The notes beneath the pieces were generated by a model. That model saw nothing but the letters and a program-made list of their open reading frames with translations. It was not told the DNA's origin and ran no database searches. This document shows positions 1 through 64,000 of a stretch of DNA of 64,000 nt, piece after piece. The translations under genes and the position numbers were made by a program. Location of the stretch: NCBI GenBank assembly GCA_007996965.1, contig BIMP01000001.1, positions 1,240,001 to 1,304,000 of the forward strand, given 5' to 3'. Each line of letters starts with the position of its first letter. The first letter of the stretch is position 1. This DNA is from a cyanobiont of Ornithocercus magnificus (GTDB lineage Bacteria; Cyanobacteriota; Cyanobacteriia; PCC-6307; Cyanobiaceae).

Positions 1-1
1 C

Positions 2-247
2 TCAATTCTCGATGGCCATCTCACTACTCTAATTAGTTGCGCTGCACTTTTCTTGCTAGGTACAGGTTTTATTAAGGGGTTTGCAGCGACTCTTGGTATT
101 GGTGTTTCACTAAGCCTTTTCACTGCCCTTAGCTGCACTCGGACGCTACTGCGCTTTCTGATGACTTATCCTGCTTTACGGCGTGTTACATACTTCCTCC
201 CCGCCCATGAACTTCCTTCGGCTTCCCCTCTTAACCTAATCAATTGA
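2..247 (+). CDS. secD: Protein translocase subunit SecD, C-terminal end (partial)
   Basis: The reading frame is open from the left edge, so the N-terminus lies outside the window. The visible part reads SILDGHLTTLISCAALFLLG followed by GTGFIKGFAATLGIG, the signature of the last membrane segments of SecD. SecD and SecF form the inner-membrane complex that uses the proton-motive force to help SecYEG/SecA export proteins. It ends 3 bp before secF, the usual secD-secF operon order. The first methionine in frame (position 53) is internal. Confidence 0.95.
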   Translation, partial: SILDGHLTTLISCAALFLLGTGFIKGFAATLGIGVSLSLFTALSCTRTLLRFLMTYPALRRVTYFLPAHELPSASPLNLIN

Positions 248-250
248 TTT

Positions 251-1216
251 ATGGCCGTTGTCACTTCTAGGGCTATACAACCACGGCTCGCAATCTGCCG
301 TCAGCGTAGTCTTATATGGATGATCTCAGCAATCTTATTGTTACTGTCTCTAGTTGGATTGGTACTGAGCTGGTTAAATCCAACCATCAGGTCACCGCTG
401 CGTCCAGGGCTTGACTTCACTGGAGGTACGCAGATCCAGCTTGAGCGCGCTTGTGGCGATATCTGTAATAGTCTCTCTTCACTCCAGATAAATCAGTTCC
501 TCGCAGAGATCTCTCTATCTTCTGACACTAACCTACCCCTACTGGATGGGGCACGTGTGCAGCTCCTCGATAGTTCTCAGTCTCTTGCACTACGACTACC
601 CACTCTTACGCCTACCCAGGGTCAGGTAGTAATCAGCGCACTAGAAAAAGTTGCTGGGCCATTCATTCCTGGTAGCCAAGCTATCGACACGATCGGGCCA
701 ACTCTGGGATCTCAGCTATTTCGCAGCAGCTTAATTTCTCTATCGGTTGCTTTGGTTTCAATCGCAATTTACATCAGCATACGCTTTGACCGACTTTTCG
801 CTGTGCTAGCTCTCATAGCCTTAGCACATGACGTGTTAATTGTCTGTGGTGTATTTGCTTGGCTCGGACTATTATACGCTCTTGAAGTAAATAGTCTCTT
901 TGCTGTCGCCTTGCTTACTATTGCAGGGTACTCAGTCAATGACACCGTCGTAGTCTTTGACCAGATTCGTGAGTGTCGTCGTGTTGACGTCGATTTACCG
1001 TTGAGGATACAAATTGACAATGCTGTTTCAGTAACACTAACGCGTACACTTTATACTAGCGGAACTACACTTTTGCCACTACTAACGCTAATTCTATTTG
1101 GAGGTTCTACTCTGTTCTGGTTTGCGGTTGCGCTCGCACTGGGAGTTATTGTAGGTAGCTGGTCAAGTATAGCTCTAGCCCCATCGCTCCTAAGTCTACG
1201 CGAGACTGCTATTTGA
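251..1216 (+). CDS. secF: Protein translocase subunit SecF
   Basis: A 321-residue membrane protein, normal length for SecF. It has an N-terminal membrane segment at about residues 22-41, then the conserved LDFTGG motif at 54-59, a periplasmic/lumenal domain, and five more hydrophobic segments in the second half. The stretch GYSVNDTVVVFDQIRE is the SecF signature. It partners SecD in late-stage protein export in plasma or thylakoid membranes. The ATG at 251 follows secD directly, so the two are surely co-transcribed. Confidence 0.97.
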   Translation: MAVVTSRAIQPRLAICRQRSLIWMISAILLLLSLVGLVLSWLNPTIRSPLRPGLDFTGGTQIQLERACGDICNSLSSLQINQFLAEISLSSDTNLPLLDGARVQLLDSSQSLALRLPTLTPTQGQVVISALEKVAGPFIPGSQAIDTIGPTLGSQLFRSSLISLSVALVSIAIYISIRFDRLFAVLALIALAHDVLIVCGVFAWLGLLYALEVNSLFAVALLTIAGYSVNDTVVVFDQIRECRRVDVDLPLRIQIDNAVSVTLTRTLYTSGTTLLPLLTLILFGGSTLFWFAVALALGVIVGSWSSIALAPSLLSLRETAI

Positions 1217-1458
1217 AGTCTGTGCCTAGTAATGTGCAACAGGAGATAGCAGACTACAGTAGCTCACGTTGGCTGCCGCTACTTCTCCTCGTGTTAGCCC
1301 TGTTAGATCTTCGTCAGGAGCTGCGTCTATTAATAGATCACTTTACTGCTACATCTCTATTATATGCTATTCGGCATCATCTACTTGCAGTAGCCGTGTT
1401 AGCGAGCTTACCATCGTTATGGCGCCGATATGGGCCGATCATATCAAATCATTCCTGA
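1213..1458 (+). CDS. Small membrane protein downstream of secF
   Basis: An 81-residue protein with a TTG start inside the last codons of secF (4-nt overlap), which suggests translational coupling. It has a hydrophobic stretch at about residues 19-36 (LPLLLLVLALLDL), a second hydrophobic stretch at about 57-69 and basic residues near the C-terminus, so one or two membrane spans are likely. I do not recognise a family. The tight coupling to secDF is the main support that it is real; a similar small gene follows secF in marine Synechococcus as far as I recall. A competing reading frame (1269-1541) lacks protein-like features. Confidence 0.6.
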   Translation: MKSVPSNVQQEIADYSSSRWLPLLLLVLALLDLRQELRLLIDHFTATSLLYAIRHHLLAVAVLASLPSLWRRYGPIISNHS

Positions 1459-1571
1459 AAACATGGGGCAAATCTAATAGCCTCGACTTTATTTATGAAA
1501 TTAGGGCTTATGATATGAAGGGTCATGATTGTAATTTGTAGGCTGTCCAAGACTTTACTTGACTTGAAACC

Positions 1572-2627
1572 TTACCCCCAGCTGTCTAGTAAGTCTCGAA
1601 CAATTACCTCACGTATTAGCACCTGAAGCATAACAGTCAATGGTAATGCTAATAGTAAGCCGAGTGGTCCAAATAGCACTGTGAATATGAACTGTGCTGT
1701 AAGCGTAAATCCAGGCAATAAGTTGACCTGGTACTGCATCACCGATGGAGTGATCACATAACTTTCCAAGTTTTGTACCACCACATAGAGACCGAGGACA
1801 GCTACGGCTTTCCAAGGAGCATCTAGAAGTGCCACCGACATTGGGAAAATAGTACTAAGTGTTGGGCCAATATTTGGGATGACATTAAGCATGCCTGCCA
1901 GAACGGCATTTGCTATCACAAGCTTGATTCCCAGTAAAGAGAGACCAATTCCTGCGAGAACTCCTACACATATTGAGCTGATCAGTACCCCTATCATCCA
2001 GCTACTGAGTGCCTTACCACACTGGAACATGATAGTACGAGCGCGGTGGCGGTAGAAGGAAGGCAGCAGAAGAATTGCTACCTCGCGGTAGGCCATTGGC
2101 TGTACTGACACCATTAGTGCAACTGCTAATACAAATATGATCTGCAGCAACCCACTGCCAAGATTACCGGCAAGCCCCACTAGCTGCTGTAGTCCAGCTG
2201 CCAGATCAGAACCAGATGGAAGGGTAGTTAATCCACCTTCACGAAGTCTACTGCTCCAGTCACTACTTTCTTGTGGTGCTCCATAGATCATCGCTGAGAC
2301 ACCATTGAGAAGCCCAGCAGCCAGGTCACGGAGCTCGCTCCAAGCTCGCGGAAGTTCTACAATTAGCTGATAGAACTGGTCAATAAATGGTGGAACGATA
2401 ACAGCTAGCGCTAGTGCCACCACAAGGACTAGACCAAAAATTGTGATCAGCAGTGCCTGGCTACGCGACATCCCTGGTGAATGCTTACGTATAGCACCTA
2501 CCAGCGTGCAAATTGCCATAGCCAACACAACAGCAGCGAAAAGATGGATTAGAACATCACGCAGGCTCCACAGCAAAACTACCGCCGCTAAGAATGTAGT
2601 AAGCGCCAGCCACTGTGGAAATTTCAA
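1572..2627 (-). CDS. AI-2E family transporter / PerM-like permease
   Basis: A 351-residue protein with about seven or eight hydrophobic segments. It has the family's typical N-terminal hairpin, a soluble insert at about residues 105-155, and the C-terminal motif P(N)[10 protein letters not shown] followed by a final pair of membrane helices. The family was named for the proposed AI-2 exporter TqsA, but most members have unknown substrates, so no substrate is assigned. Its start overlaps the psb28 stop by 4 nt, making it the last gene of the mnmH-psb28-permease unit. Confidence 0.88.
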
Positions 2628-3010
2628 CCTTCAGCGTTCTTGGCCTCAGCATTGGTGCTGGAGTTCTGTGAGTAGTCTAACTCGTGACACGCAGCGTAGC
2701 GCTGGGCAAAACGCATGAAGCGCTCAAAGTCCTGCTTGCTTTTCCAAGTATATGTGGCTTCGATAGCGCTAGGCTTTCCGTTTAGGAAGCGAGCTTTTAC
2801 TTCGCGAGTCACTAGCTCACCTTCTTCATCAACCATAAACATCCCAGTAATATCTCCCATTGATTCGGGAGCGAGGGCTTGTGGCTCCTCAAAAACAAAC
2901 ATGGCTTGACCAGTTCGACCGTCACGACTGCGAGTCAGTCTGATATCTGGGATGGCTGGCTCGTCTGTGCCACGGAAGAACTGGATTGCAGCTGCATTGT
3001 CCTTGGCCAT
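2624..3010 (-). CDS. psb28: Photosystem II assembly protein Psb28
   Basis: A 128-residue protein starting [18 protein letters not shown], the standard Psb28 N-terminus. The motifs [26 protein letters not shown] and [13 protein letters not shown]-like (here [13 protein letters not shown]) are all present. Psb28 binds transiently to PSII assembly intermediates near CP47 and has been linked to chlorophyll-protein biogenesis. An in-frame start 15 codons upstream exists, but the conserved N-terminus begins at 3010. The C-terminal tail ([13 protein letters not shown]) is low-complexity and extends beyond the conserved core. It overlaps the permease start by 4 nt. Confidence 0.96.
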
Positions 3011-3051
3011 TGTGGTCACCAGCGAAAAAGAGATTTTAGGGGTACCATTTC

Positions 3052-4113
3052 TCAAAGGGTTGCAACCAAGGTATCTCCGACTAAACCTCTATCAAGAAGC
3101 ATTGTAGCCGCATCTTCATCCCCCAATCCTGTGAGGTCGACACTTATACGAGCTGGAGACTGCCTTAGCTCACGATCATAACAGCTGTCATAGTAGTTGA
3201 TCAGGGTGCGGCATGCTGCCGCCCAGTTGCCTCTTTCAATTGCTTTGATTGCCTGCGCTGTGCGTTGTGGCCCTAATCGTCGGCTAATTCGCTGTGTAGC
3301 CTTGAGCAGTGCCTCATTCCCATACTTACTGTAAACAGAGACAAGTCGGGCAACTCGCTCCTCCTCCGTGCGACAAATCTCTAATAGACTAGCTATACCC
3401 ATTTGCAGAAATAAGCCTCTTGGGATACGGCAGCGGCCAACCTGGGTACTTTCTGCCTCAAGCCATATTACTTTGCTGCCTTGACAGTGATGGCTATCGA
3501 GAACTTCAGCAATCTGGTTCTCGTAGTGCTCATTTGTTGGCTGAGCTGGTAAACCCAACCCTCCAAAGCTACTGCCACGATGGTTAGCGAGGCCTTCTAG
3601 ATCTAAGATAGCTAACCCACGTGATGCTAATATGTGTAGTAAATCTGTCTTACCCGTGCCAGTCCTGCCGCCAATTATGTGTAATGGCCAAGAACAGTTA
3701 AACTGCTCTAGAACCCAATGCCGATATCTTTTGTAACCACCCTGCAGTAGTATGGGTCGGAGGCCAACTAGTCCAGCAAGCCAGGCCACGGATCCAGACC
3801 TCATGCCTCCTCGCCAGCAATACAGCCCTACATCACCTGATTCGGTGAATGCTATTTCCCGTAGTTGTTTAGCTATTTTAGGCAGATGTGGGCCTGCCAG
3901 CTCCAGCCCACATAAGATTGCTTGCTCACGCCCTAGCTTTTTATAGGCAATACCTACCTGTGCCCTTTGGCCATCATCAAACAACGGCAGGTTATAAGCC
4001 CTAGGAATATGACCGCGTTTGAACTCAGCTGGGCTACGCACATCTACCAGCGGTGCGCTAAGATGGAGAAACTGATTAGCGTCTAGGAAGGGGTACTGTC
4101 CTATTCCTGACAT
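3052..4113 (-). CDS. mnmH: tRNA 2-selenouridine synthase (MnmH/SelU)
   Basis: About 353 residues from the ATG at 4113. An N-terminal rhodanese domain carries [14 protein letters not shown] and the catalytic cysteine at about residue 99 in [14 protein letters not shown]-loop domain follows with GGRTGTGKT at about 148-156. The family converts 2-thiouridine at the tRNA wobble position to 2-selenouridine through a geranylated intermediate. No selD gene is in the window, so whether it acts on selenium or only on geranylation here is open. The frame stays open 46 codons further upstream into gun4, but that stretch looks non-conserved. First gene of the psb28 unit. Confidence 0.93.
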
Positions 4114-4153
4114 AGTGAGCCAACGATGTACTTGAAGTGGCCTATTGTCCAAC

Positions 4154-4945
4154 ATGTTCTCTGGCTCCACATCCTCCAGTAACCTCAGCCCTGAGGAACT
4201 TGTAAAACGCTTTGTCAAAGGCTCGCCTCGCCAGCGCCGTGGCCTTATCAAAGCTGTGGAAGACCGGGCTGATGAGCTTGCTGCTGTAATGGGTGGAGCA
4301 ATCCTTGCTTTCGCAGGATGCGATGCTGAAGGAGATGACTGGGCTGCTGGTTGGATTCTGCAGGTGTTGCAGCGGCATGAACCCCAGGTTCTCCAGACTA
4401 TACTTCCTCGCTCTGGTGATAGTTGGTTTCTGGCTGAGAGTGCTGTAGGGATTAATTACGCCCCACTACAGAAAGATCTACTAGCAGAGCGGTTTGAGGA
4501 AGCTGACCGATTTACCAGCACTGTACTGCGCCAGCTAGCTGGTCCGCAAGCTGAGCAGCGTGGCTATGTCTATTTCAGTGAAGTCCCGTTGATGGCAGGC
4601 CTAGATTTAGTGACAGTTGATCGCCTTTGGACTGCTTATTCCCAGGGTCGCTTCGGTTTTACTGCTCAGGCGCGTTTGCTGGCAGCTTTAGACGGTCGCT
4701 ATGATCTTCTCTGGCCTCGTATTGGTTGGAAAAACAAAGGAATTTGGACACGTTACCCTAGCGCATTTGACTGGTCAATCTCAGCACCAGAGGGGCATAT
4801 GCCCCTAATCAACCAGCTGCGTGGGGTGCGACTGATGGATGCGCTACTGCAACATCCTGCTCTAGTTGCTCGTCGCTCAACTATTATGTCTATACCAGTA
4901 GAATTAGAAGCTACTAAGGTCAAGTCGGAACCTCCAAAGAGCTAA
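4154..4945 (+). CDS. gun4: GUN4 domain protein, Mg-chelatase regulator
   Basis: About 263 residues. The C-terminal two thirds match the GUN4 fold: LWTAYSQGRFGFTAQARL, WPRIGWKN, WTRYPSAFDWSISAPEGHMP and QLRGVRLMDALLQHPAL are the conserved porphyrin-binding core. The N-terminal part is helical and HEAT-like, as in cyanobacterial GUN4. GUN4 binds protoporphyrin IX and Mg-protoporphyrin and stimulates Mg-chelatase, the branch point from heme to chlorophyll. The ATG at 4154 is preferred over the TTG at 4145. The gene is divergent from mnmH and its stop codon overlaps the start of the next gene. Confidence 0.93.
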   Translation: MFSGSTSSSNLSPEELVKRFVKGSPRQRRGLIKAVEDRADELAAVMGGAILAFAGCDAEGDDWAAGWILQVLQRHEPQVLQTILPRSGDSWFLAESAVGINYAPLQKDLLAERFEEADRFTSTVLRQLAGPQAEQRGYVYFSEVPLMAGLDLVTVDRLWTAYSQGRFGFTAQARLLAALDGRYDLLWPRIGWKNKGIWTRYPSAFDWSISAPEGHMPLINQLRGVRLMDALLQHPALVARRSTIMSIPVELEATKVKSEPPKS

Positions 4946-5469
4946 TGTCTTCACGGTCTTGGTCAGTGGCCCAGCAACTCTGGAGGATTAGCTCGTCGCT
5001 CAGGCAAATAAAACCACTCAGCTGGGCTGATTTCGTACTACCTTCAACTCTGCAGTTAGCGCCGTTACTTGAACTCTTACTCGAGCCAGTCTATTGCCGA
5101 GATATTACCCAGCGTATCTATCTTGGTCTGCATGAAGCGCTCGTCAATGCAGTTCGCCATGGTAATTCCGAGGACCCTGCTAAGACCGTGCGAGTGCGAC
5201 GCATCCTAACACCTAATTGGTTAATTTGGCAGGTTCAGGATGAAGGCAGGGGCATCTCAGAAAACGCGCGAGGCATCAGACATTTGCCAGAACGTTTAGA
5301 TGCTTCCTGTGGGCGAGGTCTATTCTTAATCTACCAGTGCTTTGATGATGTGCGCTGGAACCAACGTGGAAACCGTTTGCAACTGGCTTGCCGGCGGCCA
5401 ACATTTAGTGTCGCGAGCAGCCTGAGTCCTTCACTTCTCCTTGCAACCACCGAAGACCTTGCTCGGTGA
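4945..5469 (+). CDS. HATPase-type ATP-binding protein (anti-sigma / RsbW-like)
   Basis: 174 residues with a single GHKL ATPase domain. The N-box HEALVNAVRHGN lies at 63-74, the G1 motif DEGRG at 99-103 and the G2 motif GRGL at 123-126. No sensor or dimerisation domain is visible, which is the layout of stand-alone anti-sigma or switch kinases such as RsbW/SpoIIAB. Its ATG overlaps the gun4 stop codon by one base, so translation is likely coupled. Its targets are unknown. The last 65 nt run antisense to the small gene at 5405-5677. Confidence 0.85.
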   Translation: MSSRSWSVAQQLWRISSSLRQIKPLSWADFVLPSTLQLAPLLELLLEPVYCRDITQRIYLGLHEALVNAVRHGNSEDPAKTVRVRRILTPNWLIWQVQDEGRGISENARGIRHLPERLDASCGRGLFLIYQCFDDVRWNQRGNRLQLACRRPTFSVASSLSPSLLLATTEDLAR

Positions 5470-5677
5470 GTTCAGCTGCATCTGCAAGTCTGCCGTTTCT
5501 GATAACTTGAAGGAGGGCTGAAGCTAGAAGTTCTGCTGCTCGACGTCTGGGCTGGGCCCTAAAGCAATGCCAATCTTGATCTGAGATCCTTAATTGATCA
5601 TGCAATGCTCTAGCAGTCCTAGTCACATCATCTGAGTTTGACCATAGGCCACTTTCACTGTCTTGCCTAGTTTCCAT
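5405..5677 (-). CDS. Small conserved cyanobacterial protein (DUF6439-like)
   Basis: 90 residues, mostly helical by composition. The pattern DVTRTARALHDQLRISDQDWH, then RRRAAELLASALLQVI and a terminal WLQGEVKDSGCSRH with a late cysteine, resembles a small cyanobacterial family of unknown function that I recall as DUF6439. The gene converges on the HATPase gene and overlaps it by 65 nt. No catalytic motif is visible. The family call rests on memory of the pattern, so confidence is moderate. Confidence 0.65.
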   Translation of the reverse strand: METRQDSESGLWSNSDDVTRTARALHDQLRISDQDWHCFRAQPRRRAAELLASALLQVIRNGRLADAAELTEQGLRWLQGEVKDSGCSRH

Positions 5678-6146
5678 TACGTCTTCCTGTACTGGCCCTG
5701 AGGGCTTGAACTATTAAACTCAGTTTGCCGCCACCTCTTAACTGCTGTGCTAATGAGTAGCTCTTGGCAGCATAGAAGCACTACTGTGTCCAGTCGTTGC
5801 TAGGCGTACTCAGCGCCCACCTTCATGCAACATCAAAGGCTAAAGTTGTTTCACTGTTATGTGCTCAAAGGAATAGAGGAAGAAATAGACTCCTCCCAGA
5901 TGTTTTGAGGTCGCGGACTATTAGCCTAAATCAACATCTAATGAACCCTAGAGCAGGATGATTCCTGCTGATGGCAAGGATCAGCATAATGAATGCAGGG
6001 ACTGAAGAAATAATAGAGGTAATTTATTGCATTACTTATACTTAATGGCGGTCCGACTCACCACGCCTTGCACATTACCTTTTAGACAGTGTGCTCCACG
6101 ATTTTAATTTACTGATGAGAAGAACTGCCAAGCAGGAAACACATGT
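5678..6146. other. Gene-free stretch of about 470 bp
   Basis: No convincing coding frame, tRNA or terminator was seen. It contains a perfect 7-bp stem (5952-5958 with 5963-5969, loop TGAT) that is not followed by a T-run. A 27-codon frame from 5825 has no recognisable features. The stretch may hold the promoter region of an unseen small RNA or be decayed sequence. Confidence 0.5.
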
Positions 6147-7217
6147 TCAGGTAGTCAGCTCTGCTGGTTTTGTAGCTGACCATACTCGTGTCATAAAATA
6201 GGACTCAGCAGTGATGCCTCTGAAACCACTTTGAAGCAATCGTGCATCAATATCATCGCCAATGTAATCTCGATAGTAAGGTTCATGGAAGAACCGCCTG
6301 AAATTCTCCATGGCTGCACGAAACTCTGGTGCGTCTGCTAGCTGTACTGAATCAGCTAACACTATCACACCGCCAGGTTCTAGTACTCGCCAGCACTCGT
6401 TGAGAACCATCTGACGCGCATCTCCAGGCAATTCATGTAGAAGAAAAACACAGCTAACTGCCTGCATGCTGCCATTGTTAAAGGGTAGGTCCTCAGCATT
6501 ACCGCGAACAAGTTGAGCCAGAGCAGCATCACGTTCATTCATCCAGCGGCTGGCCTGTCTTAGGTAAGCTATTGAGAGATCTAGACCAATCAAGTTGATT
6601 TCTGGCAAAGCTGCTCTGATTTGGTGTAAGGTACGACCAGTTCCAGTAGCAATATCAAGCAGACGTAATGAGGTGCCAGGGCGACCTGCAAAGTGGCGAA
6701 GACCACGAGCGATGGGTGCAATCACTCGCCGACGCATTGCATCAGCAGTACCATTAAACAGGATCTCAACCTGTAGGTCGTAAAGAGAAGCTGAGTGATC
6801 GCTTAGATATCCGTCAGTCTGGTGGTGGAAGTTCTGGAGGTAGTAGTCAGGATACGCTTGTGGGTCAGCATAGTCTGGTATGTCATGTACGTTACGAGTG
6901 CGTCGACGTTGCCAGTTAGATGGAAGATCTAGCCAGATCAACGGATAGCGGCGCGCCCAGTCTAACCATGGTGCATCGAAGAGTAAGCTTGTCGGATATA
7001 GGCCCTCTTCAGCTTCTCGCCAATCAATCGACTCCAGCTCTGCCATTGAACGGCGCAGTGCCTGCATCATCTCTAAGGGCACTGGCTCAGTTTGGGGAAC
7101 CACGTCCGATGCAAGGACTTCCATTAGCCGGACACTTAGCTCCTTGTGAGCAAGACCGGCTAAGCTTTTGCTCTGCTGGAGCGTCTGATAAGCGAGCTGC
7201 GTGAGAGAGGGCGCCAT
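6147..7217 (-). CDS. Class I SAM-dependent methyltransferase
   Basis: About 356 residues from the ATG at 7217 (another ATG at 7232 adds five residues). An N-terminal helical region of about 150 residues precedes the methyltransferase domain. That domain shows the SAM-binding glycine loop LLDIATGTGRT, the acidic residue after strand 2 (NLIGLDLS), the GNAEDLPF motif and a FLLHELP stretch typical of methyltransferase type 11 enzymes. C-terminal residues include HEPYYRDYIGDD. Substrate unknown. A small gene lies just upstream on the same strand. Confidence 0.88.
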   Translation of the reverse strand: MAPSLTQLAYQTLQQSKSLAGLAHKELSVRLMEVLASDVVPQTEPVPLEMMQALRRSMAELESIDWREAEEGLYPTSLLFDAPWLDWARRYPLIWLDLPSNWQRRRTRNVHDIPDYADPQAYPDYYLQNFHHQTDGYLSDHSASLYDLQVEILFNGTADAMRRRVIAPIARGLRHFAGRPGTSLRLLDIATGTGRTLHQIRAALPEINLIGLDLSIAYLRQASRWMNERDAALAQLVRGNAEDLPFNNGSMQAVSCVFLLHELPGDARQMVLNECWRVLEPGGVIVLADSVQLADAPEFRAAMENFRRFFHEPYYRDYIGDDIDARLLQSGFRGITAESYFMTRVWSATKPAELTT

Positions 7218-7241
7218 GGCATTGAACTGCATCGGCCCATT

Positions 7242-7463
7242 TCAGCGGATTAAGACGGCAGCTGCGTCTTCTGGATATCCCAGCACGGCAACAATGATAA
7301 GTTCGTCGCCGTCTCGACCTTGTAGAAATGTTGCTCGGATGATGCCAAAGTCGCAGCATACCTGTGAGCAATGACACTTCAGGTCAGCTACTAAGCATTG
7401 GAGATCGGCCAAAGCATTCTGAGTAGCTTCAACGAAGTTCCTGCCTATTCCCATACTGATCAT
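7242..7463 (-). CDS. Small hypothetical protein, cysteine-containing
   Basis: 73 residues on the same strand and 24 bp upstream of the methyltransferase start, so possibly in one transcript. It has four cysteines clustered in the middle (KCHCSQVCCDF) and ends with a regular alternating hydrophobic stretch (ELIIVAVLGYP). I do not recognise a family. The protein-like composition and operon position argue for a real gene. The cysteine cluster could bind metal, but nothing shows this. Confidence 0.45.
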   Translation of the reverse strand: MISMGIGRNFVEATQNALADLQCLVADLKCHCSQVCCDFGIIRATFLQGRDGDELIIVAVLGYPEDAAAVLIR

Positions 7464-7566
7464 CTAGGTGAAGAATTACAGGATTAAGAAACATTATTGC
7501 TAAAAACGAGAAAGCAGTCATTATTCTCAAATCGAGCACTAGCGCTGGTTAGGTCATCGATTTAAG

Positions 7567-8988
7567 CTATGCATCATAGTACATTGTAAACTCATGAGGG
7601 TGGGGTCTTTGACGCAGTTGCTGTACCTCTCTATACTTGATATCGATCCAGTTACTGATAAAATTTTCAGTAAAAACATTGCCCTTCATCAAGTAATGAT
7701 TGTCATTTTTTAGTGCGTCAAGAGCAGCATTAAGCGAGGAAGGTACCGTGGCAATGTCAGCTAATTGTTTTGCAGGTAGCTCAAATAAATCAACATCTAT
7801 ACCATCTCCAGGGTCAATACGATTTCTGATGCCATCAAGCCCGGCCATCATCATAGCACTGAAAGCAAGATAGGGATTAGCTAGTGCATCGCCAGAACGA
7901 AACTCAAGACGCTTAGCTTTTGGATTGGACCCACTAAGGGGAATTCTTATAGCAGCTGAGCGATTGCCCTCCGAATAAACAAGGTTAACAGGAGCCTCAA
8001 AGCCTGGCACCAACCGCTTATAGCTATTAGTAGTAGGATTAGTAAATGCTAAAAATGACGGGGCGTGTTTAAGAATACCACCAATGTACCAGCGTGCGAC
8101 TTGAGAGAGGTTTGCGTAAGTGCCCTCATCGAAGAATAGAGGCTGCCCTTCCCTCCAAAGGCTTTGGTGTACATGCATGCCACTACCATTGTCACTAAAA
8201 ATCGGTTTTGGCATAAATGTGGCAGTTTTCCCATACTTCTTAGCTACGTTGCGAACAACGTATTTGTAGATCATCACATTGTCGGCTGCTTGAATCAGCT
8301 CAGCGAATCTCATGCCAAGCTCATGTTGACTAGCACCAGCTACCTCATGGTGATGTTTCTCAATTGAGATGCCAAGCTGCCCCATTAGTAAAAGCATTTC
8401 AGATCGGATGTCCTGCCCTCTGTCGTTTGGTGAGACTGGGAAGTAGCCCTCCTTAGTTCGGATTTTGTAGGCAAGATTACCATTTTCTTCAGAACGACCG
8501 CTATTCCAGGGTGCCTCGATCGTGTCAACAGCGTAGAAAGAACTATTGTCGCTAGAGTCATAGCGTACGTCGTCGAACAGGAAGAATTCGGGCTCTGGTC
8601 CAAAGTAGGCAATGTCAGCCAGACTGCTTTCAGATAAGTAAGCGAGTGCTTTCTTTGCTAGAGAGCGGGGGCAGCGTTCGTAGGGCTTGCCTGTTCTGGG
8701 ATCATCAATTGAACAAATTAGGCTGAGGGTCTTATGCCGGTAGAAGGGATCAATCCAAGCACTGTCTGAATCAGGCACTATTGCCATATCTGATGTGTTG
8801 ATTGCTTTCCATCCCCGGATTGAGGAACCGTCGAAAGCAATACCATCTGTGAAGGATGCTTCCTCAAGTAGGTCTGAGCAAATTGTTAGGTGTTGCCATT
8901 TGCCATGCAGATCAGTGAACTTGAGGTCAATAAGCTCGATACCTTCATCTTTGATCTGACGAAGAACGTCTTGTGGGGTCTTGCCCAT
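7567..8988 (-). CDS. glnA: Glutamine synthetase type I
   Basis: 473 residues, the usual GSI length. The beta-Grasp domain contains DLHGKWQH and FDGSSIRGW. The catalytic domain has [20 protein letters not shown], the [15 protein letters not shown] motif and the [11 protein letters not shown] glutamate-binding motif. It condenses ammonium and glutamate, the main entry of nitrogen in cyanobacteria. At the site adenylylated in enterics (NLYDLP) the sequence is DLFELP, so there is no target tyrosine. Cyanobacterial GSI is instead controlled by NtcA and inactivating factors. It is divergent from apcF. Confidence 0.97.
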
Positions 8989-9242
8989 GAGCTTAGAGGC
9001 GCCGATGCGGTGTTGTAGTTGTAACGAAGTAGGCCTACGGAGCAGTCATTCCTGATCATATAGCAATCATACGTGAATGGACGCCTTTCAGTCGGGAGCA
9101 AGCACTATACATGCAGCTACACAGCGGCGTTCCTGTCAACATTTGGCTTCGGCAGCTTGCATGAACTGTACCTGACAGCCATGTCTCAGCAGTTACCTCG
9201 ATGTAGGCTATCACCACCAAGTTCTACCTACGCCTCATTGAC
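8989..9242. promoter_or_regulatory. Divergent glnA-apcF control region
   Basis: The 254 bp between the divergent starts of glnA and apcF must hold both promoters. On the glnA side a TATGAT-like element lies at about 9067-9072 (minus strand). A near-match to the NtcA half-site pattern, GTA-N8-TAT on the minus strand (9107-9120), is present, but its spacing to that element does not fit an activated promoter. No perfect NtcA box was found. Confidence 0.35.
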
Positions 9243-9767
9243 ATGCGGGATGCTATCACTGGGCTGATCGGAAAGTATGACCAGCTCGGTCAGTATCTGG
9301 ATCGCTCAGCCATAGAGCGAATTGCCTTGTATCTGAGCGAATCTGATCTACGCATCCAAGCTGTTGAGCTCATCAACCGGGAAGCAGCTGAAATAATCAC
9401 CTTGGCCAGCCAGAGACTATTCGAGGACAATCCCGAGCTGCTTCTACCAGGGGGCAATGCATACACCACGCGACGGCTAACTACTTGTCTGCGAGACATG
9501 GATTACTTTCTCAGATATGCGAGCTACTCGCTGGTGTCTGGAGACAGCAGTATCCTTGAGGAGCGGGTTATAAATGGCCTCAAAGACACCTACAAGAGTC
9601 TTGGGGTTCCAACTGGGCCTACTGTCCGTAGCATTGTTTTACTAGGAGAAGTCATTGTAGAACGCCTGATTGAAGAGGGAGCACTCTCGGAAAAGATGTC
9701 TTTCGTGCGTAGTCCCTTCGACTATATGGCCTGCGGTCTTGCTGAGACCGACATTCGTCAGCGTTGA
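9243..9767 (+). CDS. apcF: Allophycocyanin beta-18 subunit
   Basis: 174 residues, starting MRDAITGLIGKYDQLG. The motif LLLPGGNAYTTRR and the chromophore region TCLRDMDYFLRYASY are diagnostic for ApcF. Cys82 is the expected phycocyanobilin attachment site. ApcF sits in the phycobilisome core next to the ApcE linker and helps pass energy to chlorophyll. It is monocistronic here and not linked to other apc genes. Its presence argues for a phycobilisome-bearing Synechococcus rather than Prochlorococcus, which lacks core allophycocyanin. The C-terminal tail (YMACGLAETDIRQR) is slightly longer than in freshwater ApcF. Confidence 0.92.
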   Translation: MRDAITGLIGKYDQLGQYLDRSAIERIALYLSESDLRIQAVELINREAAEIITLASQRLFEDNPELLLPGGNAYTTRRLTTCLRDMDYFLRYASYSLVSGDSSILEERVINGLKDTYKSLGVPTGPTVRSIVLLGEVIVERLIEEGALSEKMSFVRSPFDYMACGLAETDIRQR

Positions 9768-9868
9768 GCTCAGCAGCTGTTGCAATGCCGCAATGTAACT
9801 ATCATGAAGGATGACCAGATGCCTAACTTCGCCTCTAAGCAACTAGCCTACGGTGGAGCTTGGCGATA

Positions 9869-11047
9869 ATGAATTCTCTTCCCCCAATCAGCGAAAGGCA
9901 TCGCAAGATCTTTCCACCTATCAGTACCCCGGATCGGCTTTTGCTAGGCCCTGGACCTTCCAATGCTAATCCCCTGGTTCTCAAAGCCTTGGCTCGAGCT
10001 CCTATTGGCCATCTTGACCCACTCTATATAGAGCTTATGAGCGAGGTACAAGAGTTGCTGCGCTATGCCTGGCAAACAGATAACCGGTTGACACTTCCTA
10101 TAAGTGGCACTGGCTCCGCCGCCATGGAAGCAACTCTAGCCAACACCGTTGAACCTGGTGAGACAGTTCTCGTAGCAGTAAAGGGGTACTTCGGCAATCG
10201 CCTCGCTGATATGGCTGGCCGCTACCAGGCCAACGTTCAGGTTATTGATAAGCCCTGGGGTGAGGCTTTTAGTCTCGAGGAGATTGCCAAAGCTTTAGAC
10301 AAGTATCACCCTGCCATCTTAGCGATAGTTCACGCTGAAACATCCACAGGTATCCGCCAGCCGATGGAAGGGATTGGAGATCTCTGTCGCGAGCATAACT
10401 GCTTGTTGCTATTGGATGCAGTTACGTCCCTTGGGGGAGTACCTCTCTTTCTGGATGAGTGGAAGATAGATATAGCCTATAGCTGCAGTCAGAAAAGCCT
10501 GAGCTGCCCTCCTGGCCTCAGCCCGTTTACGATGGGACCACGAGCCGAGGCCAAACTAGCTGCGCGAGCCAGCAAGATCTCAAGTTGGTACTTTGATGTT
10601 TCTCTACTCAATCAGTACTGGGGTAGTGAGCGTGTTTACCATCATACTGCACCAGTAAACATGAACTTCGGCATGCGAGAAGCTTTGCGATTGCTCGCTG
10701 AGGAAGGACTCGAAGAGTCCTGGACACGTCATCAACGCAATGCCACAACTCTCTGGTCTGGTCTAGAGCACCTCGGTCTAGAGTTGCATGCTCCAGAACA
10801 CCTACGGCTGCCTACCCTGACTACGGTGCGCATTCCGGAGGATGTAGATGGCAAAGCTTTCAACCATCATCTTCTCAATAAGTACGGCTTTGAGGTCGGT
10901 GGTGGATTAGGTATCCTCGCAGGCAAAGTTTGGCGGATAGGGCTTATGGGTTACAACTCCACTCCCGAGAACGTCAACCGGCTGCTCAATCTTTTCGAGA
11001 TGGAGCTCCCTCGCTTTCGTGCAAGTGTCGCTGCCGTATTTGCTTAA
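9869..11047 (+). CDS. Class V aminotransferase (serine/alanine-glyoxylate type)
   Basis: About 392 residues. It opens with DRLLLGPGPSNANP, typical of alanine:glyoxylate and serine:pyruvate aminotransferases. The PLP lysine lies in SCSQKSLSCPPGLSP and the glyoxylate-binding region includes VYHHTAPVNM. A likely role is transamination of glyoxylate in photorespiration. The ATG at 9869 has GGTGGAG ten bases upstream, which favours it over the TTG at 9860. The last 62 nt overlap the end of tadA on the other strand. Confidence 0.9.
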   Translation: MNSLPPISERHRKIFPPISTPDRLLLGPGPSNANPLVLKALARAPIGHLDPLYIELMSEVQELLRYAWQTDNRLTLPISGTGSAAMEATLANTVEPGETVLVAVKGYFGNRLADMAGRYQANVQVIDKPWGEAFSLEEIAKALDKYHPAILAIVHAETSTGIRQPMEGIGDLCREHNCLLLLDAVTSLGGVPLFLDEWKIDIAYSCSQKSLSCPPGLSPFTMGPRAEAKLAARASKISSWYFDVSLLNQYWGSERVYHHTAPVNMNFGMREALRLLAEEGLEESWTRHQRNATTLWSGLEHLGLELHAPEHLRLPTLTTVRIPEDVDGKAFNHHLLNKYGFEVGGGLGILAGKVWRIGLMGYNSTPENVNRLLNLFEMELPRFRASVAAVFA

Positions 11048-11495
11048 ACCATGTTTTTAGCTGGTGCCGTGCCTCTTCTGCGCGTACTCCAGCAATCACC
11101 TGCATGTGGTGGTGAGCACTCCTATGATCAGCCAGATTTATGCTTCCCCCTAGCGCGCCACGTTTTGGATCTGGCGCGCCGAACACCACTCGACCCATTC
11201 TAGACTGTATAAGCGCGCCAGCACACATGGGGCAAGGCTCGAGAGTTACTACCATCGTGCAGTTGTTAAAGCGCCAATCACCACATAGACGTGCTGCCTG
11301 GCGCAAAGCAACTAACTCAGCATGCCCAAGTGGATCATGATCGATTTCTCGGCGGTTGCTGCCACGACCAATACAGCGCCCCTGAGCATCTATCACAGCA
11401 GCACAAACCGGCACTTCTCCGAGAGCTCCTAGCCACGAGGCCTGCCTGAGCAGATTTCTCATCCAACTATCCCAGTTTGTTGCCTCCCGTACCAT
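10986..11495 (-). CDS. tadA: tRNA-specific adenosine deaminase
   Basis: 169 residues of the cytidine-deaminase fold. The zinc motif HAE is at 58-60 with the proton-shuttling Glu60, and PCPMC is at 87-91, both intact. The enzyme makes inosine at the wobble position of tRNA-Arg(ACG). The SRMGRVVFGAPDPKRGALGG segment also matches TadA. The C-terminus runs 62 nt into the aminotransferase gene antisense; those last residues (HESEGAPSRKD) look non-conserved. It is divergent from the decarboxylase with only about 40 bp between starts. Confidence 0.95.
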   Translation of the reverse strand: MVREATNWDSWMRNLLRQASWLGALGEVPVCAAVIDAQGRCIGRGSNRREIDHDPLGHAELVALRQAARLCGDWRFNNCTMVVTLEPCPMCAGALIQSRMGRVVFGAPDPKRGALGGSINLADHRSAHHHMQVIAGVRAEEARHQLKTWFKQIRQRHLHESEGAPSRKD

Positions 11496-11537
11496 CAGCG
11501 TCTGCTCGCTTCATGCCTATGTCCTTCAGGGGTGAAA

Positions 11538-12977
11538 ATGAATCGTTGCATTGCAAAGCTCTTGGTCAGCACGCCCCCACTACGGTTGGTCGCGCTGGCT
11601 CCTTTTGCTCCGCCAGATCGACCTGATGTTGCACTTGAGGAGTTTCTTGTTGAGACTGCTAGTAAGCTTTGTAGCTGGCTAGCCCAAGCTAGTCAGCGTG
11701 GGCCACTCCCGCCACTCCAGCCCGTCGCTGAGGTTTCTCCTGGTGTTGTAGGGCGCACAGCTGATGAACTCCTTGCTGATCTACAGTTGGTGATGGATGG
11801 TAGCTATCGTCCATCCCATCCTGGTGCCCTTGCTCATCTTGATCCTCCTCCACTAACTGCTTCGATCGCGGCAGATCTTGTCTGTGCTGGTCTCAATAAT
11901 AACTTGCTTGCCGAGGAGCTATCCCCAAGCCTCAGCATGCTGGAACGCCAGATTACCCAGTGGTTTGCTTTAAGGCTAGGTTTTCCTGAGGGCGCTGGCG
12001 GTGTTGCAGCTAGCGGCGGCAGCTTAAGCAACCTAATGGCTCTAGTGACAGCCCGACACTGGGCTAACTTAGACAACAATCCCCGTGCCGTTGTAATTAC
12101 TGGGGAAGATGCTCATGTCTCTCTCCTTAAGGCTTGCAGAGTTATGGGGCTACTTGAGGACGGCTTGCAGACAGTCTCTTGCGATTCTGATGGCTGTCTT
12201 GACCCTTGCCTGCTTGAGCAAAGACTATATAGACTACGTGACCAAGATCGCCCCTGTCTCGCGGTCGTTGCAACGGCTGGTACAACTGTCCGCGGAGCCA
12301 TTGATCCAATTAGTCCCCTGGCAAGCCTCTGTCGCCGCGAAGGCATTTGGCTACATGTCGATGCTGCTATTGGGGGTGTTTTTGCTCTCTCGCCTCGCTC
12401 AGCTCATCTACTAACAGGAATAAATTGTGCCGACTCAGCCACTGTAAACCCACAGAAGCTTCTTGGAATCACTAAGACTTCTTCCTTGCTCTTAGTTGCT
12501 AGGCCTGAAGATTTAGCCGCAGCTTTTACTACTGGCCTACCTTACATGGAACCTTCATGGAGCTGTCCTCATGGCGGCGAACTTGGACTGCAGGGCAGCC
12601 GACCAGCAGAGATCCTGAAGCTTTGGCTGGGACTGCGGCAACTAGGCGAAGTAGGCATTAGGGAATTACTGGAAGCTGCATTAGAGCGCCGGCGTCTCCT
12701 CCAACAGTGTCTTGACGCAAGTCGATTCTTGCTTTTAAGTGGCCCGCTTCATCTCTTGGCTTGCTCGCCGGCAGGTATAGACATTAGTCAAGCTGAGGCA
12801 TGGTCTATTACAACACGTCAAATACTGCTTAGTCACCACTTTATGTTATCGCGTCCTGTTCACTACAGCCGACATTACTTAAAAGTGGTACTTGGCAATC
12901 CTCACACCCGTTCCTATCACTTGCATCAGCTAGCCAATCTACTCAATGCATCCATACCAGCGAGTTCCTCACCGTGA
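11538..12977 (+). CDS. PLP-dependent decarboxylase (group II, diaminobutyrate-decarboxylase-like)
   Basis: About 479 residues. It has the fold of group II amino-acid decarboxylases: HPGALAHLDPPPL, then GVAASGGSLSNLMAL (PLP phosphate region), ATAGTTVRGAIDPI, WLHVDAAIGG (PLP aspartate) and NPQKLLGITKTSS with the candidate PLP lysine. It is usually annotated as L-2,4-diaminobutyrate decarboxylase or a general pyridoxal-dependent decarboxylase. The substrate cannot be read from sequence. The ATG at 11538 follows AGGGG and is preferred over the GTG at 11532. The gene's stop overlaps the next start. Confidence 0.86.
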   Translation: MNRCIAKLLVSTPPLRLVALAPFAPPDRPDVALEEFLVETASKLCSWLAQASQRGPLPPLQPVAEVSPGVVGRTADELLADLQLVMDGSYRPSHPGALAHLDPPPLTASIAADLVCAGLNNNLLAEELSPSLSMLERQITQWFALRLGFPEGAGGVAASGGSLSNLMALVTARHWANLDNNPRAVVITGEDAHVSLLKACRVMGLLEDGLQTVSCDSDGCLDPCLLEQRLYRLRDQDRPCLAVVATAGTTVRGAIDPISPLASLCRREGIWLHVDAAIGGVFALSPRSAHLLTGINCADSATVNPQKLLGITKTSSLLLVARPEDLAAAFTTGLPYMEPSWSCPHGGELGLQGSRPAEILKLWLGLRQLGEVGIRELLEAALERRRLLQQCLDASRFLLLSGPLHLLACSPAGIDISQAEAWSITTRQILLSHHFMLSRPVHYSRHYLKVVLGNPHTRSYHLHQLANLLNASIPASSSP

Positions 12978-13234
12978 CCAAATCCTCTTCCAAACGTGCG
13001 CGTTGGGTAGCAATTTTGACGGGAGCCCTCTCAGTATTAATAGGAGCTATCTACCTTGGCCTAATTACAATCCTCGACGCGCGCGGCCCTCTTCAACCTC
13101 CGCCACCAGAGGCCTTGCTTGGCGCAATTGACGCGGCAGTAGGCGACGAAGATTTTGCCTATCCTGCAATGGTTCAACAACCTGGCTGGCAACCGTCTTC
13201 AGGAAATCCTGTAGCGAGTCCTGGCGCTGGTTAA
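12974..13234 (+). CDS. Small single-span membrane protein, proline-rich
   Basis: 86 residues. It starts at a GTG inside the decarboxylase stop (GTGA overlap), which suggests coupling. A basic N-terminus (TKSSSKRAR) is followed by a membrane segment at about 11-32, then LDARGPLQPPPPEALLGAID and a low-complexity tail. A protein of this kind next to this decarboxylase is familiar from marine Synechococcus, but I cannot name a function. Its last 170 nt overlap antisense the 3' end of the GTPase gene. Confidence 0.6.
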   Translation: MTKSSSKRARWVAILTGALSVLIGAIYLGLITILDARGPLQPPPPEALLGAIDAAVGDEDFAYPAMVQQPGWQPSSGNPVASPGAG

Positions 13235-14660
13235 GGCTGTAGTGACGCTGTACTATCTCTTGTATACCGCCATCACCCCAGTCTTGATCCTGCTCGAAGT
13301 AGGTGATAAAGCTGCTGCCAGCTACCCGGGTCAGCCACGCAGCTGTAATACCCTGAACAGCACGCCCAAGCAGCAGACTTGGAAAACTCAAGTTTAACGC
13401 AGTACCAATTAGACCCATACTGCTTTTTACAAGGCCAAGCCCAGTCAGCGTTTTGCCTACACTGATTGCCAACTCACGAGCGCATTCCAGCGTTAGCTGG
13501 ACTTCATAAATGTTAGCTACTGCTATTACCATTTGTGCATTCACTGCAGCTGTTCCTAACAAGTCCGCTCCCGGTAATGGAGTAGCGACAACAACACTAC
13601 AACTGATCCAACTATATCTTTCTACATAATGCTGCGCCTCTCTACGACGCTCTTTAATAAGTAGTTTTCGTCCAATATTATTGAGACGCCGGCATTGCAA
13701 GAGGATGTTACTAGCAACTAGCTCCTCACTATCTTTGTGTAGGACAGTTGCTATACGCTGCATCAGTGTTTGTATCTCGGGCAAGGCTTGCAGTGGCTGG
13801 CATCCAGGTCTATAAACAGACCGTGGTGCAGCGCTGCAAGCTACCACATCCTTTCTTGCCTCTAGCAATAATGATCCAAAGCGCTTGTAGAGTAGTTCAA
13901 GTAGGTAGCGTTCTTCGTCTTCACCAAGTAGATCACACTTATTCAGCACTAGCAAGATTCGCTTGCCGAGTTTTGCTAGATTACATATCACTTTATGCTC
14001 TGCTGCTTGCAGATCGCCATCTACTACCACAAGCAGAAGATCAGCTCTTACTGCAAGACTTCTTGCCTGAGTCTCTCTTTGCAGTCCAACCTGGCCACTT
14101 TCCAGAATACCTGGCGTATCAACAAGCTGTACACCCCGTGATAATTTTCTCAACCGCAGCCTATAATTACTAGCCGGCCTTACCTCGCCAACTACCTCCT
14201 GCATTAAGGCACGGATCAGAGATGTCTTGCCGCTAGAAACTGCACCAAAAACCACAACTACCAAATCTCCTTGCTCTAGCTCATGTGCTAGCCGCTGTCG
14301 CTGCTGCCTTAGCGTTTTTCTGTCGACATCACTCTTAAGACGCTCCAGTATACAGTCAATGCTATCCAGACTTTGTTCAGCTGCCTTACGATAGCTCAAC
14401 GGTGGCTCAAGTTTGATATTTGTACGCTTTGTCTTAAAACACAGCCGCTGTAATACCTGCCACCAAGGCCAGCCAACTTGCACGGTAAGGAAAACTGTCA
14501 GTATGCTAATTAGCAGTAGTACAGGTCCTGCTAGCCAATAGGGCAACAAGTAGTTAAGGCTCCAGAGTAAACTTCGCATCATCTGGAGGACTAAGCTGGT
14601 TACCACTAAGATTCCTAAGACTCCACTAATGCAAATCAGCCAACGCACTTTTACCCGCAT
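13065..14660 (-). CDS. GTP-binding protein with C-terminal DUF697 domain
   Basis: 531 residues. Two membrane segments lie at about 7-27 and 40-62. A GTPase domain follows with P-loop GAVSSGKT at about 139-146, G3 DTPG in QLVDTPGILESG and G4 NKCD in LVLNKCD. The C-terminal part contains the DUF697 pattern (ATPLPGADLLGTAAVNAQMVI, LGLVKSSMGLIGTALN). Such dynamin/Era-like membrane GTPases are common in cyanobacteria, function unknown. The last 56 codons overlap the small gene at 12974-13234. Confidence 0.87.
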   Translation of the reverse strand: MRVKVRWLICISGVLGILVVTSLVLQMMRSLLWSLNYLLPYWLAGPVLLLISILTVFLTVQVGWPWWQVLQRLCFKTKRTNIKLEPPLSYRKAAEQSLDSIDCILERLKSDVDRKTLRQQRQRLAHELEQGDLVVVVFGAVSSGKTSLIRALMQEVVGEVRPASNYRLRLRKLSRGVQLVDTPGILESGQVGLQRETQARSLAVRADLLLVVVDGDLQAAEHKVICNLAKLGKRILLVLNKCDLLGEDEERYLLELLYKRFGSLLLEARKDVVACSAAPRSVYRPGCQPLQALPEIQTLMQRIATVLHKDSEELVASNILLQCRRLNNIGRKLLIKERRREAQHYVERYSWISCSVVVATPLPGADLLGTAAVNAQMVIAVANIYEVQLTLECARELAISVGKTLTGLGLVKSSMGLIGTALNLSFPSLLLGRAVQGITAAWLTRVAGSSFITYFEQDQDWGDGGIQEIVQRHYSLNQRQDSLQDFLKTVASQVVEPLQDRQNLRRLLPRQLRQARPLVAEVEEGRARRGL

Positions 14661-15140
14661 TACTTTCTCCAGTCATTGCTGATTTCCATCAACTGTGTGG
14701 TGTGACGGCAGGGCTAGTGGGTATATCGTCACTATCTAGCCAAACTATACCTAATTAGCAGTTCAAACAACAGACAATTGAGAGTAGGCTTTGACCGTGA
14801 GCTGGAGACACTTTTTGCTATCTACCATTAGTCTTATGCTCATTGCCCACCTCTAGAATTTTTTGTTTGTTAAGGTAGCATAACTGGTGTCAAGAAAACT
14901 ATTTGTCTAAGCAATGTGTAGGCCCGGATTTAACCGTGCTAAAATTCCCTACTAAGGTCTGAACTGCAGACATAACTAGCTCCTCCTTACCAGGTAATTA
15001 CTTCACAACGATTGAGTAACCTCATTATCGAAAAGTTATTGGCAAGCTTCTAGCTATCTTATCTTAGTTGTTAAAAACATTCGGTCTATTTTTTAGATAG
15101 ACTGTTGCCTAACACTGAAGTCTCATTGTCAATAGCTCAA
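14661..15140. other. Gene-free stretch of about 480 bp
   Basis: No convincing coding frame or RNA gene was recognised between the GTPase start and the lspA stop. It should contain the GTPase promoter. A small hairpin near the lspA end is listed separately. The rest is AT-rich sequence without recognisable structure. Confidence 0.5.
15084..15102 (-). terminator. Possible weak terminator downstream of lspA
   Basis: On the minus strand GTCTAT (15102-15097) pairs with ATAGAC (15089-15084) around a 7-nt loop of CTAAAAA. A short T-run follows only after about five more bases. It lies about 40 bp after the lspA stop, the right place for the end of bioY-lspA, but the stem is short. Confidence 0.3.
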
Positions 15141-15611
15141 CTATTTACGGCGGCTGAGATAGTCAATAGTGAAACAGACTACAGCGCCGTTAATAGCTAT
15201 GTCAGCCCCATTAAAGACAGCAAAATAAATTGGTATAAACTCAAGAAAATCGGTTACATAACCCAGTCTCCACCGATCTATTCCATTGCCAAGTGTACCA
15301 GCTAGCAAAAGAGTAATGGCAAAGGCTTGCCAAAAAGGCAAAGGTGAAGAATACCATAGCCATATTAGCAGTGCGATAGCCGTAAACAGGCTGAGAAGAC
15401 CAAGAATAGGGGTGGCGTTGCTGAAAAGACCGAAGGCAGCACCAGTATTGTTAACTAGCCGGAGCTGTACTAGTCCAGGCAGGAAAGGTTTAGGACTTCC
15501 AGGCAGCAAGGTGCTACGTGCCCAATATTTACTGATTTGGTCGATCAGCAAAAAGACCATGCTGAGAATCAGCAAGATAATATGTTGATGTAGTGATGGT
15601 AGTACTCTCAC
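15141..15611 (-). CDS. lspA: Lipoprotein signal peptidase (signal peptidase II)
   Basis: About 156 residues from a GTG at 15611 that overlaps the bioY stop (GTGA). It has four hydrophobic segments. The motifs DQISKYWA, LVNNTGAAFGLF, GNGIDRWRLGYVTDFLEF and VFNGADIAING carry the two catalytic aspartates of this aspartyl protease. It removes signal peptides from prolipoproteins in the membrane. The frame remains open far upstream inside bioY, but that part is a shadow of bioY. Confidence 0.93.
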   Translation of the reverse strand: MRVLPSLHQHIILLILSMVFLLIDQISKYWARSTLLPGSPKPFLPGLVQLRLVNNTGAAFGLFSNATPILGLLSLFTAIALLIWLWYSSPLPFWQAFAITLLLAGTLGNGIDRWRLGYVTDFLEFIPIYFAVFNGADIAINGAVVCFTIDYLSRRK

Positions 15612-16180
15612 TTGATAAACAACAAGCGCCTGATGACTAGAGATAATAATCCTACTGCTGTGCATAGAGCTAACTGTGATGGCAATGGCCCTAGTCCATA
15701 GCGATACAGTAAGACTGGTAGAGGCTCTGACCAGAAACCTAGGCTTGCTCCTAACAAAAGGCTGCTCGTGCCGCTGAACTGGAGAACTGATAGTCCCGCT
15801 ATAGCTATGAGTGTTAGACGAGCCAAGCCGTTCATGCCACGTTGTTGACTGAGACGGCCACAAAGCCAAGCTGCTGGTATAAAACCTGCAAGGAATCCAA
15901 ACCCTGGCGTAAATGTGTATTCCAGTCCGCCTCCATTATGAAATATGGGCAAGTCTACTAGCCCAATAGTCATATAAGCTGTAGCAGCAATTACACCCGC
16001 TCGCGGTCCACAGACGATCGCACAGAGTAGCAAGGCGGGAACCTGCCATGTACTCGATAGCGTTAGCAACCGCAGTGGCGTAGTTACAGAAGGTAGCAGC
16101 AGCGCTGCCGGAACTAAGTTTCCTACTAGGATAAGCATTGTGCCGGCGAGAGCACCACTCCAGGTAGCTAAGGTTCTCAA
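15608..16180 (-). CDS. bioY: BioY-type biotin transporter substrate-binding subunit
   Basis: 190 residues with six hydrophobic segments. The segment PLRLLTLSSTWQVPALLLCAI and the motif GPRAGVIAATAYMTIGLVDLP..NGGG match BioY, the S component of ECF-type biotin transporters. The following FTPGFGFLAGFIPAAWLCGRL is also typical. No ECF ATPase or T component is nearby. BioY can share an ECF module encoded elsewhere or act alone. Coupled to lspA by a 4-nt overlap, a pairing also found in other picocyanobacteria. Confidence 0.92.
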   Translation of the reverse strand: MRTLATWSGALAGTMLILVGNLVPAALLLPSVTTPLRLLTLSSTWQVPALLLCAIVCGPRAGVIAATAYMTIGLVDLPIFHNGGGLEYTFTPGFGFLAGFIPAAWLCGRLSQQRGMNGLARLTLIAIAGLSVLQFSGTSSLLLGASLGFWSEPLPVLLYRYGLGPLPSQLALCTAVGLLSLVIRRLLFIK

Positions 16181-16230
16181 TCGTCCGAATCCGGTTCACC
16201 CCATCTTGATGTGGGGATTAAGTTCTATCC

Positions 16231-16443
16231 ATGGATCTTGCAATAGGTGATCAAGTACGTCTGACAAGACCCCAGCCCTATCTCAAGACAGCAGACCCAA
16301 TGCCTATGCTGCGCCCCCCAGATTTGGTTAGCTCCGAAGAGACTGGCTGTATTGTTGCTATGCACCCAATGGCCACCGCTGCAGTCCGTTTCCGACGAGG
16401 CACATTCCTCATTTCACTCACACAGCTTCAGGTTATTGATTGA
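16231..16443 (+). CDS. sipA: SipA, NblS-interacting regulator (DUF3148)
   Basis: 70 residues. IGDQVRLTRPQPYLKTADPM followed by PMLRPPDLV and FRRGTFLISLTQLQVID is the DUF3148/SipA pattern, a small beta-barrel protein. In Synechococcus elongatus SipA binds the histidine kinase NblS and stimulates its activity, linking it to light and nutrient stress control. It starts 50 bp from the divergent bioY start and its end overlaps the M16 gene by 16 nt on the other strand. Confidence 0.88.
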   Translation: MDLAIGDQVRLTRPQPYLKTADPMPMLRPPDLVSSEETGCIVAMHPMATAAVRFRRGTFLISLTQLQVID

Positions 16444-17693
16444 TACCATTGCTGGCCAAGTGTCTCGAGGCACTTTTCAGGCCCACAGAGACTGAGTAAG
16501 GGTCGGTTGAGGTGCTGATAAGCAGCTGCTTGTAGGTCGGCCGATGTCACGCTAGGGAGCAGCTTCAGACAGCGTGTATCAAAATCATCTGGTAGGCCCA
16601 AACCTCGCAGGTGCACAAGACGTTCAGCGCGTTGGCTGCAGGTCTGCCTTGCGTGGGCTATGTGGCCCCGGAACTTGGCGCGAGCTAGGTCGAGTTCCTG
16701 ATCCTCAAGTGGTTGATAAGCCATCTTGTGCCAGCAATCTAGTAGCAGCTGCAAAGCTAGGGGTCCCTTCTCAATAGCTGAGGACGCATGGAATAGGAAC
16801 GGTGAGGGACCTAGACGGGTCAGATAATGAACACCAACATCATACGCTACACCGTGGTCCTCACGTAAACGCCGGAATAGCAAGCTGGACATTCCAGCTC
16901 CGAGGTGACACTGTAATAGGCGTAGAGCCAAATCATCTTCCGTGCCTTGGCACAATGTTGGCTGTCCAAGGATAAATACCACTTGGCCAGTAGACTGCAG
17001 TTGCAGACTTAGTCTCTGAGGATTTGCACTCTCCTTTTGAGAACCTTCTGGTAAGATTGCCACTGCAGAGCAATTATGATCTTCTGTAGGCCATTCCTCA
17101 AAAGCAGGACTTTGCTTTAATAGTGAGGCTGGATCTAGTGATAGATCTCCTGCAAGCGCAAGTATGCCTTGCTGTAGTGGCAGGGCTCGAGCTAACGGCA
17201 CTAAATCTTTTCTGCTGATTCTCTCTAGGTCTTCTGTGAGGCCTAGGGGATCATGGCCATAAGGCCCATCACCAAATGCTAGTTTTCTCCAACCATCGAA
17301 AGCCAGATGAAAAGGATCTTCTTGTAATCGCTCAAGTGCTTGCAAGCTCAGGTCGCGCTCAAGTGCGACCTGAGCTTGGTCCAGTTTAGGACAGCGCAAC
17401 ATCCATCCTAGAAGAGGGAGCAATTGAGGTGCATCCTCGACAGCACATTTTAGAGTGATCAACAGCTCATCCTCATGGGTTTCGCAACGCAAGGCTGCGC
17501 CGCAGCCCTCCACTAAATCTGCCATTTCCTGGTGGTCTAGCCGTTCGCAACCACGTGTTAGGAGAGAACCAAGCAGCTGATGGGCTCCGCGTTTTGCTGA
17601 GGGATCTGCACTACTACCCCCTGGTACCCATAGTTTTGCTGCCAGTATTCCCGTTGTGCCAATGCGGTCGAGGGCAATATCGGGAAAAGGCAT
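16428..17693 (-). CDS. M16 peptidase paralogue lacking the zinc motif
   Basis: 421 residues with the fold of pitrilysin-family peptidases. At the position of the HxxEH zinc motif it reads HQLLGSLLTRG, so the zinc-binding residues are missing. The C-terminal half has the family's substrate-chamber features (FRRLREDHGVAYDVGVHYL). It begins at the stop of the catalytic partner (17693), and the pair likely forms a heterodimer like PqqL/PqqF-type or mitochondrial processing peptidases. Substrate unknown. Confidence 0.87.
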   Translation of the reverse strand: MPFPDIALDRIGTTGILAAKLWVPGGSSADPSAKRGAHQLLGSLLTRGCERLDHQEMADLVEGCGAALRCETHEDELLITLKCAVEDAPQLLPLLGWMLRCPKLDQAQVALERDLSLQALERLQEDPFHLAFDGWRKLAFGDGPYGHDPLGLTEDLERISRKDLVPLARALPLQQGILALAGDLSLDPASLLKQSPAFEEWPTEDHNCSAVAILPEGSQKESANPQRLSLQLQSTGQVVFILGQPTLCQGTEDDLALRLLQCHLGAGMSSLLFRRLREDHGVAYDVGVHYLTRLGPSPFLFHASSAIEKGPLALQLLLDCWHKMAYQPLEDQELDLARAKFRGHIAHARQTCSQRAERLVHLRGLGLPDDFDTRCLKLLPSVTSADLQAAAYQHLNRPLLSLCGPEKCLETLGQQWYQSIT

Positions 17694-18898
17694 TAGACAT
17701 CAACCGGTAGTGCAGTCAGAGTGTGCGACATTACAGGGTCCAGCTGGGGCATTAACTGAGTCTGCAATCGCTCAGCAGACCATTCACCGATCCAATCAAG
17801 AGGAGCTAGAAGCGGATGCTTTCGCCCCCAGAGAGCTGCAGTACCAGCTGCTCCAGCAACCTGAGCTGGGGCCTCGAGGCTGAAGCAAAGACTGTTCCTT
17901 ACAAGACGTTTAGCCCTTCTCAATTCACTAGCTGTGATCGGCATCTCTATTGCCCGAATGAGTTCCGTGCGGACTTCTTGCTCAACTCGCTCTATATCTT
18001 CGGCGCGACAGCATGCCTCAAGCACCACAAGGCTGCCTTGCTCCAGAGTGGTCAGATCCATATCAATGGATTCGACAATTTGCAGCTCTTCTCGTAGGCG
18101 TTGCACTAATCGGCTGCGACGCCCTTCTGCTAGTAGAGTAGTTGCGAGATCAGCGCCGACTAGTTCTTGTTGCGCTAAGGCTGGTGGCTGACTCCACGCC
18201 ATAAATAGCCTGGCAGACCTCAGACGTCTGATCCGCACATCTTGACGCCCAATCTGGAACGGCAGCATACCTGGCTCTTCTGTTGTTGTTGCATGAACTG
18301 GTTGCAAGGCTGCCAACCGGCTGCTCTGCAATCGGCTAGCGAAATTGCTAGGTAAGCTACCAGCAGCGCTAAAGCAGCAGTCGGAGCCTCGATAGCGTCG
18401 CTGGTGGAAGTCAGCCATGCCTTCTGGCGTGCAGGTGCGCAGGCTGTTTTTAAAGCCAAGGATTGGGCGGCCATAAGGATGCCGCAGGCAACATCCCTTA
18501 AGGAGCTTCTGTATAACGTTTTCCTCAGGCTGGTCCCGGTATTGAGCTATCTCCTCTAGTACTACTTCCCGTTCCATTGCGAATGCTTCAGCTTGTAGGG
18601 CTGGGTCCAACACAAGGTCAAGGAGCAGCTCTAGAGCTTCGACACAAGCCTCTGGGGGTACCGTTACATGGAAGTGGACGTCGTCGAATCCTGTTGCCGC
18701 ATTACTGCTTCCTCCAAGGGCCTCGATTCGCCTATCGAACTGGCCAGTAGCCAGACCATTGCTTCCCTTAAACACCATGTGCTCAAGGAAATGAGCGAGT
18801 CCCTCCTCACCTTGACACTCCCAGTAGCTTCCTGCCTTGCACCATAGATCAAGACAAACCAACGGGGCTCGGGGCATTGCTGCGAGCACACAGCACAC
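17693..18898 (-). CDS. M16 family zinc peptidase, catalytic subunit
   Basis: At least 401 residues. The inverted zinc motif HFLEH is intact in GLAHFLEHMVFKGS, with the distal glutamate in the AFAMEREVVLEEIAQY region. The given 5' end is the GTG at 18898, the furthest standard start in frame. Protein-like sequence continues upstream (LPVAGPPLEHWSLCNG) to a stop at 18971-18973 without ATG, GTG or TTG, so the true start may be a CTG or ATT near 18950-18955. It is divergent from pcyA. Confidence 0.87.
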   Translation of the reverse strand: MCCVLAAMPRAPLVCLDLWCKAGSYWECQGEEGLAHFLEHMVFKGSNGLATGQFDRRIEALGGSSNAATGFDDVHFHVTVPPEACVEALELLLDLVLDPALQAEAFAMEREVVLEEIAQYRDQPEENVIQKLLKGCCLRHPYGRPILGFKNSLRTCTPEGMADFHQRRYRGSDCCFSAAGSLPSNFASRLQSSRLAALQPVHATTTEEPGMLPFQIGRQDVRIRRLRSARLFMAWSQPPALAQQELVGADLATTLLAEGRRSRLVQRLREELQIVESIDMDLTTLEQGSLVVLEACCRAEDIERVEQEVRTELIRAIEMPITASELRRAKRLVRNSLCFSLEAPAQVAGAAGTAALWGRKHPLLAPLDWIGEWSAERLQTQLMPQLDPVMSHTLTALPVDV

Positions 18899-18993
18899 GC
18901 CATTACATAAGGACCAGTGTTCAAGGGGAGGTCCGGCGACGGGGAGGTTCAGAATCGCGTGGCAAAGTCCTCATTCTGACGACCACGTTCGCC

Positions 18994-19737
18994 GTGCAGC
19001 ACCTTCCTTCATCGGCTGACGGCCCAAAGCTGCATCCGCTTGTCCAAACGCTTGCCGCTTCTATCCGCGTGGTGCGGGACACAATGCCTGGCATCGTGCC
19101 ACTGGTAATCGACCCAAATCTCATGGATATCAGCGGTGCTCTTGACAACCAAACTTTGTCTATTCGCAATGAGCTTCACCGCTGCCGTGGTATGCGCAAA
19201 CTCCACCTCGAAACAGCTCGCCTGGGAGCTGGTCTCGAGATCCTGCACTGTGTTTTCTTTCCTGACCCCTGTTTCGATCTTCCGGTCTTCGGAACTGACG
19301 TTGTGATAGGCCCATCCGGTATTTCCGCTGCTATTGTCGACCTTTCACCAGTTGCGTCTACATTGCCTGCTGCAATAGAAAACCAGCTTGAAAGCAGGAC
19401 ACCTCCACCGTTTCGCCAGGCAAGAAAACTACCTGCTTGGGGATCGATCTTCTCCCCTCATGTCTGCTTTATTCGCCCAGCAGACTCACAAGAGGAAAGC
19501 TGGTTTGTAGAGGAGGCACTTGATTATCTGCGGATTCTTGTGACAGCTGCAGAGACAGCCAGGCCCGAGGAACCCTCCGCAGGCCCTACAATTGGTAGAT
19601 ATTACGGGCAGGTCGGATATTGCCGACAGCAGAAACGAAACGACAAGACCCGGCGCGTCTTGGCGAGGGCCTTCAACTCCGATTGGGCCGATCACTACAT
19701 AGAAAAGCTACTTTTCGACGACCCATTGCCGCCCTAA
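18994..19737 (+). CDS. pcyA: Phycocyanobilin:ferredoxin oxidoreductase
   Basis: About 247 residues from a GTG at 18994; the frame is open further upstream but that stretch is antisense to the M16 gene and not PcyA-like. The motifs IRNELHRCRGMRKLHLE, LHCVFFPDPCFDLP(V)FG, SAAIVDLSPV and QKRNDKTRRVL define PcyA. The Glu and Asp residues of the active site are present in FDLPVFGTDVV. It reduces biliverdin IX-alpha to phycocyanobilin with ferredoxin electrons for phycobilisomes. The stop is 14 bp before the devB start proposed here. Confidence 0.95.
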   Translation: MQHLPSSADGPKLHPLVQTLAASIRVVRDTMPGIVPLVIDPNLMDISGALDNQTLSIRNELHRCRGMRKLHLETARLGAGLEILHCVFFPDPCFDLPVFGTDVVIGPSGISAAIVDLSPVASTLPAAIENQLESRTPPPFRQARKLPAWGSIFSPHVCFIRPADSQEESWFVEEALDYLRILVTAAETARPEEPSAGPTIGRYYGQVGYCRQQKRNDKTRRVLARAFNSDWADHYIEKLLFDDPLPP

Positions 19738-19751
19738 CTCACCATCCCTGG

Positions 19752-20636
19752 ATGTGGTTGCTGAGTGGAGGTCTCGGCATTCTTATTACACCTAGCCTTG
19801 TGCAGTTAGTACATCAACCAATACTAAGCTCTGATAATGTTGCGGTTACATCGACTCGGCGTGTTGAAGGTGTTGCCGCCCTAGGTCAGCTGGAGCCTGC
19901 TGGTGATGTACGTCGCCTGGCTGCTCCTTCTAGTGGGTTTGGTGGTACACCAAGAATCACACGCCTTTTCGTACAAGAGGGCAGCAAAGTTGCGCGAGGC
20001 GAAGTGCTTGCTGAGTTCGATAGCCGACCAAAAATTCTTGCTGATATTGCTGCAATCGATGCCCGTCTGCGCAGCCTTAGCCAACAAATCACTATAAAAA
20101 AGAGAGAGATCAGCCGCTATAACCGCGTTGCCACCATGGGGGCTGCGGCAATGGTTACTCTTGAGAAGAAGCAGGATGACCTAGTCCAGCTTGAGGGTAG
20201 GCGCCGCGAAGCTATGGCTGACCGCATTGGACTACGTGCCGATCTTGCAGATAGCCAACTTCTTTCACCAATCGATGGGCTTGTCTTACGCCTGTACAGC
20301 CGTGAGGGTGAGCGTCCGGATGCAGACGGAGTACTTGAAGTGGGTGCCAGCCAAGCCATGCAAGCGGCCATTGAGGTTTATGAGTCAGATATCAACCGCA
20401 TTCGTCCCAATCAGGTTGCAGTGCTTACTAGTGAGAACGGTGGTTTTACGGGAACACTGCGCGGTCGCGTGATACGGATCAGCCCACAAGTACGGCAGCG
20501 GCGTGTCCTCTTCACTGATCCCACAGGTGATGCCGATGCTCGCGTTGTGGAGGTGAGGGTCGCACTTGATGCTGATTCTGCTGAGCGAGTTAGTAGCCTT
20601 GCTGGCATGAAAGTAATCGCTCGCTTCCAAACCTGA
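19752..20636 (+). CDS. devB: DevB-type membrane fusion protein (HlyD family)
   Basis: About 294 residues from the ATG at 19752; a longer frame from 19620 would overlap pcyA by 118 nt. An N-terminal membrane anchor (WLLSGGLGILITPSLVQLV) precedes a lipoyl/barrel-sandwich domain (GALG-like VAALGQLEPAGDVRRL) and a short coiled coil (IKKREISRYNRV...LEKKQDDLVQLEGRR). It bridges the inner-membrane ABC transporter to an outer-membrane channel. Followed after 4 bp by devC. Confidence 0.88.
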   Translation: MWLLSGGLGILITPSLVQLVHQPILSSDNVAVTSTRRVEGVAALGQLEPAGDVRRLAAPSSGFGGTPRITRLFVQEGSKVARGEVLAEFDSRPKILADIAAIDARLRSLSQQITIKKREISRYNRVATMGAAAMVTLEKKQDDLVQLEGRRREAMADRIGLRADLADSQLLSPIDGLVLRLYSREGERPDADGVLEVGASQAMQAAIEVYESDINRIRPNQVAVLTSENGGFTGTLRGRVIRISPQVRQRRVLFTDPTGDADARVVEVRVALDADSAERVSSLAGMKVIARFQT

Positions 20637-20640
20637 AGTT

Positions 20641-21816
20641 ATGAAACTTCTCCGGCGGCGATTTCGAATCCCACTTGCATGGCTTCTACTGTCTCGTCAG
20701 CCTCTGCGTTTGCTAGTCGCACTAGCAGGTATTAGCTTCGCAGGGATTCTGATGTTCATGCAACTTGGTTTCCGAGACAGCTTGTTTGACGCCAGTGTCA
20801 CAGTGCACAACCGTCTAGATGCCGATCTAATCCTAATTAGTCCAAGCTCTAACAGTTCAGTCCGCATGTCTGGATTCCCCCGTCGCCGTCTTGTCCAGGC
20901 CATGGCTGATCCTGATGTTAGTAGTACTACCTCAGTTAACTGGGGCATAACACTCTGGCGTAACCCGGAGACCCGCGGCACTCGCACTATTCTTGCACTG
21001 GGATTTAAACCAGGAGATCCCTTTTTTCTCGATTCTTCTCTAGCAGTCAAGGCTAGCCAACTGACTCAACGTGGCCGCATACTGTTCGACGAATTATCAC
21101 GGCCTGAGTTTGGTCCTATTGCCAATTGGTTTCGTGAAGGACGTACTATTGAAAGTGAAATTAATGGCAGACGTGTCCGCGTAGTTGGTCTTGTCCAGCT
21201 TGGAACAAGCTTTGGAGTTGATGGCAATTTGCTCACCAGTTCTGAGACTTATCATGACTTGATACAGAATACACCTCCAGGTAGCATTGAACTGGGATTA
21301 ATACGCCTACAACCTGGCGTCGCTGCTAAGCCAGGCACAGTAGCAAAGAGACTTCAGGCTATGCTTCCTGATGATGTCAGAGTCTTAACCAAACAGGAAT
21401 TCATAAATTTCGAGCAGGATTATTGGCGCAGTAGCACCTCAATTGGTTTCATTTTCACACTTGGGGCCGCTATGGGATTTGTGGTTGGTTGCGTGATTGT
21501 TTACCAAGTACTTCAAACAGATGTCAGTGATCATCTTCCTGAGTATGCCACTCTTATGGCTATGGGATACAAAATTAGGAGCTTGCTTGGTGTTGTTATC
21601 CGAGAGGGGCTAATGTTAGCAGCTTTAGGATATGTCCCGGCTTGGCTAGCAGGACAAGGACTTTACATGATTACTCGTCAGGCAACGCGGCTTCCAGTTG
21701 CCATGGATCTCAGCCGAGCCATAACTGTACTGGTAATGATCATAGTCATGTGCATGTTATCAGCTGTGCTGGCAATGAGGCGGCTTGTCGATGCTGATCC
21801 AGCAGAGATCTTCTGA
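20641..21816 (+). CDS. devC: DevC-type ABC transporter permease
   Basis: 391 residues. One membrane segment near the N-terminus (LLVALAGISFAGILMFMQLGFRDSL) is followed by a large extracytoplasmic domain and three C-terminal segments, the FtsX/MacB-like layout. EYATLMAMGYKIRSLLGVVI is the typical cytoplasmic coupling loop. In heterocystous cyanobacteria DevBCA exports envelope glycolipids; the substrate in a unicellular species is unknown. The stop abuts the devA start. Confidence 0.9.
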   Translation: MKLLRRRFRIPLAWLLLSRQPLRLLVALAGISFAGILMFMQLGFRDSLFDASVTVHNRLDADLILISPSSNSSVRMSGFPRRRLVQAMADPDVSSTTSVNWGITLWRNPETRGTRTILALGFKPGDPFFLDSSLAVKASQLTQRGRILFDELSRPEFGPIANWFREGRTIESEINGRRVRVVGLVQLGTSFGVDGNLLTSSETYHDLIQNTPPGSIELGLIRLQPGVAAKPGTVAKRLQAMLPDDVRVLTKQEFINFEQDYWRSSTSIGFIFTLGAAMGFVVGCVIVYQVLQTDVSDHLPEYATLMAMGYKIRSLLGVVIREGLMLAALGYVPAWLAGQGLYMITRQATRLPVAMDLSRAITVLVMIIVMCMLSAVLAMRRLVDADPAEIF

Positions 21817-22554
21817 ATGACTTCTCCAAAACTTTCCAGTGCTACCAGGAACAGATTCATGATCGGACGCTATGATACAACTGTTGCAATTGATTCTCTT
21901 AGCCATTGCTACGGCCGTGGTGCAGCCCGGCGTCACGTATTGCATAGTATAAATCTGCATATTGATCCAGGTGAGGTAGTCTTGCTCACTGGCCCATCTG
22001 GATGTGGAAAAACCACTCTGCTGACATTAATTGGTGCACTCCGGCAGGTACAAGAGGGAAATTTGCGTGTTCTCGGAGAACAACTACTAGGCTCTAGTCG
22101 CGGATCACGCCAGCGCTTACGTCGTCAGATTGGCATGATCTTTCAAGGACACAATTTACTTCGCTGTCTTACCGCTGAGCAGAATGTGCAGATGGGTGCT
22201 GATCTATTGCCCGGGCTTTCGTATAGAGCACGTCGCGAGCAATCTAGAGAATGGTTGCGTGCAGTCGGCCTTGACCATGAACTTAGCAAGCTTCCGCATG
22301 ACCTTTCTGGTGGACAGAGACAGCGAGTAGCGATAGCACGCGCTCTGGCAGCACATCCGAAGCTTCTACTAGCCGATGAGCCTACCGCCGCACTTGATAG
22401 TGTAGCTGGGCGTGAGGTGGTGGATTTGCTTAAGCGGTTAGCTCGTGATCAAGCATGCTCCGTACTGATGGTTACCCACGATCCACGCATACTCGATGTG
22501 GCAGATCGACTAGTGAGAATGGAAGATGGCCACCTTTTCCCCGTAACTGATTAG
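21817..22554 (+). CDS. devA: DevA-type ABC transporter ATPase
   Basis: 245 residues. Walker A GPSGCGKTT, Q-loop IFQGHNLL, signature LSGGQRQRVAIARAL, Walker B LLLADEPTAALD and the switch histidine in MVTHDPR are intact. The closest relatives are LolD/MacB/DevA type ATPases. It starts directly after the devC stop, completing devBCA. An internal ATG 15 codons downstream (FMIGRYDTT region) is an alternative start. Confidence 0.92.
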   Translation: MTSPKLSSATRNRFMIGRYDTTVAIDSLSHCYGRGAARRHVLHSINLHIDPGEVVLLTGPSGCGKTTLLTLIGALRQVQEGNLRVLGEQLLGSSRGSRQRLRRQIGMIFQGHNLLRCLTAEQNVQMGADLLPGLSYRARREQSREWLRAVGLDHELSKLPHDLSGGQRQRVAIARALAAHPKLLLADEPTAALDSVAGREVVDLLKRLARDQACSVLMVTHDPRILDVADRLVRMEDGHLFPVTD

Positions 22555-22594
22555 TTTGGTTAAATAGCAAGAGAACTCAACAGATCGCACAAGC

Positions 22595-22750
22595 ATGGCC
22601 AAGCGTAGAAATCTCAAAAAAGAGAAGCAGGAGCGCAACCGCGCCTATGCTCGCAAGTTCAAGAAACGGAAGATGCGCAACGACGGACGAGGTGAGGGAG
22701 CTGGCAACGGAGTAACTGGGACTGCTCACAATGGTGGTGCTGCTGACTAG
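22595..22750 (+). CDS. Small highly basic protein
   Basis: 51 residues. The first 36 residues are lysine- and arginine-rich (AKRRNLKKEKQERNRAY, then ARKFKKRKMRNDGRG), followed by a glycine/alanine-rich tail. The composition suggests RNA, ribosome or DNA binding. I recall near-identical small proteins in picocyanobacteria without assigned function. It stands alone between devA and a glycosyltransferase. Confidence 0.72.
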   Translation: MAKRRNLKKEKQERNRAYARKFKKRKMRNDGRGEGAGNGVTGTAHNGGAAD

Positions 22751-22848
22751 ACACTTGCATTGAGGTCGTGCTTCAATCCTGATAAAGACAAAGTAGTAGT
22801 CCTTACAGACGTATTTTACCTGCACTGTGGCAAGCAGCCAAGCAGCTG

Positions 22849-23802
22849 ATGTTTATTAGCGTCGTCATTCCTACATATAACCGGCGCCCGATCCTAGAAA
22901 AGTGCTTGTTAGCTCTCGAATCTCAGGCAGGTCTCTCTATACCTGATGAATCTACTCCTAAAGTTATTGAGTATGAGGTCATCGTTGTCGATGACGGTTC
23001 TACCGATGGCACTCCTAACTGGCTGCGTCTACAGAGCACAAAGTTCCCTCACGTCTGTCTTGTTGAACAGAAGCACAGCGGTCCTGCTGAAGGACGTAAT
23101 CGTGGTGTCTTACAAGCCCACGGGGACATAATCATTTTTATTGATAGTGACCTCGTCGTTAAAGAGAATTTTCTATCATGTCACGCCAGAGCGTTAAGTA
23201 GAAGCTGGAGCTGTCGCGGCAACCGGCTCACGTTCACATATGGCGCAGTGATCAATACAACGAACTTTGAAAACCCTACGTCAGAACCATATAAACTCCG
23301 TGATTTATCCTGGGCATACTTTGCTACTGGCAATGTAGCTATAGACCGAAAAGTTCTCGAGCAATCAGGTATGTTTGATACAAGTTTCTACTTGTACGGC
23401 TGGGAAGATCTTGAGCTTGGCGAACGGTTGCGACAGATGGGTGTAGATATGATTCGCTGCCCTGAAGCACTGGGGTATCATTGGCACCCACCTTTTCATT
23501 TAGACCAGATCCCCGATCTGATTCGTATTGAACATGAGCGGGCAAAGATGGGCATTGTCTTTTATCAGAAACATCCCACCTGCCGTGTTCGGCTTATCAT
23601 CCAATTCACTTGGCTGCACCGTCTTTTCTGGGAGCTAATGACTTTAGGTGGACTACTCAATGAGCATAGCCTCCGCCCTCTGCTAGCTTATCTCATAAGT
23701 CACGGCTACCCAGGAGTAGCAATGGAAATATTGCGTCTGCCCTTAAACCTTATAGTTGTGCGGGCGCTCCGGCATGAGGTCGCTTTGATCAGGAGGCGCT
23801 AG
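22849..23802 (+). CDS. Glycosyltransferase family 2
   Basis: 317 residues. The GT-A fold is clear: VVIPTYNRRPILEKCLLAL, VVDDGSTDGTPNW, GPAEGRNRGV and the metal-binding IFIDSDLVV (DxD-like). WEDLELGERLRQMG is the acceptor-side ED motif. The C-terminal 80 residues are hydrophobic in parts (FTWLHRLFWELMTLGG) and may contact the membrane. Donor and acceptor sugars are unknown; surface polysaccharide synthesis is likely. Confidence 0.88.
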   Translation: MFISVVIPTYNRRPILEKCLLALESQAGLSIPDESTPKVIEYEVIVVDDGSTDGTPNWLRLQSTKFPHVCLVEQKHSGPAEGRNRGVLQAHGDIIIFIDSDLVVKENFLSCHARALSRSWSCRGNRLTFTYGAVINTTNFENPTSEPYKLRDLSWAYFATGNVAIDRKVLEQSGMFDTSFYLYGWEDLELGERLRQMGVDMIRCPEALGYHWHPPFHLDQIPDLIRIEHERAKMGIVFYQKHPTCRVRLIIQFTWLHRLFWELMTLGGLLNEHSLRPLLAYLISHGYPGVAMEILRLPLNLIVVRALRHEVALIRRR

Positions 23803-23958
23803 CTCAGACCTTTGATATGCTTGGCTAGCTATATTCACTCCGCACACCTGTCTGTTTCGGGTGATGCAGCGAGCTTAACTCCTTCATTTCTTGACGGGTG
23901 ACAGAGAGCAGCAGCATCCCTGGCAGGTGGAGGCGAACCCGGAACCCTACAGTAAGGT

Positions 23959-24678
23959 ATGGCTATTGTCACTCTCGCTGAAATGATGGAGTCTGGTGCC
24001 CATTTTGGGCACCAGACTCGCCGCTGGAACCCCAAGATGTCTCGCTACATCTACTGTGCGCGCAATGGTGTTCACATCATTGATCTTGTTCAGACAGCGG
24101 TCTGTATGAATAGTGCTTACAAGTGGGTTCGCTCAGCAGCCCGCAGTGGTAAGCGGTTCCTATTCGTAGGTACCAAAAAGCAGGCTTCTGAGGTAGTCGC
24201 GCAAGAGGCTGGGCGCTGTGGATCTGCCTATGTGAACCAGCGCTGGCTGGGCGGTATGCTCACTAATTGGACAACTATGAAGGCACGTATCGATCGACTC
24301 AAAGATCTTGAGCGTATGGAATCCAGTGGTGCCATTGCAATGCGGCCTAAGAAGGAGGCTTCTGTACTGCGTCGCGAACTCGAGCGTCTGCAGAAGTATC
24401 TGGGCGGGCTTAAGTCTATGCGTCGCCTTCCTGACATCGTCGTGCTGGTAGATCAGCGTCGTGAAACTAATGCCGTCCTCGAGGCTCGGAAGCTAGACAT
24501 TCCCTTGGTCTCGATGCTTGATACGAACTGTGACCCCGATCTTTGTGAGGTGCCCATTCCCTGCAATGACGACGCAGTTCGATCAGTGCAGCTTGTACTC
24601 AGCCGCCTTGCAGACGCTATTAATGAAGGCCGACATGGTTACCAAGATCAACCAAGTGCTGAATCTGGTGAAGGCTAA
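23959..24678 (+). CDS. rpsB: 30S ribosomal protein S2
   Basis: 239 residues, starting [20 protein letters not shown], the S2 signature. [28 protein letters not shown] and [13 protein letters not shown] are all conserved. It belongs to the small ribosomal subunit and is followed by tsf, the common rpsB-tsf order. The 156 bp upstream should hold the operon promoter. Confidence 0.98.
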
Positions 24679-24753
24679 GCTCACCAAACACTTAAGTTTG
24701 TGCTGTTAGTGCACTTAAACTCTCCCTCTTGATTACCCCTTCGACTAATCTTT

Positions 24754-25419
24754 ATGGCCGATATACCAGCCAAGTTTGTCAAAGATCTGCGCGAGAAAAC
24801 CGGTGCAGGAATGATGGATTGCAAGAAGGCTCTAGCAGCGACTGAAGGCAGTATGCCTAAGGCTGTTGAGTGGTTGCGGCAGAAAGGAATTGCTAGTGCT
24901 GAGAAGAAGTCCGGTCGCACTGCCGCAGAAGGTGCCATCGGCAGCTACATTCACACCGGCGCTCGTTTAGGTGTATTACTAGAGCTAAACTGTGAAACCG
25001 ACTTCGTAGCACGCGGAGAGATATTCCAAACACTTCTGCGGGACATTGCTATGCAGATTACTGCTTGCCCGAATGTTGAGTATGTTAGCGTTAATGAAAT
25101 TCCTGAAGAGGTACTACAGCGCGAGAAATCTATTGAGATGGGTCGCGAGGACCTTTCCGAAAAGTCAGATCACATAAAGGCAAAGATTGTTGAGGGCCGG
25201 ATTAGCAAGCGCCTCAAGGAGATAACCCTAATGGACCAGCCCTTTATCCGAGATAGCTCTATCAGCATAGCCGAGCTTGTTAAGCAGGTAGCTAGTAGGA
25301 CTGGAGAGAATATCAAAGTTCGTCGTTTTACTCGTTATACTCTAGGTGAAGGAATCGAGATTAGTAAATCTGACTTCGCTGCCGAGGTAGCATCTATGCA
25401 GAATGTTGCTTCGCTCTAA
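24754..25419 (+). CDS. tsf: Elongation factor Ts
   Basis: 221 residues. [19 protein letters not shown] and [11 protein letters not shown] are the conserved N-terminal and core motifs. EF-Ts recycles EF-Tu by exchanging GDP for GTP. The length is that of the cyanobacterial short form without the extra coiled-coil motif. It lies 75 bp after rpsB. Confidence 0.98.
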
Positions 25420-25511
25420 TTTTTTCTATCAAAAAGGATTGAACATGCTACTTGATCTAGTAAATGTGATAGGCTAAGCCATTCTAACTCTGCGATTCTG
25501 ACGGTCGGCCT

Positions 25512-27329
25512 TTACCTTTTCTCTATATTATTAATATTATGCACAGCATTTCTAGCCGACACTAGTAAGTCAGTGACAACTTGGTCGCCCAGATGGTAAA
25601 CGTGGTCACCAAAACTCCGCCGGCCACCAGTTTCTTTCCAGCTAATCAGTAGTGGCTTAATAGTTTGCTCGAGATCATGAAGCGGCATCTGCTGAAGGAA
25701 GGGTTTCGCCAAACGTTGTAGGTCTGGGCAGCCTCCAAGCCAGAGTTGATATTGGTTAAGACCGCTTCCAACAAGAGCGAGCTCTGCCATATAGGGTCGT
25801 GCACAACCATTTGGGCAGCCAGTCATACGCACCAGTATGGATCGGTCGATCTTTAGCTCCTGAAGCTGAGCACTGAGGCGCTCAAGCACATCTGGTAGTA
25901 TTCTCTCTGATTCAGTTATAGCTAAGCCACAAGTTGGTAGAGCAGGGCAAGCAATAGAGTGTTTTGATAGAGGTATAGAGGCATTAGAGGTGAAGAATCC
26001 AATCTGATCTAGTGCCCGGCGGACACTTGCACGCTGAGATGTACCTATATTACAGAGTAGTAGATCCTGGTTAGGGGTTAGGCGGACATCAAGCTGATGG
26101 ATTTCGACAACTTGCCGTAGACCAGACTTCATTTCACCGTGCAAGCGCCCACAGAGCAGCGGTAGGCCCACGAACCAAAGACCTGGACGCTGCCGGTGCC
26201 AGCCAAGATAATCGATAAACTTTGGACGCTTTTCCTGTCGAGCAGTTTGCAAACGACCCTGAAAGTAGTGGCTGATGAGTCTGTGGTGGAACCACTCGAT
26301 ACCACGGTCGTGGATTAGATATTTCATGCGGGCATGGCGGCGTACACGGCGGTCGCCATAGTCACGTTGTAGAGCAACAATAGCCTGCAGCAGGTCCAGA
26401 ACATTGTCAGCATCAACATAGCCAAGTGGATCAGCTATGCGAGCAAAGGTTTCTTCCTTGTTGTGAGTACGCCCCATACCCCCACCAACATAAATATTGC
26501 ACCCACATAGCTTTCCTGCAGGATTTGTAAAAGCAACCAAGCCGATATCTTGGGTAAGTAGGTCCACTGAGTTATCACCAGGGACTGTCACTGCCACCTT
26601 GAACTTCCGTGGCAGGTAAGTATCGCCGTAAAGTGGTTCGTGAGTACTTCCGGAAAAGACACCGCCCTTCCGCTGACGTTCGCGAGCGGCTCTTACAGCA
26701 CTAGATGGTTGAAAGCGGTAACTGTGGTCGCCGTCGACCCACATATCAAGGTAGGAACCTTCGGCTGTCTCTGGGCTTAATAGGTTAGCGATGTCGTCAG
26801 CCAGCTTTCGCGCAGCAGGGTAAGCGCCCCTCTCAAACGGCGCAGCAGGTGCCATGACATTGCGGTTGATATCACCACATGCTGCCAAAGTGGATCCGAG
26901 ATTCCGAACTATAGTACCAACAACTTCCTTCAGATTGGACTTAGCGATGCCATGCATTTGAAAGGCCTGACGTGTGGTTACTCGTAGGCTGCCATTACCA
27001 AAGCGGTTAGAGAGATCATCAAGTGCAAGAAAAAGATGAGCAGGAATATGACCACCAGGGCTGCGCAGACGAAGCATCATCTGCCAACACTTTGATTTGT
27101 CAGTTTTACGTAGTTCTCGGTGATTTTGTTGATAGCTACCGTGGAACTTAAGAATTTGGACTGCATCCTCACTGAAGCGAGCTTCCTCATTGCCGAGCTC
27201 AGCAAGGAGAGGCTCACGTAGGTGGGAACTGTCGATTTTGCGCTGTTCGGGCCTGAGAATCGGTAGAGTGGCCAGAAGATCTAGCTCCTCGGGTAGATCT
27301 GAGATCGAGGTTGTAAAGCCTTGACTCAC
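25512..27329 (-). CDS. sir: Ferredoxin-dependent sulfite reductase
   Basis: About 605 residues from a GTG at 27329; the longer frame to 27467 overlaps glyS. The siroheme/[4Fe-4S] cysteines are in CPALPTCGLA and GCPNGCARP. LRSPGGHIPAH, RVTTRQAFQMHG and FTNPAGKLCGCNIYVGGGMGR support the NiR/SiR fold. It reduces sulfite to sulfide with six ferredoxin electrons. It is divergent from glyS with about 75 bp between the starts, and its 3' end converges on tsf. Confidence 0.94.
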   Translation of the reverse strand: MSQGFTTSISDLPEELDLLATLPILRPEQRKIDSSHLREPLLAELGNEEARFSEDAVQILKFHGSYQQNHRELRKTDKSKCWQMMLRLRSPGGHIPAHLFLALDDLSNRFGNGSLRVTTRQAFQMHGIAKSNLKEVVGTIVRNLGSTLAACGDINRNVMAPAAPFERGAYPAARKLADDIANLLSPETAEGSYLDMWVDGDHSYRFQPSSAVRAARERQRKGGVFSGSTHEPLYGDTYLPRKFKVAVTVPGDNSVDLLTQDIGLVAFTNPAGKLCGCNIYVGGGMGRTHNKEETFARIADPLGYVDADNVLDLLQAIVALQRDYGDRRVRRHARMKYLIHDRGIEWFHHRLISHYFQGRLQTARQEKRPKFIDYLGWHRQRPGLWFVGLPLLCGRLHGEMKSGLRQVVEIHQLDVRLTPNQDLLLCNIGTSQRASVRRALDQIGFFTSNASIPLSKHSIACPALPTCGLAITESERILPDVLERLSAQLQELKIDRSILVRMTGCPNGCARPYMAELALVGSGLNQYQLWLGGCPDLQRLAKPFLQQMPLHDLEQTIKPLLISWKETGGRRSFGDHVYHLGDQVVTDLLVSARNAVHNINNIEKR

Positions 27330-27404
27330 TCTCGTTACAACGAGCTGGCACAAAGTTAGCGAAGCGAGCCCACAATAGAGTCGTTTTCCTTGCGTATATC
27401 CAGA

Positions 27405-29564
27405 GTGTCCTCTACCTTTCTTCTTGAGATCGGAACTGAGGAGCTTCCAGCTGACTTCGTTAGGCAAGCACTAGTTCAGTTAAACAATAGTATTACCCGA
27501 GATCTAGGCCAGCTCTGCTTGTCTCACGGCGCGGTTTTAACTGGTGGTACTCCGCGGCGTTTGGTGATCCGTGTCAAGGATCTTGCTGATATGCAGCAAG
27601 ATCGACGCGAGGAGCGTAAGGGACCTTTAGCTAGCCAGGCTTTCAAGGATGGTGTCCCAGGACCTGCAGCTATTGGATTTGCGCGAAGCTGCGGGATTGA
27701 GCCTAGAGACCTGGAGCTCCGAGATACACCTAGGGGTATGTGTGTATTTGCCTCTACTTTAATCAAGGGTTATCCTACTGCTAACCTGCTAAGCACTCTC
27801 ATACCTAAGTGGATTAGGGGTATTCAGGGGGATAGGTTTATGCGTTGGGGAGCTGGGAAACAGCGATTTAGCCGGCCAATCCGTTGGCTTTTGTCTCTAT
27901 TTGGTACAGAAGTAGTTCCTGTACAACTTAAAGGTACCGATCCCGAAGTTATTGCTGATCGCATTAGCCGAGGTCATCGTCTCCACGATGATTATATTGT
28001 TGTCTCGTCGGCTGATGAGCATGCTGGCCTTCTTAATGCAGCAGGTGTTATAATAGACCGTGCAGATCGTGCTGAGAGAATCCGTCAAGGCATATATGTT
28101 GCTGCTTCTGCTGTTAATGGAGAACCAGACTGCCCAAAGTCTCTACTTCAAGAGTTGACAGACCTCGTCGAGTCACCGCAGATTATCTCCGGCACCATTA
28201 GCGATAAATTTCTTGACCTCCCACCTGAAGTTATTACTACGGTAATGCAATCTCATCAGCGCTATATACCGCTGCGAGCTCCCAATGCACCAACTAGTCT
28301 CCTTCTCTTGGGGTCTCGGGAAGTGATGCATCCTACATTCCTCATGATTAGCAACGGCCTTGCTGAATCATCCGATAATGTACGTCATGGTAATGAGCGA
28401 GTCCTAACAGCACGCTTAGCCGATGCCGAATTCTTCCTGGCTCAGGATCGTCAGCAGTCGAGTGCTGATCGCCGTGAAGCCCTTGCTAGTGTGACTTTTG
28501 CCGAAGGACTTGGCAACTTGCGGGACCGCTGTGACCGCATTGAGTGGCTAACAGATCTCCTCACACAACACCTAAAACTCTCTATTGCCGATACTGAATC
28601 AGCTCGCCGTGCAGCTTATCTATGCAAACACGATCTGGTGAGTCGGATGGTGAGCGAATTTCCTGAGCTTCAAGGCTTGATAGGTGGCAAGTACTTGATA
28701 GAAGAAGGCGAGTCCAGCGAGGTTGCACTTGCAGTGATAGAGCACTATCTACCCCGTGGAGCTGGTGATGCTCTGCCGGGCAGCAACGCTGGTGCCGTCG
28801 TTGCACTGGCTGAGAGATTAGAGCTGCTACTGAGTATTCTGTCTAAAGGTGAGCGTCCCAGCGGCTCCTCAGATCCCTATGCCCTCCGGCGTGCCGGTAA
28901 TGGACTACTGCAAATTTTATGGAGTCGTAATTGGCAAGTTGACCTAAACAAGATTTTGGAGGAGGCAATCCAGCACTGGAAGTCTCTTTTCTCTACTTTT
29001 AATTTAAACACTGGCACTTTGAAAGTTGATCTCAGTCTTTTGATAAGGCAGCGACTAGTACTACAACTTGAGGATGAAGGTTTTGACCTTGATCTAATCC
29101 AAGCCGTGGCTGGTGAGCAGATAGCAATTGATGGCCTGCTAGCTAATCCCAGCGATGTACGCCAAAGGCTTGTGTTGCTGGCAGCGTTCCGCCGTGATGG
29201 CAGACTTAAGACTATTCAGGCAACAGTGCAGCGGGCATCTAGACTTGCTGCCAAGGGTGATTTGCCAGATAAGACAATTGACCCGTCGTTAGTAGTGCAA
29301 CCAGCGCAGTTCGAATCCCTAAGTGAGCAGGCCCTTCTCGACCAGTTGCAAGCCTTACAGCCGAGTGCATTAAAGCGAGACTATATCAGCTTAGCTCAAG
29401 GACTGCAGTCTACTGCAATCATCCTTTCCTCATTTCTCGACGGCAATTCAAGCGTTATGGTGATGGCTAAGGATCCAGACATCCGGCGTAACCGCCTCAA
29501 CTTGCTGAGTGTGCTACGCAATCAGGCCACTGTCCTAGCCGATTTCGATGTTATCCAGGGTTAA
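27405..29564 (+). CDS. glyS: Glycine--tRNA ligase beta subunit
   Basis: About 719 residues from a GTG at 27405, which gives the conserved N-terminus STFLLEIGTEELPADFVRQAL. The frame is open from a TTG at 27390, a weaker choice. RFSRPIRWLLSLFG, VMQSHQRYIPL, and the C-terminal SSDPYALRRAGNGLLQIL are typical of GlyS. It needs the alpha subunit GlyQ, which is not in this window. It converges on chlP. Confidence 0.96.
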   Translation: MSSTFLLEIGTEELPADFVRQALVQLNNSITRDLGQLCLSHGAVLTGGTPRRLVIRVKDLADMQQDRREERKGPLASQAFKDGVPGPAAIGFARSCGIEPRDLELRDTPRGMCVFASTLIKGYPTANLLSTLIPKWIRGIQGDRFMRWGAGKQRFSRPIRWLLSLFGTEVVPVQLKGTDPEVIADRISRGHRLHDDYIVVSSADEHAGLLNAAGVIIDRADRAERIRQGIYVAASAVNGEPDCPKSLLQELTDLVESPQIISGTISDKFLDLPPEVITTVMQSHQRYIPLRAPNAPTSLLLLGSREVMHPTFLMISNGLAESSDNVRHGNERVLTARLADAEFFLAQDRQQSSADRREALASVTFAEGLGNLRDRCDRIEWLTDLLTQHLKLSIADTESARRAAYLCKHDLVSRMVSEFPELQGLIGGKYLIEEGESSEVALAVIEHYLPRGAGDALPGSNAGAVVALAERLELLLSILSKGERPSGSSDPYALRRAGNGLLQILWSRNWQVDLNKILEEAIQHWKSLFSTFNLNTGTLKVDLSLLIRQRLVLQLEDEGFDLDLIQAVAGEQIAIDGLLANPSDVRQRLVLLAAFRRDGRLKTIQATVQRASRLAAKGDLPDKTIDPSLVVQPAQFESLSEQALLDQLQALQPSALKRDYISLAQGLQSTAIILSSFLDGNSSVMVMAKDPDIRRNRLNLLSVLRNQATVLADFDVIQG

Positions 29565-29661
29565 GCTTAGGCCTTAACTTAACTAGAGGTAATTTACTAT
29601 TGCTACATTGCTACTTAGCTGTTGAGAACTTCATCACATTCATTGATCTGGACAATTCTCC

Positions 29662-30954
29662 TCACATTAAACCTTGATGAGTAGCTGAAGGGACTGGTGT
29701 ATAGCTTGATGGGGCCAAAGCCTGACCACGTAGCAAGCTGGCAAGTGTACGCACTGTCAGTTTAGCTTGCTGCCAAGGATTCATCCTCACAACACGCTTG
29801 TATAAGTAGCTGTCGAAAGTCAATTTCTGAACATCGCGGTCATTGCACATCTCAACAAACGCTTCCCGTGAAGCATCATTGCGGTAAAATATGTTCTGTA
29901 GGATTTCTAGTACTTTATAAGTAGTGCCATATTGACGGTCCCAGCGGCGCAGATAGGTATGCTTAATCTCTTTCTCTAACGGAACTCTGCGACCATCACC
30001 GGAGATCTCAACGATTGCCTCAGCGCACATACGACCACTCTTAGCAGCAAAGTAGATGCCCTCACCTGAACTTTTTGTGACATAGCCAGCTGCATCACCA
30101 ACAAGAGCCATACGGCCTACGACTCGGCGGGGCCTAGGATGTTCAGGGATTGGATGGGCTTCTACTTTGATCACCTGGCCATAGGATAACCTCTTGCTGG
30201 CCCGATCACGGATGCCTTTCTGCAGACTCTTAATCAGTGGTTGGTGTTGCTGCATGGTGCCTGTTCCAACTGCTACGTGGTCATGTTTGGGAAATACCCA
30301 GGCATAGAAGTCAGGTGAAACATCATTGCCGACATACATCTCGGCCAAGTTCTCGTAATAGCACATCTCCTCGGGTGGGAGCTTGATACGTTCCTGGAAG
30401 GCAATTGCTAGGTTGTAATCGCCAGCATCCATGGCTTTAGCTACGCGGGAGTTTGCACCATCGGCTCCAATGACTAAGTCTACCTCTATAAAGCTTGGTA
30501 CTCCCCTAAGACTACCACTACTATAGTCAGCGTAGTGTACCACGTATGGCCCCTGGCGATGTGGTCCTGGGCCTGTATCAATGCGCTGCACTAATCCATT
30601 AACGAGTATAGCACCAAGATCAGCAGCACGATTGCGGAGGAAAGCATCTAGCACCTCGCGGCGACACATGCCGATGAAAGCATTCTCACCGTAGCCAAGC
30701 GAGTCAAGATGAATGTCAACCTCACAATTGGAGGGCGAAATCATCTTCATGTTCCGGACTTTGCGGTCAATGATTGTGTCCGGAAGATCGAATTCCTCTA
30801 CCATGCAGAGGGGAATAGCACCGCCACAGGGTTTGGCGTTAGCTAACTTACGCTCAAAAATCCAGGTCTGGATGCCAGCCCGAGCTAGAGTCTCTGCAGC
30901 ACAAGAGCCACTTGGTCCACCGCCAACTACAGCAACTCGTAATTCTTCAGCCAT
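29662..30954 (-). CDS. chlP: Geranylgeranyl reductase
   Basis: About 430 residues from the ATG at 30954 (MAEELRVAVVGGGPSGSCAA); an in-frame start 12 codons earlier is possible. GGGPSGSCAAETLARAG is the FAD-binding motif, KPCGGAIPLCMVEEF and VGDAAGYVTKSSGEGIYFA are diagnostic of ChlP. It reduces the geranylgeranyl chain to phytyl for chlorophyll a and tocopherol. Divergent from the VanY-type gene. Confidence 0.96.
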   Translation of the reverse strand: MAEELRVAVVGGGPSGSCAAETLARAGIQTWIFERKLANAKPCGGAIPLCMVEEFDLPDTIIDRKVRNMKMISPSNCEVDIHLDSLGYGENAFIGMCRREVLDAFLRNRAADLGAILVNGLVQRIDTGPGPHRQGPYVVHYADYSSGSLRGVPSFIEVDLVIGADGANSRVAKAMDAGDYNLAIAFQERIKLPPEEMCYYENLAEMYVGNDVSPDFYAWVFPKHDHVAVGTGTMQQHQPLIKSLQKGIRDRASKRLSYGQVIKVEAHPIPEHPRPRRVVGRMALVGDAAGYVTKSSGEGIYFAAKSGRMCAEAIVEISGDGRRVPLEKEIKHTYLRRWDRQYGTTYKVLEILQNIFYRNDASREAFVEMCNDRDVQKLTFDSYLYKRVVRMNPWQQAKLTVRTLASLLRGQALAPSSYTPVPSATHQGLM

Positions 30955-31069
30955 ATCGCAGCTGTGCTTTTCACTGCAAGAGCTTACCACCTGAGCTCGG
31001 TCAAGGTTGCAAAGGAGCCTAGTTTACCCCACACGCACACTTACCATTTGTCTAGAAGCTGTTAAAAGT

Positions 31070-31825
31070 GTGGGCCGGGCTACTGCAAGGCATTGCAGCT
31101 ATGATGAGATTCCTGTAGCAAGACGGGTTTATCTGCCACGTCGGCATACTGGTTCCAGACTCTTGTGTATCTATCTTATAGCTTTTGGCAGCTTCTTGTC
31201 AGTGTTAGTTGCACTAATTGGTCAGAGTCCTTTTGCCTTTACAAGATTGCAGGGTGCTCTCCCCAAAGCAAAAGTTGAAAGTCATCCAACTCTAGACAAG
31301 CGTCTACTCGGTCATTTCCCCTATCCCGAGGTAGCAGGTGCAAAGCTGGTAGACGTTGCACCTGGGGTTCAACTGCATAAAGAAGCTGCGGCCTCACTTG
31401 AAGCAATGCGCCTAGCCGCAGCTTCAGATGGTGTCAAACTCGCAGTGCTTAGTGGCTATAGATCACATGCTTTACAGAAGAGAATCTTCTTCGAAGTTAA
31501 GTCAGAAAGGAATCAGAGCGCTGAGGAACGCGCTAAGGTCTCTGCACCACCAGGGTACTCGGAGCATAGTACTGGTTATGCCGTAGATCTTGGCGACGCC
31601 AAGGCTCCAGTGACACACCTACTAAGTAGCTTCGAGTCTACTCAGGCTTTCCGTTGGCTGCAAGATCATGCTGCTAGTTACCACTTTGTGCTTTCGTTCC
31701 CTCCTGATAATTCCCAAGGAGTAAACTATGAACCTTGGCACTGGCGCTTCGAGGGATCTGTCTCTGCTTTATTAGAGTTTGAGGCACCTCGCCGACTCAA
31801 CCAAGCATACTACAAGCTGCCTTAA
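31070..31825 (+). CDS. VanY-family D-alanyl-D-alanine carboxypeptidase
   Basis: About 251 residues from a GTG at 31070; a TTG at 31007 is an alternative start. A membrane anchor (LLCIYLIAFGSFLSVLVALI) is followed by the peptidase domain. Zinc-binding motifs are SEHSTGYAVDLGD (HxxxxxxD) and EPWHWRFE, with LSGYRSHALQKRIF in between. It should trim the D-Ala-D-Ala end of peptidoglycan stems in the periplasm. The stop is followed by a long gene-free stretch. Confidence 0.88.
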   Translation: MGRATARHCSYDEIPVARRVYLPRRHTGSRLLCIYLIAFGSFLSVLVALIGQSPFAFTRLQGALPKAKVESHPTLDKRLLGHFPYPEVAGAKLVDVAPGVQLHKEAAASLEAMRLAAASDGVKLAVLSGYRSHALQKRIFFEVKSERNQSAEERAKVSAPPGYSEHSTGYAVDLGDAKAPVTHLLSSFESTQAFRWLQDHAASYHFVLSFPPDNSQGVNYEPWHWRFEGSVSALLEFEAPRRLNQAYYKLP

Positions 31826-32212
31826 GTAGACTTGGTGATTATCAGGAAGACCACACTGAGCTGAGCTAGAACTGTTCAGCAGCTGGCCCAGCTCAAGCAT
31901 TTCTTTTAAGTTAGGGCAGGCTCTTAAGATTATTTAAGTCTGCCACCGTAGACTCGGTACTGGCTATTTAGCTGATCTTCAGACTATATGATTTGTAATT
32001 TGACTAAACTCAGGCACAGGAAGTCCTTGCATCTGTACTTCTTACGGCAAATCTGAAGTGTCCAGCCAAGCAGTTCGTAAACAGAGCAAGTGATAAATGC
32101 AGATGGGTCCAGTAGCATCTAACGCTCCAGTCAAATCCCATGCTGAGATAGGCTCTTGTGGTAAACCCCTGAGGGCATTTTCAGTCCCTCGACCACTTTA
32201 TCGGACTCCTTA
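31826..32212. other. Gene-free stretch of about 390 bp before typA
   Basis: No coding frame or tRNA was recognised. Small inverted repeats are present, for example AGCTGG-C-CCAGCT near 31880. It must contain the typA promoter and perhaps the end of the VanY transcript; no clear terminator with a T-run is visible. Confidence 0.45.
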
Positions 32213-34018
32213 ATGAGCGGCCAGGCCAAAGCAATCCGCAACATTGCTATTATAGCTCATGTCGATCATGGCAAAACCACTTTGGTAGATGCCCTGCTGA
32301 CTCAGTCAGGAATCTTCCGCGACAACCAGTCTGTGCCTACCCGCGTAATGGATTCCAATGATCTGGAGAGGGAGCGAGGCATTACTATTCTTTCAAAGAA
32401 TACCGCTGTTACCTATAACGAAACACGGATCAATATCGTTGACACTCCAGGACATGCAGACTTTGGCGGTGAAGTTGAACGTGTACTTGGGATGGTGGAC
32501 GGCTGCTTGTTAATTGTTGATGCTAATGAAGGCCCTATGCCTCAAACACGCTTTGTACTAAAGAAGGCTCTAGAACAAGGGCTGCGCCCAATCGTGTTCG
32601 TTAATAAAATTGACCGCGCCTGTACTATGCCTGAAACTGCTGTTGACAAGGTACTAGATCTGTTCATCGAACTCGGTGCAGACGACGATCAGTGTGATTT
32701 CCCCTATCTTTTTGGCAGCGGCTTGGGGGGCTTCGCTAAACCAGATATGAAGACCGATAGTAATGATATGCGACCTTTATTCGATGCAATTTTGCGCCAT
32801 GTACCACCGCCAGTAGGAGACCCTACTAAACCTCTACAACTACAAATTACCACTCTTGACTACTCTGATTTTCTAGGGCGTATCATAATTGGGCGGGTAC
32901 ATAATGGTAGTATCCGTCAGGGACAGAATGCATCACTGATAAAAGATAACGGGAGTACTAAACGCGGACGCATCACTAAATTACTTGGCTTTGATGGACT
33001 CCAGCGCATCGAGATTAAGGAAGCTAGTGCTGGCGACCTTGTCGCTGTAGTCGGGTTTGATGATGTCAATATTGGTGAAACTATTGCCTGCCCAGATAGC
33101 CCCCGAGCTCTTCCCTTAATTAAGGTAGACGAACCAACCCTTCAGATGATCTTCGTCGTTAACGATTCACCATTTTCAGGCAAAGAGGGCAAGTTCGTAA
33201 CCAGCCGCCAGGTGCGTGATCGTCTGCAACGTGAATTGCTTACTAATGTTGCATTGCGGGTAGAAGATACAAGCTCACCAGAGCAGTTTGCAGTCAGCGG
33301 GAGAGGTGAGCTTCATCTAGGAATTTTGATCGAGACTATGCGTCGTGAGGGCTACGAATTCCAAGTTTCACAACCTCAAGTCATCTTTCGGACCATAGAT
33401 GGCACACCTTGTGAGCCAGTAGAAACTTTGGTCATGGATATTCCGGATGGAGCAGTAGGTAGCTGTATAGAGAAACTTGGCATTCGCAAAGGAGAAATGC
33501 AAAACATGGAAGCTGGAACTGATGGACGCACGCAGTTGGAATTTGTTGTTCCCTCACGGGGTCTTATAGGCTTCCGCGGTGAATTTGTACGCGCTACGCA
33601 TGGTGAGGGAGTCATGAGCCATTCCTTTTTTGAGTATCGTCCAATGGTGGGCGACTTTGACACTCGCCGGAATGGTGTATTAGTTGCTTCTGAGGAGGGA
33701 ACTGCCACCTTCTATGCCCTCAAGAATGCTGAGAATCGTGGTCAGTTTTTTATCACTCCAGGAGTTAAAGTCTATAAAGGCATGATTATCGGTGAGAGCA
33801 ACCGGCCACAAGATCTAGAAATTAATATTTGCAAGGTTAAACACCTAACTAATATGCGCTCTGCAGGCGCTGATGAGCTTGACACACTCCAAACCCCAAC
33901 TCAAATGACGCTAGAAAGAGCACTAGAGTATATAGGCCCTGGTGAAATGTTGGAAGTAACACCTGAGTCAATCCGTCTGCGCAAACTCCCCACTCGAAAA
34001 GTGGCTAAGAAGCGATGA
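32213..34018 (+). CDS. typA: Translational GTPase TypA/BipA
   Basis: 601 residues. G1 AHVDHGKTT, the switch region with RGITI, G3 [15 protein letters not shown] and G4 NKIDR are intact. The C-terminal domain has [25 protein letters not shown] and [15 protein letters not shown], specific to BipA. It binds the ribosome and aids 50S assembly and stress adaptation. The stop overlaps the start of the DUF309 gene. Confidence 0.97.
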
Positions 34019-34416
34019 TCATGTCAAAGACCAGATCCGATTGCCCTAGCAAAGATCACCGATTTACAGCTGGGGTCAGACTTTTTAATATGGGTAAGTG
34101 GTATGAAGCTCACGACATCTTTGAGGATCTCTGGCACGAGACCTTAGAACCTGAGAGAAGATCTCTTCAGGGCATTCTTCAAGCAGCTGTTGCACAACTT
34201 CATCTGGAGTCTGGTAATCAGCGCGGAGCCATGATCCTCTATGGCGAAAGCCTAGGACGTCTCCGTACTCCTGGCGCTCCTGATCTTGGTCTGGACATAG
34301 AAGCACTCTGCTCCAATGTTGAGAGGCGGCTATGTGCCTTGCAAATTGGCAGCAACCCAGACTTACATCCACACCCACAGTTAACAAGCAAGGTTATACG
34401 GTCTGACGAGATTTAG
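34015..34416 (+). CDS. DUF309 family protein
   Basis: 133 residues. FNMGKWYEAHDIFEDLWHET followed by LQGILQAAVAQLHLESGN is the DUF309 helical motif with conserved His, Glu and Trp. Function is unknown. It begins inside the typA stop (ATGA overlap; another ATG lies two codons later) and is followed 9 bp later by lptA, so it may be part of an envelope-linked transcript. Confidence 0.85.
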   Translation: MIMSKTRSDCPSKDHRFTAGVRLFNMGKWYEAHDIFEDLWHETLEPERRSLQGILQAAVAQLHLESGNQRGAMILYGESLGRLRTPGAPDLGLDIEALCSNVERRLCALQIGSNPDLHPHPQLTSKVIRSDEI

Positions 34417-34425
34417 ATCTCGTGA

Positions 34426-34875
34426 ATGAGGACACTATTTTCCTCATACAGAAGTTGCTGGATGCAAATGGCATTCCGATTATTTCTTAGCCTTGCTACT
34501 GTTCTTGCCATGCCGCTGACTAGCTGGGCACAGATACAAGACGATCACAACATCATTACCATTGAGTCTGATATGCAGACTGCTGACGACTCTACTGGGA
34601 TTATAACTGCTACTGGCAATGTCAGGATTTCTTATCCTGCCCACGGTGTAGTTGCCACTTCCCGTCAAGCTCAGTATTTTAGCCGCGAAGCCCGCGTCGT
34701 TCTCAGTGGTGACGTCGATGTACTTGAGAAAGGTGGCAACCTGTTACGAGCTGAACGGGTGACTTACCAGCTAGATAAGGAGCAAGCTGTTGCCGAGCCT
34801 GCTGAGGGTCAGCAAGTCTTCAGCCAGCTAACAATTCGCTCCAAGGTACCAATCTTGATGCCTCTCATTCCATGA
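34426..34875 (+). CDS. lptA: LptA/OstA-like lipopolysaccharide transport protein
   Basis: 149 residues. A signal peptide (FRLFLSLATVLAMPLTSWAQ) precedes an OstA-like beta-jellyroll: IESDMQTADDSTGIITATGN, VVATSRQAQYFSREARVVLSG and LLRAERVTYQLDKEQ. LptA-type proteins form the periplasmic bridge for LPS. It is short, as expected for a single OstA domain. Its stop overlaps the lptB start by 4 nt. The ATG at 34462 (MQMAF) is an alternative start with a more usual signal peptide. Confidence 0.88.
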   Translation: MRTLFSSYRSCWMQMAFRLFLSLATVLAMPLTSWAQIQDDHNIITIESDMQTADDSTGIITATGNVRISYPAHGVVATSRQAQYFSREARVVLSGDVDVLEKGGNLLRAERVTYQLDKEQAVAEPAEGQQVFSQLTIRSKVPILMPLIP

Positions 34876-35600
34876 GTCTGAACTTGGAACGAGTTGTTTT
34901 GATTCTGGGAGGCCGACCTTTGGTCAGAGGGGTAACCCTGCACCTAAACCCCGGTGAGATTGTGGGCTTATTGGGTCCGAACGGAGCAGGTAAGACCACC
35001 ACCTTCAACCTAGTTACTGGTTTACTCCGCCCTGATAGTGGTCGCGTACTTCTGGAGGGACGCTCTGTTGCTGGGCTGTCTATGCCTGCTCGAGCACGTT
35101 TAGGAATTGGCTATCTACCTCAGGAACCCAGCATTTTCCGTCATCTGACTACTCGAGAGAATCTCGAGCTAGTTCTTGCACAGAGCAGTCTACCAGCAAC
35201 ATTTCAGCATTCACGCCTCAATAGATTGATTGAGGACTTCCACCTCAGCTCTTTCATCAACTGCCGTGGCTTTCAGCTCTCTGGGGGTGAGCGGCGGCGT
35301 TGCGAGGTTGCTCGAGCTCTTGCGATGGGTAGTCAAGGCCCACATTATCTTCTGCTTGACGAGCCATTTGCCGGCGTTGATCCTCTAGCTGTTGCCGATC
35401 TCCAGAATCTAATCCATGACTTGCGTAGACGTGGTGTAGGGATCTTGATTACCGACCATAATGTTCGCGAGACTCTTGCCATTACCGATAGGGCCTATAT
35501 ACTTACTGAGGGAAGCATCTTGGCCTCGGGTCCATCTAGTCAGGTAGCCCATAATCAGCAGGTGCGTCGTCATTACCTTGGAGAGACATTTCAGCTGTGA
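34872..35600 (+). CDS. lptB: LPS export ABC transporter ATPase LptB
   Basis: 242 residues. Walker A GPNGAGKTT, LptB-type YLPQEPSIFRHLT, signature LSGGERRRCEVARAL, Walker B YLLLDEPFAGVDP and LITDHNVRETL are all present. It powers extraction of LPS from the inner membrane with LptF/G. The ATGA overlap with lptA and the GTGA overlap with the next gene show a tight operon. Confidence 0.95.
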   Translation: MSLNLERVVLILGGRPLVRGVTLHLNPGEIVGLLGPNGAGKTTTFNLVTGLLRPDSGRVLLEGRSVAGLSMPARARLGIGYLPQEPSIFRHLTTRENLELVLAQSSLPATFQHSRLNRLIEDFHLSSFINCRGFQLSGGERRRCEVARALAMGSQGPHYLLLDEPFAGVDPLAVADLQNLIHDLRRRGVGILITDHNVRETLAITDRAYILTEGSILASGPSSQVAHNQQVRRHYLGETFQL

Positions 35601-36802
35601 TAGTCGACACACTCAAGAGTGTTGTCCAGTTTGTGCAAACCCGGGCTACTTATCCCTGGCTCACTGGCTTGTGGCGATCTGCCCTCCTTGACCGTTGGTT
35701 GATTAAGGAAATTACTAGTCCGTTACTATTTGCTATTGCTGCTTTTACTGTTGTTTCCTTATCTGTGGGGGTGATGTTTGAGCTCATTAGACGAATTGTC
35801 GAGTCTGGTCTTCCGGTAATCACTGCTATACAGATTTTGGGACTCCGCTTACCAGGCTTTCTCGTTATATCCTTCCCAATGGCCACATTGATGGCTTGCT
35901 TATTAGCGTACAGTCGCCTCTCAGCAAATAGTGAGCTCACCGCACTACGTAGCGTTGGCATCACTACTCGGCGAATTGTAGCTCCTGCGCTTGCTTTGTC
36001 AATATTCATGACTCTAGTGACTTTCATATTCAACGATATCATTGTCCCCCGAGCTAACCAATCTGCTGAGTTAACGTTTCGTCGTGCTTTAGGCCGTTCT
36101 CTGGCTACCGAGAAGGGAAACGACATCATTTACTCACAGTTTGGCCAGCTCACCGACACTAAATCTAATAAGCAACGCCGAGGTCTGGCTAGGTTGTTTT
36201 ATGCCCGTAAGTTTGATAACGGCACTATGCAAAACGTAACTGTGCTTGACTTCTCGCGTCTTGGTTTTACCCAGATGTTAGTTGCTGAACGGGGTGACTG
36301 GAATGAGCAAGAAGCTAAGTGGGAATTTCTAGATGGTCAAATTCTAACTCTTACACCTAATGGCAGTACAACTCGTGCAGACTTTGAACACTATTTCTAT
36401 CCATTGAATGCTGGCCCTTTACAAGTAGCTCAGCTTCCAAAAGATGCAAACAACATGACGCTATCTGAAGCAATTGAGGCTGAGAGGCTACTGACTAATG
36501 CTGGTAGTTACAAGCAGGCACGAAAGTTAAGGGTACGTATTCAAGAGAAGTTTACCCTGCCAATAGCTTGTTTAGTCTTTGGCCTAGTTGGGAGTAGTCT
36601 CGGGGCTAGACCCAACAGTCGAACAGGACGGAGTCAAGGTTTTGGCATCAGCATTTTGATAATCTTAGCTTATTACATGATTAGCTTCAGCTTTAGCTCG
36701 CTTGGGGTGAAGGGTGCTATTACTCCAATTACGGCAGCATGGTCGCCAGTACTGATCTCCTTAGGTACAGGTAGTTGGTTGTTACATCAGTCGAGCCGGT
36801 AA
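35597..36802 (+). CDS. LptF/LptG family permease
   Basis: 401 residues. Three membrane segments near the N-terminus ([20 protein letters not shown]; then [20 protein letters not shown] and others), a central soluble beta-jellyroll, and three C-terminal segments give the YjgP/YjgQ layout. [21 protein letters not shown] is the family motif. Picocyanobacteria often have one such gene, suggesting a homodimer instead of LptF-LptG. It starts at a GTG overlapping the lptB stop. Confidence 0.9.
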
Positions 36803-36851
36803 CCCACGCGCCAGAATTGGCTTATCTGATGGCTTGCTTCCGTCATTAGCA

Positions 36852-37796
36852 ATGAACTGGTTGAGTGTGATTCCGACAGCCCCGTCTGACCCTGTCCTTT
36901 TTCTAGGGCTTTTGAGCTTCGGACTACTGTTAGTGGCTATCCCTTGTAGCTTCTGGTCCCTCTCGAGCGGTATCAGTACAACCTCAGTACGATTCCTTGT
37001 GGCCCTAGCCAACCTTGTGCTCGCTGCCCAACTTGTATTGCGCTGGTGGCAATCAGGCCACTTTCCTATTAGTAATCTCTACGAGTCTCTCTGCTTCCTT
37101 GCCTGGGCTTGTACTCTTACTCAGCTGCTAGTGGAGCGTGCTTGGCCGACGCCTGCTATTTCTGCAGCGGCCACACCAATGGGTCTGGGTTGCATTGCTT
37201 TTGCCAGCTTTGCCCTGCCTGACCAGTTACAGCATTCTTCCCCTCTTGTACCAGCTCTACGCTCAAGCTGGCTGGTGATGCATGTTAGCGTGATCATGTT
37301 TAGCTATGCAGCTTTACTTGTAGGCTCTTTGCTATCTCTAGCCGTGTTGCTTAGTAACCAAGACACGGCCCTCGAAATGCGCAGCAGCTCTATTGGTGCC
37401 GGCTCTTTCCGACAAAATGTTGCTTCACATAGCATGTCTTCTGGATCTCTTCAATTACGATCCGAAACTTTAAGTCCCAGCGAACAGATCGATAGCCTTA
37501 GTTATAGGACAATCACAGTAGGTTTCTTGCTGCTAACTCTTGGTATCGTCAGTGGTGCTGTTTGGGCCAATGAGGCCTGGGGTAGTTGGTGGAGTTGGGA
37601 TCCAAAAGAGACTTGGGCTTTAGTCTGCTGGCTTATTTATGCAGCATATCTTCACACGCGGCTTAGCCGGGGTTGGCAGGGGCGGAAGCCAGCCCTTGTA
37701 GCAGTTGCTGGTTTGCTGGCTATTTCTGTATGTTATATTGGAGTTAACTTGCTCGGCATTGGTCTACACAGCTACGGTTGGTTTCTGGAGGCATAA
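36852..37796 (+). CDS. ccsA: Cytochrome c biogenesis protein CcsA
   Basis: About 314 residues from the ATG at 36852; a TTG at 36834 is possible. There are about eight hydrophobic segments. The tryptophan-rich heme-handling motif [15 protein letters not shown] and conserved histidines ([19 protein letters not shown]) identify CcsA. With Ccs1/CcsB it attaches heme to c-type cytochromes on the lumenal side. It is last in the lpt cluster. Confidence 0.94.
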
Positions 37797-37919
37797 ATTG
37801 TGTTTTCTTACTAGTGATGCCAACAGAAGCTGGTCTTAGGCACTTGCAGGTTACTAAGTAGACAATTCCAGTAGGTTCTTTTGTTACTCCTAAAGATGTA
37901 ATACTTAAGATACTCTGAC

Positions 37920-37940
37920 CTAGGTGGTAGACCTAGCATT
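37920..37940 (+). terminator. Possible terminator downstream of ccsA
   Basis: CTAGGT (37920-37925) pairs with ACCTAG (37931-37936) around the loop GGTAG, followed by CATTTT. It lies about 125 bp after the ccsA stop. The stem is short and the T-run weak. Confidence 0.35.
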
Positions 37941-38270
37941 TTAGGATATCTACTGCTAGTAGTTATACCAAGTTCTAAAAGACGATTTTCACTAAGGTTG
38001 GGTAGACTAAGAATGTTAACCGATCTATTTTACCCTTTGTAAACTTATTTAGATTAGATATGGAGAACACTTGACTACACATAAGAACGTCAATGTTAAA
38101 ACACTAGTTTATGATAACAAATGTTCTAAAACTGAGGCCTAATCTAGATTCATAATAGGTCGTAGACGTGATGTGCGTACCACAAGATGAACCACGCTTG
38201 AACTGCTGAAGTTAACGGCGTGCCAAACAGCTGACAATCATTACCAGAATGGCGGCTAGTCTATGTTGTA

Positions 38271-38318
38271 TATCTGAATACTTAACTCAGTAGTAACTAG
38301 AGCGTAAGTATTCAGATA
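38271..38318. repeat. 14-bp perfect inverted repeat
   Basis: TATCTGAATACTTA (38271-38284) is repeated as its exact reverse complement TAAGTATTCAGATA (38305-38318) with a 20-bp spacer. It lies 24 bp past the rpe stop. It could fold as a long stem in the rpe transcript, but no T-run follows on either strand. Confidence 0.85.
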
Positions 38319-38341
38319 GCGGAGTAGCTCTTGCAGGTGAC

Positions 38342-39097
38342 CTAAGACGGCATTGGTAGAACATTGCCAGCCTGTGCTTCTGTGGCTACGCGACGTAGGT
38401 CATCACAGCCTTCTTTAAGTGAAGGGTAAGCAAACATGCCACTACCGGCAATGAAGCAGTTTGCCCCGGCAGCACAGCACTGTGATAGTGTCCAGTTAGC
38501 CTTAATGCCACCATCAACTTCAATATCTATGTCAAGATCTCGTTCAAGAATATTGTAACGCAGATCGCGTATCTTATTCAGCATGGTAGGAATATATGCT
38601 TGACCACCAAAGCCTGGATTTACAGTCATCACTAGAACATGGTCTACCATATCAAGCACATCCTTGACCATTTCCATTGGTGTATGTGGGTTCATTGCTA
38701 CGGATGGGGAACCTCCAAGTTGGCGGATACGTCCTAATACTCTGTGGAGGTGAACATTAGACTCGACGTGAGCGATTACAACACCAGGTTCGCCGTTAGG
38801 TCCCTTGGTGGCATTGACGTAAGCTTCAAGCATAGTCTCGCAGTTGTACTGACTCACCATTAACTGTGTCTCGAATGGGACATTGCAGTACCGACGGCAA
38901 GCCACAATTAGTTCAGGGCCAAAGGTAAGGTTTGGGACAAAGTTTCCATCCATCACGTCAAATTGGATGCGATCGACCTCAGCATCCTCAAGGTCCCTTA
39001 CGCATTGGCCCATATTAGCCCAGTCAGCCGGAAGAACAGACGGGATGATCTGAATATGACGCTGAGGTGTTTCTGGAACCGAGGTTCTTGCTGACAT
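38342..39097 (-). CDS. rpe: Ribulose-phosphate 3-epimerase
   Basis: About 251 residues from the ATG at 39097; 22 further in-frame codons upstream are not conserved. IIPSVLPADWANMG, IQFDVMDGNFVPNLTFG, VMTVNPGFGGQAYIP and IEVDGGIKANW are the TIM-barrel motifs with the catalytic aspartates and metal-binding histidines. It interconverts ribulose-5-phosphate and xylulose-5-phosphate in the Calvin cycle and the pentose phosphate pathway. It is divergent from the FBPase/SBPase gene. Confidence 0.97.
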   Translation of the reverse strand: MSARTSVPETPQRHIQIIPSVLPADWANMGQCVRDLEDAEVDRIQFDVMDGNFVPNLTFGPELIVACRRYCNVPFETQLMVSQYNCETMLEAYVNATKGPNGEPGVVIAHVESNVHLHRVLGRIRQLGGSPSVAMNPHTPMEMVKDVLDMVDHVLVMTVNPGFGGQAYIPTMLNKIRDLRYNILERDLDIDIEVDGGIKANWTLSQCCAAGANCFIAGSGMFAYPSLKEGCDDLRRVATEAQAGNVLPMPS

Positions 39098-39304
39098 GAT
39101 TCTTAGATACAGAACGGCAAGCGACTCTACGGAAGGTACCGAGCTTGAGGTACCGCTACACATCGCTGATACAGTTTGCCCGCTTCAAACCCGTGAAACC
39201 CTGCGCTGACGGCTCCCTTACCAAGAAGCCTTTAGACAGGCCACCACCGTCCGTCAATTAGACGTAAGCGGTTGGTTTGCCCACCTTATCCCCCCGTAGT
39301 TCCC

Positions 39305-40309
39305 GTGGACCGCACTCTTATCCAGGAAATTCTCGAGGTTGTCGAGCAGGCAGCCATTGCTTCAGCCAGGCTCTCCGGCCTAGGGAAGAAGAATGAAGCT
39401 GATGAGGCTGCTGTAGAAGCTATGCGCAAGCGTATGGGTCAAATCCAGATGCAGGGACGCATTGTGATTGGCGAAGGCGAGCGGGATGAAGCGCCGATGC
39501 TTTACATAGGTGAGGAAGTTGGCAGCGGTAATGGCCCCGGTGTTGATTTTGCTGTTGATCCTTGCGAAGGCACCAACCTATGCGCAAACAATCAGCGCGG
39601 ATCAATGGCAGTGCTAGCAGCATCTGACCGGGGTGGTCTGTTCAACGCACCGGACTTTTACATGAAGAAGTTGGCTGCTCCACCAGCTGCCAAGGGAAAA
39701 GTCAACATTCGCAACTCTGCTTCCAAGAACATCGCAATCCTCAGTGATTGCCTTGGGATTGCTGTCAGTGACCTGACTATTGTCTGCATGGATCGTGCAC
39801 GTCACAAGGAACTGATTGCCGAGATTCGCTCTACCGGAGCTCGGGTTCAGCCCATCTCTGACGGTGATGTTCAGGCCGCTATTGCCTGTGGTTTTAGCGG
39901 CACAGGTACACACTGCCTAATGGGTATAGGTGCTGCACCTGAGGGAGTTATCTCTGCTGCTGCGATGCGCGGTCTCGGCGGGCATTTCCAGGGCCAACTT
40001 ATCTACGACCCGGCCATAGCTATGACAAAAGAATGGGCAGATCTCACCCGTGAAGGAAATCTTGCGCGACTCACTGAGATGGGAATTAATGACCCCGATA
40101 AAGTCTATGAAGCTGAGGAGCTTGCCTCTGGCGAAAATGTGGTGTTTGCAGGCAGTGGTATTACCGATGGCCTTCTCTTTCACGGCGTTAAGTTCGAAAG
40201 CGACTGCGTTCGCACCAGCAGTTTGGTTATCAGCACCCTTGACAGCACAGCCCGCTTCACAGACACCGTGCACATTAAAGATGGTGCCCAGAGCATTGCA
40301 CTCCGTTAA
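39305..40309 (+). CDS. glpX: Class II fructose-1,6/sedoheptulose-1,7-bisphosphatase
   Basis: About 334 residues from a GTG at 39305 ([17 protein letters not shown]), the usual length of the cyanobacterial dual-function enzyme. [20 protein letters not shown] carries metal-binding residues, VDPCEGTN and GRARHKELI-like segments follow. It dephosphorylates both FBP and SBP in the Calvin cycle. The frame is open 11 codons upstream but that part is proline-rich and unlike the family. Confidence 0.95.
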
Positions 40310-40344
40310 TTGTATCTCCGACTGCGCTTTCTAGGTTCGTCTCC

Positions 40345-41652
40345 ATGCATATCGCCGTCGTCGGCCTCAGTCATCGAACGGCACCCGTCGAGGTTCGAGA
40401 GAGGGTCAGTATTCCGGGGCAGACTATGCAAATCTCTCTACAGAACCTGCGCCAGCACGACCAGGTTCTTGAGGCTTCTATACTCAGCACCTGTAATCGC
40501 CTAGAAATTTACACACTCCTGCGCCACCCTGAACTTGGCATTAGCGCTGTTCAAGAGTTTCTCAGTTCTCATTCTGGTCTACAGACTGACGAGCTACAGC
40601 CCCATCTCTTTACCTATCACCACGATGAGGCAGTAAGACACCTCCTGCGTGTAGCAGCTGGATTAGACAGTCTTATTCTTGGGGAAGGCCAGATCCTCGC
40701 TCAAGTAAAGGATATGGTACGCCTTGCCCAAGAACACAACTCACTAGGGCCAATACTTAACCGTCTGCTAACCCAAGCTGTCAGCGCCGGGAAGAAAGTG
40801 CGTAGTGAGACTAACCTTGGTACCGGAGCAGTCTCAATTAGTTCTGCAGCGGTTGAGCTGGCTCAGCTTAAACTAGGTCAATCTCGCGGTCTGAGTAAAC
40901 TGGTAACTCTCGAGAGAGAGCAGGTGGCTGTTGTCGGTGCTGGGCGCATGAGCAGACTTTTGTTGCAGCACCTGAGGGCCAAGAGGTGCTCTAGCGTCAT
41001 GCTACTTAACCGAACACTTGACAGGGCCAATGCACTTGCCTCTGATTTTCCTAACTTGCCTATGAAATGTCGCTCGCTAGCAGACCTAGATCATTGCCTT
41101 AGTACCTGTTCTCTAATCTTCACAAGTACCTCAACAGACAAACCAATCATAGACGCTACAAGATTAAATAGCCTCAACCGCCACAGCCGATTATCACTGA
41201 TTGATATAGGTGTTCCCCGCAATGTGGCTGCAGATGTTGATAGTGTCAGTGGTGTTGAATCCTATAATGTTGATGATCTTCAAGAAGTGGTAGCTTCCAA
41301 CCAGGAAGCGCGCCGCCAGTTAGCACACCAGGCAGAAGGAATGTTGGCTGATGAAAGTCGCCTGTTCCTCGAATGGTGGGATAGTCTTGAAGCAGTACCA
41401 ACCATCAACCGTCTGCGTTCCAGTCTAGAAGCAATCAGGACTGGCGAGCTAACCAAAGCACTAAGTCGTATGGGTCCAGACTTCTCAGCCCGCGAGCGAA
41501 AGGTAGTAGAAGCATTATCGCGGGGAATTATCAATAAGATCCTTCATACACCGGTAACCCACTTGCGTGCTCCACAGACACGTAGTGAGCGCCAACAATC
41601 CCTGCGAATGGTTGAAGCACTATTTGACCTTGATCCCAGCAGTGAACCTTGA
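40345..41652 (+). CDS. hemA: Glutamyl-tRNA reductase
   Basis: 435 residues. MHIAVVGLSHRTAPVEVRER, the catalytic Cys50 in STCNRLEIY, and GLDSLILGEGQILAQVK are diagnostic. The NADPH-binding motif is VVGAGRMSRLL. It catalyses the first committed step of tetrapyrrole synthesis, feeding heme, chlorophyll and bilins. It lies 35 bp after the bisphosphatase gene, so the two may share a transcript. Confidence 0.97.
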   Translation: MHIAVVGLSHRTAPVEVRERVSIPGQTMQISLQNLRQHDQVLEASILSTCNRLEIYTLLRHPELGISAVQEFLSSHSGLQTDELQPHLFTYHHDEAVRHLLRVAAGLDSLILGEGQILAQVKDMVRLAQEHNSLGPILNRLLTQAVSAGKKVRSETNLGTGAVSISSAAVELAQLKLGQSRGLSKLVTLEREQVAVVGAGRMSRLLLQHLRAKRCSSVMLLNRTLDRANALASDFPNLPMKCRSLADLDHCLSTCSLIFTSTSTDKPIIDATRLNSLNRHSRLSLIDIGVPRNVAADVDSVSGVESYNVDDLQEVVASNQEARRQLAHQAEGMLADESRLFLEWWDSLEAVPTINRLRSSLEAIRTGELTKALSRMGPDFSARERKVVEALSRGIINKILHTPVTHLRAPQTRSERQQSLRMVEALFDLDPSSEP

Positions 41653-41759
41653 TAAGGAGGCAACAAGATCCATGATCCAGTCTAGAGGGCCTTTGCTAAA
41701 TCTGCAGGGAGGCCACTAAATTTGCCATTGGCTTACAACTTAAATCCTAGGATAGCGAC

Positions 41760-43055
41760 ATGAAGCGTGTTTTGGCCATCATTCTTGGTGGTGGGGCAGG
41801 AACCAGATTATTCCCGCTTACCAAGACGCGTGCTAAACCAGCTGTTCCTTTGGCAGGCAAATATCGCCTGATTGATATTCCGATCAGTAACTGCATCAAC
41901 TCGAATATTAACAAGATGTACGTACTGACGCAGTTTAACAGTGCCTCTCTCAACCGCCACTTGACACAGACTTACAATCTTAGCTCTGGCTTTGGCCAGG
42001 GATTTGTCGAGGTTCTTGCAGCACAACAAACCCCAGAAAGCCCCTCCTGGTTTAAGGGCACTGCGGATGCTGTGCGCAAGTACCAATGGCTATTCCAGGA
42101 ATGGGATGTTGACGAATACCTTATCCTCTCGGGCGATCAGCTCTACCGGATGGACTATAGCTTGTTCATCGAGCGGCATCGTCGAAGTGGAGCGGACTTA
42201 ACAGTGGCAGCCTTGCCGGTTAGTCCCCAGAAAGCCGAAGCTTTTGGTCTAATGCGAGCTGATAGTGAGGGACGCATCCAAGAGTTCCGAGAAAAGCCAA
42301 AAGGCAGCGCACTACGTGACATGGCTGTAGACATTTCACGCTTTAGTCTGAGTGAAGAGTCGATAAGATGTAAGCCTTACCTTGCATCGATGGGCATCTA
42401 TGTGTTTAGCCGGAAAACACTATTTGATCTATTACAGAGTAACCCAGAGCACAAGGATTTTGGAAAAGAGATAATTCCTGAAGCCCTAACTCGCGGCAAT
42501 TACCTAATGAGCTATATTTTTGATGACTACTGGGAGGATATTGGCACTATTGGGGCATTTTACGAGGCTAACCTTGCCCTGACTCAACAACCCAAACCAC
42601 CTTTTAGCTTCTATGAAGAAAGCTTCCCAATTTATACTCGTCCACGTTATTTACCACCGAGCAAGCTGATCGACACTCAAATCACTGAATCAATTATTGG
42701 CGAAGGCTCAATCCTAAAAAGTTGTAGTATTCATCACTGTGTTCTTGGAGTTCGTAGCCGTGTCGAGACTGATGTCATTCTCCAAGACACTATGATTATG
42801 GGAGCTGATTTCTTCGAATCTAGCGCCGAACGCACTGTACTAAAGGAACGTGGTGGGATTCCAGTTGGTGTTGGCCCAGGCACTACAGTCAAGCGGGCTA
42901 TCCTAGATAAGAATACACGTGTAGGGTCAAATGTATCTATTATTAACAAGGATCACGTTGAAGAAGCTGATCGTCCGGACGAAAACTTTTACATCCGTAA
43001 TGGTATTATTGTAATTGTTAAGAATGCAACAATTACAGATGGAACTATTATTTAA
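41760..43055 (+). CDS. glgC: Glucose-1-phosphate adenylyltransferase
   Basis: 431 residues. The N-terminal motif [41 protein letters not shown], and the C-terminal left-handed beta-helix with [12 protein letters not shown] match GlgC. The C-terminal [14 protein letters not shown] contains the 3-PGA activator-site lysine. It makes ADP-glucose for glycogen. AGGA lies eight bases upstream of the ATG. Confidence 0.97.
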
Positions 43056-43142
43056 GGTAGCTGCTGCCTGTATAAAGTTTACCCAGTATTTGCAGCTAAT
43101 CCTGTTCTGTAAGGCCACAATGGCAGAGACTCAGTGATCCTG

Positions 43143-44570
43143 ATGACTATGCCCAAGGCACATTTCGGTCTTATCGGTCTCGGTGTAATGGGTGAGAATC
43201 TTGTCCTCAATGCAGAGCGCAATGGCTTTTCTAGTGTAGTGTACAATCGCACCTATGCCAAAACAGAGATCTTTCTCAGTAATCTAGGTACCGATAACCG
43301 AAGAATTGAAGGAGCTCATAACCTTCAGGAACTTGTTGAGAAGCTTGAACGACCTCGCCGTATTCTCATAATGGTAAAAGCTGGGCCAGCAGTTGATACC
43401 GTAATAGAGCAAATATCCCCTCTCATTGAAGAGGGTGATCTCTTAATTGACGGTGGCAACTCCGAGTTTCACGATACTGAACGCCGTGTAGCCCAGTTGG
43501 AGGGCAAGAGCTTCGGATTTATTGGCATGGGAGTTTCGGGTGGAGCAAAAGGTGCTCTCGAAGGTCCTAGCATGATGCCTGGTGGCACAAGGACTTCTTA
43601 CAAGGCTATAGAGAGCTTAGTGCGAAAGATGGCTGCTCAAGCTGAAGATGGTCCTTGCGTTACCTATATCGGTCCTGGGGGTGCTGGTCACTTTGTTAAG
43701 ACAGTTCATAATGGGATTGAATATAGTATGCAGCAGATACTTGCAGAGGCCTATGACTTGATGAAGCGGGTTGCCAATATGTCCTGCGGAGAAATTGCCG
43801 ACGTCTTCAGTTACTGGAATAGTATAGAGGAACTTTCCTCATATCTTGTTGAAATTAGCGAGGTTTGCCTACGGACTAAGGATCCTGAAACAGGGGACAG
43901 CTTAGTCGAAAAGATCATGGACCAAGCAGCACAAAAAGGCACTGGTCTTTGGACCGTTGTCAGTGCACTGCAGATGGGTGTTTCTATGCCCACTATTTAT
44001 GCAGCTGTAAATGCCCGCTTAATGAGTTCAATGTATCAGCAGCGTCAGCAAGCCAAAAACATTCTGCATAGTCCTCTTGGAAAGCCTTTTAGTGTAGGCA
44101 CTCTTGCTAATGGCATGGCACCTCTTATGGATGCTGTGGTTCTAGGCTATATTGCAAGTTATGCACAGGGTATGGAGCTTCTGCGCGTTGCTTCCGAGAA
44201 GCAAAAATACGGTCTCCAGCTGCACTCTATTGCCCGTATATGGAAGGGTGGCTGCATCATTCGAGCTCACTTACTCAAGCGGATTCAGAATGCCTTCACT
44301 ACCGATCCCCATCTGTGCAACCTTCTAGTTGAACCCTGGTTTGCTGAGCAGGTGAGTCGTCGACTAGCTGGATTGACCACTATTGTGGCAGGCGCTGCTA
44401 ATTCCGGTATTCCAGTCCCTTGTCTGAGCAGCACTTTAGACTATATTAACAGTTATAAAACTGGTCGTCTTCCCCAAAATCTGATTCAAGCAATGCGCGA
44501 CTGCTTTGGTTCCCACACCTACCAACGCATTGATAAAGAAGGTATCTTTCACACTGAGTGGCTCAAGTAA
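43143..44570 (+). CDS. gnd: 6-phosphogluconate dehydrogenase (decarboxylating)
   Basis: About 475 residues from the ATG at 43143 (MTMPKAHFGLIGLGVMGENL); a GTG at 43134 is possible. GLGVMGENL binds NADP, and DGGNSEFHDTERR, GMGVSGGAKGALEGPSMMPGG and VKTVHNGIEYSMQQ hold the substrate and catalytic residues. It oxidises 6-phosphogluconate to ribulose-5-phosphate, giving NADPH in the dark. Followed 27 bp later by pgl. Confidence 0.97.
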   Translation: MTMPKAHFGLIGLGVMGENLVLNAERNGFSSVVYNRTYAKTEIFLSNLGTDNRRIEGAHNLQELVEKLERPRRILIMVKAGPAVDTVIEQISPLIEEGDLLIDGGNSEFHDTERRVAQLEGKSFGFIGMGVSGGAKGALEGPSMMPGGTRTSYKAIESLVRKMAAQAEDGPCVTYIGPGGAGHFVKTVHNGIEYSMQQILAEAYDLMKRVANMSCGEIADVFSYWNSIEELSSYLVEISEVCLRTKDPETGDSLVEKIMDQAAQKGTGLWTVVSALQMGVSMPTIYAAVNARLMSSMYQQRQQAKNILHSPLGKPFSVGTLANGMAPLMDAVVLGYIASYAQGMELLRVASEKQKYGLQLHSIARIWKGGCIIRAHLLKRIQNAFTTDPHLCNLLVEPWFAEQVSRRLAGLTTIVAGAANSGIPVPCLSSTLDYINSYKTGRLPQNLIQAMRDCFGSHTYQRIDKEGIFHTEWLK

Positions 44571-44597
44571 CCAAGTAACAAGTAAGGCCACCTCAAA

Positions 44598-45320
44598 ATG
44601 ACTACTGCATACCAACTCATACAGGCTGGTAACTCTCAAGATCTAGCGCGTCTAGCAGCCAAGACCATAGCTGATTGCATTAGCTCAGCACTTGCCCAGC
44701 GGGAGCGATCCCAAGTTACACTCTCTGGCGGTACTACACCTGCAATAGCTTACAGACTGCTCAGCCAAGAACATCTTCCCTGGGATCGCGTGGACCTTTT
44801 CCTTAGTGATGAGCGCTGGGTAGAACCAGAGAATGAAGCGAGCAATTCACTCATGTTGCGTCGCACCCTGCTAAGGCCAGGTACTCCTGGCAGCTATGCT
44901 ACATTCTATCCTGTTCCTACTATTAAATTACTTTCAGCCAGTGCTAGTGCTGAGGCATTTGCAAAACTGATAATGCAAGCATGTTCTGGCAAGCCACCAG
45001 TTTTTGATCTAGTGATTCTTGGTCTTGGTGAGGATGGCCACACAGCCTCTCTATTTCCGGGGACAGATGCTTTATCCGTTTGTAGTTCCTGGACCGCAGT
45101 TAGCTATGGCAAAGGGCTCGATCGCATAACTATGACTATGCCTGTCTTGAGCGCTGCTCGGCAAGTTATCTTCCTCGTTAGTGGAACGTCTAAGCGCCGG
45201 GCTTTAGAGAGATTACTCAGCCCAGATGAGTCTCTTAGGTGTATACCGGCAAAACTTGTACAACCACATAATACAGTACTGATTTTAGCTGACGAGGCAG
45301 CTGCAGGTAAGCTCGGCTAA
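44598..45320 (+). CDS. pgl: 6-phosphogluconolactonase
   Basis: 240 residues. SGGTTPAIAYRLLS, FLSDERWV, and LGLGEDGHTASLFPG are the lactonase motifs. It hydrolyses 6-phosphogluconolactone ahead of Gnd. Zwf, the enzyme before it, is not in the window. It is the last gene of the glgC-gnd-pgl group. Confidence 0.95.
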   Translation: MTTAYQLIQAGNSQDLARLAAKTIADCISSALAQRERSQVTLSGGTTPAIAYRLLSQEHLPWDRVDLFLSDERWVEPENEASNSLMLRRTLLRPGTPGSYATFYPVPTIKLLSASASAEAFAKLIMQACSGKPPVFDLVILGLGEDGHTASLFPGTDALSVCSSWTAVSYGKGLDRITMTMPVLSAARQVIFLVSGTSKRRALERLLSPDESLRCIPAKLVQPHNTVLILADEAAAGKLG

Positions 45321-45353
45321 ATCATAGTCTCTAGATTTGCTAATGGCTAGTGT

Positions 45354-45367
45354 AGATCTATAGATCT
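45354..45367. repeat. 14-bp perfect palindrome after pgl
   Basis: AGATCTATAGATCT is an exact palindrome 33 bp past the pgl stop, in the 222-bp gap before the CIA30 gene. With no loop it is not a typical terminator; it could be a protein-binding site or chance. Confidence 0.5.
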
Positions 45368-45542
45368 GAGGACAGTCATTGGGCTTAACAACCAGGACAC
45401 TCCCGTTTTCCAGCAGCTTAACCGTACAATTGAACCTCTAGAAGATCTATGATTAGAGCCCTACTCAAGGAATAACTTTGCAAGGGCTTTAAGCAGCTAG
45501 CAGCATAATTGTTTTAGAGGAAGTACCACAACTCAAGCACCA

Positions 45543-46097
45543 ATGAAACCAGCACCTCTCAGTATTGCAGGACCACAGCAACTCCAAAAGTGGATTGCTC
45601 TAAATGACACTGTAATGGGAGGTTCTAGTCAGGCTAGCTGCTTTATAACGCCTGAAGGACTCCTCTTGAAAGGCGAGCTAGTTGAGCGTGCAGGAGGGTT
45701 TGTGAGCTGTCGGTCACCCCGTTTCGCACCACCTCTAAATCTATCAGCATACAGCGCCCTCAAATTGGAGGTAGAAGGCGAAGGTAGAACACTGAAACTT
45801 GCCTTGGCCTGTTATGATAAAGCGTTTGGCTTGACTGAATTAATTCCTGGTGGTCTTCGCTGGGTTGCTCCGTTACCTACTCAGGCTTCTGGCATCAGCG
45901 TTATTACTGTTCCCTTTAGAAATCTCTGTCCCACTATTCAAGCGCGACCGCTTAAGTTGCCCCTAAGCTTCGATCCTGGCAAAGTTACGCGGCTGCAAAT
46001 CTTGTACTCAAAGTTCTCCGCAGAGGGTGGTACTAATCCTAGTTTCTGTCCAGGGCCTGTCCGAATTTTGCTGCGCTCGGTGCATGCTGTTGACTAA
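45543..46097 (+). CDS. CIA30-family protein
   Basis: 184 residues. WIALNDTVMGGSSQASC is the hallmark motif of the CIA30 (complex I intermediate-associated protein 30) fold, and the C-terminal QILYSKF..GGTNPSFCPGPVRILL fits its galactose-binding-like beta sandwich. In mitochondria CIA30/NDUFAF1 helps assemble complex I. The bacterial role is not settled; a link to NDH-1 assembly is inference. The last 14 nt overlap the next gene. Confidence 0.85.
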   Translation: MKPAPLSIAGPQQLQKWIALNDTVMGGSSQASCFITPEGLLLKGELVERAGGFVSCRSPRFAPPLNLSAYSALKLEVEGEGRTLKLALACYDKAFGLTELIPGGLRWVAPLPTQASGISVITVPFRNLCPTIQARPLKLPLSFDPGKVTRLQILYSKFSAEGGTNPSFCPGPVRILLRSVHAVD

Positions 46098-46509
46098 TTT
46101 TCCTGTTACTGAACTTAAGGCATTGATCGCTGCATCAGCTGATCGATGCCTTAAGCCTTGGAAGCATGCTGTCGTCTCAGCCCCTGATACTAGAGAAGAC
46201 AGTGAACCGCCAGAAGACATTGAGGAGCTCGTGGTCAAAATTGAGTGTCGTGACCCCAAAGGCCAACGCCAGCCTCGCCGAGACCTTGAGTTAGAAATCT
46301 ATCCTAGCGGCTCTAGCTTCAGCTTGATGCTTAGCTGGTGGGGTCAGCCCACTCGTCCGATGCTTTGGCAAGGTCAGCATCCTGTCTGGATCGATGGACT
46401 AAGTGGCTGTCGTTGTGAAGCACCTCCAGATGGGTCTTCACTTGAGATTCTGGCCCGTCGATTGCGTATTCTTTTGAAGAGTGATCTATCCAGCATATGT
46501 CAGTCCTGA
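46084..46509 (+). CDS. Conserved hypothetical protein coupled to CIA30 gene
   Basis: About 141 residues from the ATG at 46084, inside the end of the CIA30 gene. The centre is acidic ([19 protein letters not shown]) and then reads [20 protein letters not shown] and [14 protein letters not shown]. No family is recognised. The overlap with the upstream gene and the regular beta-like composition support a real gene. Its end overlaps ilvD by 10 nt on the other strand. Confidence 0.65.
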
Positions 46510-48170
46510 TCAGTGATAGCACCTTGGCTACTGGTACTAACCAGGCGAGCATATTTACCTAGGACTCCTGTCCTGTAGCGAGGTTCCGGGCGCTTCCATG
46601 CCAATCTACGTCGTTCCAACTCATCCATGTCAACATTTAGTTGCAGCAGTAATAAGTTTGCATCAATAGTTATGCTGTCGCCTTCTTTAACAAGCCCAAT
46701 CATTCCGCCGACAGCTGCCTCTGGCGCAACGTGACCAACCACAAGACCGTAGGTACCGCCACTGAAGCGGCCATCAGTGATTAGAGCAACCTTATCGCCA
46801 AGGCCTTGACCAACAATAGCAGAAGTGGGCGCAAGCATTTCGCGCATCCCAGGTCCACCGACTGGTCCCTCGTAGCGAATTACTAGAATGTCCCCTGCGC
46901 GGATGCGCTTATCAAGAATTGCAGCCAGACATTCTTCCTCACTATCAAAGACTTGAGCAGGGCCTGTCAGCACTGGCTTCCTTACGCCACTAAGCTTGGC
47001 AACACTGCCCTCACTGGCTAGGTTTCCTTTGAGAATTGCCAGATGCCCCTTGGGGTAAATTGGATTGTTAATAGGTCGGATTACATCCTGATCCAAAGGG
47101 GGCGCCGGGGGAACGTGAGCTAGTAACTGTTTCAGGGTTAAGCCCTCTACAGTTTGACAATCGCCATGCAATAAACCTGCATCTAGCAATATTCGCATCA
47201 CCTGCGGGATGCCTCCAGCGCGGTGCAGATCCACAGTCACATAGCGGCCACTGGGCTTGAGATCACAGAGCACTGGCACTTGCTGACGGATTCGTTCAAA
47301 GTCATCTATGCTTAAGCTAACTCCAGCTGTGCGCGCTATAGCCAGCAGATGAAGCACAGAATTTGTCGAGCCTCCCACTGCCATAATTACGCTTATGGCA
47401 TTCTCAAAGGCCTCAAGCGTGAGCAGGTCGCGTGGCCGTATGTTTGCCTGCACCGCCTGCATTAGCACTTCAGCAGAACGTGCAGCACTCTCTGCTTTCT
47501 CTGCATCTTCAGCAGCCATTGTAGAACTATAGAGAAGGCTTAATCCCATTGTCTCAATGGCAGCACTCATAGTGTTAGCTGTAAACATGCCTCCACAGCT
47601 GCCAGCACCAGGGCAGGCATTCTTCTCAATAGCTGTTAAACTCGCCTCATCAATGCGCCCACTAATGAGTTGCCCTACAGCCTCAAAAGCACTCACTACA
47701 GTCAGATCAGAACCATTAAGATGGCCGGGCTTGATTGTGCCACCATAAACAAACACGGCAGGGATATTCATCCGGGCCATGGCTAATACTGCTCCGGGGA
47801 TATTCTTATCACACCCCCCCACCGCTAGCACACCATCCATGCTCTGAGCATTGCAAGCTGTCTCGATTGCGTCAGCAATTACCTCGCGACTGACAAGGGA
47901 GTACTTCATCCCCTCTGTACCCATGGATATTCCATCACTGACGGTGATCGTTCCAAAAGTCTGGGGCATTCCGCCAGCTGCACGTGCAGCTTCCTCAGCA
48001 CGTTGTGCCAAATTATTCAAGCCGACGTTGCAAGGTGTAATTGTGCTGTACCCATTGGCAATGCCAATAATTGGCTTGTTGAAATCGTCATCACTAAAGC
48101 CCACTGCCCGAAGCATGGCCCGGTTGGGAGAGCGTTTGATACCCTGCGTAATGACAGTGGAGCGAAGCAT
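46500..48170 (-). CDS. ilvD: Dihydroxy-acid dehydratase
   Basis: 556 residues. The iron-sulfur ligands are in GGCDKNIPG and [17 protein letters not shown], and [17 protein letters not shown] is the conserved C-terminal motif. It makes the 2-keto acid precursors of valine, isoleucine and leucine. It starts at the ATG at 48170 after IPC-type N-terminus ([19 protein letters not shown]), typical for the family. Confidence 0.97.
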
Positions 48171-48217
48171 GTTGATGTTTTAACTTTAAATAGCAACTTA
48201 CTGTGAGGAGTGGAAAG

Positions 48218-48523
48218 TCATTCTTGGCTGCCAAGCTTCTCAAGTTGTCGCCGCACGTCAGCTATGGCGGAATTGAGAGAGGCCACCTTAGCCTCTAGCT
48301 GAGTATCGTTAACCGGCGGAGCGATGAGGTCTTGAGCCTCTGAACCATCTTGCAGCCTTGGTGCATAGAGCATGGCTTCCTGGCTACGCTGCCGCCGCCT
48401 CCGCTCTGCTTCTGACAATAACCACCACGCCAGGCTAGCCGCTCCTATTACGACTCCTCCGAACAGTGTTGTGAGACCTCCAGTGGTGGAGTTCTGCTCG
48501 GATCCCATTGGCATAATCTGCAT
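48218..48523 (-). CDS. Small membrane protein with coiled coil
   Basis: 101 residues. A glycine-rich membrane segment (LTTLFGGVVIGAASLAWWLL) at about 18-37 is followed by a basic stretch (EAERRRRQRSQ) and a C-terminal heptad-like helix (LEAKVASLNSAIADVRRQLEKLG). The layout suggests a membrane-anchored helical protein. Family not recognised. It lies 7 bp after the UPRTase-like gene on the same strand and upstream of ilvD. Confidence 0.65.
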   Translation of the reverse strand: MQIMPMGSEQNSTTGGLTTLFGGVVIGAASLAWWLLSEAERRRRQRSQEAMLYAPRLQDGSEAQDLIAPPVNDTQLEAKVASLNSAIADVRRQLEKLGSQE

Positions 48524-48530
48524 CTAGCTT

Positions 48531-49154
48531 TCAGGTTAAGGTGATGCTGCCCGTCTTAAGATTTAGGCGCTTTACCGGGTCTCCAAAACCTGGGCTAACC
48601 AGGCCACTATCTGTAAGATCAGGATCAATACAGGCACTGTAAATAGTGAGATCTGGAAGGCACTCGCCAAGCTGTTTCAATCCTGCACTGGACGCCAAGG
48701 CGGCAATCACTCGTAGCTGTCTAGGGTTACAGCCTTGTTCTAGAAGCGACCTGATTGTTGCTAGCAGCCGACTGTCACCTCCAATCTGGTCTGTATATAT
48801 TATTAGGCCTTCATGTGTGCTAACATGTCCCGGTACTCCATCTATGCACAGAGAAGCGTTGGGCAAGACAGTACGCCCACCTTGCCATAGAAATATACCT
48901 GCTGGTGGCAGTAGCAACACTATTAAGCTGATGCTAGAGTTAATGACGTTGCTTGTAACACTTGCCAGCGGCGTTTCCACCATCTCTTGCTGATGTGGCA
49001 ACCAATCCCTCACAGCTTCATATGTGAGCCAGCGGCCGAGCTCCTCTAAAGCGACAGTGACTAGAGCTGGTGGTGTCGATCGATGACGAAGCACCGTAAG
49101 CCAGTGGGCGATTAGGGGGTGTGGTGGCACCACTACCCGCAGTGTTATTGCCAT
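48531..49154 (-). CDS. UPRTase-like protein lacking the PRPP loop
   Basis: About 207 residues from the ATG at 49154 (another ATG at 49193). The framework of uracil phosphoribosyltransferase is recognisable: HPLIAHWLTVLR, RWLTYEAVRDWLP, and PDLTIYSACIDPDLTDSGLVSPGFGDPVKRL. The PRPP-binding loop expected as DPMLATGGS reads TDQIGGDSR here, and the late GDAGDR becomes GDPVKR. A catalytic UPRTase is therefore doubtful; a regulatory or binding role is possible. Confidence 0.75.
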   Translation of the reverse strand: MAITLRVVVPPHPLIAHWLTVLRHRSTPPALVTVALEELGRWLTYEAVRDWLPHQQEMVETPLASVTSNVINSSISLIVLLLPPAGIFLWQGGRTVLPNASLCIDGVPGHVSTHEGLIIYTDQIGGDSRLLATIRSLLEQGCNPRQLRVIAALASSAGLKQLGECLPDLTIYSACIDPDLTDSGLVSPGFGDPVKRLNLKTGSITLT

Positions 49155-49242
49155 AGTGCATGGATTGGTTTGAGCCGCCATAACAGTGGCCAACTCAAAT
49201 TACTTGTCTCTCAAGGCTAACCTGGTTTGTTCGGACCTTCTG

Positions 49243-49764
49243 ATGTACTACTTATCCACACGTTTTCTGAAAAGCCACCTCATATCCTTTGCAGTGGCAT
49301 TCTGCATTTCGTTTATTGCTTTCCCTCTTTGCTCTGCTCAGGCAATTACTGCACCGGAACTACGTGGTCAACGTGCTATGCAAGACATATCTAGCGATAT
49401 GCATGGTAGGGACCTAAAGCAGCAGGAATTTCTTAAAGCTGATCTTCGGCAGGTTGACCTTGGTAAAGCTGACCTTCGCGGTGCTGTGATTAATACATCA
49501 CAGCTGGATGGTGCTGATCTTCGCGGTGCTGATCTCGAGGATGTAGTTGCCTTTTCTAGCCGTTTTGATGGTGCCGATCTTCGCGATGCAAACCTCACTA
49601 ACGCAATGCTTATGCAAAGCCGCTTTGATGAGGCCCATATTGAAGGAGCAGATTTTAGCAATGCAGTGATAGACTTGCCCCAGCAAAAAGCCCTGTGCGC
49701 GAGAGCCAGGGGTGTCAACAGTCGCAGTGGAATTAGTACACGCGAGAGCCTAGGTTGTCGCTAA
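49243..49764 (+). CDS. Secreted pentapeptide-repeat protein
   Basis: About 173 residues from the ATG at 49243; the frame is open to 49186 but overlaps the divergent gene. A signal peptide (SFAVAFCISFIAFPLCSAQA) is followed by pentapeptide repeats of the A(D/N)Lxx type: KADLRQVDLGKADLRGA, DGADLRGADLED, DGADLRDANL. They should form a right-handed quadrilateral beta-helix in the thylakoid lumen or periplasm. Function unknown. The stop overlaps the CobW start. Confidence 0.87.
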   Translation: MYYLSTRFLKSHLISFAVAFCISFIAFPLCSAQAITAPELRGQRAMQDISSDMHGRDLKQQEFLKADLRQVDLGKADLRGAVINTSQLDGADLRGADLEDVVAFSSRFDGADLRDANLTNAMLMQSRFDEAHIEGADFSNAVIDLPQQKALCARARGVNSRSGISTRESLGCR

Positions 49765-50882
49765 TGAAACAACGTCTTCCTGTAACAATTATTACTGGCT
49801 TCCTCGGTGCTGGCAAAACCACATTATTGCGCTACCTTCTCTGCCACAGTCATCAGCGTCTTGCGGTAATGGTCAATGAGTTCGGGACTGTTGGCCTTGA
49901 TGGTGATCTAATTCGTAGTTGTGGCTTCTGTGACGAGGGCGAGCTTGATAGCCGAGTAATTGAGCTCACTAATGGCTGTCTCTGCTGCACAGTGCAGGAT
50001 GAATTTCTTCCTAGTATAGAACTATTGCTCAAGCGCTCGGAGCAGATAGACGGAATTGTTATAGAGACCAGCGGCTTGGCCCTGCCTGGACCACTTTTGC
50101 AGGCACTTAACTGGCCACGCGTACGCACTCGTGTACATGTTAACGGTGTAGTGACAGTTGTGGACGGGGAAGCTCTTTGTGCTGGTAGCCCTATTAGTAA
50201 TCCTGTAGCACTTGAGCAGCAGCGACGTGAGGATCCCAGCCTGGAGCACATCACTGCGGTGAATGACTTGTTTAATAACCAGTTACAGCTAGCAGACCAA
50301 GTACTTATAAGTCGAGCAGACCGCATCACCATTGAGGAACTTGATCAAGTTTGCTGCTGCCTACGAAGCAATGTAAGGCCAGGAACACCTATCTTATCCA
50401 TGGAGCAGGGCAAAATTGATCCTCTAGTTGTGCTTGGCCCACAACATTCTAGTTTACCAGAACGAAGCTTAATCACCTTGTCTAGCAGTAGTTCTAACAG
50501 TTACCTTCAAGATCACCACGACAGTCATAGCCATATTGCAGTGGTTAGCAGCCTTGTGCGTTATGACGGATATGTGGAGCGTAGTGAGATTGAGCGTTTG
50601 CTTCCAGATCTAGTCTGCCGCCACCAAGTAATCCGCATTAAGGGTCATATCTGGTTAAAGGATAAACCTCTTCCGCTTCAGCTACAGATGGTTGGACCCC
50701 GTCTGAATAGCTGGTTTGAAGCTACCTCTACACAATCTTGGCGTCCACCTAGTGGTAGTGGTGTTGACCTTGTAATGCTTGGCTTACAAGATTCAGCAAT
50801 GGCAGAGCTAGAATCTATCCTAGGCAATTTGTTTAATACTTGTCAGGGAGCTACCGTGCTTTCTTTATCAGGTCTAGACTAG
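49764..50882 (+). CDS. CobW/COG0523 family GTP-dependent metallochaperone
   Basis: About 372 residues from the ATG at 49764. P-loop GFLGAGKT at 12-19, the metal-binding ELTNGCLCCTV (CxCC), and the central histidine-rich DHHDSHSHIAV support COG0523. The usual NKxD guanine motif reads SRAD here. Proteins of this group insert or deliver Co or Zn; the substrate is not decided by sequence. Although it is often labelled CobW for cobalamin synthesis, no cob gene is nearby. Confidence 0.85.
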   Translation: MKQRLPVTIITGFLGAGKTTLLRYLLCHSHQRLAVMVNEFGTVGLDGDLIRSCGFCDEGELDSRVIELTNGCLCCTVQDEFLPSIELLLKRSEQIDGIVIETSGLALPGPLLQALNWPRVRTRVHVNGVVTVVDGEALCAGSPISNPVALEQQRREDPSLEHITAVNDLFNNQLQLADQVLISRADRITIEELDQVCCCLRSNVRPGTPILSMEQGKIDPLVVLGPQHSSLPERSLITLSSSSSNSYLQDHHDSHSHIAVVSSLVRYDGYVERSEIERLLPDLVCRHQVIRIKGHIWLKDKPLPLQLQMVGPRLNSWFEATSTQSWRPPSGSGVDLVMLGLQDSAMAELESILGNLFNTCQGATVLSLSGLD

Positions 50883-51382
50883 GAATATCCTCATCTAGAT
50901 CAAGTTCACGCTAGGTTTAGCTTAGAAGGCTTGCCTTGAAACTTACTCTAATCATTTTATAGTATTACAGCTAACTATATTAAAGCACTCTACTAAGTTA
51001 ACTCCGCAATTAATTAATTGTGGTCAAGACATATAAAATTTTCTAGCTGCAAGTACTTAAAATTCAACAATCGAATTGTTGGCCCAGGGATAGTATCTAG
51101 TCAACTAAATATACGGCCGGTACAACAATTATCTCGAGACCTGGTAAAATGGTAATGCTTTATAGTAAAGGATATTAAGTTCTTAAGTTTTGAGCCAGAG
51201 CCGCTACGCGAGAAAGACATGTCTTCCCTACGGTATGCCCAGATACAAAAGTCTGTAATTGCCCTAGCTATTTAGCTGGATCTCTAAATTTTCCATTACT
51301 AGCAGTTTCTGCAGCCGGACTGTTTTCCCATTCTTAATGCATATGAGCTAGTAGTAGTATTAACTTTGTCTTGTACAGTTAG
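50883..51382. other. Gene-free stretch of 500 bp
   Basis: AT-rich sequence with no recognised coding frame or RNA. It contains a perfect 7-bp stem CAACAAT/ATTGTTG (51065-51071 with 51075-51081, loop CGA). It separates cobW from the EcsC-like gene and should include that gene's promoter. Confidence 0.5.
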
Positions 51383-52060
51383 TTGCCCTGGCCACACTTG
51401 CATCAAATCCAAACCGCCACAGAGCTGTTAGACTGGATTATCAGCTTCGATGCTCGAAAAGTTAGGGACCGGGTCGCTTCAATGCGACACCGCTGGCCCG
51501 ATGCAACACCTTATGAATTAGCTGAGCGGGCTTTTGCATCAGCACGTTTCCGTGTCATTGCTGCTGGGGCTGCACTGGGCATAGCAGCAAATCCTGCACT
51601 CACTGTAGCTAGTACCCTAGCTGATGTCTCGATGACCACGCGTACTCAGGTGTTCGCAGCTGCTTGTGCTGCCGAACTTCTCATACCAGGTTTTCTTGAC
51701 ACTGAGACAGCTCGTTATGAGCTTCTTCTTCCAATATTTGGAACAAGCGTGCTCAGTCAGATCGGGATTGAGCTCGGGCTTAAAGCTACACGCTTTGCTA
51801 CCCGAGAGATGATACTGAAAGTACTCAGCAGTCACACTGCTACTACAATAGGCAAGATGCTGAGCTACACATTCGGGCTACGACTCAGCCAGCGTGGCCT
51901 TGCTACCAAGACTGTGCCAGTTGTTGGCGGCATCCTAGGCGGAACCTGGAATGCTGTTGAAGTAGAGATAGTTCGTATACGAACATTGCGTTATCTGACT
52001 AACCAGGCTATGGATTTAGGTGACGCAATCGATATTGACGTTGTCACTGTCACAACTTAA
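51383..52060 (+). CDS. EcsC/DUF697-like protein (tentative)
   Basis: 225 residues from a TTG at 51383, right after an in-frame stop. Two hydrophobic/alanine-rich regions (FRVIAAGAALGIAANPALTVASTLADV, TQVFAAACAAELLIPGF) and a late KTVPVVGGILGGTWNAVEVE resemble the EcsC or DUF697 pattern of paired amphipathic helices ending in a PxxGGxxGG turn. The match is by eye only. It is isolated by gene-free DNA on both sides. Function unknown. Confidence 0.6.
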   Translation: MPWPHLHQIQTATELLDWIISFDARKVRDRVASMRHRWPDATPYELAERAFASARFRVIAAGAALGIAANPALTVASTLADVSMTTRTQVFAAACAAELLIPGFLDTETARYELLLPIFGTSVLSQIGIELGLKATRFATREMILKVLSSHTATTIGKMLSYTFGLRLSQRGLATKTVPVVGGILGGTWNAVEVEIVRIRTLRYLTNQAMDLGDAIDIDVVTVTT

Positions 52061-52445
52061 CAGCTCATAAGCTCAGCTCTGTCTACGGATACCAATGTGA
52101 CCAACTCTGAAAAAGACGGGTGCATCTGATTTTGACAATATCAAGAATTTATCGCTCCCGACCGGTAGTAATGCTGGAAACTATTAGAAAAGACAATTTA
52201 CTTAAGTAACTAGCAACAAATCATGTCTCCGCTACCTAACTATTGTCTAATAGCAGAAGTAACCTGAGCTGGAGTTCAGATATTCGCTGTACTAGTGCTA
52301 AAAGCCCACAAAGAAACAAGAAACCTAGACTAGGGCGCATAAACCTCATAATTAATCTCAGCTAAAAGGTCCCCTGCTACCGTATATAGTTGGATAATAC
52401 AGTGGTAAAGTTATTTACCAGAATCTAGCCTTCTTCAGCAAGCTT
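52061..52445. other. Gene-free stretch of about 385 bp before purS
   Basis: No coding frame or RNA recognised. Near its end, 26 bp before purS, TGGTAAA (52403-52409) pairs exactly with TTTACCA (52414-52420) around GTTA. Just upstream lies TTGGATAATAC, which contains a GATAAT element resembling a -10 box. The hairpin would then lie at the very 5' end of the pur transcript. Confidence 0.45.
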
Positions 52446-52700
52446 GTGCCGTGCTACCAAACTCGTGCCCTTGTTAGGCTGCGCCCTTCAGTCCTTGATC
52501 CCGCAGGTGAAGCAACACGTGCTGCTGCAGTACGACTTGGTGTAGAAGGCATTAAGCGTCTACGCATCGGTAAGTTGATTGATCTGGAGATAGAAGCCCC
52601 AGATGAACAGGAGGCGCGCAGACAGCTCGAGTTTCTAGCTGAGCGTCTGCTAGCTAATCCTGTTATTGAGAGCTGGTCACTTGAAGAATTATCACCATGA
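52446..52700 (+). CDS. purS: Phosphoribosylformylglycinamidine synthase subunit PurS
   Basis: 84 residues from a GTG at 52446. [19 protein letters not shown], and [20 protein letters not shown] are the PurS signature. It forms the FGAM synthase complex with PurQ and PurL. Its stop overlaps the purQ start by 4 nt. The N-terminus (VPCYQTRAL) is a little divergent from relatives. Confidence 0.94.
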
Positions 52701-53350
52701 GGATTGGGGTAGTAATTTTTCCAGGATCTAATTGTGACCGAGACGTGCGCTGGGCTACCGAGGGTTGCCTTGGATTGCCAACTCACTTTATCTGGCATGA
52801 AGAACGTGACCTGAGCAAGTTTGATGCTGTCGTCTTACCTGGTGGATTTAGCTATGGCGATTATCTCCGCTGTGGTGCTATTGCTCGCTTTGCACCTGTC
52901 CTTGAGTCTCTCTCTGAATTTGCTGCATATGGAGGTCGCGTTCTTGGTATATGTAATGGTTTTCAGATATTAACAGAACTTGGCTTATTACCCGGTGCGC
53001 TCACGCGCAACAAAGGTCTCAACTTCATCTGTGAGGATACTCAGCTGGTAGTATCTAGCAACCGCTCAGCATGGCTAGGCAGGTGTAATAAAGGCGATTC
53101 ACTTACCCTTCCGATTGCACATGGTGAGGGTTGTTTTCAGTGCACAGATGATGTTTTGCACCGTCTCGAAGATGACAATGCTATTGCCCTACGCTACGTT
53201 GTTAACCCCAATGGATCAGTATCGAACATTGCTGGCATTACTAATGCTGCTGGAAATGTCTTAGGCTTAATGCCTCACCCTGAGAGAGCTTGCGATCGGG
53301 TTACCGGAGGCACTGATGGCCAGATCTTATTGCGAACCCTACTTGACTAA
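52697..53350 (+). CDS. purQ: Phosphoribosylformylglycinamidine synthase subunit PurQ
   Basis: 217 residues. A class I glutamine amidotransferase with [28 protein letters not shown], the nucleophilic cysteine in [14 protein letters not shown] and the catalytic histidine-glutamate in LMPHPERA. It supplies ammonia to the PurL active site in purine synthesis. purL is not in the window. Confidence 0.96.
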
Positions 53351-53416
53351 GTTAAGATAGAAAGCCTGAGATAAACTCTATGGGCTGTAGTCAGTAGCGA
53401 AGTTTTAGATATTGTG

Positions 53417-53441
53417 AGCAGCGGAGGGTCACTCCGCTGCT
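53417..53441. terminator. Strong hairpin between convergent purQ and fba
   Basis: AGCAGCGGAG (53417-53426) pairs perfectly with CTCCGCTGCT (53432-53441) around GGTCA. The 10-bp GC-rich stem lies between the ends of purQ and fba, so it likely acts for both strands. No long T-run follows, which leaves the mechanism open. Confidence 0.65.
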
Positions 53442-53458
53442 ACATTAAAGTTACAAAG

Positions 53459-54541
53459 TTACTTAGACACAGCGGTGACAGCTGTCTTCGGATCTAGTTC
53501 TCCCTTAGAATAAAGACCAGCATAGAAGCTGATGCTCTGTTGTTTGATCTTGCTGGCATTGCCAGCACACCAGAATTGTTGATAGCGGTCAAGGCAGATC
53601 TGCTTCATATATTTGCGCGCTGGCTTGTTGAAGTGCCGTGGGTCAAAATTGGTAGGGTCAGCATGGGCAGCTTCTCGCACAGCAGCGGTAAAGGCAAGAC
53701 GGTTATCTGTATCGATATTCACTTTACGTACGCCATTCCTGATACCTTCTTGAATTTCTTCCACAGGTACACCATAAGTTTCAGGAATGTTGCCACCGTA
53801 CTTGTTAATCATATCTAGCCATTCCTGAGGAACAGAAGAGGAGCCATGCATTACTAGGTGAGTGTTGGGAATTGTCTTATGAATTTCAGCAATGCGACTG
53901 ATGGCTAATACCTCGCCAGTAGGCTTGCGAGTAAACTTGTAAGCACCATGGCTGGTCCCGATCGCGATGGCCAAAGCGTCTACCTTTGTCTTGGAGACAA
54001 AGTCAGCAGCTTCAGAGGGGTCAGTAAGCAGCATATCTTTAGATAATTCGCCCTCAAAGCCATGACCGTCCTCAGCATCACCTTTGCCAGTCTCTAGAGA
54101 GCCTAGGCAGCCGAGTTCACCCTCGACGCTTACACCTATGGCGTGCGCAAAGCTTACAACTTCTTTAGTGATCTTGACATTATATTCGTAACTAGCAGGA
54201 GTTTTGGCATCCGCCTCTAGGGAGCCATCCATCATTACAGAGGTGAAGCCATTGACTGCCGCGGAGTAGCAAGTAGAAGGAGCATTTCCGTGGTCTTGAT
54301 GCATTACTACCGGGATATGAGGGTAGGTCTCGGTGGCGGCGAGAATCAAATGACGTAGAAAAACCTCACCAGCATAGCTACGAGCCCCCCGAGACGCCTG
54401 GAGGATCACCGGGCTATCGGTCTCGGCGGCTGCTTCCATGATGGCTTGAACCTGCTCGAGGTTATTGACATTGAACGCAGGGATTCCGTAGCCGCCTTCG
54501 GCGGCGTGGTCAAGCAGGAGCCTTAGAGGAACGAGTGCCAT
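53459..54541 (-). CDS. fba: Class II fructose-bisphosphate aldolase (Calvin-cycle type)
   Basis: 360 residues. The zinc ligands lie in MHQDHGNAP and [24 protein letters not shown] and [16 protein letters not shown] complete the CbbA-type pattern. It condenses triose phosphates to FBP and also makes SBP in the Calvin cycle. It converges on purQ, separated by a strong hairpin. Confidence 0.97.
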
Positions 54542-54945
54542 TGGGTGTTTTGAGAGGTCCGGGACTCAGGTAGAGCTTATAACCTAAGTCAAGATCCTTT
54601 ATCCTAGCCATGCAGACCTTCCAATGTCGCGTACTAAGTCCCTATCTTTAGTAGTGACAGGCAGCGGGATCTCTTGGGGGTGTAGTTAGCAGAGGTCAAC
54701 ATCGAAATAATTAAGTAAGCTACTTACCAGTTTGGCAAGGTGTGGTTTAACATCAGCGATCTACAGCAGCCCTATCTGACAAGTCTAGAATCCCACTTGC
54801 TCAAGATGCCTTATCTAGACTGACTAATACCTTGCTAACCAAGTAGATTTGCTAGGATAGCCTTTAAGCTATATCCTTGTCTTTAGCAGATTCGAAGTCC
54901 TGATAATGTACTAATACCATCAATGAGAATCTAGAAGTCTCCTAG
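54542..54945. other. Gene-free stretch of about 400 bp
   Basis: It separates the fba start from the oxidoreductase stop, both on the minus strand, so the fba promoter must lie here. No coding frame or RNA was recognised. A small inverted repeat TAAGTA-AGC-TACTTA is present near 54712-54726. Confidence 0.45.
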
Positions 54946-56052
54946 CTAATTAAACGTAGCTGCGGTAAATTTGGCTTTAGTACTAGCCAACACCTGATCG
55001 CAGGCTTGCTGACTTTCAAATCCCTCCATCAAGCCCGGTACCATAGGCCTATTGCTACGTACGCTCTCAACCCACCAGCTCTGAAGCCGTGCAACTGGAG
55101 CTATTCGACCGTCGCCCCAAGTCTTACTAAAGGCAAGATCGGGAGCAGCAGGAATACTACGAGGTGTTTCTCCAGCAGGGGCATGCCAAAGCCCAAAGCC
55201 ATGTACATAGTCTTTCTGGTTACTGCTACCCAAGATTAAGGTACCTTGTGATCCATAGACCTCTAACCAACATCCACGCCCACAGCGAGCCACCGAGGAA
55301 AGGGTTATCTGAGCAGGAACATAACGATCTGGGCTGTCACTAATCTGTAGCTGCGCTTGTATTAAAGAAATATCCTCTGCGTCAACTCTAGCAGTACCAC
55401 CAGCGAGATAAGGCCTTTGGCTAATTGAGATGCTGTTTGTAGCCTGAACCTTACTTACCGGTCCAACCATCCAACTCAGCATGTCGAATGCATGGGTACC
55501 GAGAGCACCAATTACGCCTCCACCAGCTGAAGCCTGAGAGTACCAACTCCAGGGGCGTTTTTCGTCAGCACGGCTGCTCATTAACCAGTCAAGTTTTACA
55601 AGCCAAGGGGTTCCAACAGCACCATCTGCTAGCAAACGCTGAGCTTGCATGAACAGAGGAACAGCTCTGTACTCAAAGTTTACCGCCACACTTCGCTGGT
55701 GTCGCATAGCAAGACGCTGTAGCTCCGCAACTTGACCAGCTTTAAGAGCTGCAGGTTTCTCCAAAAGCAAGTGCTTGCCCGCATCTAGTGCCTGTTGCGC
55801 TAATCTGAAGCGTGGCTCAGGTGGGGTAGCAATGATCACCGCATCAATTTCAGGGTCGTGCAGGAGAGTGTCCCAGTCGTCGTAACCGCGTAGGTTGTGC
55901 TGTTCTGTCGCCTGCTGCAGCCGATTGCGACGAGGATGCCAGAGAGCTACTGCTTGTAGCTCAGGGTTCGACCGCAAAGCCTCAAGGTGGACAGCCTCGC
56001 CGAAGCCGAGACCTGCTATAGCCACCATGATGGGTTGTGGTTTGCGCGACAT
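54946..56052 (-). CDS. Gfo/Idh/MocA family oxidoreductase
   Basis: 368 residues. An N-terminal Rossmann motif (VAIAGLGFGEAVHLEAL), the EKPAALKAGQ stretch with the catalytic lysine, and GGGVIGALGTHAFDMLSW in the C-terminal domain define the family. It is an NAD(P)-dependent sugar or inositol-type dehydrogenase; the substrate is unknown. It starts 24 bp after a small secreted-protein gene on the same strand. Confidence 0.9.
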   Translation of the reverse strand: MSRKPQPIMVAIAGLGFGEAVHLEALRSNPELQAVALWHPRRNRLQQATEQHNLRGYDDWDTLLHDPEIDAVIIATPPEPRFRLAQQALDAGKHLLLEKPAALKAGQVAELQRLAMRHQRSVAVNFEYRAVPLFMQAQRLLADGAVGTPWLVKLDWLMSSRADEKRPWSWYSQASAGGGVIGALGTHAFDMLSWMVGPVSKVQATNSISISQRPYLAGGTARVDAEDISLIQAQLQISDSPDRYVPAQITLSSVARCGRGCWLEVYGSQGTLILGSSNQKDYVHGFGLWHAPAGETPRSIPAAPDLAFSKTWGDGRIAPVARLQSWWVESVRSNRPMVPGLMEGFESQQACDQVLASTKAKFTAATFN

Positions 56053-56076
56053 ATTATATCAGTCTATAGGGTGGAC

Positions 56077-56454
56077 TCAGCTTAAGTTGATGTTGCAGAC
56101 ATCATCTATTACGCCGCTAATCAGCCGATCACCACCATCAAGTTCCCAACGAGCAAAAGGGCGTGGCAATCCGTTGACAGAAGTATCGCGGAAGAGCCTC
56201 TGGGCGCAGTCTATTTCCATAACGAACAGCGAGCCTGGTTGCGGAACCTCATTGTCTGCCACAGTGGGTATAAAGCGACTCAGGACTATACGCTGTCCCT
56301 CCTTATTAAGGTGTAGACTTCCCACATCCCACCATTGCTTCCCCTCTGCTGTAGCGTGGACCTCACGCCATTCAACAGGCCCTGCTTGAATCAAGGGCGG
56401 GTATAAGCTAATTGTTAATAGAACTAATAGCGCGGGCAAAATTTTCTTTCTCAT
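56077..56454 (-). CDS. Hypothetical secreted protein
   Basis: 125 residues with a clear signal peptide ([22 protein letters not shown]) and a mature domain starting [19 protein letters not shown]. The rest is beta-rich with two cysteines ([17 protein letters not shown]). No family is recognised. The ATG overlaps the accD stop by 4 nt, so it is coupled to accD, an odd partner. Confidence 0.7.
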
Positions 56455-57338
56455 GCAATTGCCTCTGTCTGTACTGTAGCGTTATGCAGTCTCAGTAAAG
56501 AGGCAAGAGTCATGCGCAATTGGTTACGCGGCACAATTGTATCGACGAACCCGTGCTCCTGCAAGTACTCTGCAGTCTGAAAATTATCAGGCAATTTCTC
56601 GCGCAGCGTCTGCTCTATCACACGACGCCCAGCGAAACCTATGAGTGCCCTTGGTTCTGCCAATATTAGATCGCCAAGCATTGCGAAGCTGGCTGTTACC
56701 CCACCAGTAGTTGGGTGCGTGAGCAGAGGCATATAAAGTAGCCGAGCTTCGCGATGGCGCTCTAGTGCTCCCGAGATCTTGGCCATCTGCACAAGGCTAA
56801 GCATACCTTCTTGCATACGGGCACCGCCTGAAGCGCAAACTATTAGTAGAGGGAAACTCTGTTCTGTTGCCCGCTCAATCAATCGGGTGAGCTTTTCACC
56901 TACCACCGATCCCATTGACCCTCCCATGAAGCGAAAATCCATCACACCGAGAGCAAGTGGCATGCCATCTACCTTGCCAATACCAGTGACAACGGCATCA
57001 TGGAGACCAGTAGCTGACTGGCTATCCTGTAATCGATCGGCGTAGGCACGACGGTCCTTAAACCCAAGCGGATCGGATGGACGGAGATCACTGTCGAGAG
57101 AGTCAAAGCTGTCGCGGTCAACAATTAGCCCAATACGCTCATCACTGTGAATGCGGTGGTGGTACCCACATGCAGAGCAAACGCTGGCATTGGCTAACAG
57201 ATCTTTCCTGTAGACGACCTGACCACACTCTGGACACTTGTTCCAGAGACCATCTCCCTCCCCTTCGTCAGCTCCCTGACTCAATTTACTGACATATTGT
57301 TCCTTGCGGCGATCGGCAAACCAGTCGAAGAGGCTCAA
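56451..57338 (-). CDS. accD: Acetyl-CoA carboxylase carboxyltransferase subunit beta
   Basis: 295 residues. A zinc ribbon with Cys35, Cys38, Cys54 and Cys57 ([20 protein letters not shown]) precedes the carboxyltransferase domain with [20 protein letters not shown] and [13 protein letters not shown]. With AccA it transfers carboxyl from biotin to acetyl-CoA, starting fatty acid synthesis. Confidence 0.97.
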
Positions 57339-57778
57339 CTTTCAACATCCTGTCTGAATTAGAGTAATCCAAATTTGGACTACCTGTTCTACATGTCTTG
57401 CCCGCGAAGGCAGTCTAGAGTAGATTCTACTACAGCTTAGTTTGAAGCGGGACATAATAGATCCTAATATACCTGCGATTTAGGCTGGATCTGGGATAGA
57501 AGGAGTTTACAAAGTCTGTGAGGTTCCAAGTGTATAATTAAGTCTAGACCTCTACTACTATAAGGGTAGCCCAAAGATTCTACGCAGAGTCTTTTGCGAG
57601 CAAATGGCTAATTAATGTCTAGTGTATCAAGTCTTCTACAGATATATCTGTAAAGATTGTAGTCAGGGCTATCTCACAGGAACCTAGTTGTCATATTTGA
57701 ACTTCTTGAGTCCAGGGTGATTTAGATATGCTATAAGATTCTTGAAAAATGAAGATTCTGGAAGCCCCCAGTTAAAAT
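57339..57778. other. Gene-free stretch of about 440 bp
   Basis: It lies between the accD start and the prk stop, both on the minus strand, so it includes the accD promoter. The sequence is AT-rich with no recognised gene. A 16-bp palindrome at 57637-57652 is listed separately. Confidence 0.5.
57637..57652. repeat. 16-bp perfect palindrome
   Basis: TACAGATATATCTGTA is an exact palindrome in the gap between prk and accD. It is about 126 bp beyond the prk stop and about 300 bp upstream of the accD start. A dimeric DNA-binding protein site is possible. Confidence 0.55.
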
Positions 57779-58681
57779 TTAACCTAAGGCTTGTTTTTCC
57801 TCGATCATTCGATGAATAATTGGTGTGAGGATAAGCTCCATGGCAAAACCCATCTTGCCGCCATTCATAACAATGCTAGTAGGGCTAGACATAAATGAGT
57901 CGTGAATCATTTTTAGGAGATAAGTGAAGTCAATTCCCCACTTCTCACGTGCGCCCTTACGAAAGTGAATTATAATGAAGCTTTCATCTGGTGTGGGAAT
58001 ATTACGGCAGATAAATGGATTAGACGTGTCAATTGTCGGCACCCGTTGGAAGTTTATATCAGTGTGACTGAATTGTGGGCAGATATGATTTATGTAGTCG
58101 GGCATACGACGTAAGATCGTGTCTACGATAGTCTCAGCGGAGTAGCCTCTCTCAGCATTATCGCGGTGAATTTTCTGGATCCATTCTAGATTAACAATTG
58201 GTACAACCCCAACAAGTAGATCAGCTAGAGAAGCGACATCATAACCGTCACCAACAACGCCTCCATGAAGGCCTTCGTAGAAGAGCAAGTCGGTACCTGA
58301 AGGAATGTCCTCCCAGGGAGTAAACTGGCCAGGCCCAAGATCAATTCCAAGGCGTGCATTATGTTCTGCAGCTTCCTCAGGACTGTGTAAATAGTAGCGC
58401 TTTTGGCCACTGCCAGATTTCCCGTAAATGCGGAACAACTCCTCAAGTTTGTCGAAGAGGTTAGCCTCGGGACCAAAATGAGAGAAGTTTCCTCCGCTTG
58501 CCATAGCCTCTTTCATCGCTTCGTTCATTGCTTGGCGCTCGAAGCGGTGGTAGCTATCACCCTCGACAACTGCGGGCGTTATATTCTCACGTGCGAAGAT
58601 ATGCTCAAAAGCTCGTTTGACTGTACTGGTACCGGCCCCGGAGGAGCCTGTAACAGCAACTACTGGATGCTGCTTTGACAT
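57779..58681 (-). CDS. prk: Phosphoribulokinase, class I (proteobacterial) type
   Basis: 300 residues. The P-loop is GSSGAGTST at 12-20, followed by EGDSYHRFER and NFSHFGPEANLFD. These features and the length match class I PRK of proteobacteria, unlike the longer class II enzyme of freshwater cyanobacteria and plants with GxSGCGKST. It phosphorylates ribulose-5-phosphate to RuBP. The redox-regulatory cysteine pair of class II enzymes is not seen in the N-terminal part. Confidence 0.95.
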   Translation of the reverse strand: MSKQHPVVAVTGSSGAGTSTVKRAFEHIFARENITPAVVEGDSYHRFERQAMNEAMKEAMASGGNFSHFGPEANLFDKLEELFRIYGKSGSGQKRYYLHSPEEAAEHNARLGIDLGPGQFTPWEDIPSGTDLLFYEGLHGGVVGDGYDVASLADLLVGVVPIVNLEWIQKIHRDNAERGYSAETIVDTILRRMPDYINHICPQFSHTDINFQRVPTIDTSNPFICRNIPTPDESFIIIHFRKGAREKWGIDFTYLLKMIHDSFMSSPTSIVMNGGKMGFAMELILTPIIHRMIEEKQALG

Positions 58682-58747
58682 CGACGCTGACTAGACAGAC
58701 TTGAAAGAGTTTGACAGGTTGACTGCCACAATCACTTAACTAGTGGC

Positions 58748-59821
58748 TCACAAAAAGCTTAAAAGCTTCTCGCCCATAGCAGCACAACCTAGGGTAGTGC
58801 AACCCTCAGTTGCTAGATCTCTAGTGCAGAAACCAGCTGAAAGCACCTGTTCTACAGCGTTTTCAAGATCATCTGCAGCGTCTCTTTGCTTCAAGCCAAC
58901 TCGGAGAAGCATCGCAGCTGATAAAACCATGGCTAAGGGATTGGCTTTGTCCTGACCAGCTATATCTGGTGCCGATCCATGAACGGGCTCAAACAAACTT
59001 GGCCCATTGCTGCCTACTGATGCAGAGGGCAACATTCCGATAGATCCACTCAGCATGGCTGCTTCATCACTGAGTATATCGCCGAATAGGTTACTCGTAA
59101 GCAATATGTCAAACTGAGCTGGGTCAAGTATGAGTTGCATAGCTGCATTATCCACATACATATGACTTGTTACTACAGAAGGATATGACAGTGCAAGCGA
59201 CTCAATCCGGTCACGCCAGAGTTGACTAACATCTAATACGTTAGCCTTATCAACTGAGCAGAGCTTACCCCGTCTTTGCTCAGCAAGTTTGAATGCGACG
59301 TGGGCAATCCGGTCTATCTCTGAGGCAGCATATGTCATAGTATTAAAGGCTCGCTCGCCACTATCTGTGGTAATTCTTCCTCTTGGCTGGCCGAAGTAGA
59401 TACCACCTATCAGCTCGCGAACTATCATCAGATCTACATCCTTAATTACCTCATGTCGTAGGGTGCTTGCCTCAATCAGCCTCGGGTGAATAGTTACAGG
59501 ACGCAGGTTAGCAAATAGTCCCATGCCAGCACGTAAAGCCAAGAGGCCACTCTCTGGCCGTTTCTTGCGCGGTAAGTTGTCAAAGCAGGGACTACCAACA
59601 GTAGCTAGTAAAACAGCATCTGCAGCTAGACAAGCCTCGAGTGTAGCACTCGGTAATGAGTCTCCAAAGCTATCGATAGCAGTACCACCGATAGCTTGCT
59701 CATTGAAGCTAAGGGTAAATCCATGTCGTGCTGCTACTGCTTTAAGTAAGATGTGTGCAACTGCAATGATCTCCGGGCCAATGCCATCACCAGGGAGTAG
59801 GACAATGTTGTACTGATGCAT
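58748..59821 (-). CDS. leuB: 3-isopropylmalate dehydrogenase
   Basis: 357 residues. LLPGDGIGPEII, ELIGGIYFGQPRG, the catalytic region DKANVLDVSQLWR, and SNLFGDILSDEAAMLSGSIGMLPSAS identify LeuB. FEPVHGSAPDIAGQDKANP is the NAD-binding end. It oxidises 3-isopropylmalate in leucine synthesis. It lies 66 bp upstream of prk on the same strand. Confidence 0.97.
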   Translation of the reverse strand: MHQYNIVLLPGDGIGPEIIAVAHILLKAVAARHGFTLSFNEQAIGGTAIDSFGDSLPSATLEACLAADAVLLATVGSPCFDNLPRKKRPESGLLALRAGMGLFANLRPVTIHPRLIEASTLRHEVIKDVDLMIVRELIGGIYFGQPRGRITTDSGERAFNTMTYAASEIDRIAHVAFKLAEQRRGKLCSVDKANVLDVSQLWRDRIESLALSYPSVVTSHMYVDNAAMQLILDPAQFDILLTSNLFGDILSDEAAMLSGSIGMLPSASVGSNGPSLFEPVHGSAPDIAGQDKANPLAMVLSAAMLLRVGLKQRDAADDLENAVEQVLSAGFCTRDLATEGCTTLGCAAMGEKLLSFL

Positions 59822-59878
59822 GGGGATTCTTACTAAGATACTAATAGTGAGAGCAAGCTTCGCGTATTGCTCAAGAGA

Positions 59879-60928
59879 TTAATCTTTGATAGATTGCTTC
59901 AGCTTACGTAGGTCGTTTGCCATTTCTGGAAGCTTTTTATATATTGCAGAGCAGCGAAGCCACTGGCGGTTGGCAATTGCTGGAAAACCACTAACTACTT
60001 GGCCGGCTGGTATCTCACTATGAACACCAGTCCTGGAACTTGCAATGGTTCGGTCGCCGATCACAACTCGATTGGCTACACCTACCTGTCCAGCCAAAAT
60101 TACGCCGTTTCCAAGTCGGGCTCCGCCAGCAATACCTACTTGAGAAGCGAGAGCGCATCCATGACCCACCGCTACTCCATGGCCAATCTGCACAAGATTG
60201 TCAATTTTCGTACCAGCTCCAATACGTGTCTCTCCAACAGCAGGACGATCAATGGCGCTATTACAACCAACCTCAACATTTTCCTCGAGAAAAACTCGCC
60301 CAGTCTGGGGAATCTTCCGCCATCCCTGCTCTGTTGGTACGAAGCCAAATCCTTCAGAGCCAATTACAGCGTTCGAGTGAATCACACAGCCTCGGCCCAG
60401 TCGACATCCTAGATGTAGAACAGCATTTGCATGGACCTCACAATTGTCTTCGATTATCACATTGGGGTAGAGCACGACTCCTGGATGCAGGATAGTGCCG
60501 GCACCGATCTTGCAGTCCTCCCCAATGTATACCTGAGCACCAATTGAAACACCAGCGGCTAGCTCAACGCGTTCGGCAATTACGGCCGAGGGATGAATCT
60601 CTGCAACTATCCGGCGGGCAGGATACAAGATCTCCAGAGACTCAGCAAAAGCCAGACGTGGATTAGTAAAGGCTGCCCAGGCCAAACCGTGATTTTCTGA
60701 TAGGGCAATTAAGTCATCTTGGTCTGGTAGTAAAATAGCCCCAGCCTGACTTTTTTCTAGTTCGGCTACTAGGCTATTACCCTCCTCTAGAAAGCTAAGC
60801 TGGTTAGGGCCGGCTTGCTCAAGCGAGGCTGCACCACAGATAACAGGATCTCCTCCATATGCTTGGTACTGACGCTGTAGTCCTGCAGACCCCTGTCGGA
60901 GACTATTGATTAGATGACTGAAGTACAT
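59879..60928 (-). CDS. lpxD: UDP-3-O-acylglucosamine N-acyltransferase
   Basis: 349 residues. An N-terminal uridine-binding domain ([19 protein letters not shown]) is followed by a left-handed beta-helix of hexapeptide repeats ([38 protein letters not shown]). The catalytic histidine lies in [13 protein letters not shown]. It adds the second acyl chain in lipid A synthesis. It directly follows proB (3-bp gap). Confidence 0.95.
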
Positions 60929-60931
60929 GGC

Positions 60932-62053
60932 TCAGAGATTCGGCAGCCGAACGTCGGCAGATTTAGTGAGTACAAGAGCGTTTCTGTGAATAATAATGGG
61001 GGAGCATCTTGATACACCGCTTCTACTCCCTAAGGCTTGCCGTAGTGTAGAGCTGGCAAGAGAACATAAGCCACGAGCAACCTCTTGGCCATCTGGATCT
61101 TCTAGAATGACAGCCTGGTTAGCCTCGAAATTGCCATAAACATCTCGTATGCCTACTAGTAAGAGTGATGCACCTCGCTCTTGTAGTGCTTGACATGCTC
61201 CTTTATCAATGTACAGGATACCTTGTGGTTGGAGAACGTAGGCTAACCAACTTTTGCGATTACCAATGGGGTGTGGGTTAGGATGAAAGACGGTGCCACC
61301 ACGAGTTCCCCGTAGCAATGCATCAAGACCAGCAGAGTTGCGGCCATCTGCCAGATGCACTGTGATGCCGCTGGCTGTAGCAATTCTGGCTGCCTCCAAC
61401 TTAGTTACCATACCACCAGTACCCCATTTCCTTCTATCACCATCAGCACAGATAGGACTATCAAACACATCAAGGTCCCTTGAATCGCGGACATCTGTAA
61501 TTGGTTGTGCGGCTTTGTCAGTGCGCGGATCTGTAGAGTAAAGATGGTCCACATCTGTAAGCAAGATAAGGTCATCTGCATTAATGGCTGCTGCTACGAG
61601 CGCCGAAAGTGTATCGTTATCGCCAAAACGGAGCTCAGAGGAGGAAATAGAATCATTCTCGTTAATTATCGGTAGCACATCCCAGTTAAGAAGTTGTGTG
61701 ATCGTGTTGGAGGCATTTTTGTAGCGAAGTCGATTAGTTAAATCAGCACGTGTCAGCAGGATCTGGGCTACGGTGTGTCTATGACGGCGCATAGCTGTTT
61801 CATAGAGCGACATCAACTGTCCCTGGCCAACAGCTGCTGCTGCCTGAAGCTCTACCATTGCCTCAGGGCGACTATCTATCCCTAAGCAGCTACAACCAAG
61901 TCCTACAGCACCACTTGTGACCAGTACAACTTTGTCTCCGCGCTCAAAAGATGCTGATAGTGCAGCTGCATAGCCCTCAATTATCTCTGAGGTATCTCGA
62001 CCGTAGAAACCGCGCAATAGACTCGTCCCCACCTTGACGACTCGGAGGGTCAT
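60932..62053 (-). CDS. proB: Glutamate 5-kinase
   Basis: About 373 residues from the ATG at 62053, which overlaps the yqeG stop (TAATG). The kinase domain has VVKVGTSLL, VTSGAVGLG, INENDSIS and FGDNDTLSALVAAAI. The C-terminal part is a PUA domain (LYIDKGACQALQERGASLLLVG). It starts proline synthesis by phosphorylating glutamate. Confidence 0.96.
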   Translation of the reverse strand: MTLRVVKVGTSLLRGFYGRDTSEIIEGYAAALSASFERGDKVVLVTSGAVGLGCSCLGIDSRPEAMVELQAAAAVGQGQLMSLYETAMRRHRHTVAQILLTRADLTNRLRYKNASNTITQLLNWDVLPIINENDSISSSELRFGDNDTLSALVAAAINADDLILLTDVDHLYSTDPRTDKAAQPITDVRDSRDLDVFDSPICADGDRRKWGTGGMVTKLEAARIATASGITVHLADGRNSAGLDALLRGTRGGTVFHPNPHPIGNRKSWLAYVLQPQGILYIDKGACQALQERGASLLLVGIRDVYGNFEANQAVILEDPDGQEVARGLCSLASSTLRQALGSRSGVSRCSPIIIHRNALVLTKSADVRLPNL

Positions 62054-62565
62054 TAGCATCCAGCTCCCATCAAACGGGCGATATAACGTTCAAATCGTTG
62101 TATACGATCATGCGTATAAACTTCGCCGTCATCGCGAAGTGGACAAACTAAGACAGTATATAGGCCGAGCCGGTTGCCAGCAAGTATATCGGTAAACAGA
62201 CGGTCGCCTACCATACCTGTCTGCTCTGCTCGAAACCCCAACTCCCTCAGGACTCGTCTAAGGGCGCCACTCCGAGGCTTGGCAGCTGCACAAGTGAAAC
62301 TGAGTCCGAGCTGCTCAGCAACAGCACCAATACGTTGTTGAGAAGGATTGTTACTAAGCAAGTGTAGCTTCAGCTCTGTTTCAGCTTTAGCCTGTTTGAT
62401 CCAGTCCTGAACAGGAGTAGGCAGACTTACGTCCCGCCCTGGCACAAGGGTCCGGTCGACATCAATTATGAGAGCTCGCATATCACGGCTAAGCAAATGC
62501 TCCAGTGGCAGATGAGAAATAGTCACACCTGGATCCCAGTCAGGTCTGAGCCAGTGACTGTGCAT
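62053..62565 (-). CDS. YqeG-family HAD IIIA phosphatase
   Basis: 170 residues. The HAD motif I is in ALIIDVDRTLVPGRD (Asp35 and Asp37), motif II in HLLSNNPSQQR, and motif IV in GMVGDRLFTDILAGNRLG. Related proteins include phosphatidylglycerophosphate phosphatases (GEP4/PTPMT-like), so a role in phosphatidylglycerol synthesis is plausible. Coupled by overlaps at both ends. Confidence 0.9.
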   Translation of the reverse strand: MHSHWLRPDWDPGVTISHLPLEHLLSRDMRALIIDVDRTLVPGRDVSLPTPVQDWIKQAKAETELKLHLLSNNPSQQRIGAVAEQLGLSFTCAAAKPRSGALRRVLRELGFRAEQTGMVGDRLFTDILAGNRLGLYTVLVCPLRDDGEVYTHDRIQRFERYIARLMGAGC

Positions 62566-63107
62566 TAGTTACTCTGCTCCCATTGCTCTAACTTAGCTTC
62601 GATGCGGGACTGAATTCCGTCATATTCCTCTCCTCCGACTAAAATTGCGCAATCGTTTTCTATGCGAGCAATGACGAAGAAAGGACTTAGCGGAATGCAA
62701 AGGCCATATTCTTGCCCTTTAACTATGAAGCTAACTAGAAGTTCATAGGTCTCAAATTCATCATCTTTGCCTTCTCTCTCAAATTCCTTAACGTCTGGTT
62801 CTTCGAGTTCTCCACTGACAGTAAGAGTAACTGCTGAGTGCACTAAGGTGAGGTTATGCTTTTGCAGTGTCGCAGCAGCCATAGACAAAATTAGCTCATT
62901 GTTAGTTGTTGCGGTGAGCAACTCTAGATAGTTATTCTCAACGAGCCGGAATAATGAGACAGGAGTATCTACAGGAGTGAGTAGGGCATATTCACAGTCT
63001 TCAAGGCGGATAAGTTGCTCAAGAAAGCAGAGTAAATTGCGGCCTTCTTGGTCCCTTACCATCATAGTTGGCACGTTGCTGCCGTTATTGGAACTAGAGA
63101 CATACAC
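62565..63107 (-). CDS. DUF3727 family protein
   Basis: About 180 residues from a GTG at 63107, just after the ruvX stop; a longer frame to 63179 overlaps ruvX. VRDQEGRNLLCFLEQLIRL, EYALLTPVDTPVSLFRL and a second half with ELLVSFIVKGQEYGLCIPLSPFFVIA match DUF3727/DUF1292-like beta domains of cyanobacteria and plastids. Function unknown. A central acidic linker (EEPDVKEFEREGKDDEFE) joins the halves. Overlaps yqeG by one base. Confidence 0.87.
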   Translation of the reverse strand: MYVSSSNNGSNVPTMMVRDQEGRNLLCFLEQLIRLEDCEYALLTPVDTPVSLFRLVENNYLELLTATTNNELILSMAAATLQKHNLTLVHSAVTLTVSGELEEPDVKEFEREGKDDEFETYELLVSFIVKGQEYGLCIPLSPFFVIARIENDCAILVGGEEYDGIQSRIEAKLEQWEQSN

Positions 63108-63117
63108 GGCGCTGACG

Positions 63118-63633
63118 CTACGATTGATAGCCAGCTCTGTGCTGGTTATTGTGGTCTCCTGCCTCCAAAAATTTTGCAAGCTTGCCTGACCGGATTAGCT
63201 CTAGCTCTGGTCCCTCCCTTAGCCACTGCTCAAGTATTAAGGCTGCAGCAGCGCTGTCAAGGCGACCGCTCCGATCGCCATAAAGTCCATGAAGCGCTGC
63301 AGCTTCAAGACTGCTTCCATGCTCATTAACCATTGCTAGTGGGATTCCAAGTGCTCTTGCTAGGCGGAGACCATACCTCTGACAGTGATAAGCTTGGCAG
63401 GTAATATTCCCGTTTTTATCAAGGGGGAGACCAATAACAAGCCCATGTATTATACGCTTGCTGCATACTTCGCCAATTCTTGCAAGGTCAAGATGGAATA
63501 AACTGCGTTGTAATGGCTGCAATGGTTTGACAGTAATTCCCAATGGATCACAGCCAGCTAAACCAATCCTGCGTTGTCCTATGTCTAGACTAAGAACAGA
63601 CCGCGGGATTGGTGGAGCATGTCTTGCTAGCAT
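63118..63633 (-). CDS. ruvX: Putative pre-16S rRNA nuclease YqgF/RuvX
   Basis: 171 residues of the RNase H-like YqgF fold. VLSLDIGQRRIGLAGCDPLG carries the first catalytic aspartate, LVIGLPLDKNG the second region, and RLDSAAAALILEQWL the last aspartate. The family processes the 5' end of 16S rRNA or acts as a Holliday junction resolvase. Start overlaps the upstream gene by 7 nt. Confidence 0.93.
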   Translation of the reverse strand: MLARHAPPIPRSVLSLDIGQRRIGLAGCDPLGITVKPLQPLQRSLFHLDLARIGEVCSKRIIHGLVIGLPLDKNGNITCQAYHCQRYGLRLARALGIPLAMVNEHGSSLEAAALHGLYGDRSGRLDSAAAALILEQWLREGPELELIRSGKLAKFLEAGDHNNQHRAGYQS

Positions 63634-64000
63634 TCTTCCAAGCTGGGTGTGGGAAGTGGAGGATGCTGGGGCTGTAGGTGCCCCAGCATCGTCTCCAGAG
63701 GCAGAGCACCTACTTGTAAGCGTGTGTTGACTTGTCGCCGCCAGAGGTTTCTGCCTAGCAGCATTTCTTCACTATCATTTAGCCAACCTTGTTGAGTTAA
63801 AAGCTCTGCCATTGGCTCGTCCTCAGCTACAATACTTAATCGCAGGCTGGGAACCTGTCTACGCAAATTATTTAAAACCCCAGGAATCCCCCAGGCCAAC
63901 CGATTATCCCAAGCCTGACCGCGTAGAAGCTCCAGAATGGGTAGTGAATCACCCTCACACCGATGCAATACTCCTGCCAGTGGCACTGCTACTGTTGACT
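63627..64000 (-). CDS. Hypothetical protein, C-terminal part (partial)
   Basis: The frame stays open to the right edge of the window, so the N-terminus is missing; at least 124 residues are visible. RLSIVAEDEPMAELLTQQGW followed by EEMLLGRNLWRRQ resembles the end of GNAT-type acetyltransferases of cyanobacteria, but this is uncertain. The tail is proline-rich (LQPQHPPLPTPSLEEC). It precedes ruvX with a 7-nt overlap. Confidence 0.6.
   Translation of the reverse strand, partial: STVAVPLAGVLHRCEGDSLPILELLRGQAWDNRLAWGIPGVLNNLRRQVPSLRLSIVAEDEPMAELLTQQGWLNDSEEMLLGRNLWRRQVNTRLQVGALPLETMLGHLQPQHPPLPTPSLEEC

Follow-up and report, generated by a model that had tools for sequence, protein, structure and literature searches.

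A probable pseudoenzyme derived from uracil phosphoribosyltransferase is retained in Prochlorococcus and oceanic Synechococcus

A gene in the window (the whole stretch of DNA analysed here, 64,000 nucleotides) encodes a protein with the predicted fold of a uracil phosphoribosyltransferase (UPRTase) in which most of the active site has been lost. We put at roughly 0.9 the probability that this window protein is a UPRTase-derived pseudoenzyme under selection. What it is kept for is a more tentative matter: the explanation we prefer, at slightly less than even odds, is a thylakoid-linked role that needs no catalysis, either as a scaffold or as a regulator.

Results

The UPRTase scaffold is retained

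The window protein is encoded on the minus strand (Table 1). It matches the Pfam UPRTase family at E 3.9e-27, the match being split over two stretches, and scores 95.5 bits against PF14681, above the gathering cut-off of 27. It falls below both NCBIfam equivalog cut-offs for Upp (TIGR01091 and NF001097; 94.2 of 114 and 87.5 of 208.35 bits), and PyrR models were absent from its profile matches. An AlphaFold2 model built with 32 homologues was confident (pLDDT 89.9, pTM 0.86). When this model was searched against the PDB with Foldseek, the best 27 rows were all UPRTases, two of which (1v9s and 2e55) carry locus names and were identified as UPRTases by a separate listing. In a structure comparison, 14 UPRTase entries gave Z values of 20.5 to 25.1, while the other entries listed reached at most 11.3. 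In the predicted structure, the scaffold is that of a UPRTase over nearly its whole length; a retained scaffold had been proposed by an earlier, sequence-only reading of this DNA, and structure prediction and comparison with Upp recovered it.

Table 1 Features of the window discussed in the text.
Feature	Coordinates	Strand	Basis or remark
Window protein (UPRTase fold, active site lost), 207 aa	48531..49154	-	ATG at 49154, stop at 48531, 207 codons; open frame, Pfam, AlphaFold, alignment
N-terminal hairpin, residues 1-53, with W18/W42/W51 of cyanobacterial type; best conserved part	48996..49154	-	conservation
Former loop I (ILRAG), now LPPAG, residues 82-86; PRPP-binding Arg is Pro84	48897..48911	-	alignment
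Site of deleted flap (second PRPP/catalytic Arg in UPRTases), residues 101-106	48837..48854	-	alignment
Former PRPP loop, now TDQIGGDSR, residues 121-129	48768..48794	-	alignment
Former uracil-binding PGLGDAGDR, now PGFGDPVKR, residues 188-196	48567..48593	-	alignment
Putative Ssl2009-type small membrane/coiled-coil protein, 101 aa	48218..48523	-	7 bases after the UPRTase-like gene; another ATG at 48508
ilvD, dihydroxy-acid dehydratase, next downstream	46500..48170	-	NCBIfam-annotated context
Pentapeptide-repeat protein, divergent neighbour upstream	49186..49764	+	NCBIfam-annotated context

The active site has been dismantled

The same reading held that the PRPP loop of Upp, DPMLATGGS, is replaced by TDQIGGDSR and that the C-terminal uracil-binding GDAGDR is replaced by GDPVKR. 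In an alignment of 166 distinct sequences both replacements are in register, and no intact PRPP loop displaced elsewhere was seen in the window protein or in its aligned relatives. Within the uracil-site motif, PG.G, the first Asp and the last Arg are kept and the middle is replaced. The alignment revealed two losses beyond those already noted, namely the substitution of the loop-I arginine by proline and the deletion of the RDE/RNE flap. In the UPRTase of Mycobacterium tuberculosis, PRPP binding and catalysis are assigned to Arg77, Arg102 and Asp198 (PMC3570474). Using known motifs and the glycine at the C-terminus of that protein to fix the numbering, we equated Arg77 with the arginine of loop I, Arg102 with that of the flap and Asp198 with the first Asp of GDAGDR. 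On this mapping of ours the window protein keeps only the equivalent of Asp198, a position that is Asn in 59% of rows in its own 44-row clade (described below). Compared with Upp, the window protein thus shares the fold over residues 4-201, the N-terminal HPL..L..R...T motif, PG.G and the last uracil-site Arg, and differs in the absence of the PRPP loop, both PRPP arginines and the flap, as well as in its scores below the two equivalog cut-offs. From these losses we infer that UPRTase activity is probably absent.

An enzyme of low activity, still making UMP in the cell with the help of a partner, has been argued for in the case of the Drosophila protein Kri. According to PMC4536494, Kri lacks two glycines of the uracil site and nevertheless recognises 4-thiouracil in vivo, and purified human UPRT, in which uracil-site residues are missing, is inactive in vitro. 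These animal proteins resemble the window protein as conserved UPRTase homologues with an altered uracil site; they differ from it in that, in the account given there, both keep the PRPP site, whereas in the window protein the PRPP loop has gone, together with both arginines and the flap. Moreover, PyrR could supply the activity in the 48 of 50 genomes in which it is full-length. We therefore regard residual UMP synthesis by the window protein as very improbable.

The disarmed state defines a clade and arose more than once

A scan of a genome collection returned 72 related loci. The altered loop (hereafter, disarmed) is shared by all 31 full loci closest to the window, at 47-59% identity, whose titles name Prochlorococcus, Synechococcus or uncultured cyanobacteria akin to them; L104, which ends before the loop, was left out of this count. 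The remaining loci range from intact to disarmed, some salt-water strains, among them Synechococcus WH 5701 (L084) and Black Sea BSA11S, being intact. A further 20 loci from another scan were also disarmed. An assembly artefact or a lone odd genome is ruled out by the recurrence of the disarmed state in the 31 full loci (L037-L066 and L108).

For a tree, 194 loci were reduced to 166 with the window by removal of L001-L006, the partial L104, the foreign copy L168, sequences of fewer than 150 residues and identical sequences, and then to 133 rows by removal of those with at least 93% identity; motif columns were excluded. Cyanobacterial-type UPRTases and canonical Upp fall on opposite sides of a branch with support 100, at which long branches meet. 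The cyanobacterial type is present in all 24 other genomes of the window's class that were examined, six of which carry canonical Upp as a second UPRTase (L109-L114 as against L139-L144). In the ten genomes of other classes whose loci were read, the UPRTases are all canonical. The proposal that the protein derives from Upp is accordingly upheld as regards descent from a UPRTase and needs revision as regards the source, which on the tree is a separate cyanobacterial-type UPRTase clade and not ordinary Upp.

The 133 rows were scored on four active-site elements: 58 are intact (14 of them canonical), 55, including the window, have lost all four, and 20 have lost part. The partial class includes L052, the only member of the disarmed clade with a loop-I Arg. 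Counted as intact are copies with a changed PRPP loop, DPILARG (L018, L022, L024, L036 and L107); these form a group close to L079, titled Candidatus Synechococcus spongiarum, and have the PRPP-loop Thr replaced by Arg with the other scored elements kept, possibly an early step of loss.

Intact and not-intact states require three changes on the tree, and the starred branches alone force at least two. The window sits on a long branch (0.68) within a starred clade of 44 rows (support 97), in a tree of which many forks are weakly settled. A separately disarmed clade, L161/L164/L167 (support 100), sits among intact rows. With the root placed at the canonical rows, and provided that activity was never regained, the active site has been lost at least twice. 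The 44 tree rows that lack the flap are exactly the 44 rows of the window's clade, and 39 of these have the loop-I proline. The disarmed state thus defines a clade of Prochlorococcus and oceanic Synechococcus, the group with the altered loop for which a profile search had been suggested.

An N-terminal hairpin is conserved and the former pocket carries new residues

Residues 1-53 of the window protein are 66%, 74% and 81% identical to L116, L084 and L047, respectively, whereas identity over residues 54-207 is 31%, 33% and 41% (L116 and L084 are intact; L047 is Synechococcus WH7803). This N-terminal conservation is partly general to UPRTases, since the canonical L109 and L118 show the same contrast (40% and 38% in residues 1-53; 27% and 19% elsewhere). 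W18, W42 and W51 are conserved at 85% or more in both the intact outgroup and the disarmed rows and are not the commonest residues in canonical Upp.

At the former active site, by comparison, mean conservation over segments 117-130 and 186-200, which is 0.83-0.94 in the intact groups, drops to 0.53-0.62 among the disarmed rows ('marine' rows in this comparison being those without the flap). New residues have become common within the 44-row clade: Gln123 is present in 44 of 44 rows, Asp122 in 91% and Pro193 in 95%. Of the 75 disarmed rows, those of the L161/L164/L167 clade included, 50 have Gln and 10 have Glu at the position of Gln123. Not every copy has Gln123: G146 (L205, outside the tree) has Thr in a loop reading KDTISDGFS, while G185 and G241 have Gln. 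To judge from these sequences, the pocket loop seems to have taken on a different job and not simply to have decayed.

One such job, and the main rival to our preferred explanation, would be that of a ligand sensor. Having given up PRPP, the pocket would still bind some small molecule, be it a pyrimidine, a nucleotide or something else, and the protein would signal this to a partner, as in regulators derived from phosphoribosyltransferases. The recurrence of Gln or Glu in the pocket loop of separately disarmed copies and the prevalence of Gln123 and Asp122 in the 44-row clade would fit such a sensor, as would five residues in or close to the uracil site (P188, G189, G191, R196 and D177) that are conserved across the canonical, intact and disarmed groups. 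The drop in conservation of the two pocket segments argues the other way, and we consider a sensor unlikely, though worth retaining as a rival.

The appearance of the conserved polar residues Asp122 and Gln123 might instead reflect a remodelled pocket that catalyses a different reaction. Little of the PRPP loop is left, however, and the flap has disappeared along with the two PRPP arginines; Asp122 is not invariant, Gln123 is exchanged in G146, and the neighbouring genes hint at no substrate; a new enzyme is, in our estimation, improbable.

The gene is retained under purifying selection

The UPRTase-like gene was found in 264 of 271 genomes of the family that are at least 90% complete, using a profile (A1) of 32 disarmed proteins, with intact and disarmed copies counted together. 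The seven genomes without a match are drafts of 30-60 contigs. In 15 of 15 overlapping pairs of disarmed copies, dN/dS (omega) lay between 0.037 and 0.257; these values come from disarmed copies other than the window's, whose own branch has no close pair, and some of the pairs carry up to about 14 in-frame codons upstream of the start. For most pairs omega is within the range of neighbouring genes, and in genus g18, with genomes of 1.6-1.7 Mb, the values (0.14-0.26) are at the upper end of that range. Rows near or above 1 look like wrong-strand open frames and were not taken as controls. The disarmed copies are under purifying selection.

PyrR is a bifunctional pyr regulator and UPRTase, and so, like the preferred reading of the window protein, a phosphoribosyltransferase with a regulatory job; it belongs to another subfamily. 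In the window's genome it is a separate gene elsewhere, with a normal-looking PRPP loop (VDDVIFTGRT). Across the 50 genomes it is broken in only two, two full-length copies that had been flagged with a stop ending there normally. In one genus it is broken by stops and frame breaks in three of 13 genomes (G085, G109 and G129, all single contigs), and the UPRTase-like frame is open in these three, with an omega of 0.087 for G085/G109 (L187/L188). The same genomes thus let a catalytic-type protein decay yet keep the apparently dead one.

Gene decay in the course of genome streamlining would account for the reduced conservation of the former active site and for the seven genomes without a match. 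It is difficult to reconcile with omega values of 0.04-0.26, with the open frames in the copies read, with retention in genomes of 1.6-1.7 Mb, or with the visible decay of PyrR in genomes whose UPRTase-like gene does not decay. We find this explanation scarcely credible. The earlier description of the window protein as non-catalytic, by comparison, agrees well with the loss of the PRPP loop, both PRPP arginines and the flap from a fold that is kept, under purifying selection and in nearly all genomes, and is probably correct. The further suggestion in that reading, a binding or regulatory protein, names a putative function.

A normal upp elsewhere in the genome was searched for, and no second Upp was found in the 95.6% complete draft of the window's genome, which yielded only PyrR. 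Besides PyrR, the only frames of this genome that match PF00156 are two long ones, of 337 and 490 residues, which from their lengths we take to be Prs and PurF. A PF00156 match of 173-199 residues (perhaps Apt) seen in G085, G094, G252, G030 and G024 is absent from the window's genome, maybe owing to an assembly gap.

In one genome, G029, the main copy is disarmed (L178) and stands alongside a second, divergent UPRTase (L168), which has the normal PRPP loop DPMLATGQS and may be of foreign origin. This coexistence suggests that the two copies are not interchangeable. The possibility that uracil transport accompanies the active enzyme was considered and discarded, since no such pattern was apparent: the uracil/xanthine permease family PF00860 matches in nine of 50 genomes, eight of them among the 30 disarmed and one among the 20 intact. 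Two of the matches are strong (G071 and G023, both disarmed) and seven, in frames of 537-647 residues, are weak and were taken to be other transporters. Seven stretches of viral contigs yielded no relative.

A small membrane protein gene accompanies cyanobacterial-type UPRTases

The small membrane coiled-coil protein that the sequence-only reading had placed beside the UPRTase-like gene is a real open frame. It has one hydrophobic stretch and a C-terminal LN.AI..VR..LE motif. Against the NCBIfam ssl2009 thylakoid family (NF053524; 'thylakoid' here is the family name given by NCBIfam) it scores 31.6 of 58 bits, below the curated cut-off, whereas all 23 members of a profile (A2) of the neighbour match the Ssl2009 family at E values up to 0.001. 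Its own score being below the cut-off, assignment to this family draws on gene order, the iterated profile and the shared motif, which together support membership.

In the window's class, which we take to be oxygenic, the Ssl2009 model scored above its cut-off in all 24 other genomes, and the gene lay beside a UPRTase match in 22 of them (coordinates compared by hand). Among distinct outgroup rows, an Ssl2009-type neighbour accompanies 21 of 23 cyanobacterial-type genes and none of 16 canonical ones. Elsewhere in the phylum, 34 genomes from other classes gave nothing above the cut-off; this absence holds only at the level of the cut-off, since 31 of the 34 gave weak hits, some as strong as the window's. 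Bacillus subtilis also gives a weak hit.

Across the 194 loci, an Ssl2009-type gene lies downstream of the UPRTase-like gene on the same strand in 139. By class, the two genes are adjacent at 50 of the 53 loci that lack the flap, at 36 of the 38 remaining disarmed ones and at 18 of 35 intact Cyanobiaceae loci; at L037 and L045 the Ssl2009-type gene is about 1.2 kb away. Profile A2 gave one match in each of 50 Cyanobiaceae genomes. When these were compared by hand, with kin genomes counted repeatedly, the two genes lay side by side in all 30 disarmed genomes and in 11 of the 20 intact ones, and apart in the other nine intact ones.

This adjacency is not specific to the pair, because the whole block is conserved: among flap-less loci, 49 of the 50 with 2.5 kb or more of downstream sequence have ilvD in this position, and all 51 with 1.5 kb or more of upstream sequence have the divergent pentapeptide gene. 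In a mirror-tree comparison of 102 loci, UPRTase-like and Ssl2009 distances correlated at r 0.39, as against 0.64 and 0.55 for each of them with ilvD. No co-evolution of the pair beyond that with ilvD was detected in these loci (partial r 0.048; 154 of 999 permutations as high). Two further frames of the window have no NCBIfam match, at 51383-52060 (+, 225 residues) and 45543-46097 (+, 184 residues).

Discussion

The keeping of a disarmed protein beside the gene of a probable photosynthetic-membrane protein suggests an old, non-enzymatic job. On the explanation we tentatively prefer, a scaffold or regulator linked to the thylakoid, the cyanobacterial-type UPRTase would once have had a second, non-catalytic role besides making UMP. 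Picocyanobacteria would then have stopped needing the salvage reaction, uracil salvage being either absent or left to PyrR, and the PRPP and uracil sites would have been remodelled or deleted while the protein was retained for its second role. The folded protein, probably a dimer, might now serve as a scaffold or regulator on the surface of the thylakoid, with the conserved N-terminal hairpin (W18, W42 and W51) meeting a partner, for which the Ssl2009 protein would be the first candidate.

A broader version of this idea is that the cyanobacterial-type UPRTase, also in plastids, has an ancient non-catalytic function in the thylakoid or photosynthesis together with Ssl2009, and that picocyanobacteria kept only that function and discarded the enzyme. 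We consider this extension doubtful. Plastid UPP sequences are probably of the cyanobacterial type. The plastid UPP of Arabidopsis, whose role in photosynthesis is reportedly independent of catalysis, and the upp of red algae resemble the window protein as UPRTases of a compartment derived from cyanobacteria, and differ from it in that the plastid enzymes are taken as active. A review citing Ohler 2019 ascribes to UPRT a pronounced function in establishing photosynthesis (PMC9312225); by analogy, the plant work points the same way as a thylakoid-linked role. In the red alga Grateloupia, upp is listed in the plastid gene table of PMC3716797, and the word 'upp' is absent from the main text of two other plastid papers (PMC3667073 and PMC12816646).

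A precedent of another kind is provided by the pseudo-orthocaspases of cyanobacteria, which PMC6426788 presents as presumed pseudoenzymes with a proposed role in photosynthesis; being caspase homologues, they belong to an unrelated family. In the literature searched, which mostly lay outside subscription papers, we found no description of a disarmed cyanobacterial UPRTase. UPRTase relatives of doubtful activity were already known in animals, and what differs here is the loss of the PRPP site, and its occurrence in a picocyanobacterial core gene. According to a study of Prochlorococcus (PMC11698098), internal recycling extends to purines but not to thymidine, which is exuded; a dead UPRTase fits this.

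Picocyanobacteria are among the most abundant phototrophs, and a core gene of Prochlorococcus and oceanic Synechococcus, to which a profile search would give the name uracil phosphoribosyltransferase, encodes a protein that probably cannot carry out that reaction. Metabolic models relying on the name would therefore add a uracil salvage step that the cells lack. If the broader, plastid-inclusive version is true, the picocyanobacterial protein would be a natural separation-of-function version of plastid UPP. For plants, the disarmed protein offers a direct test of whether plastid UPP contributes to photosynthesis through its catalysis or through contact with a partner.
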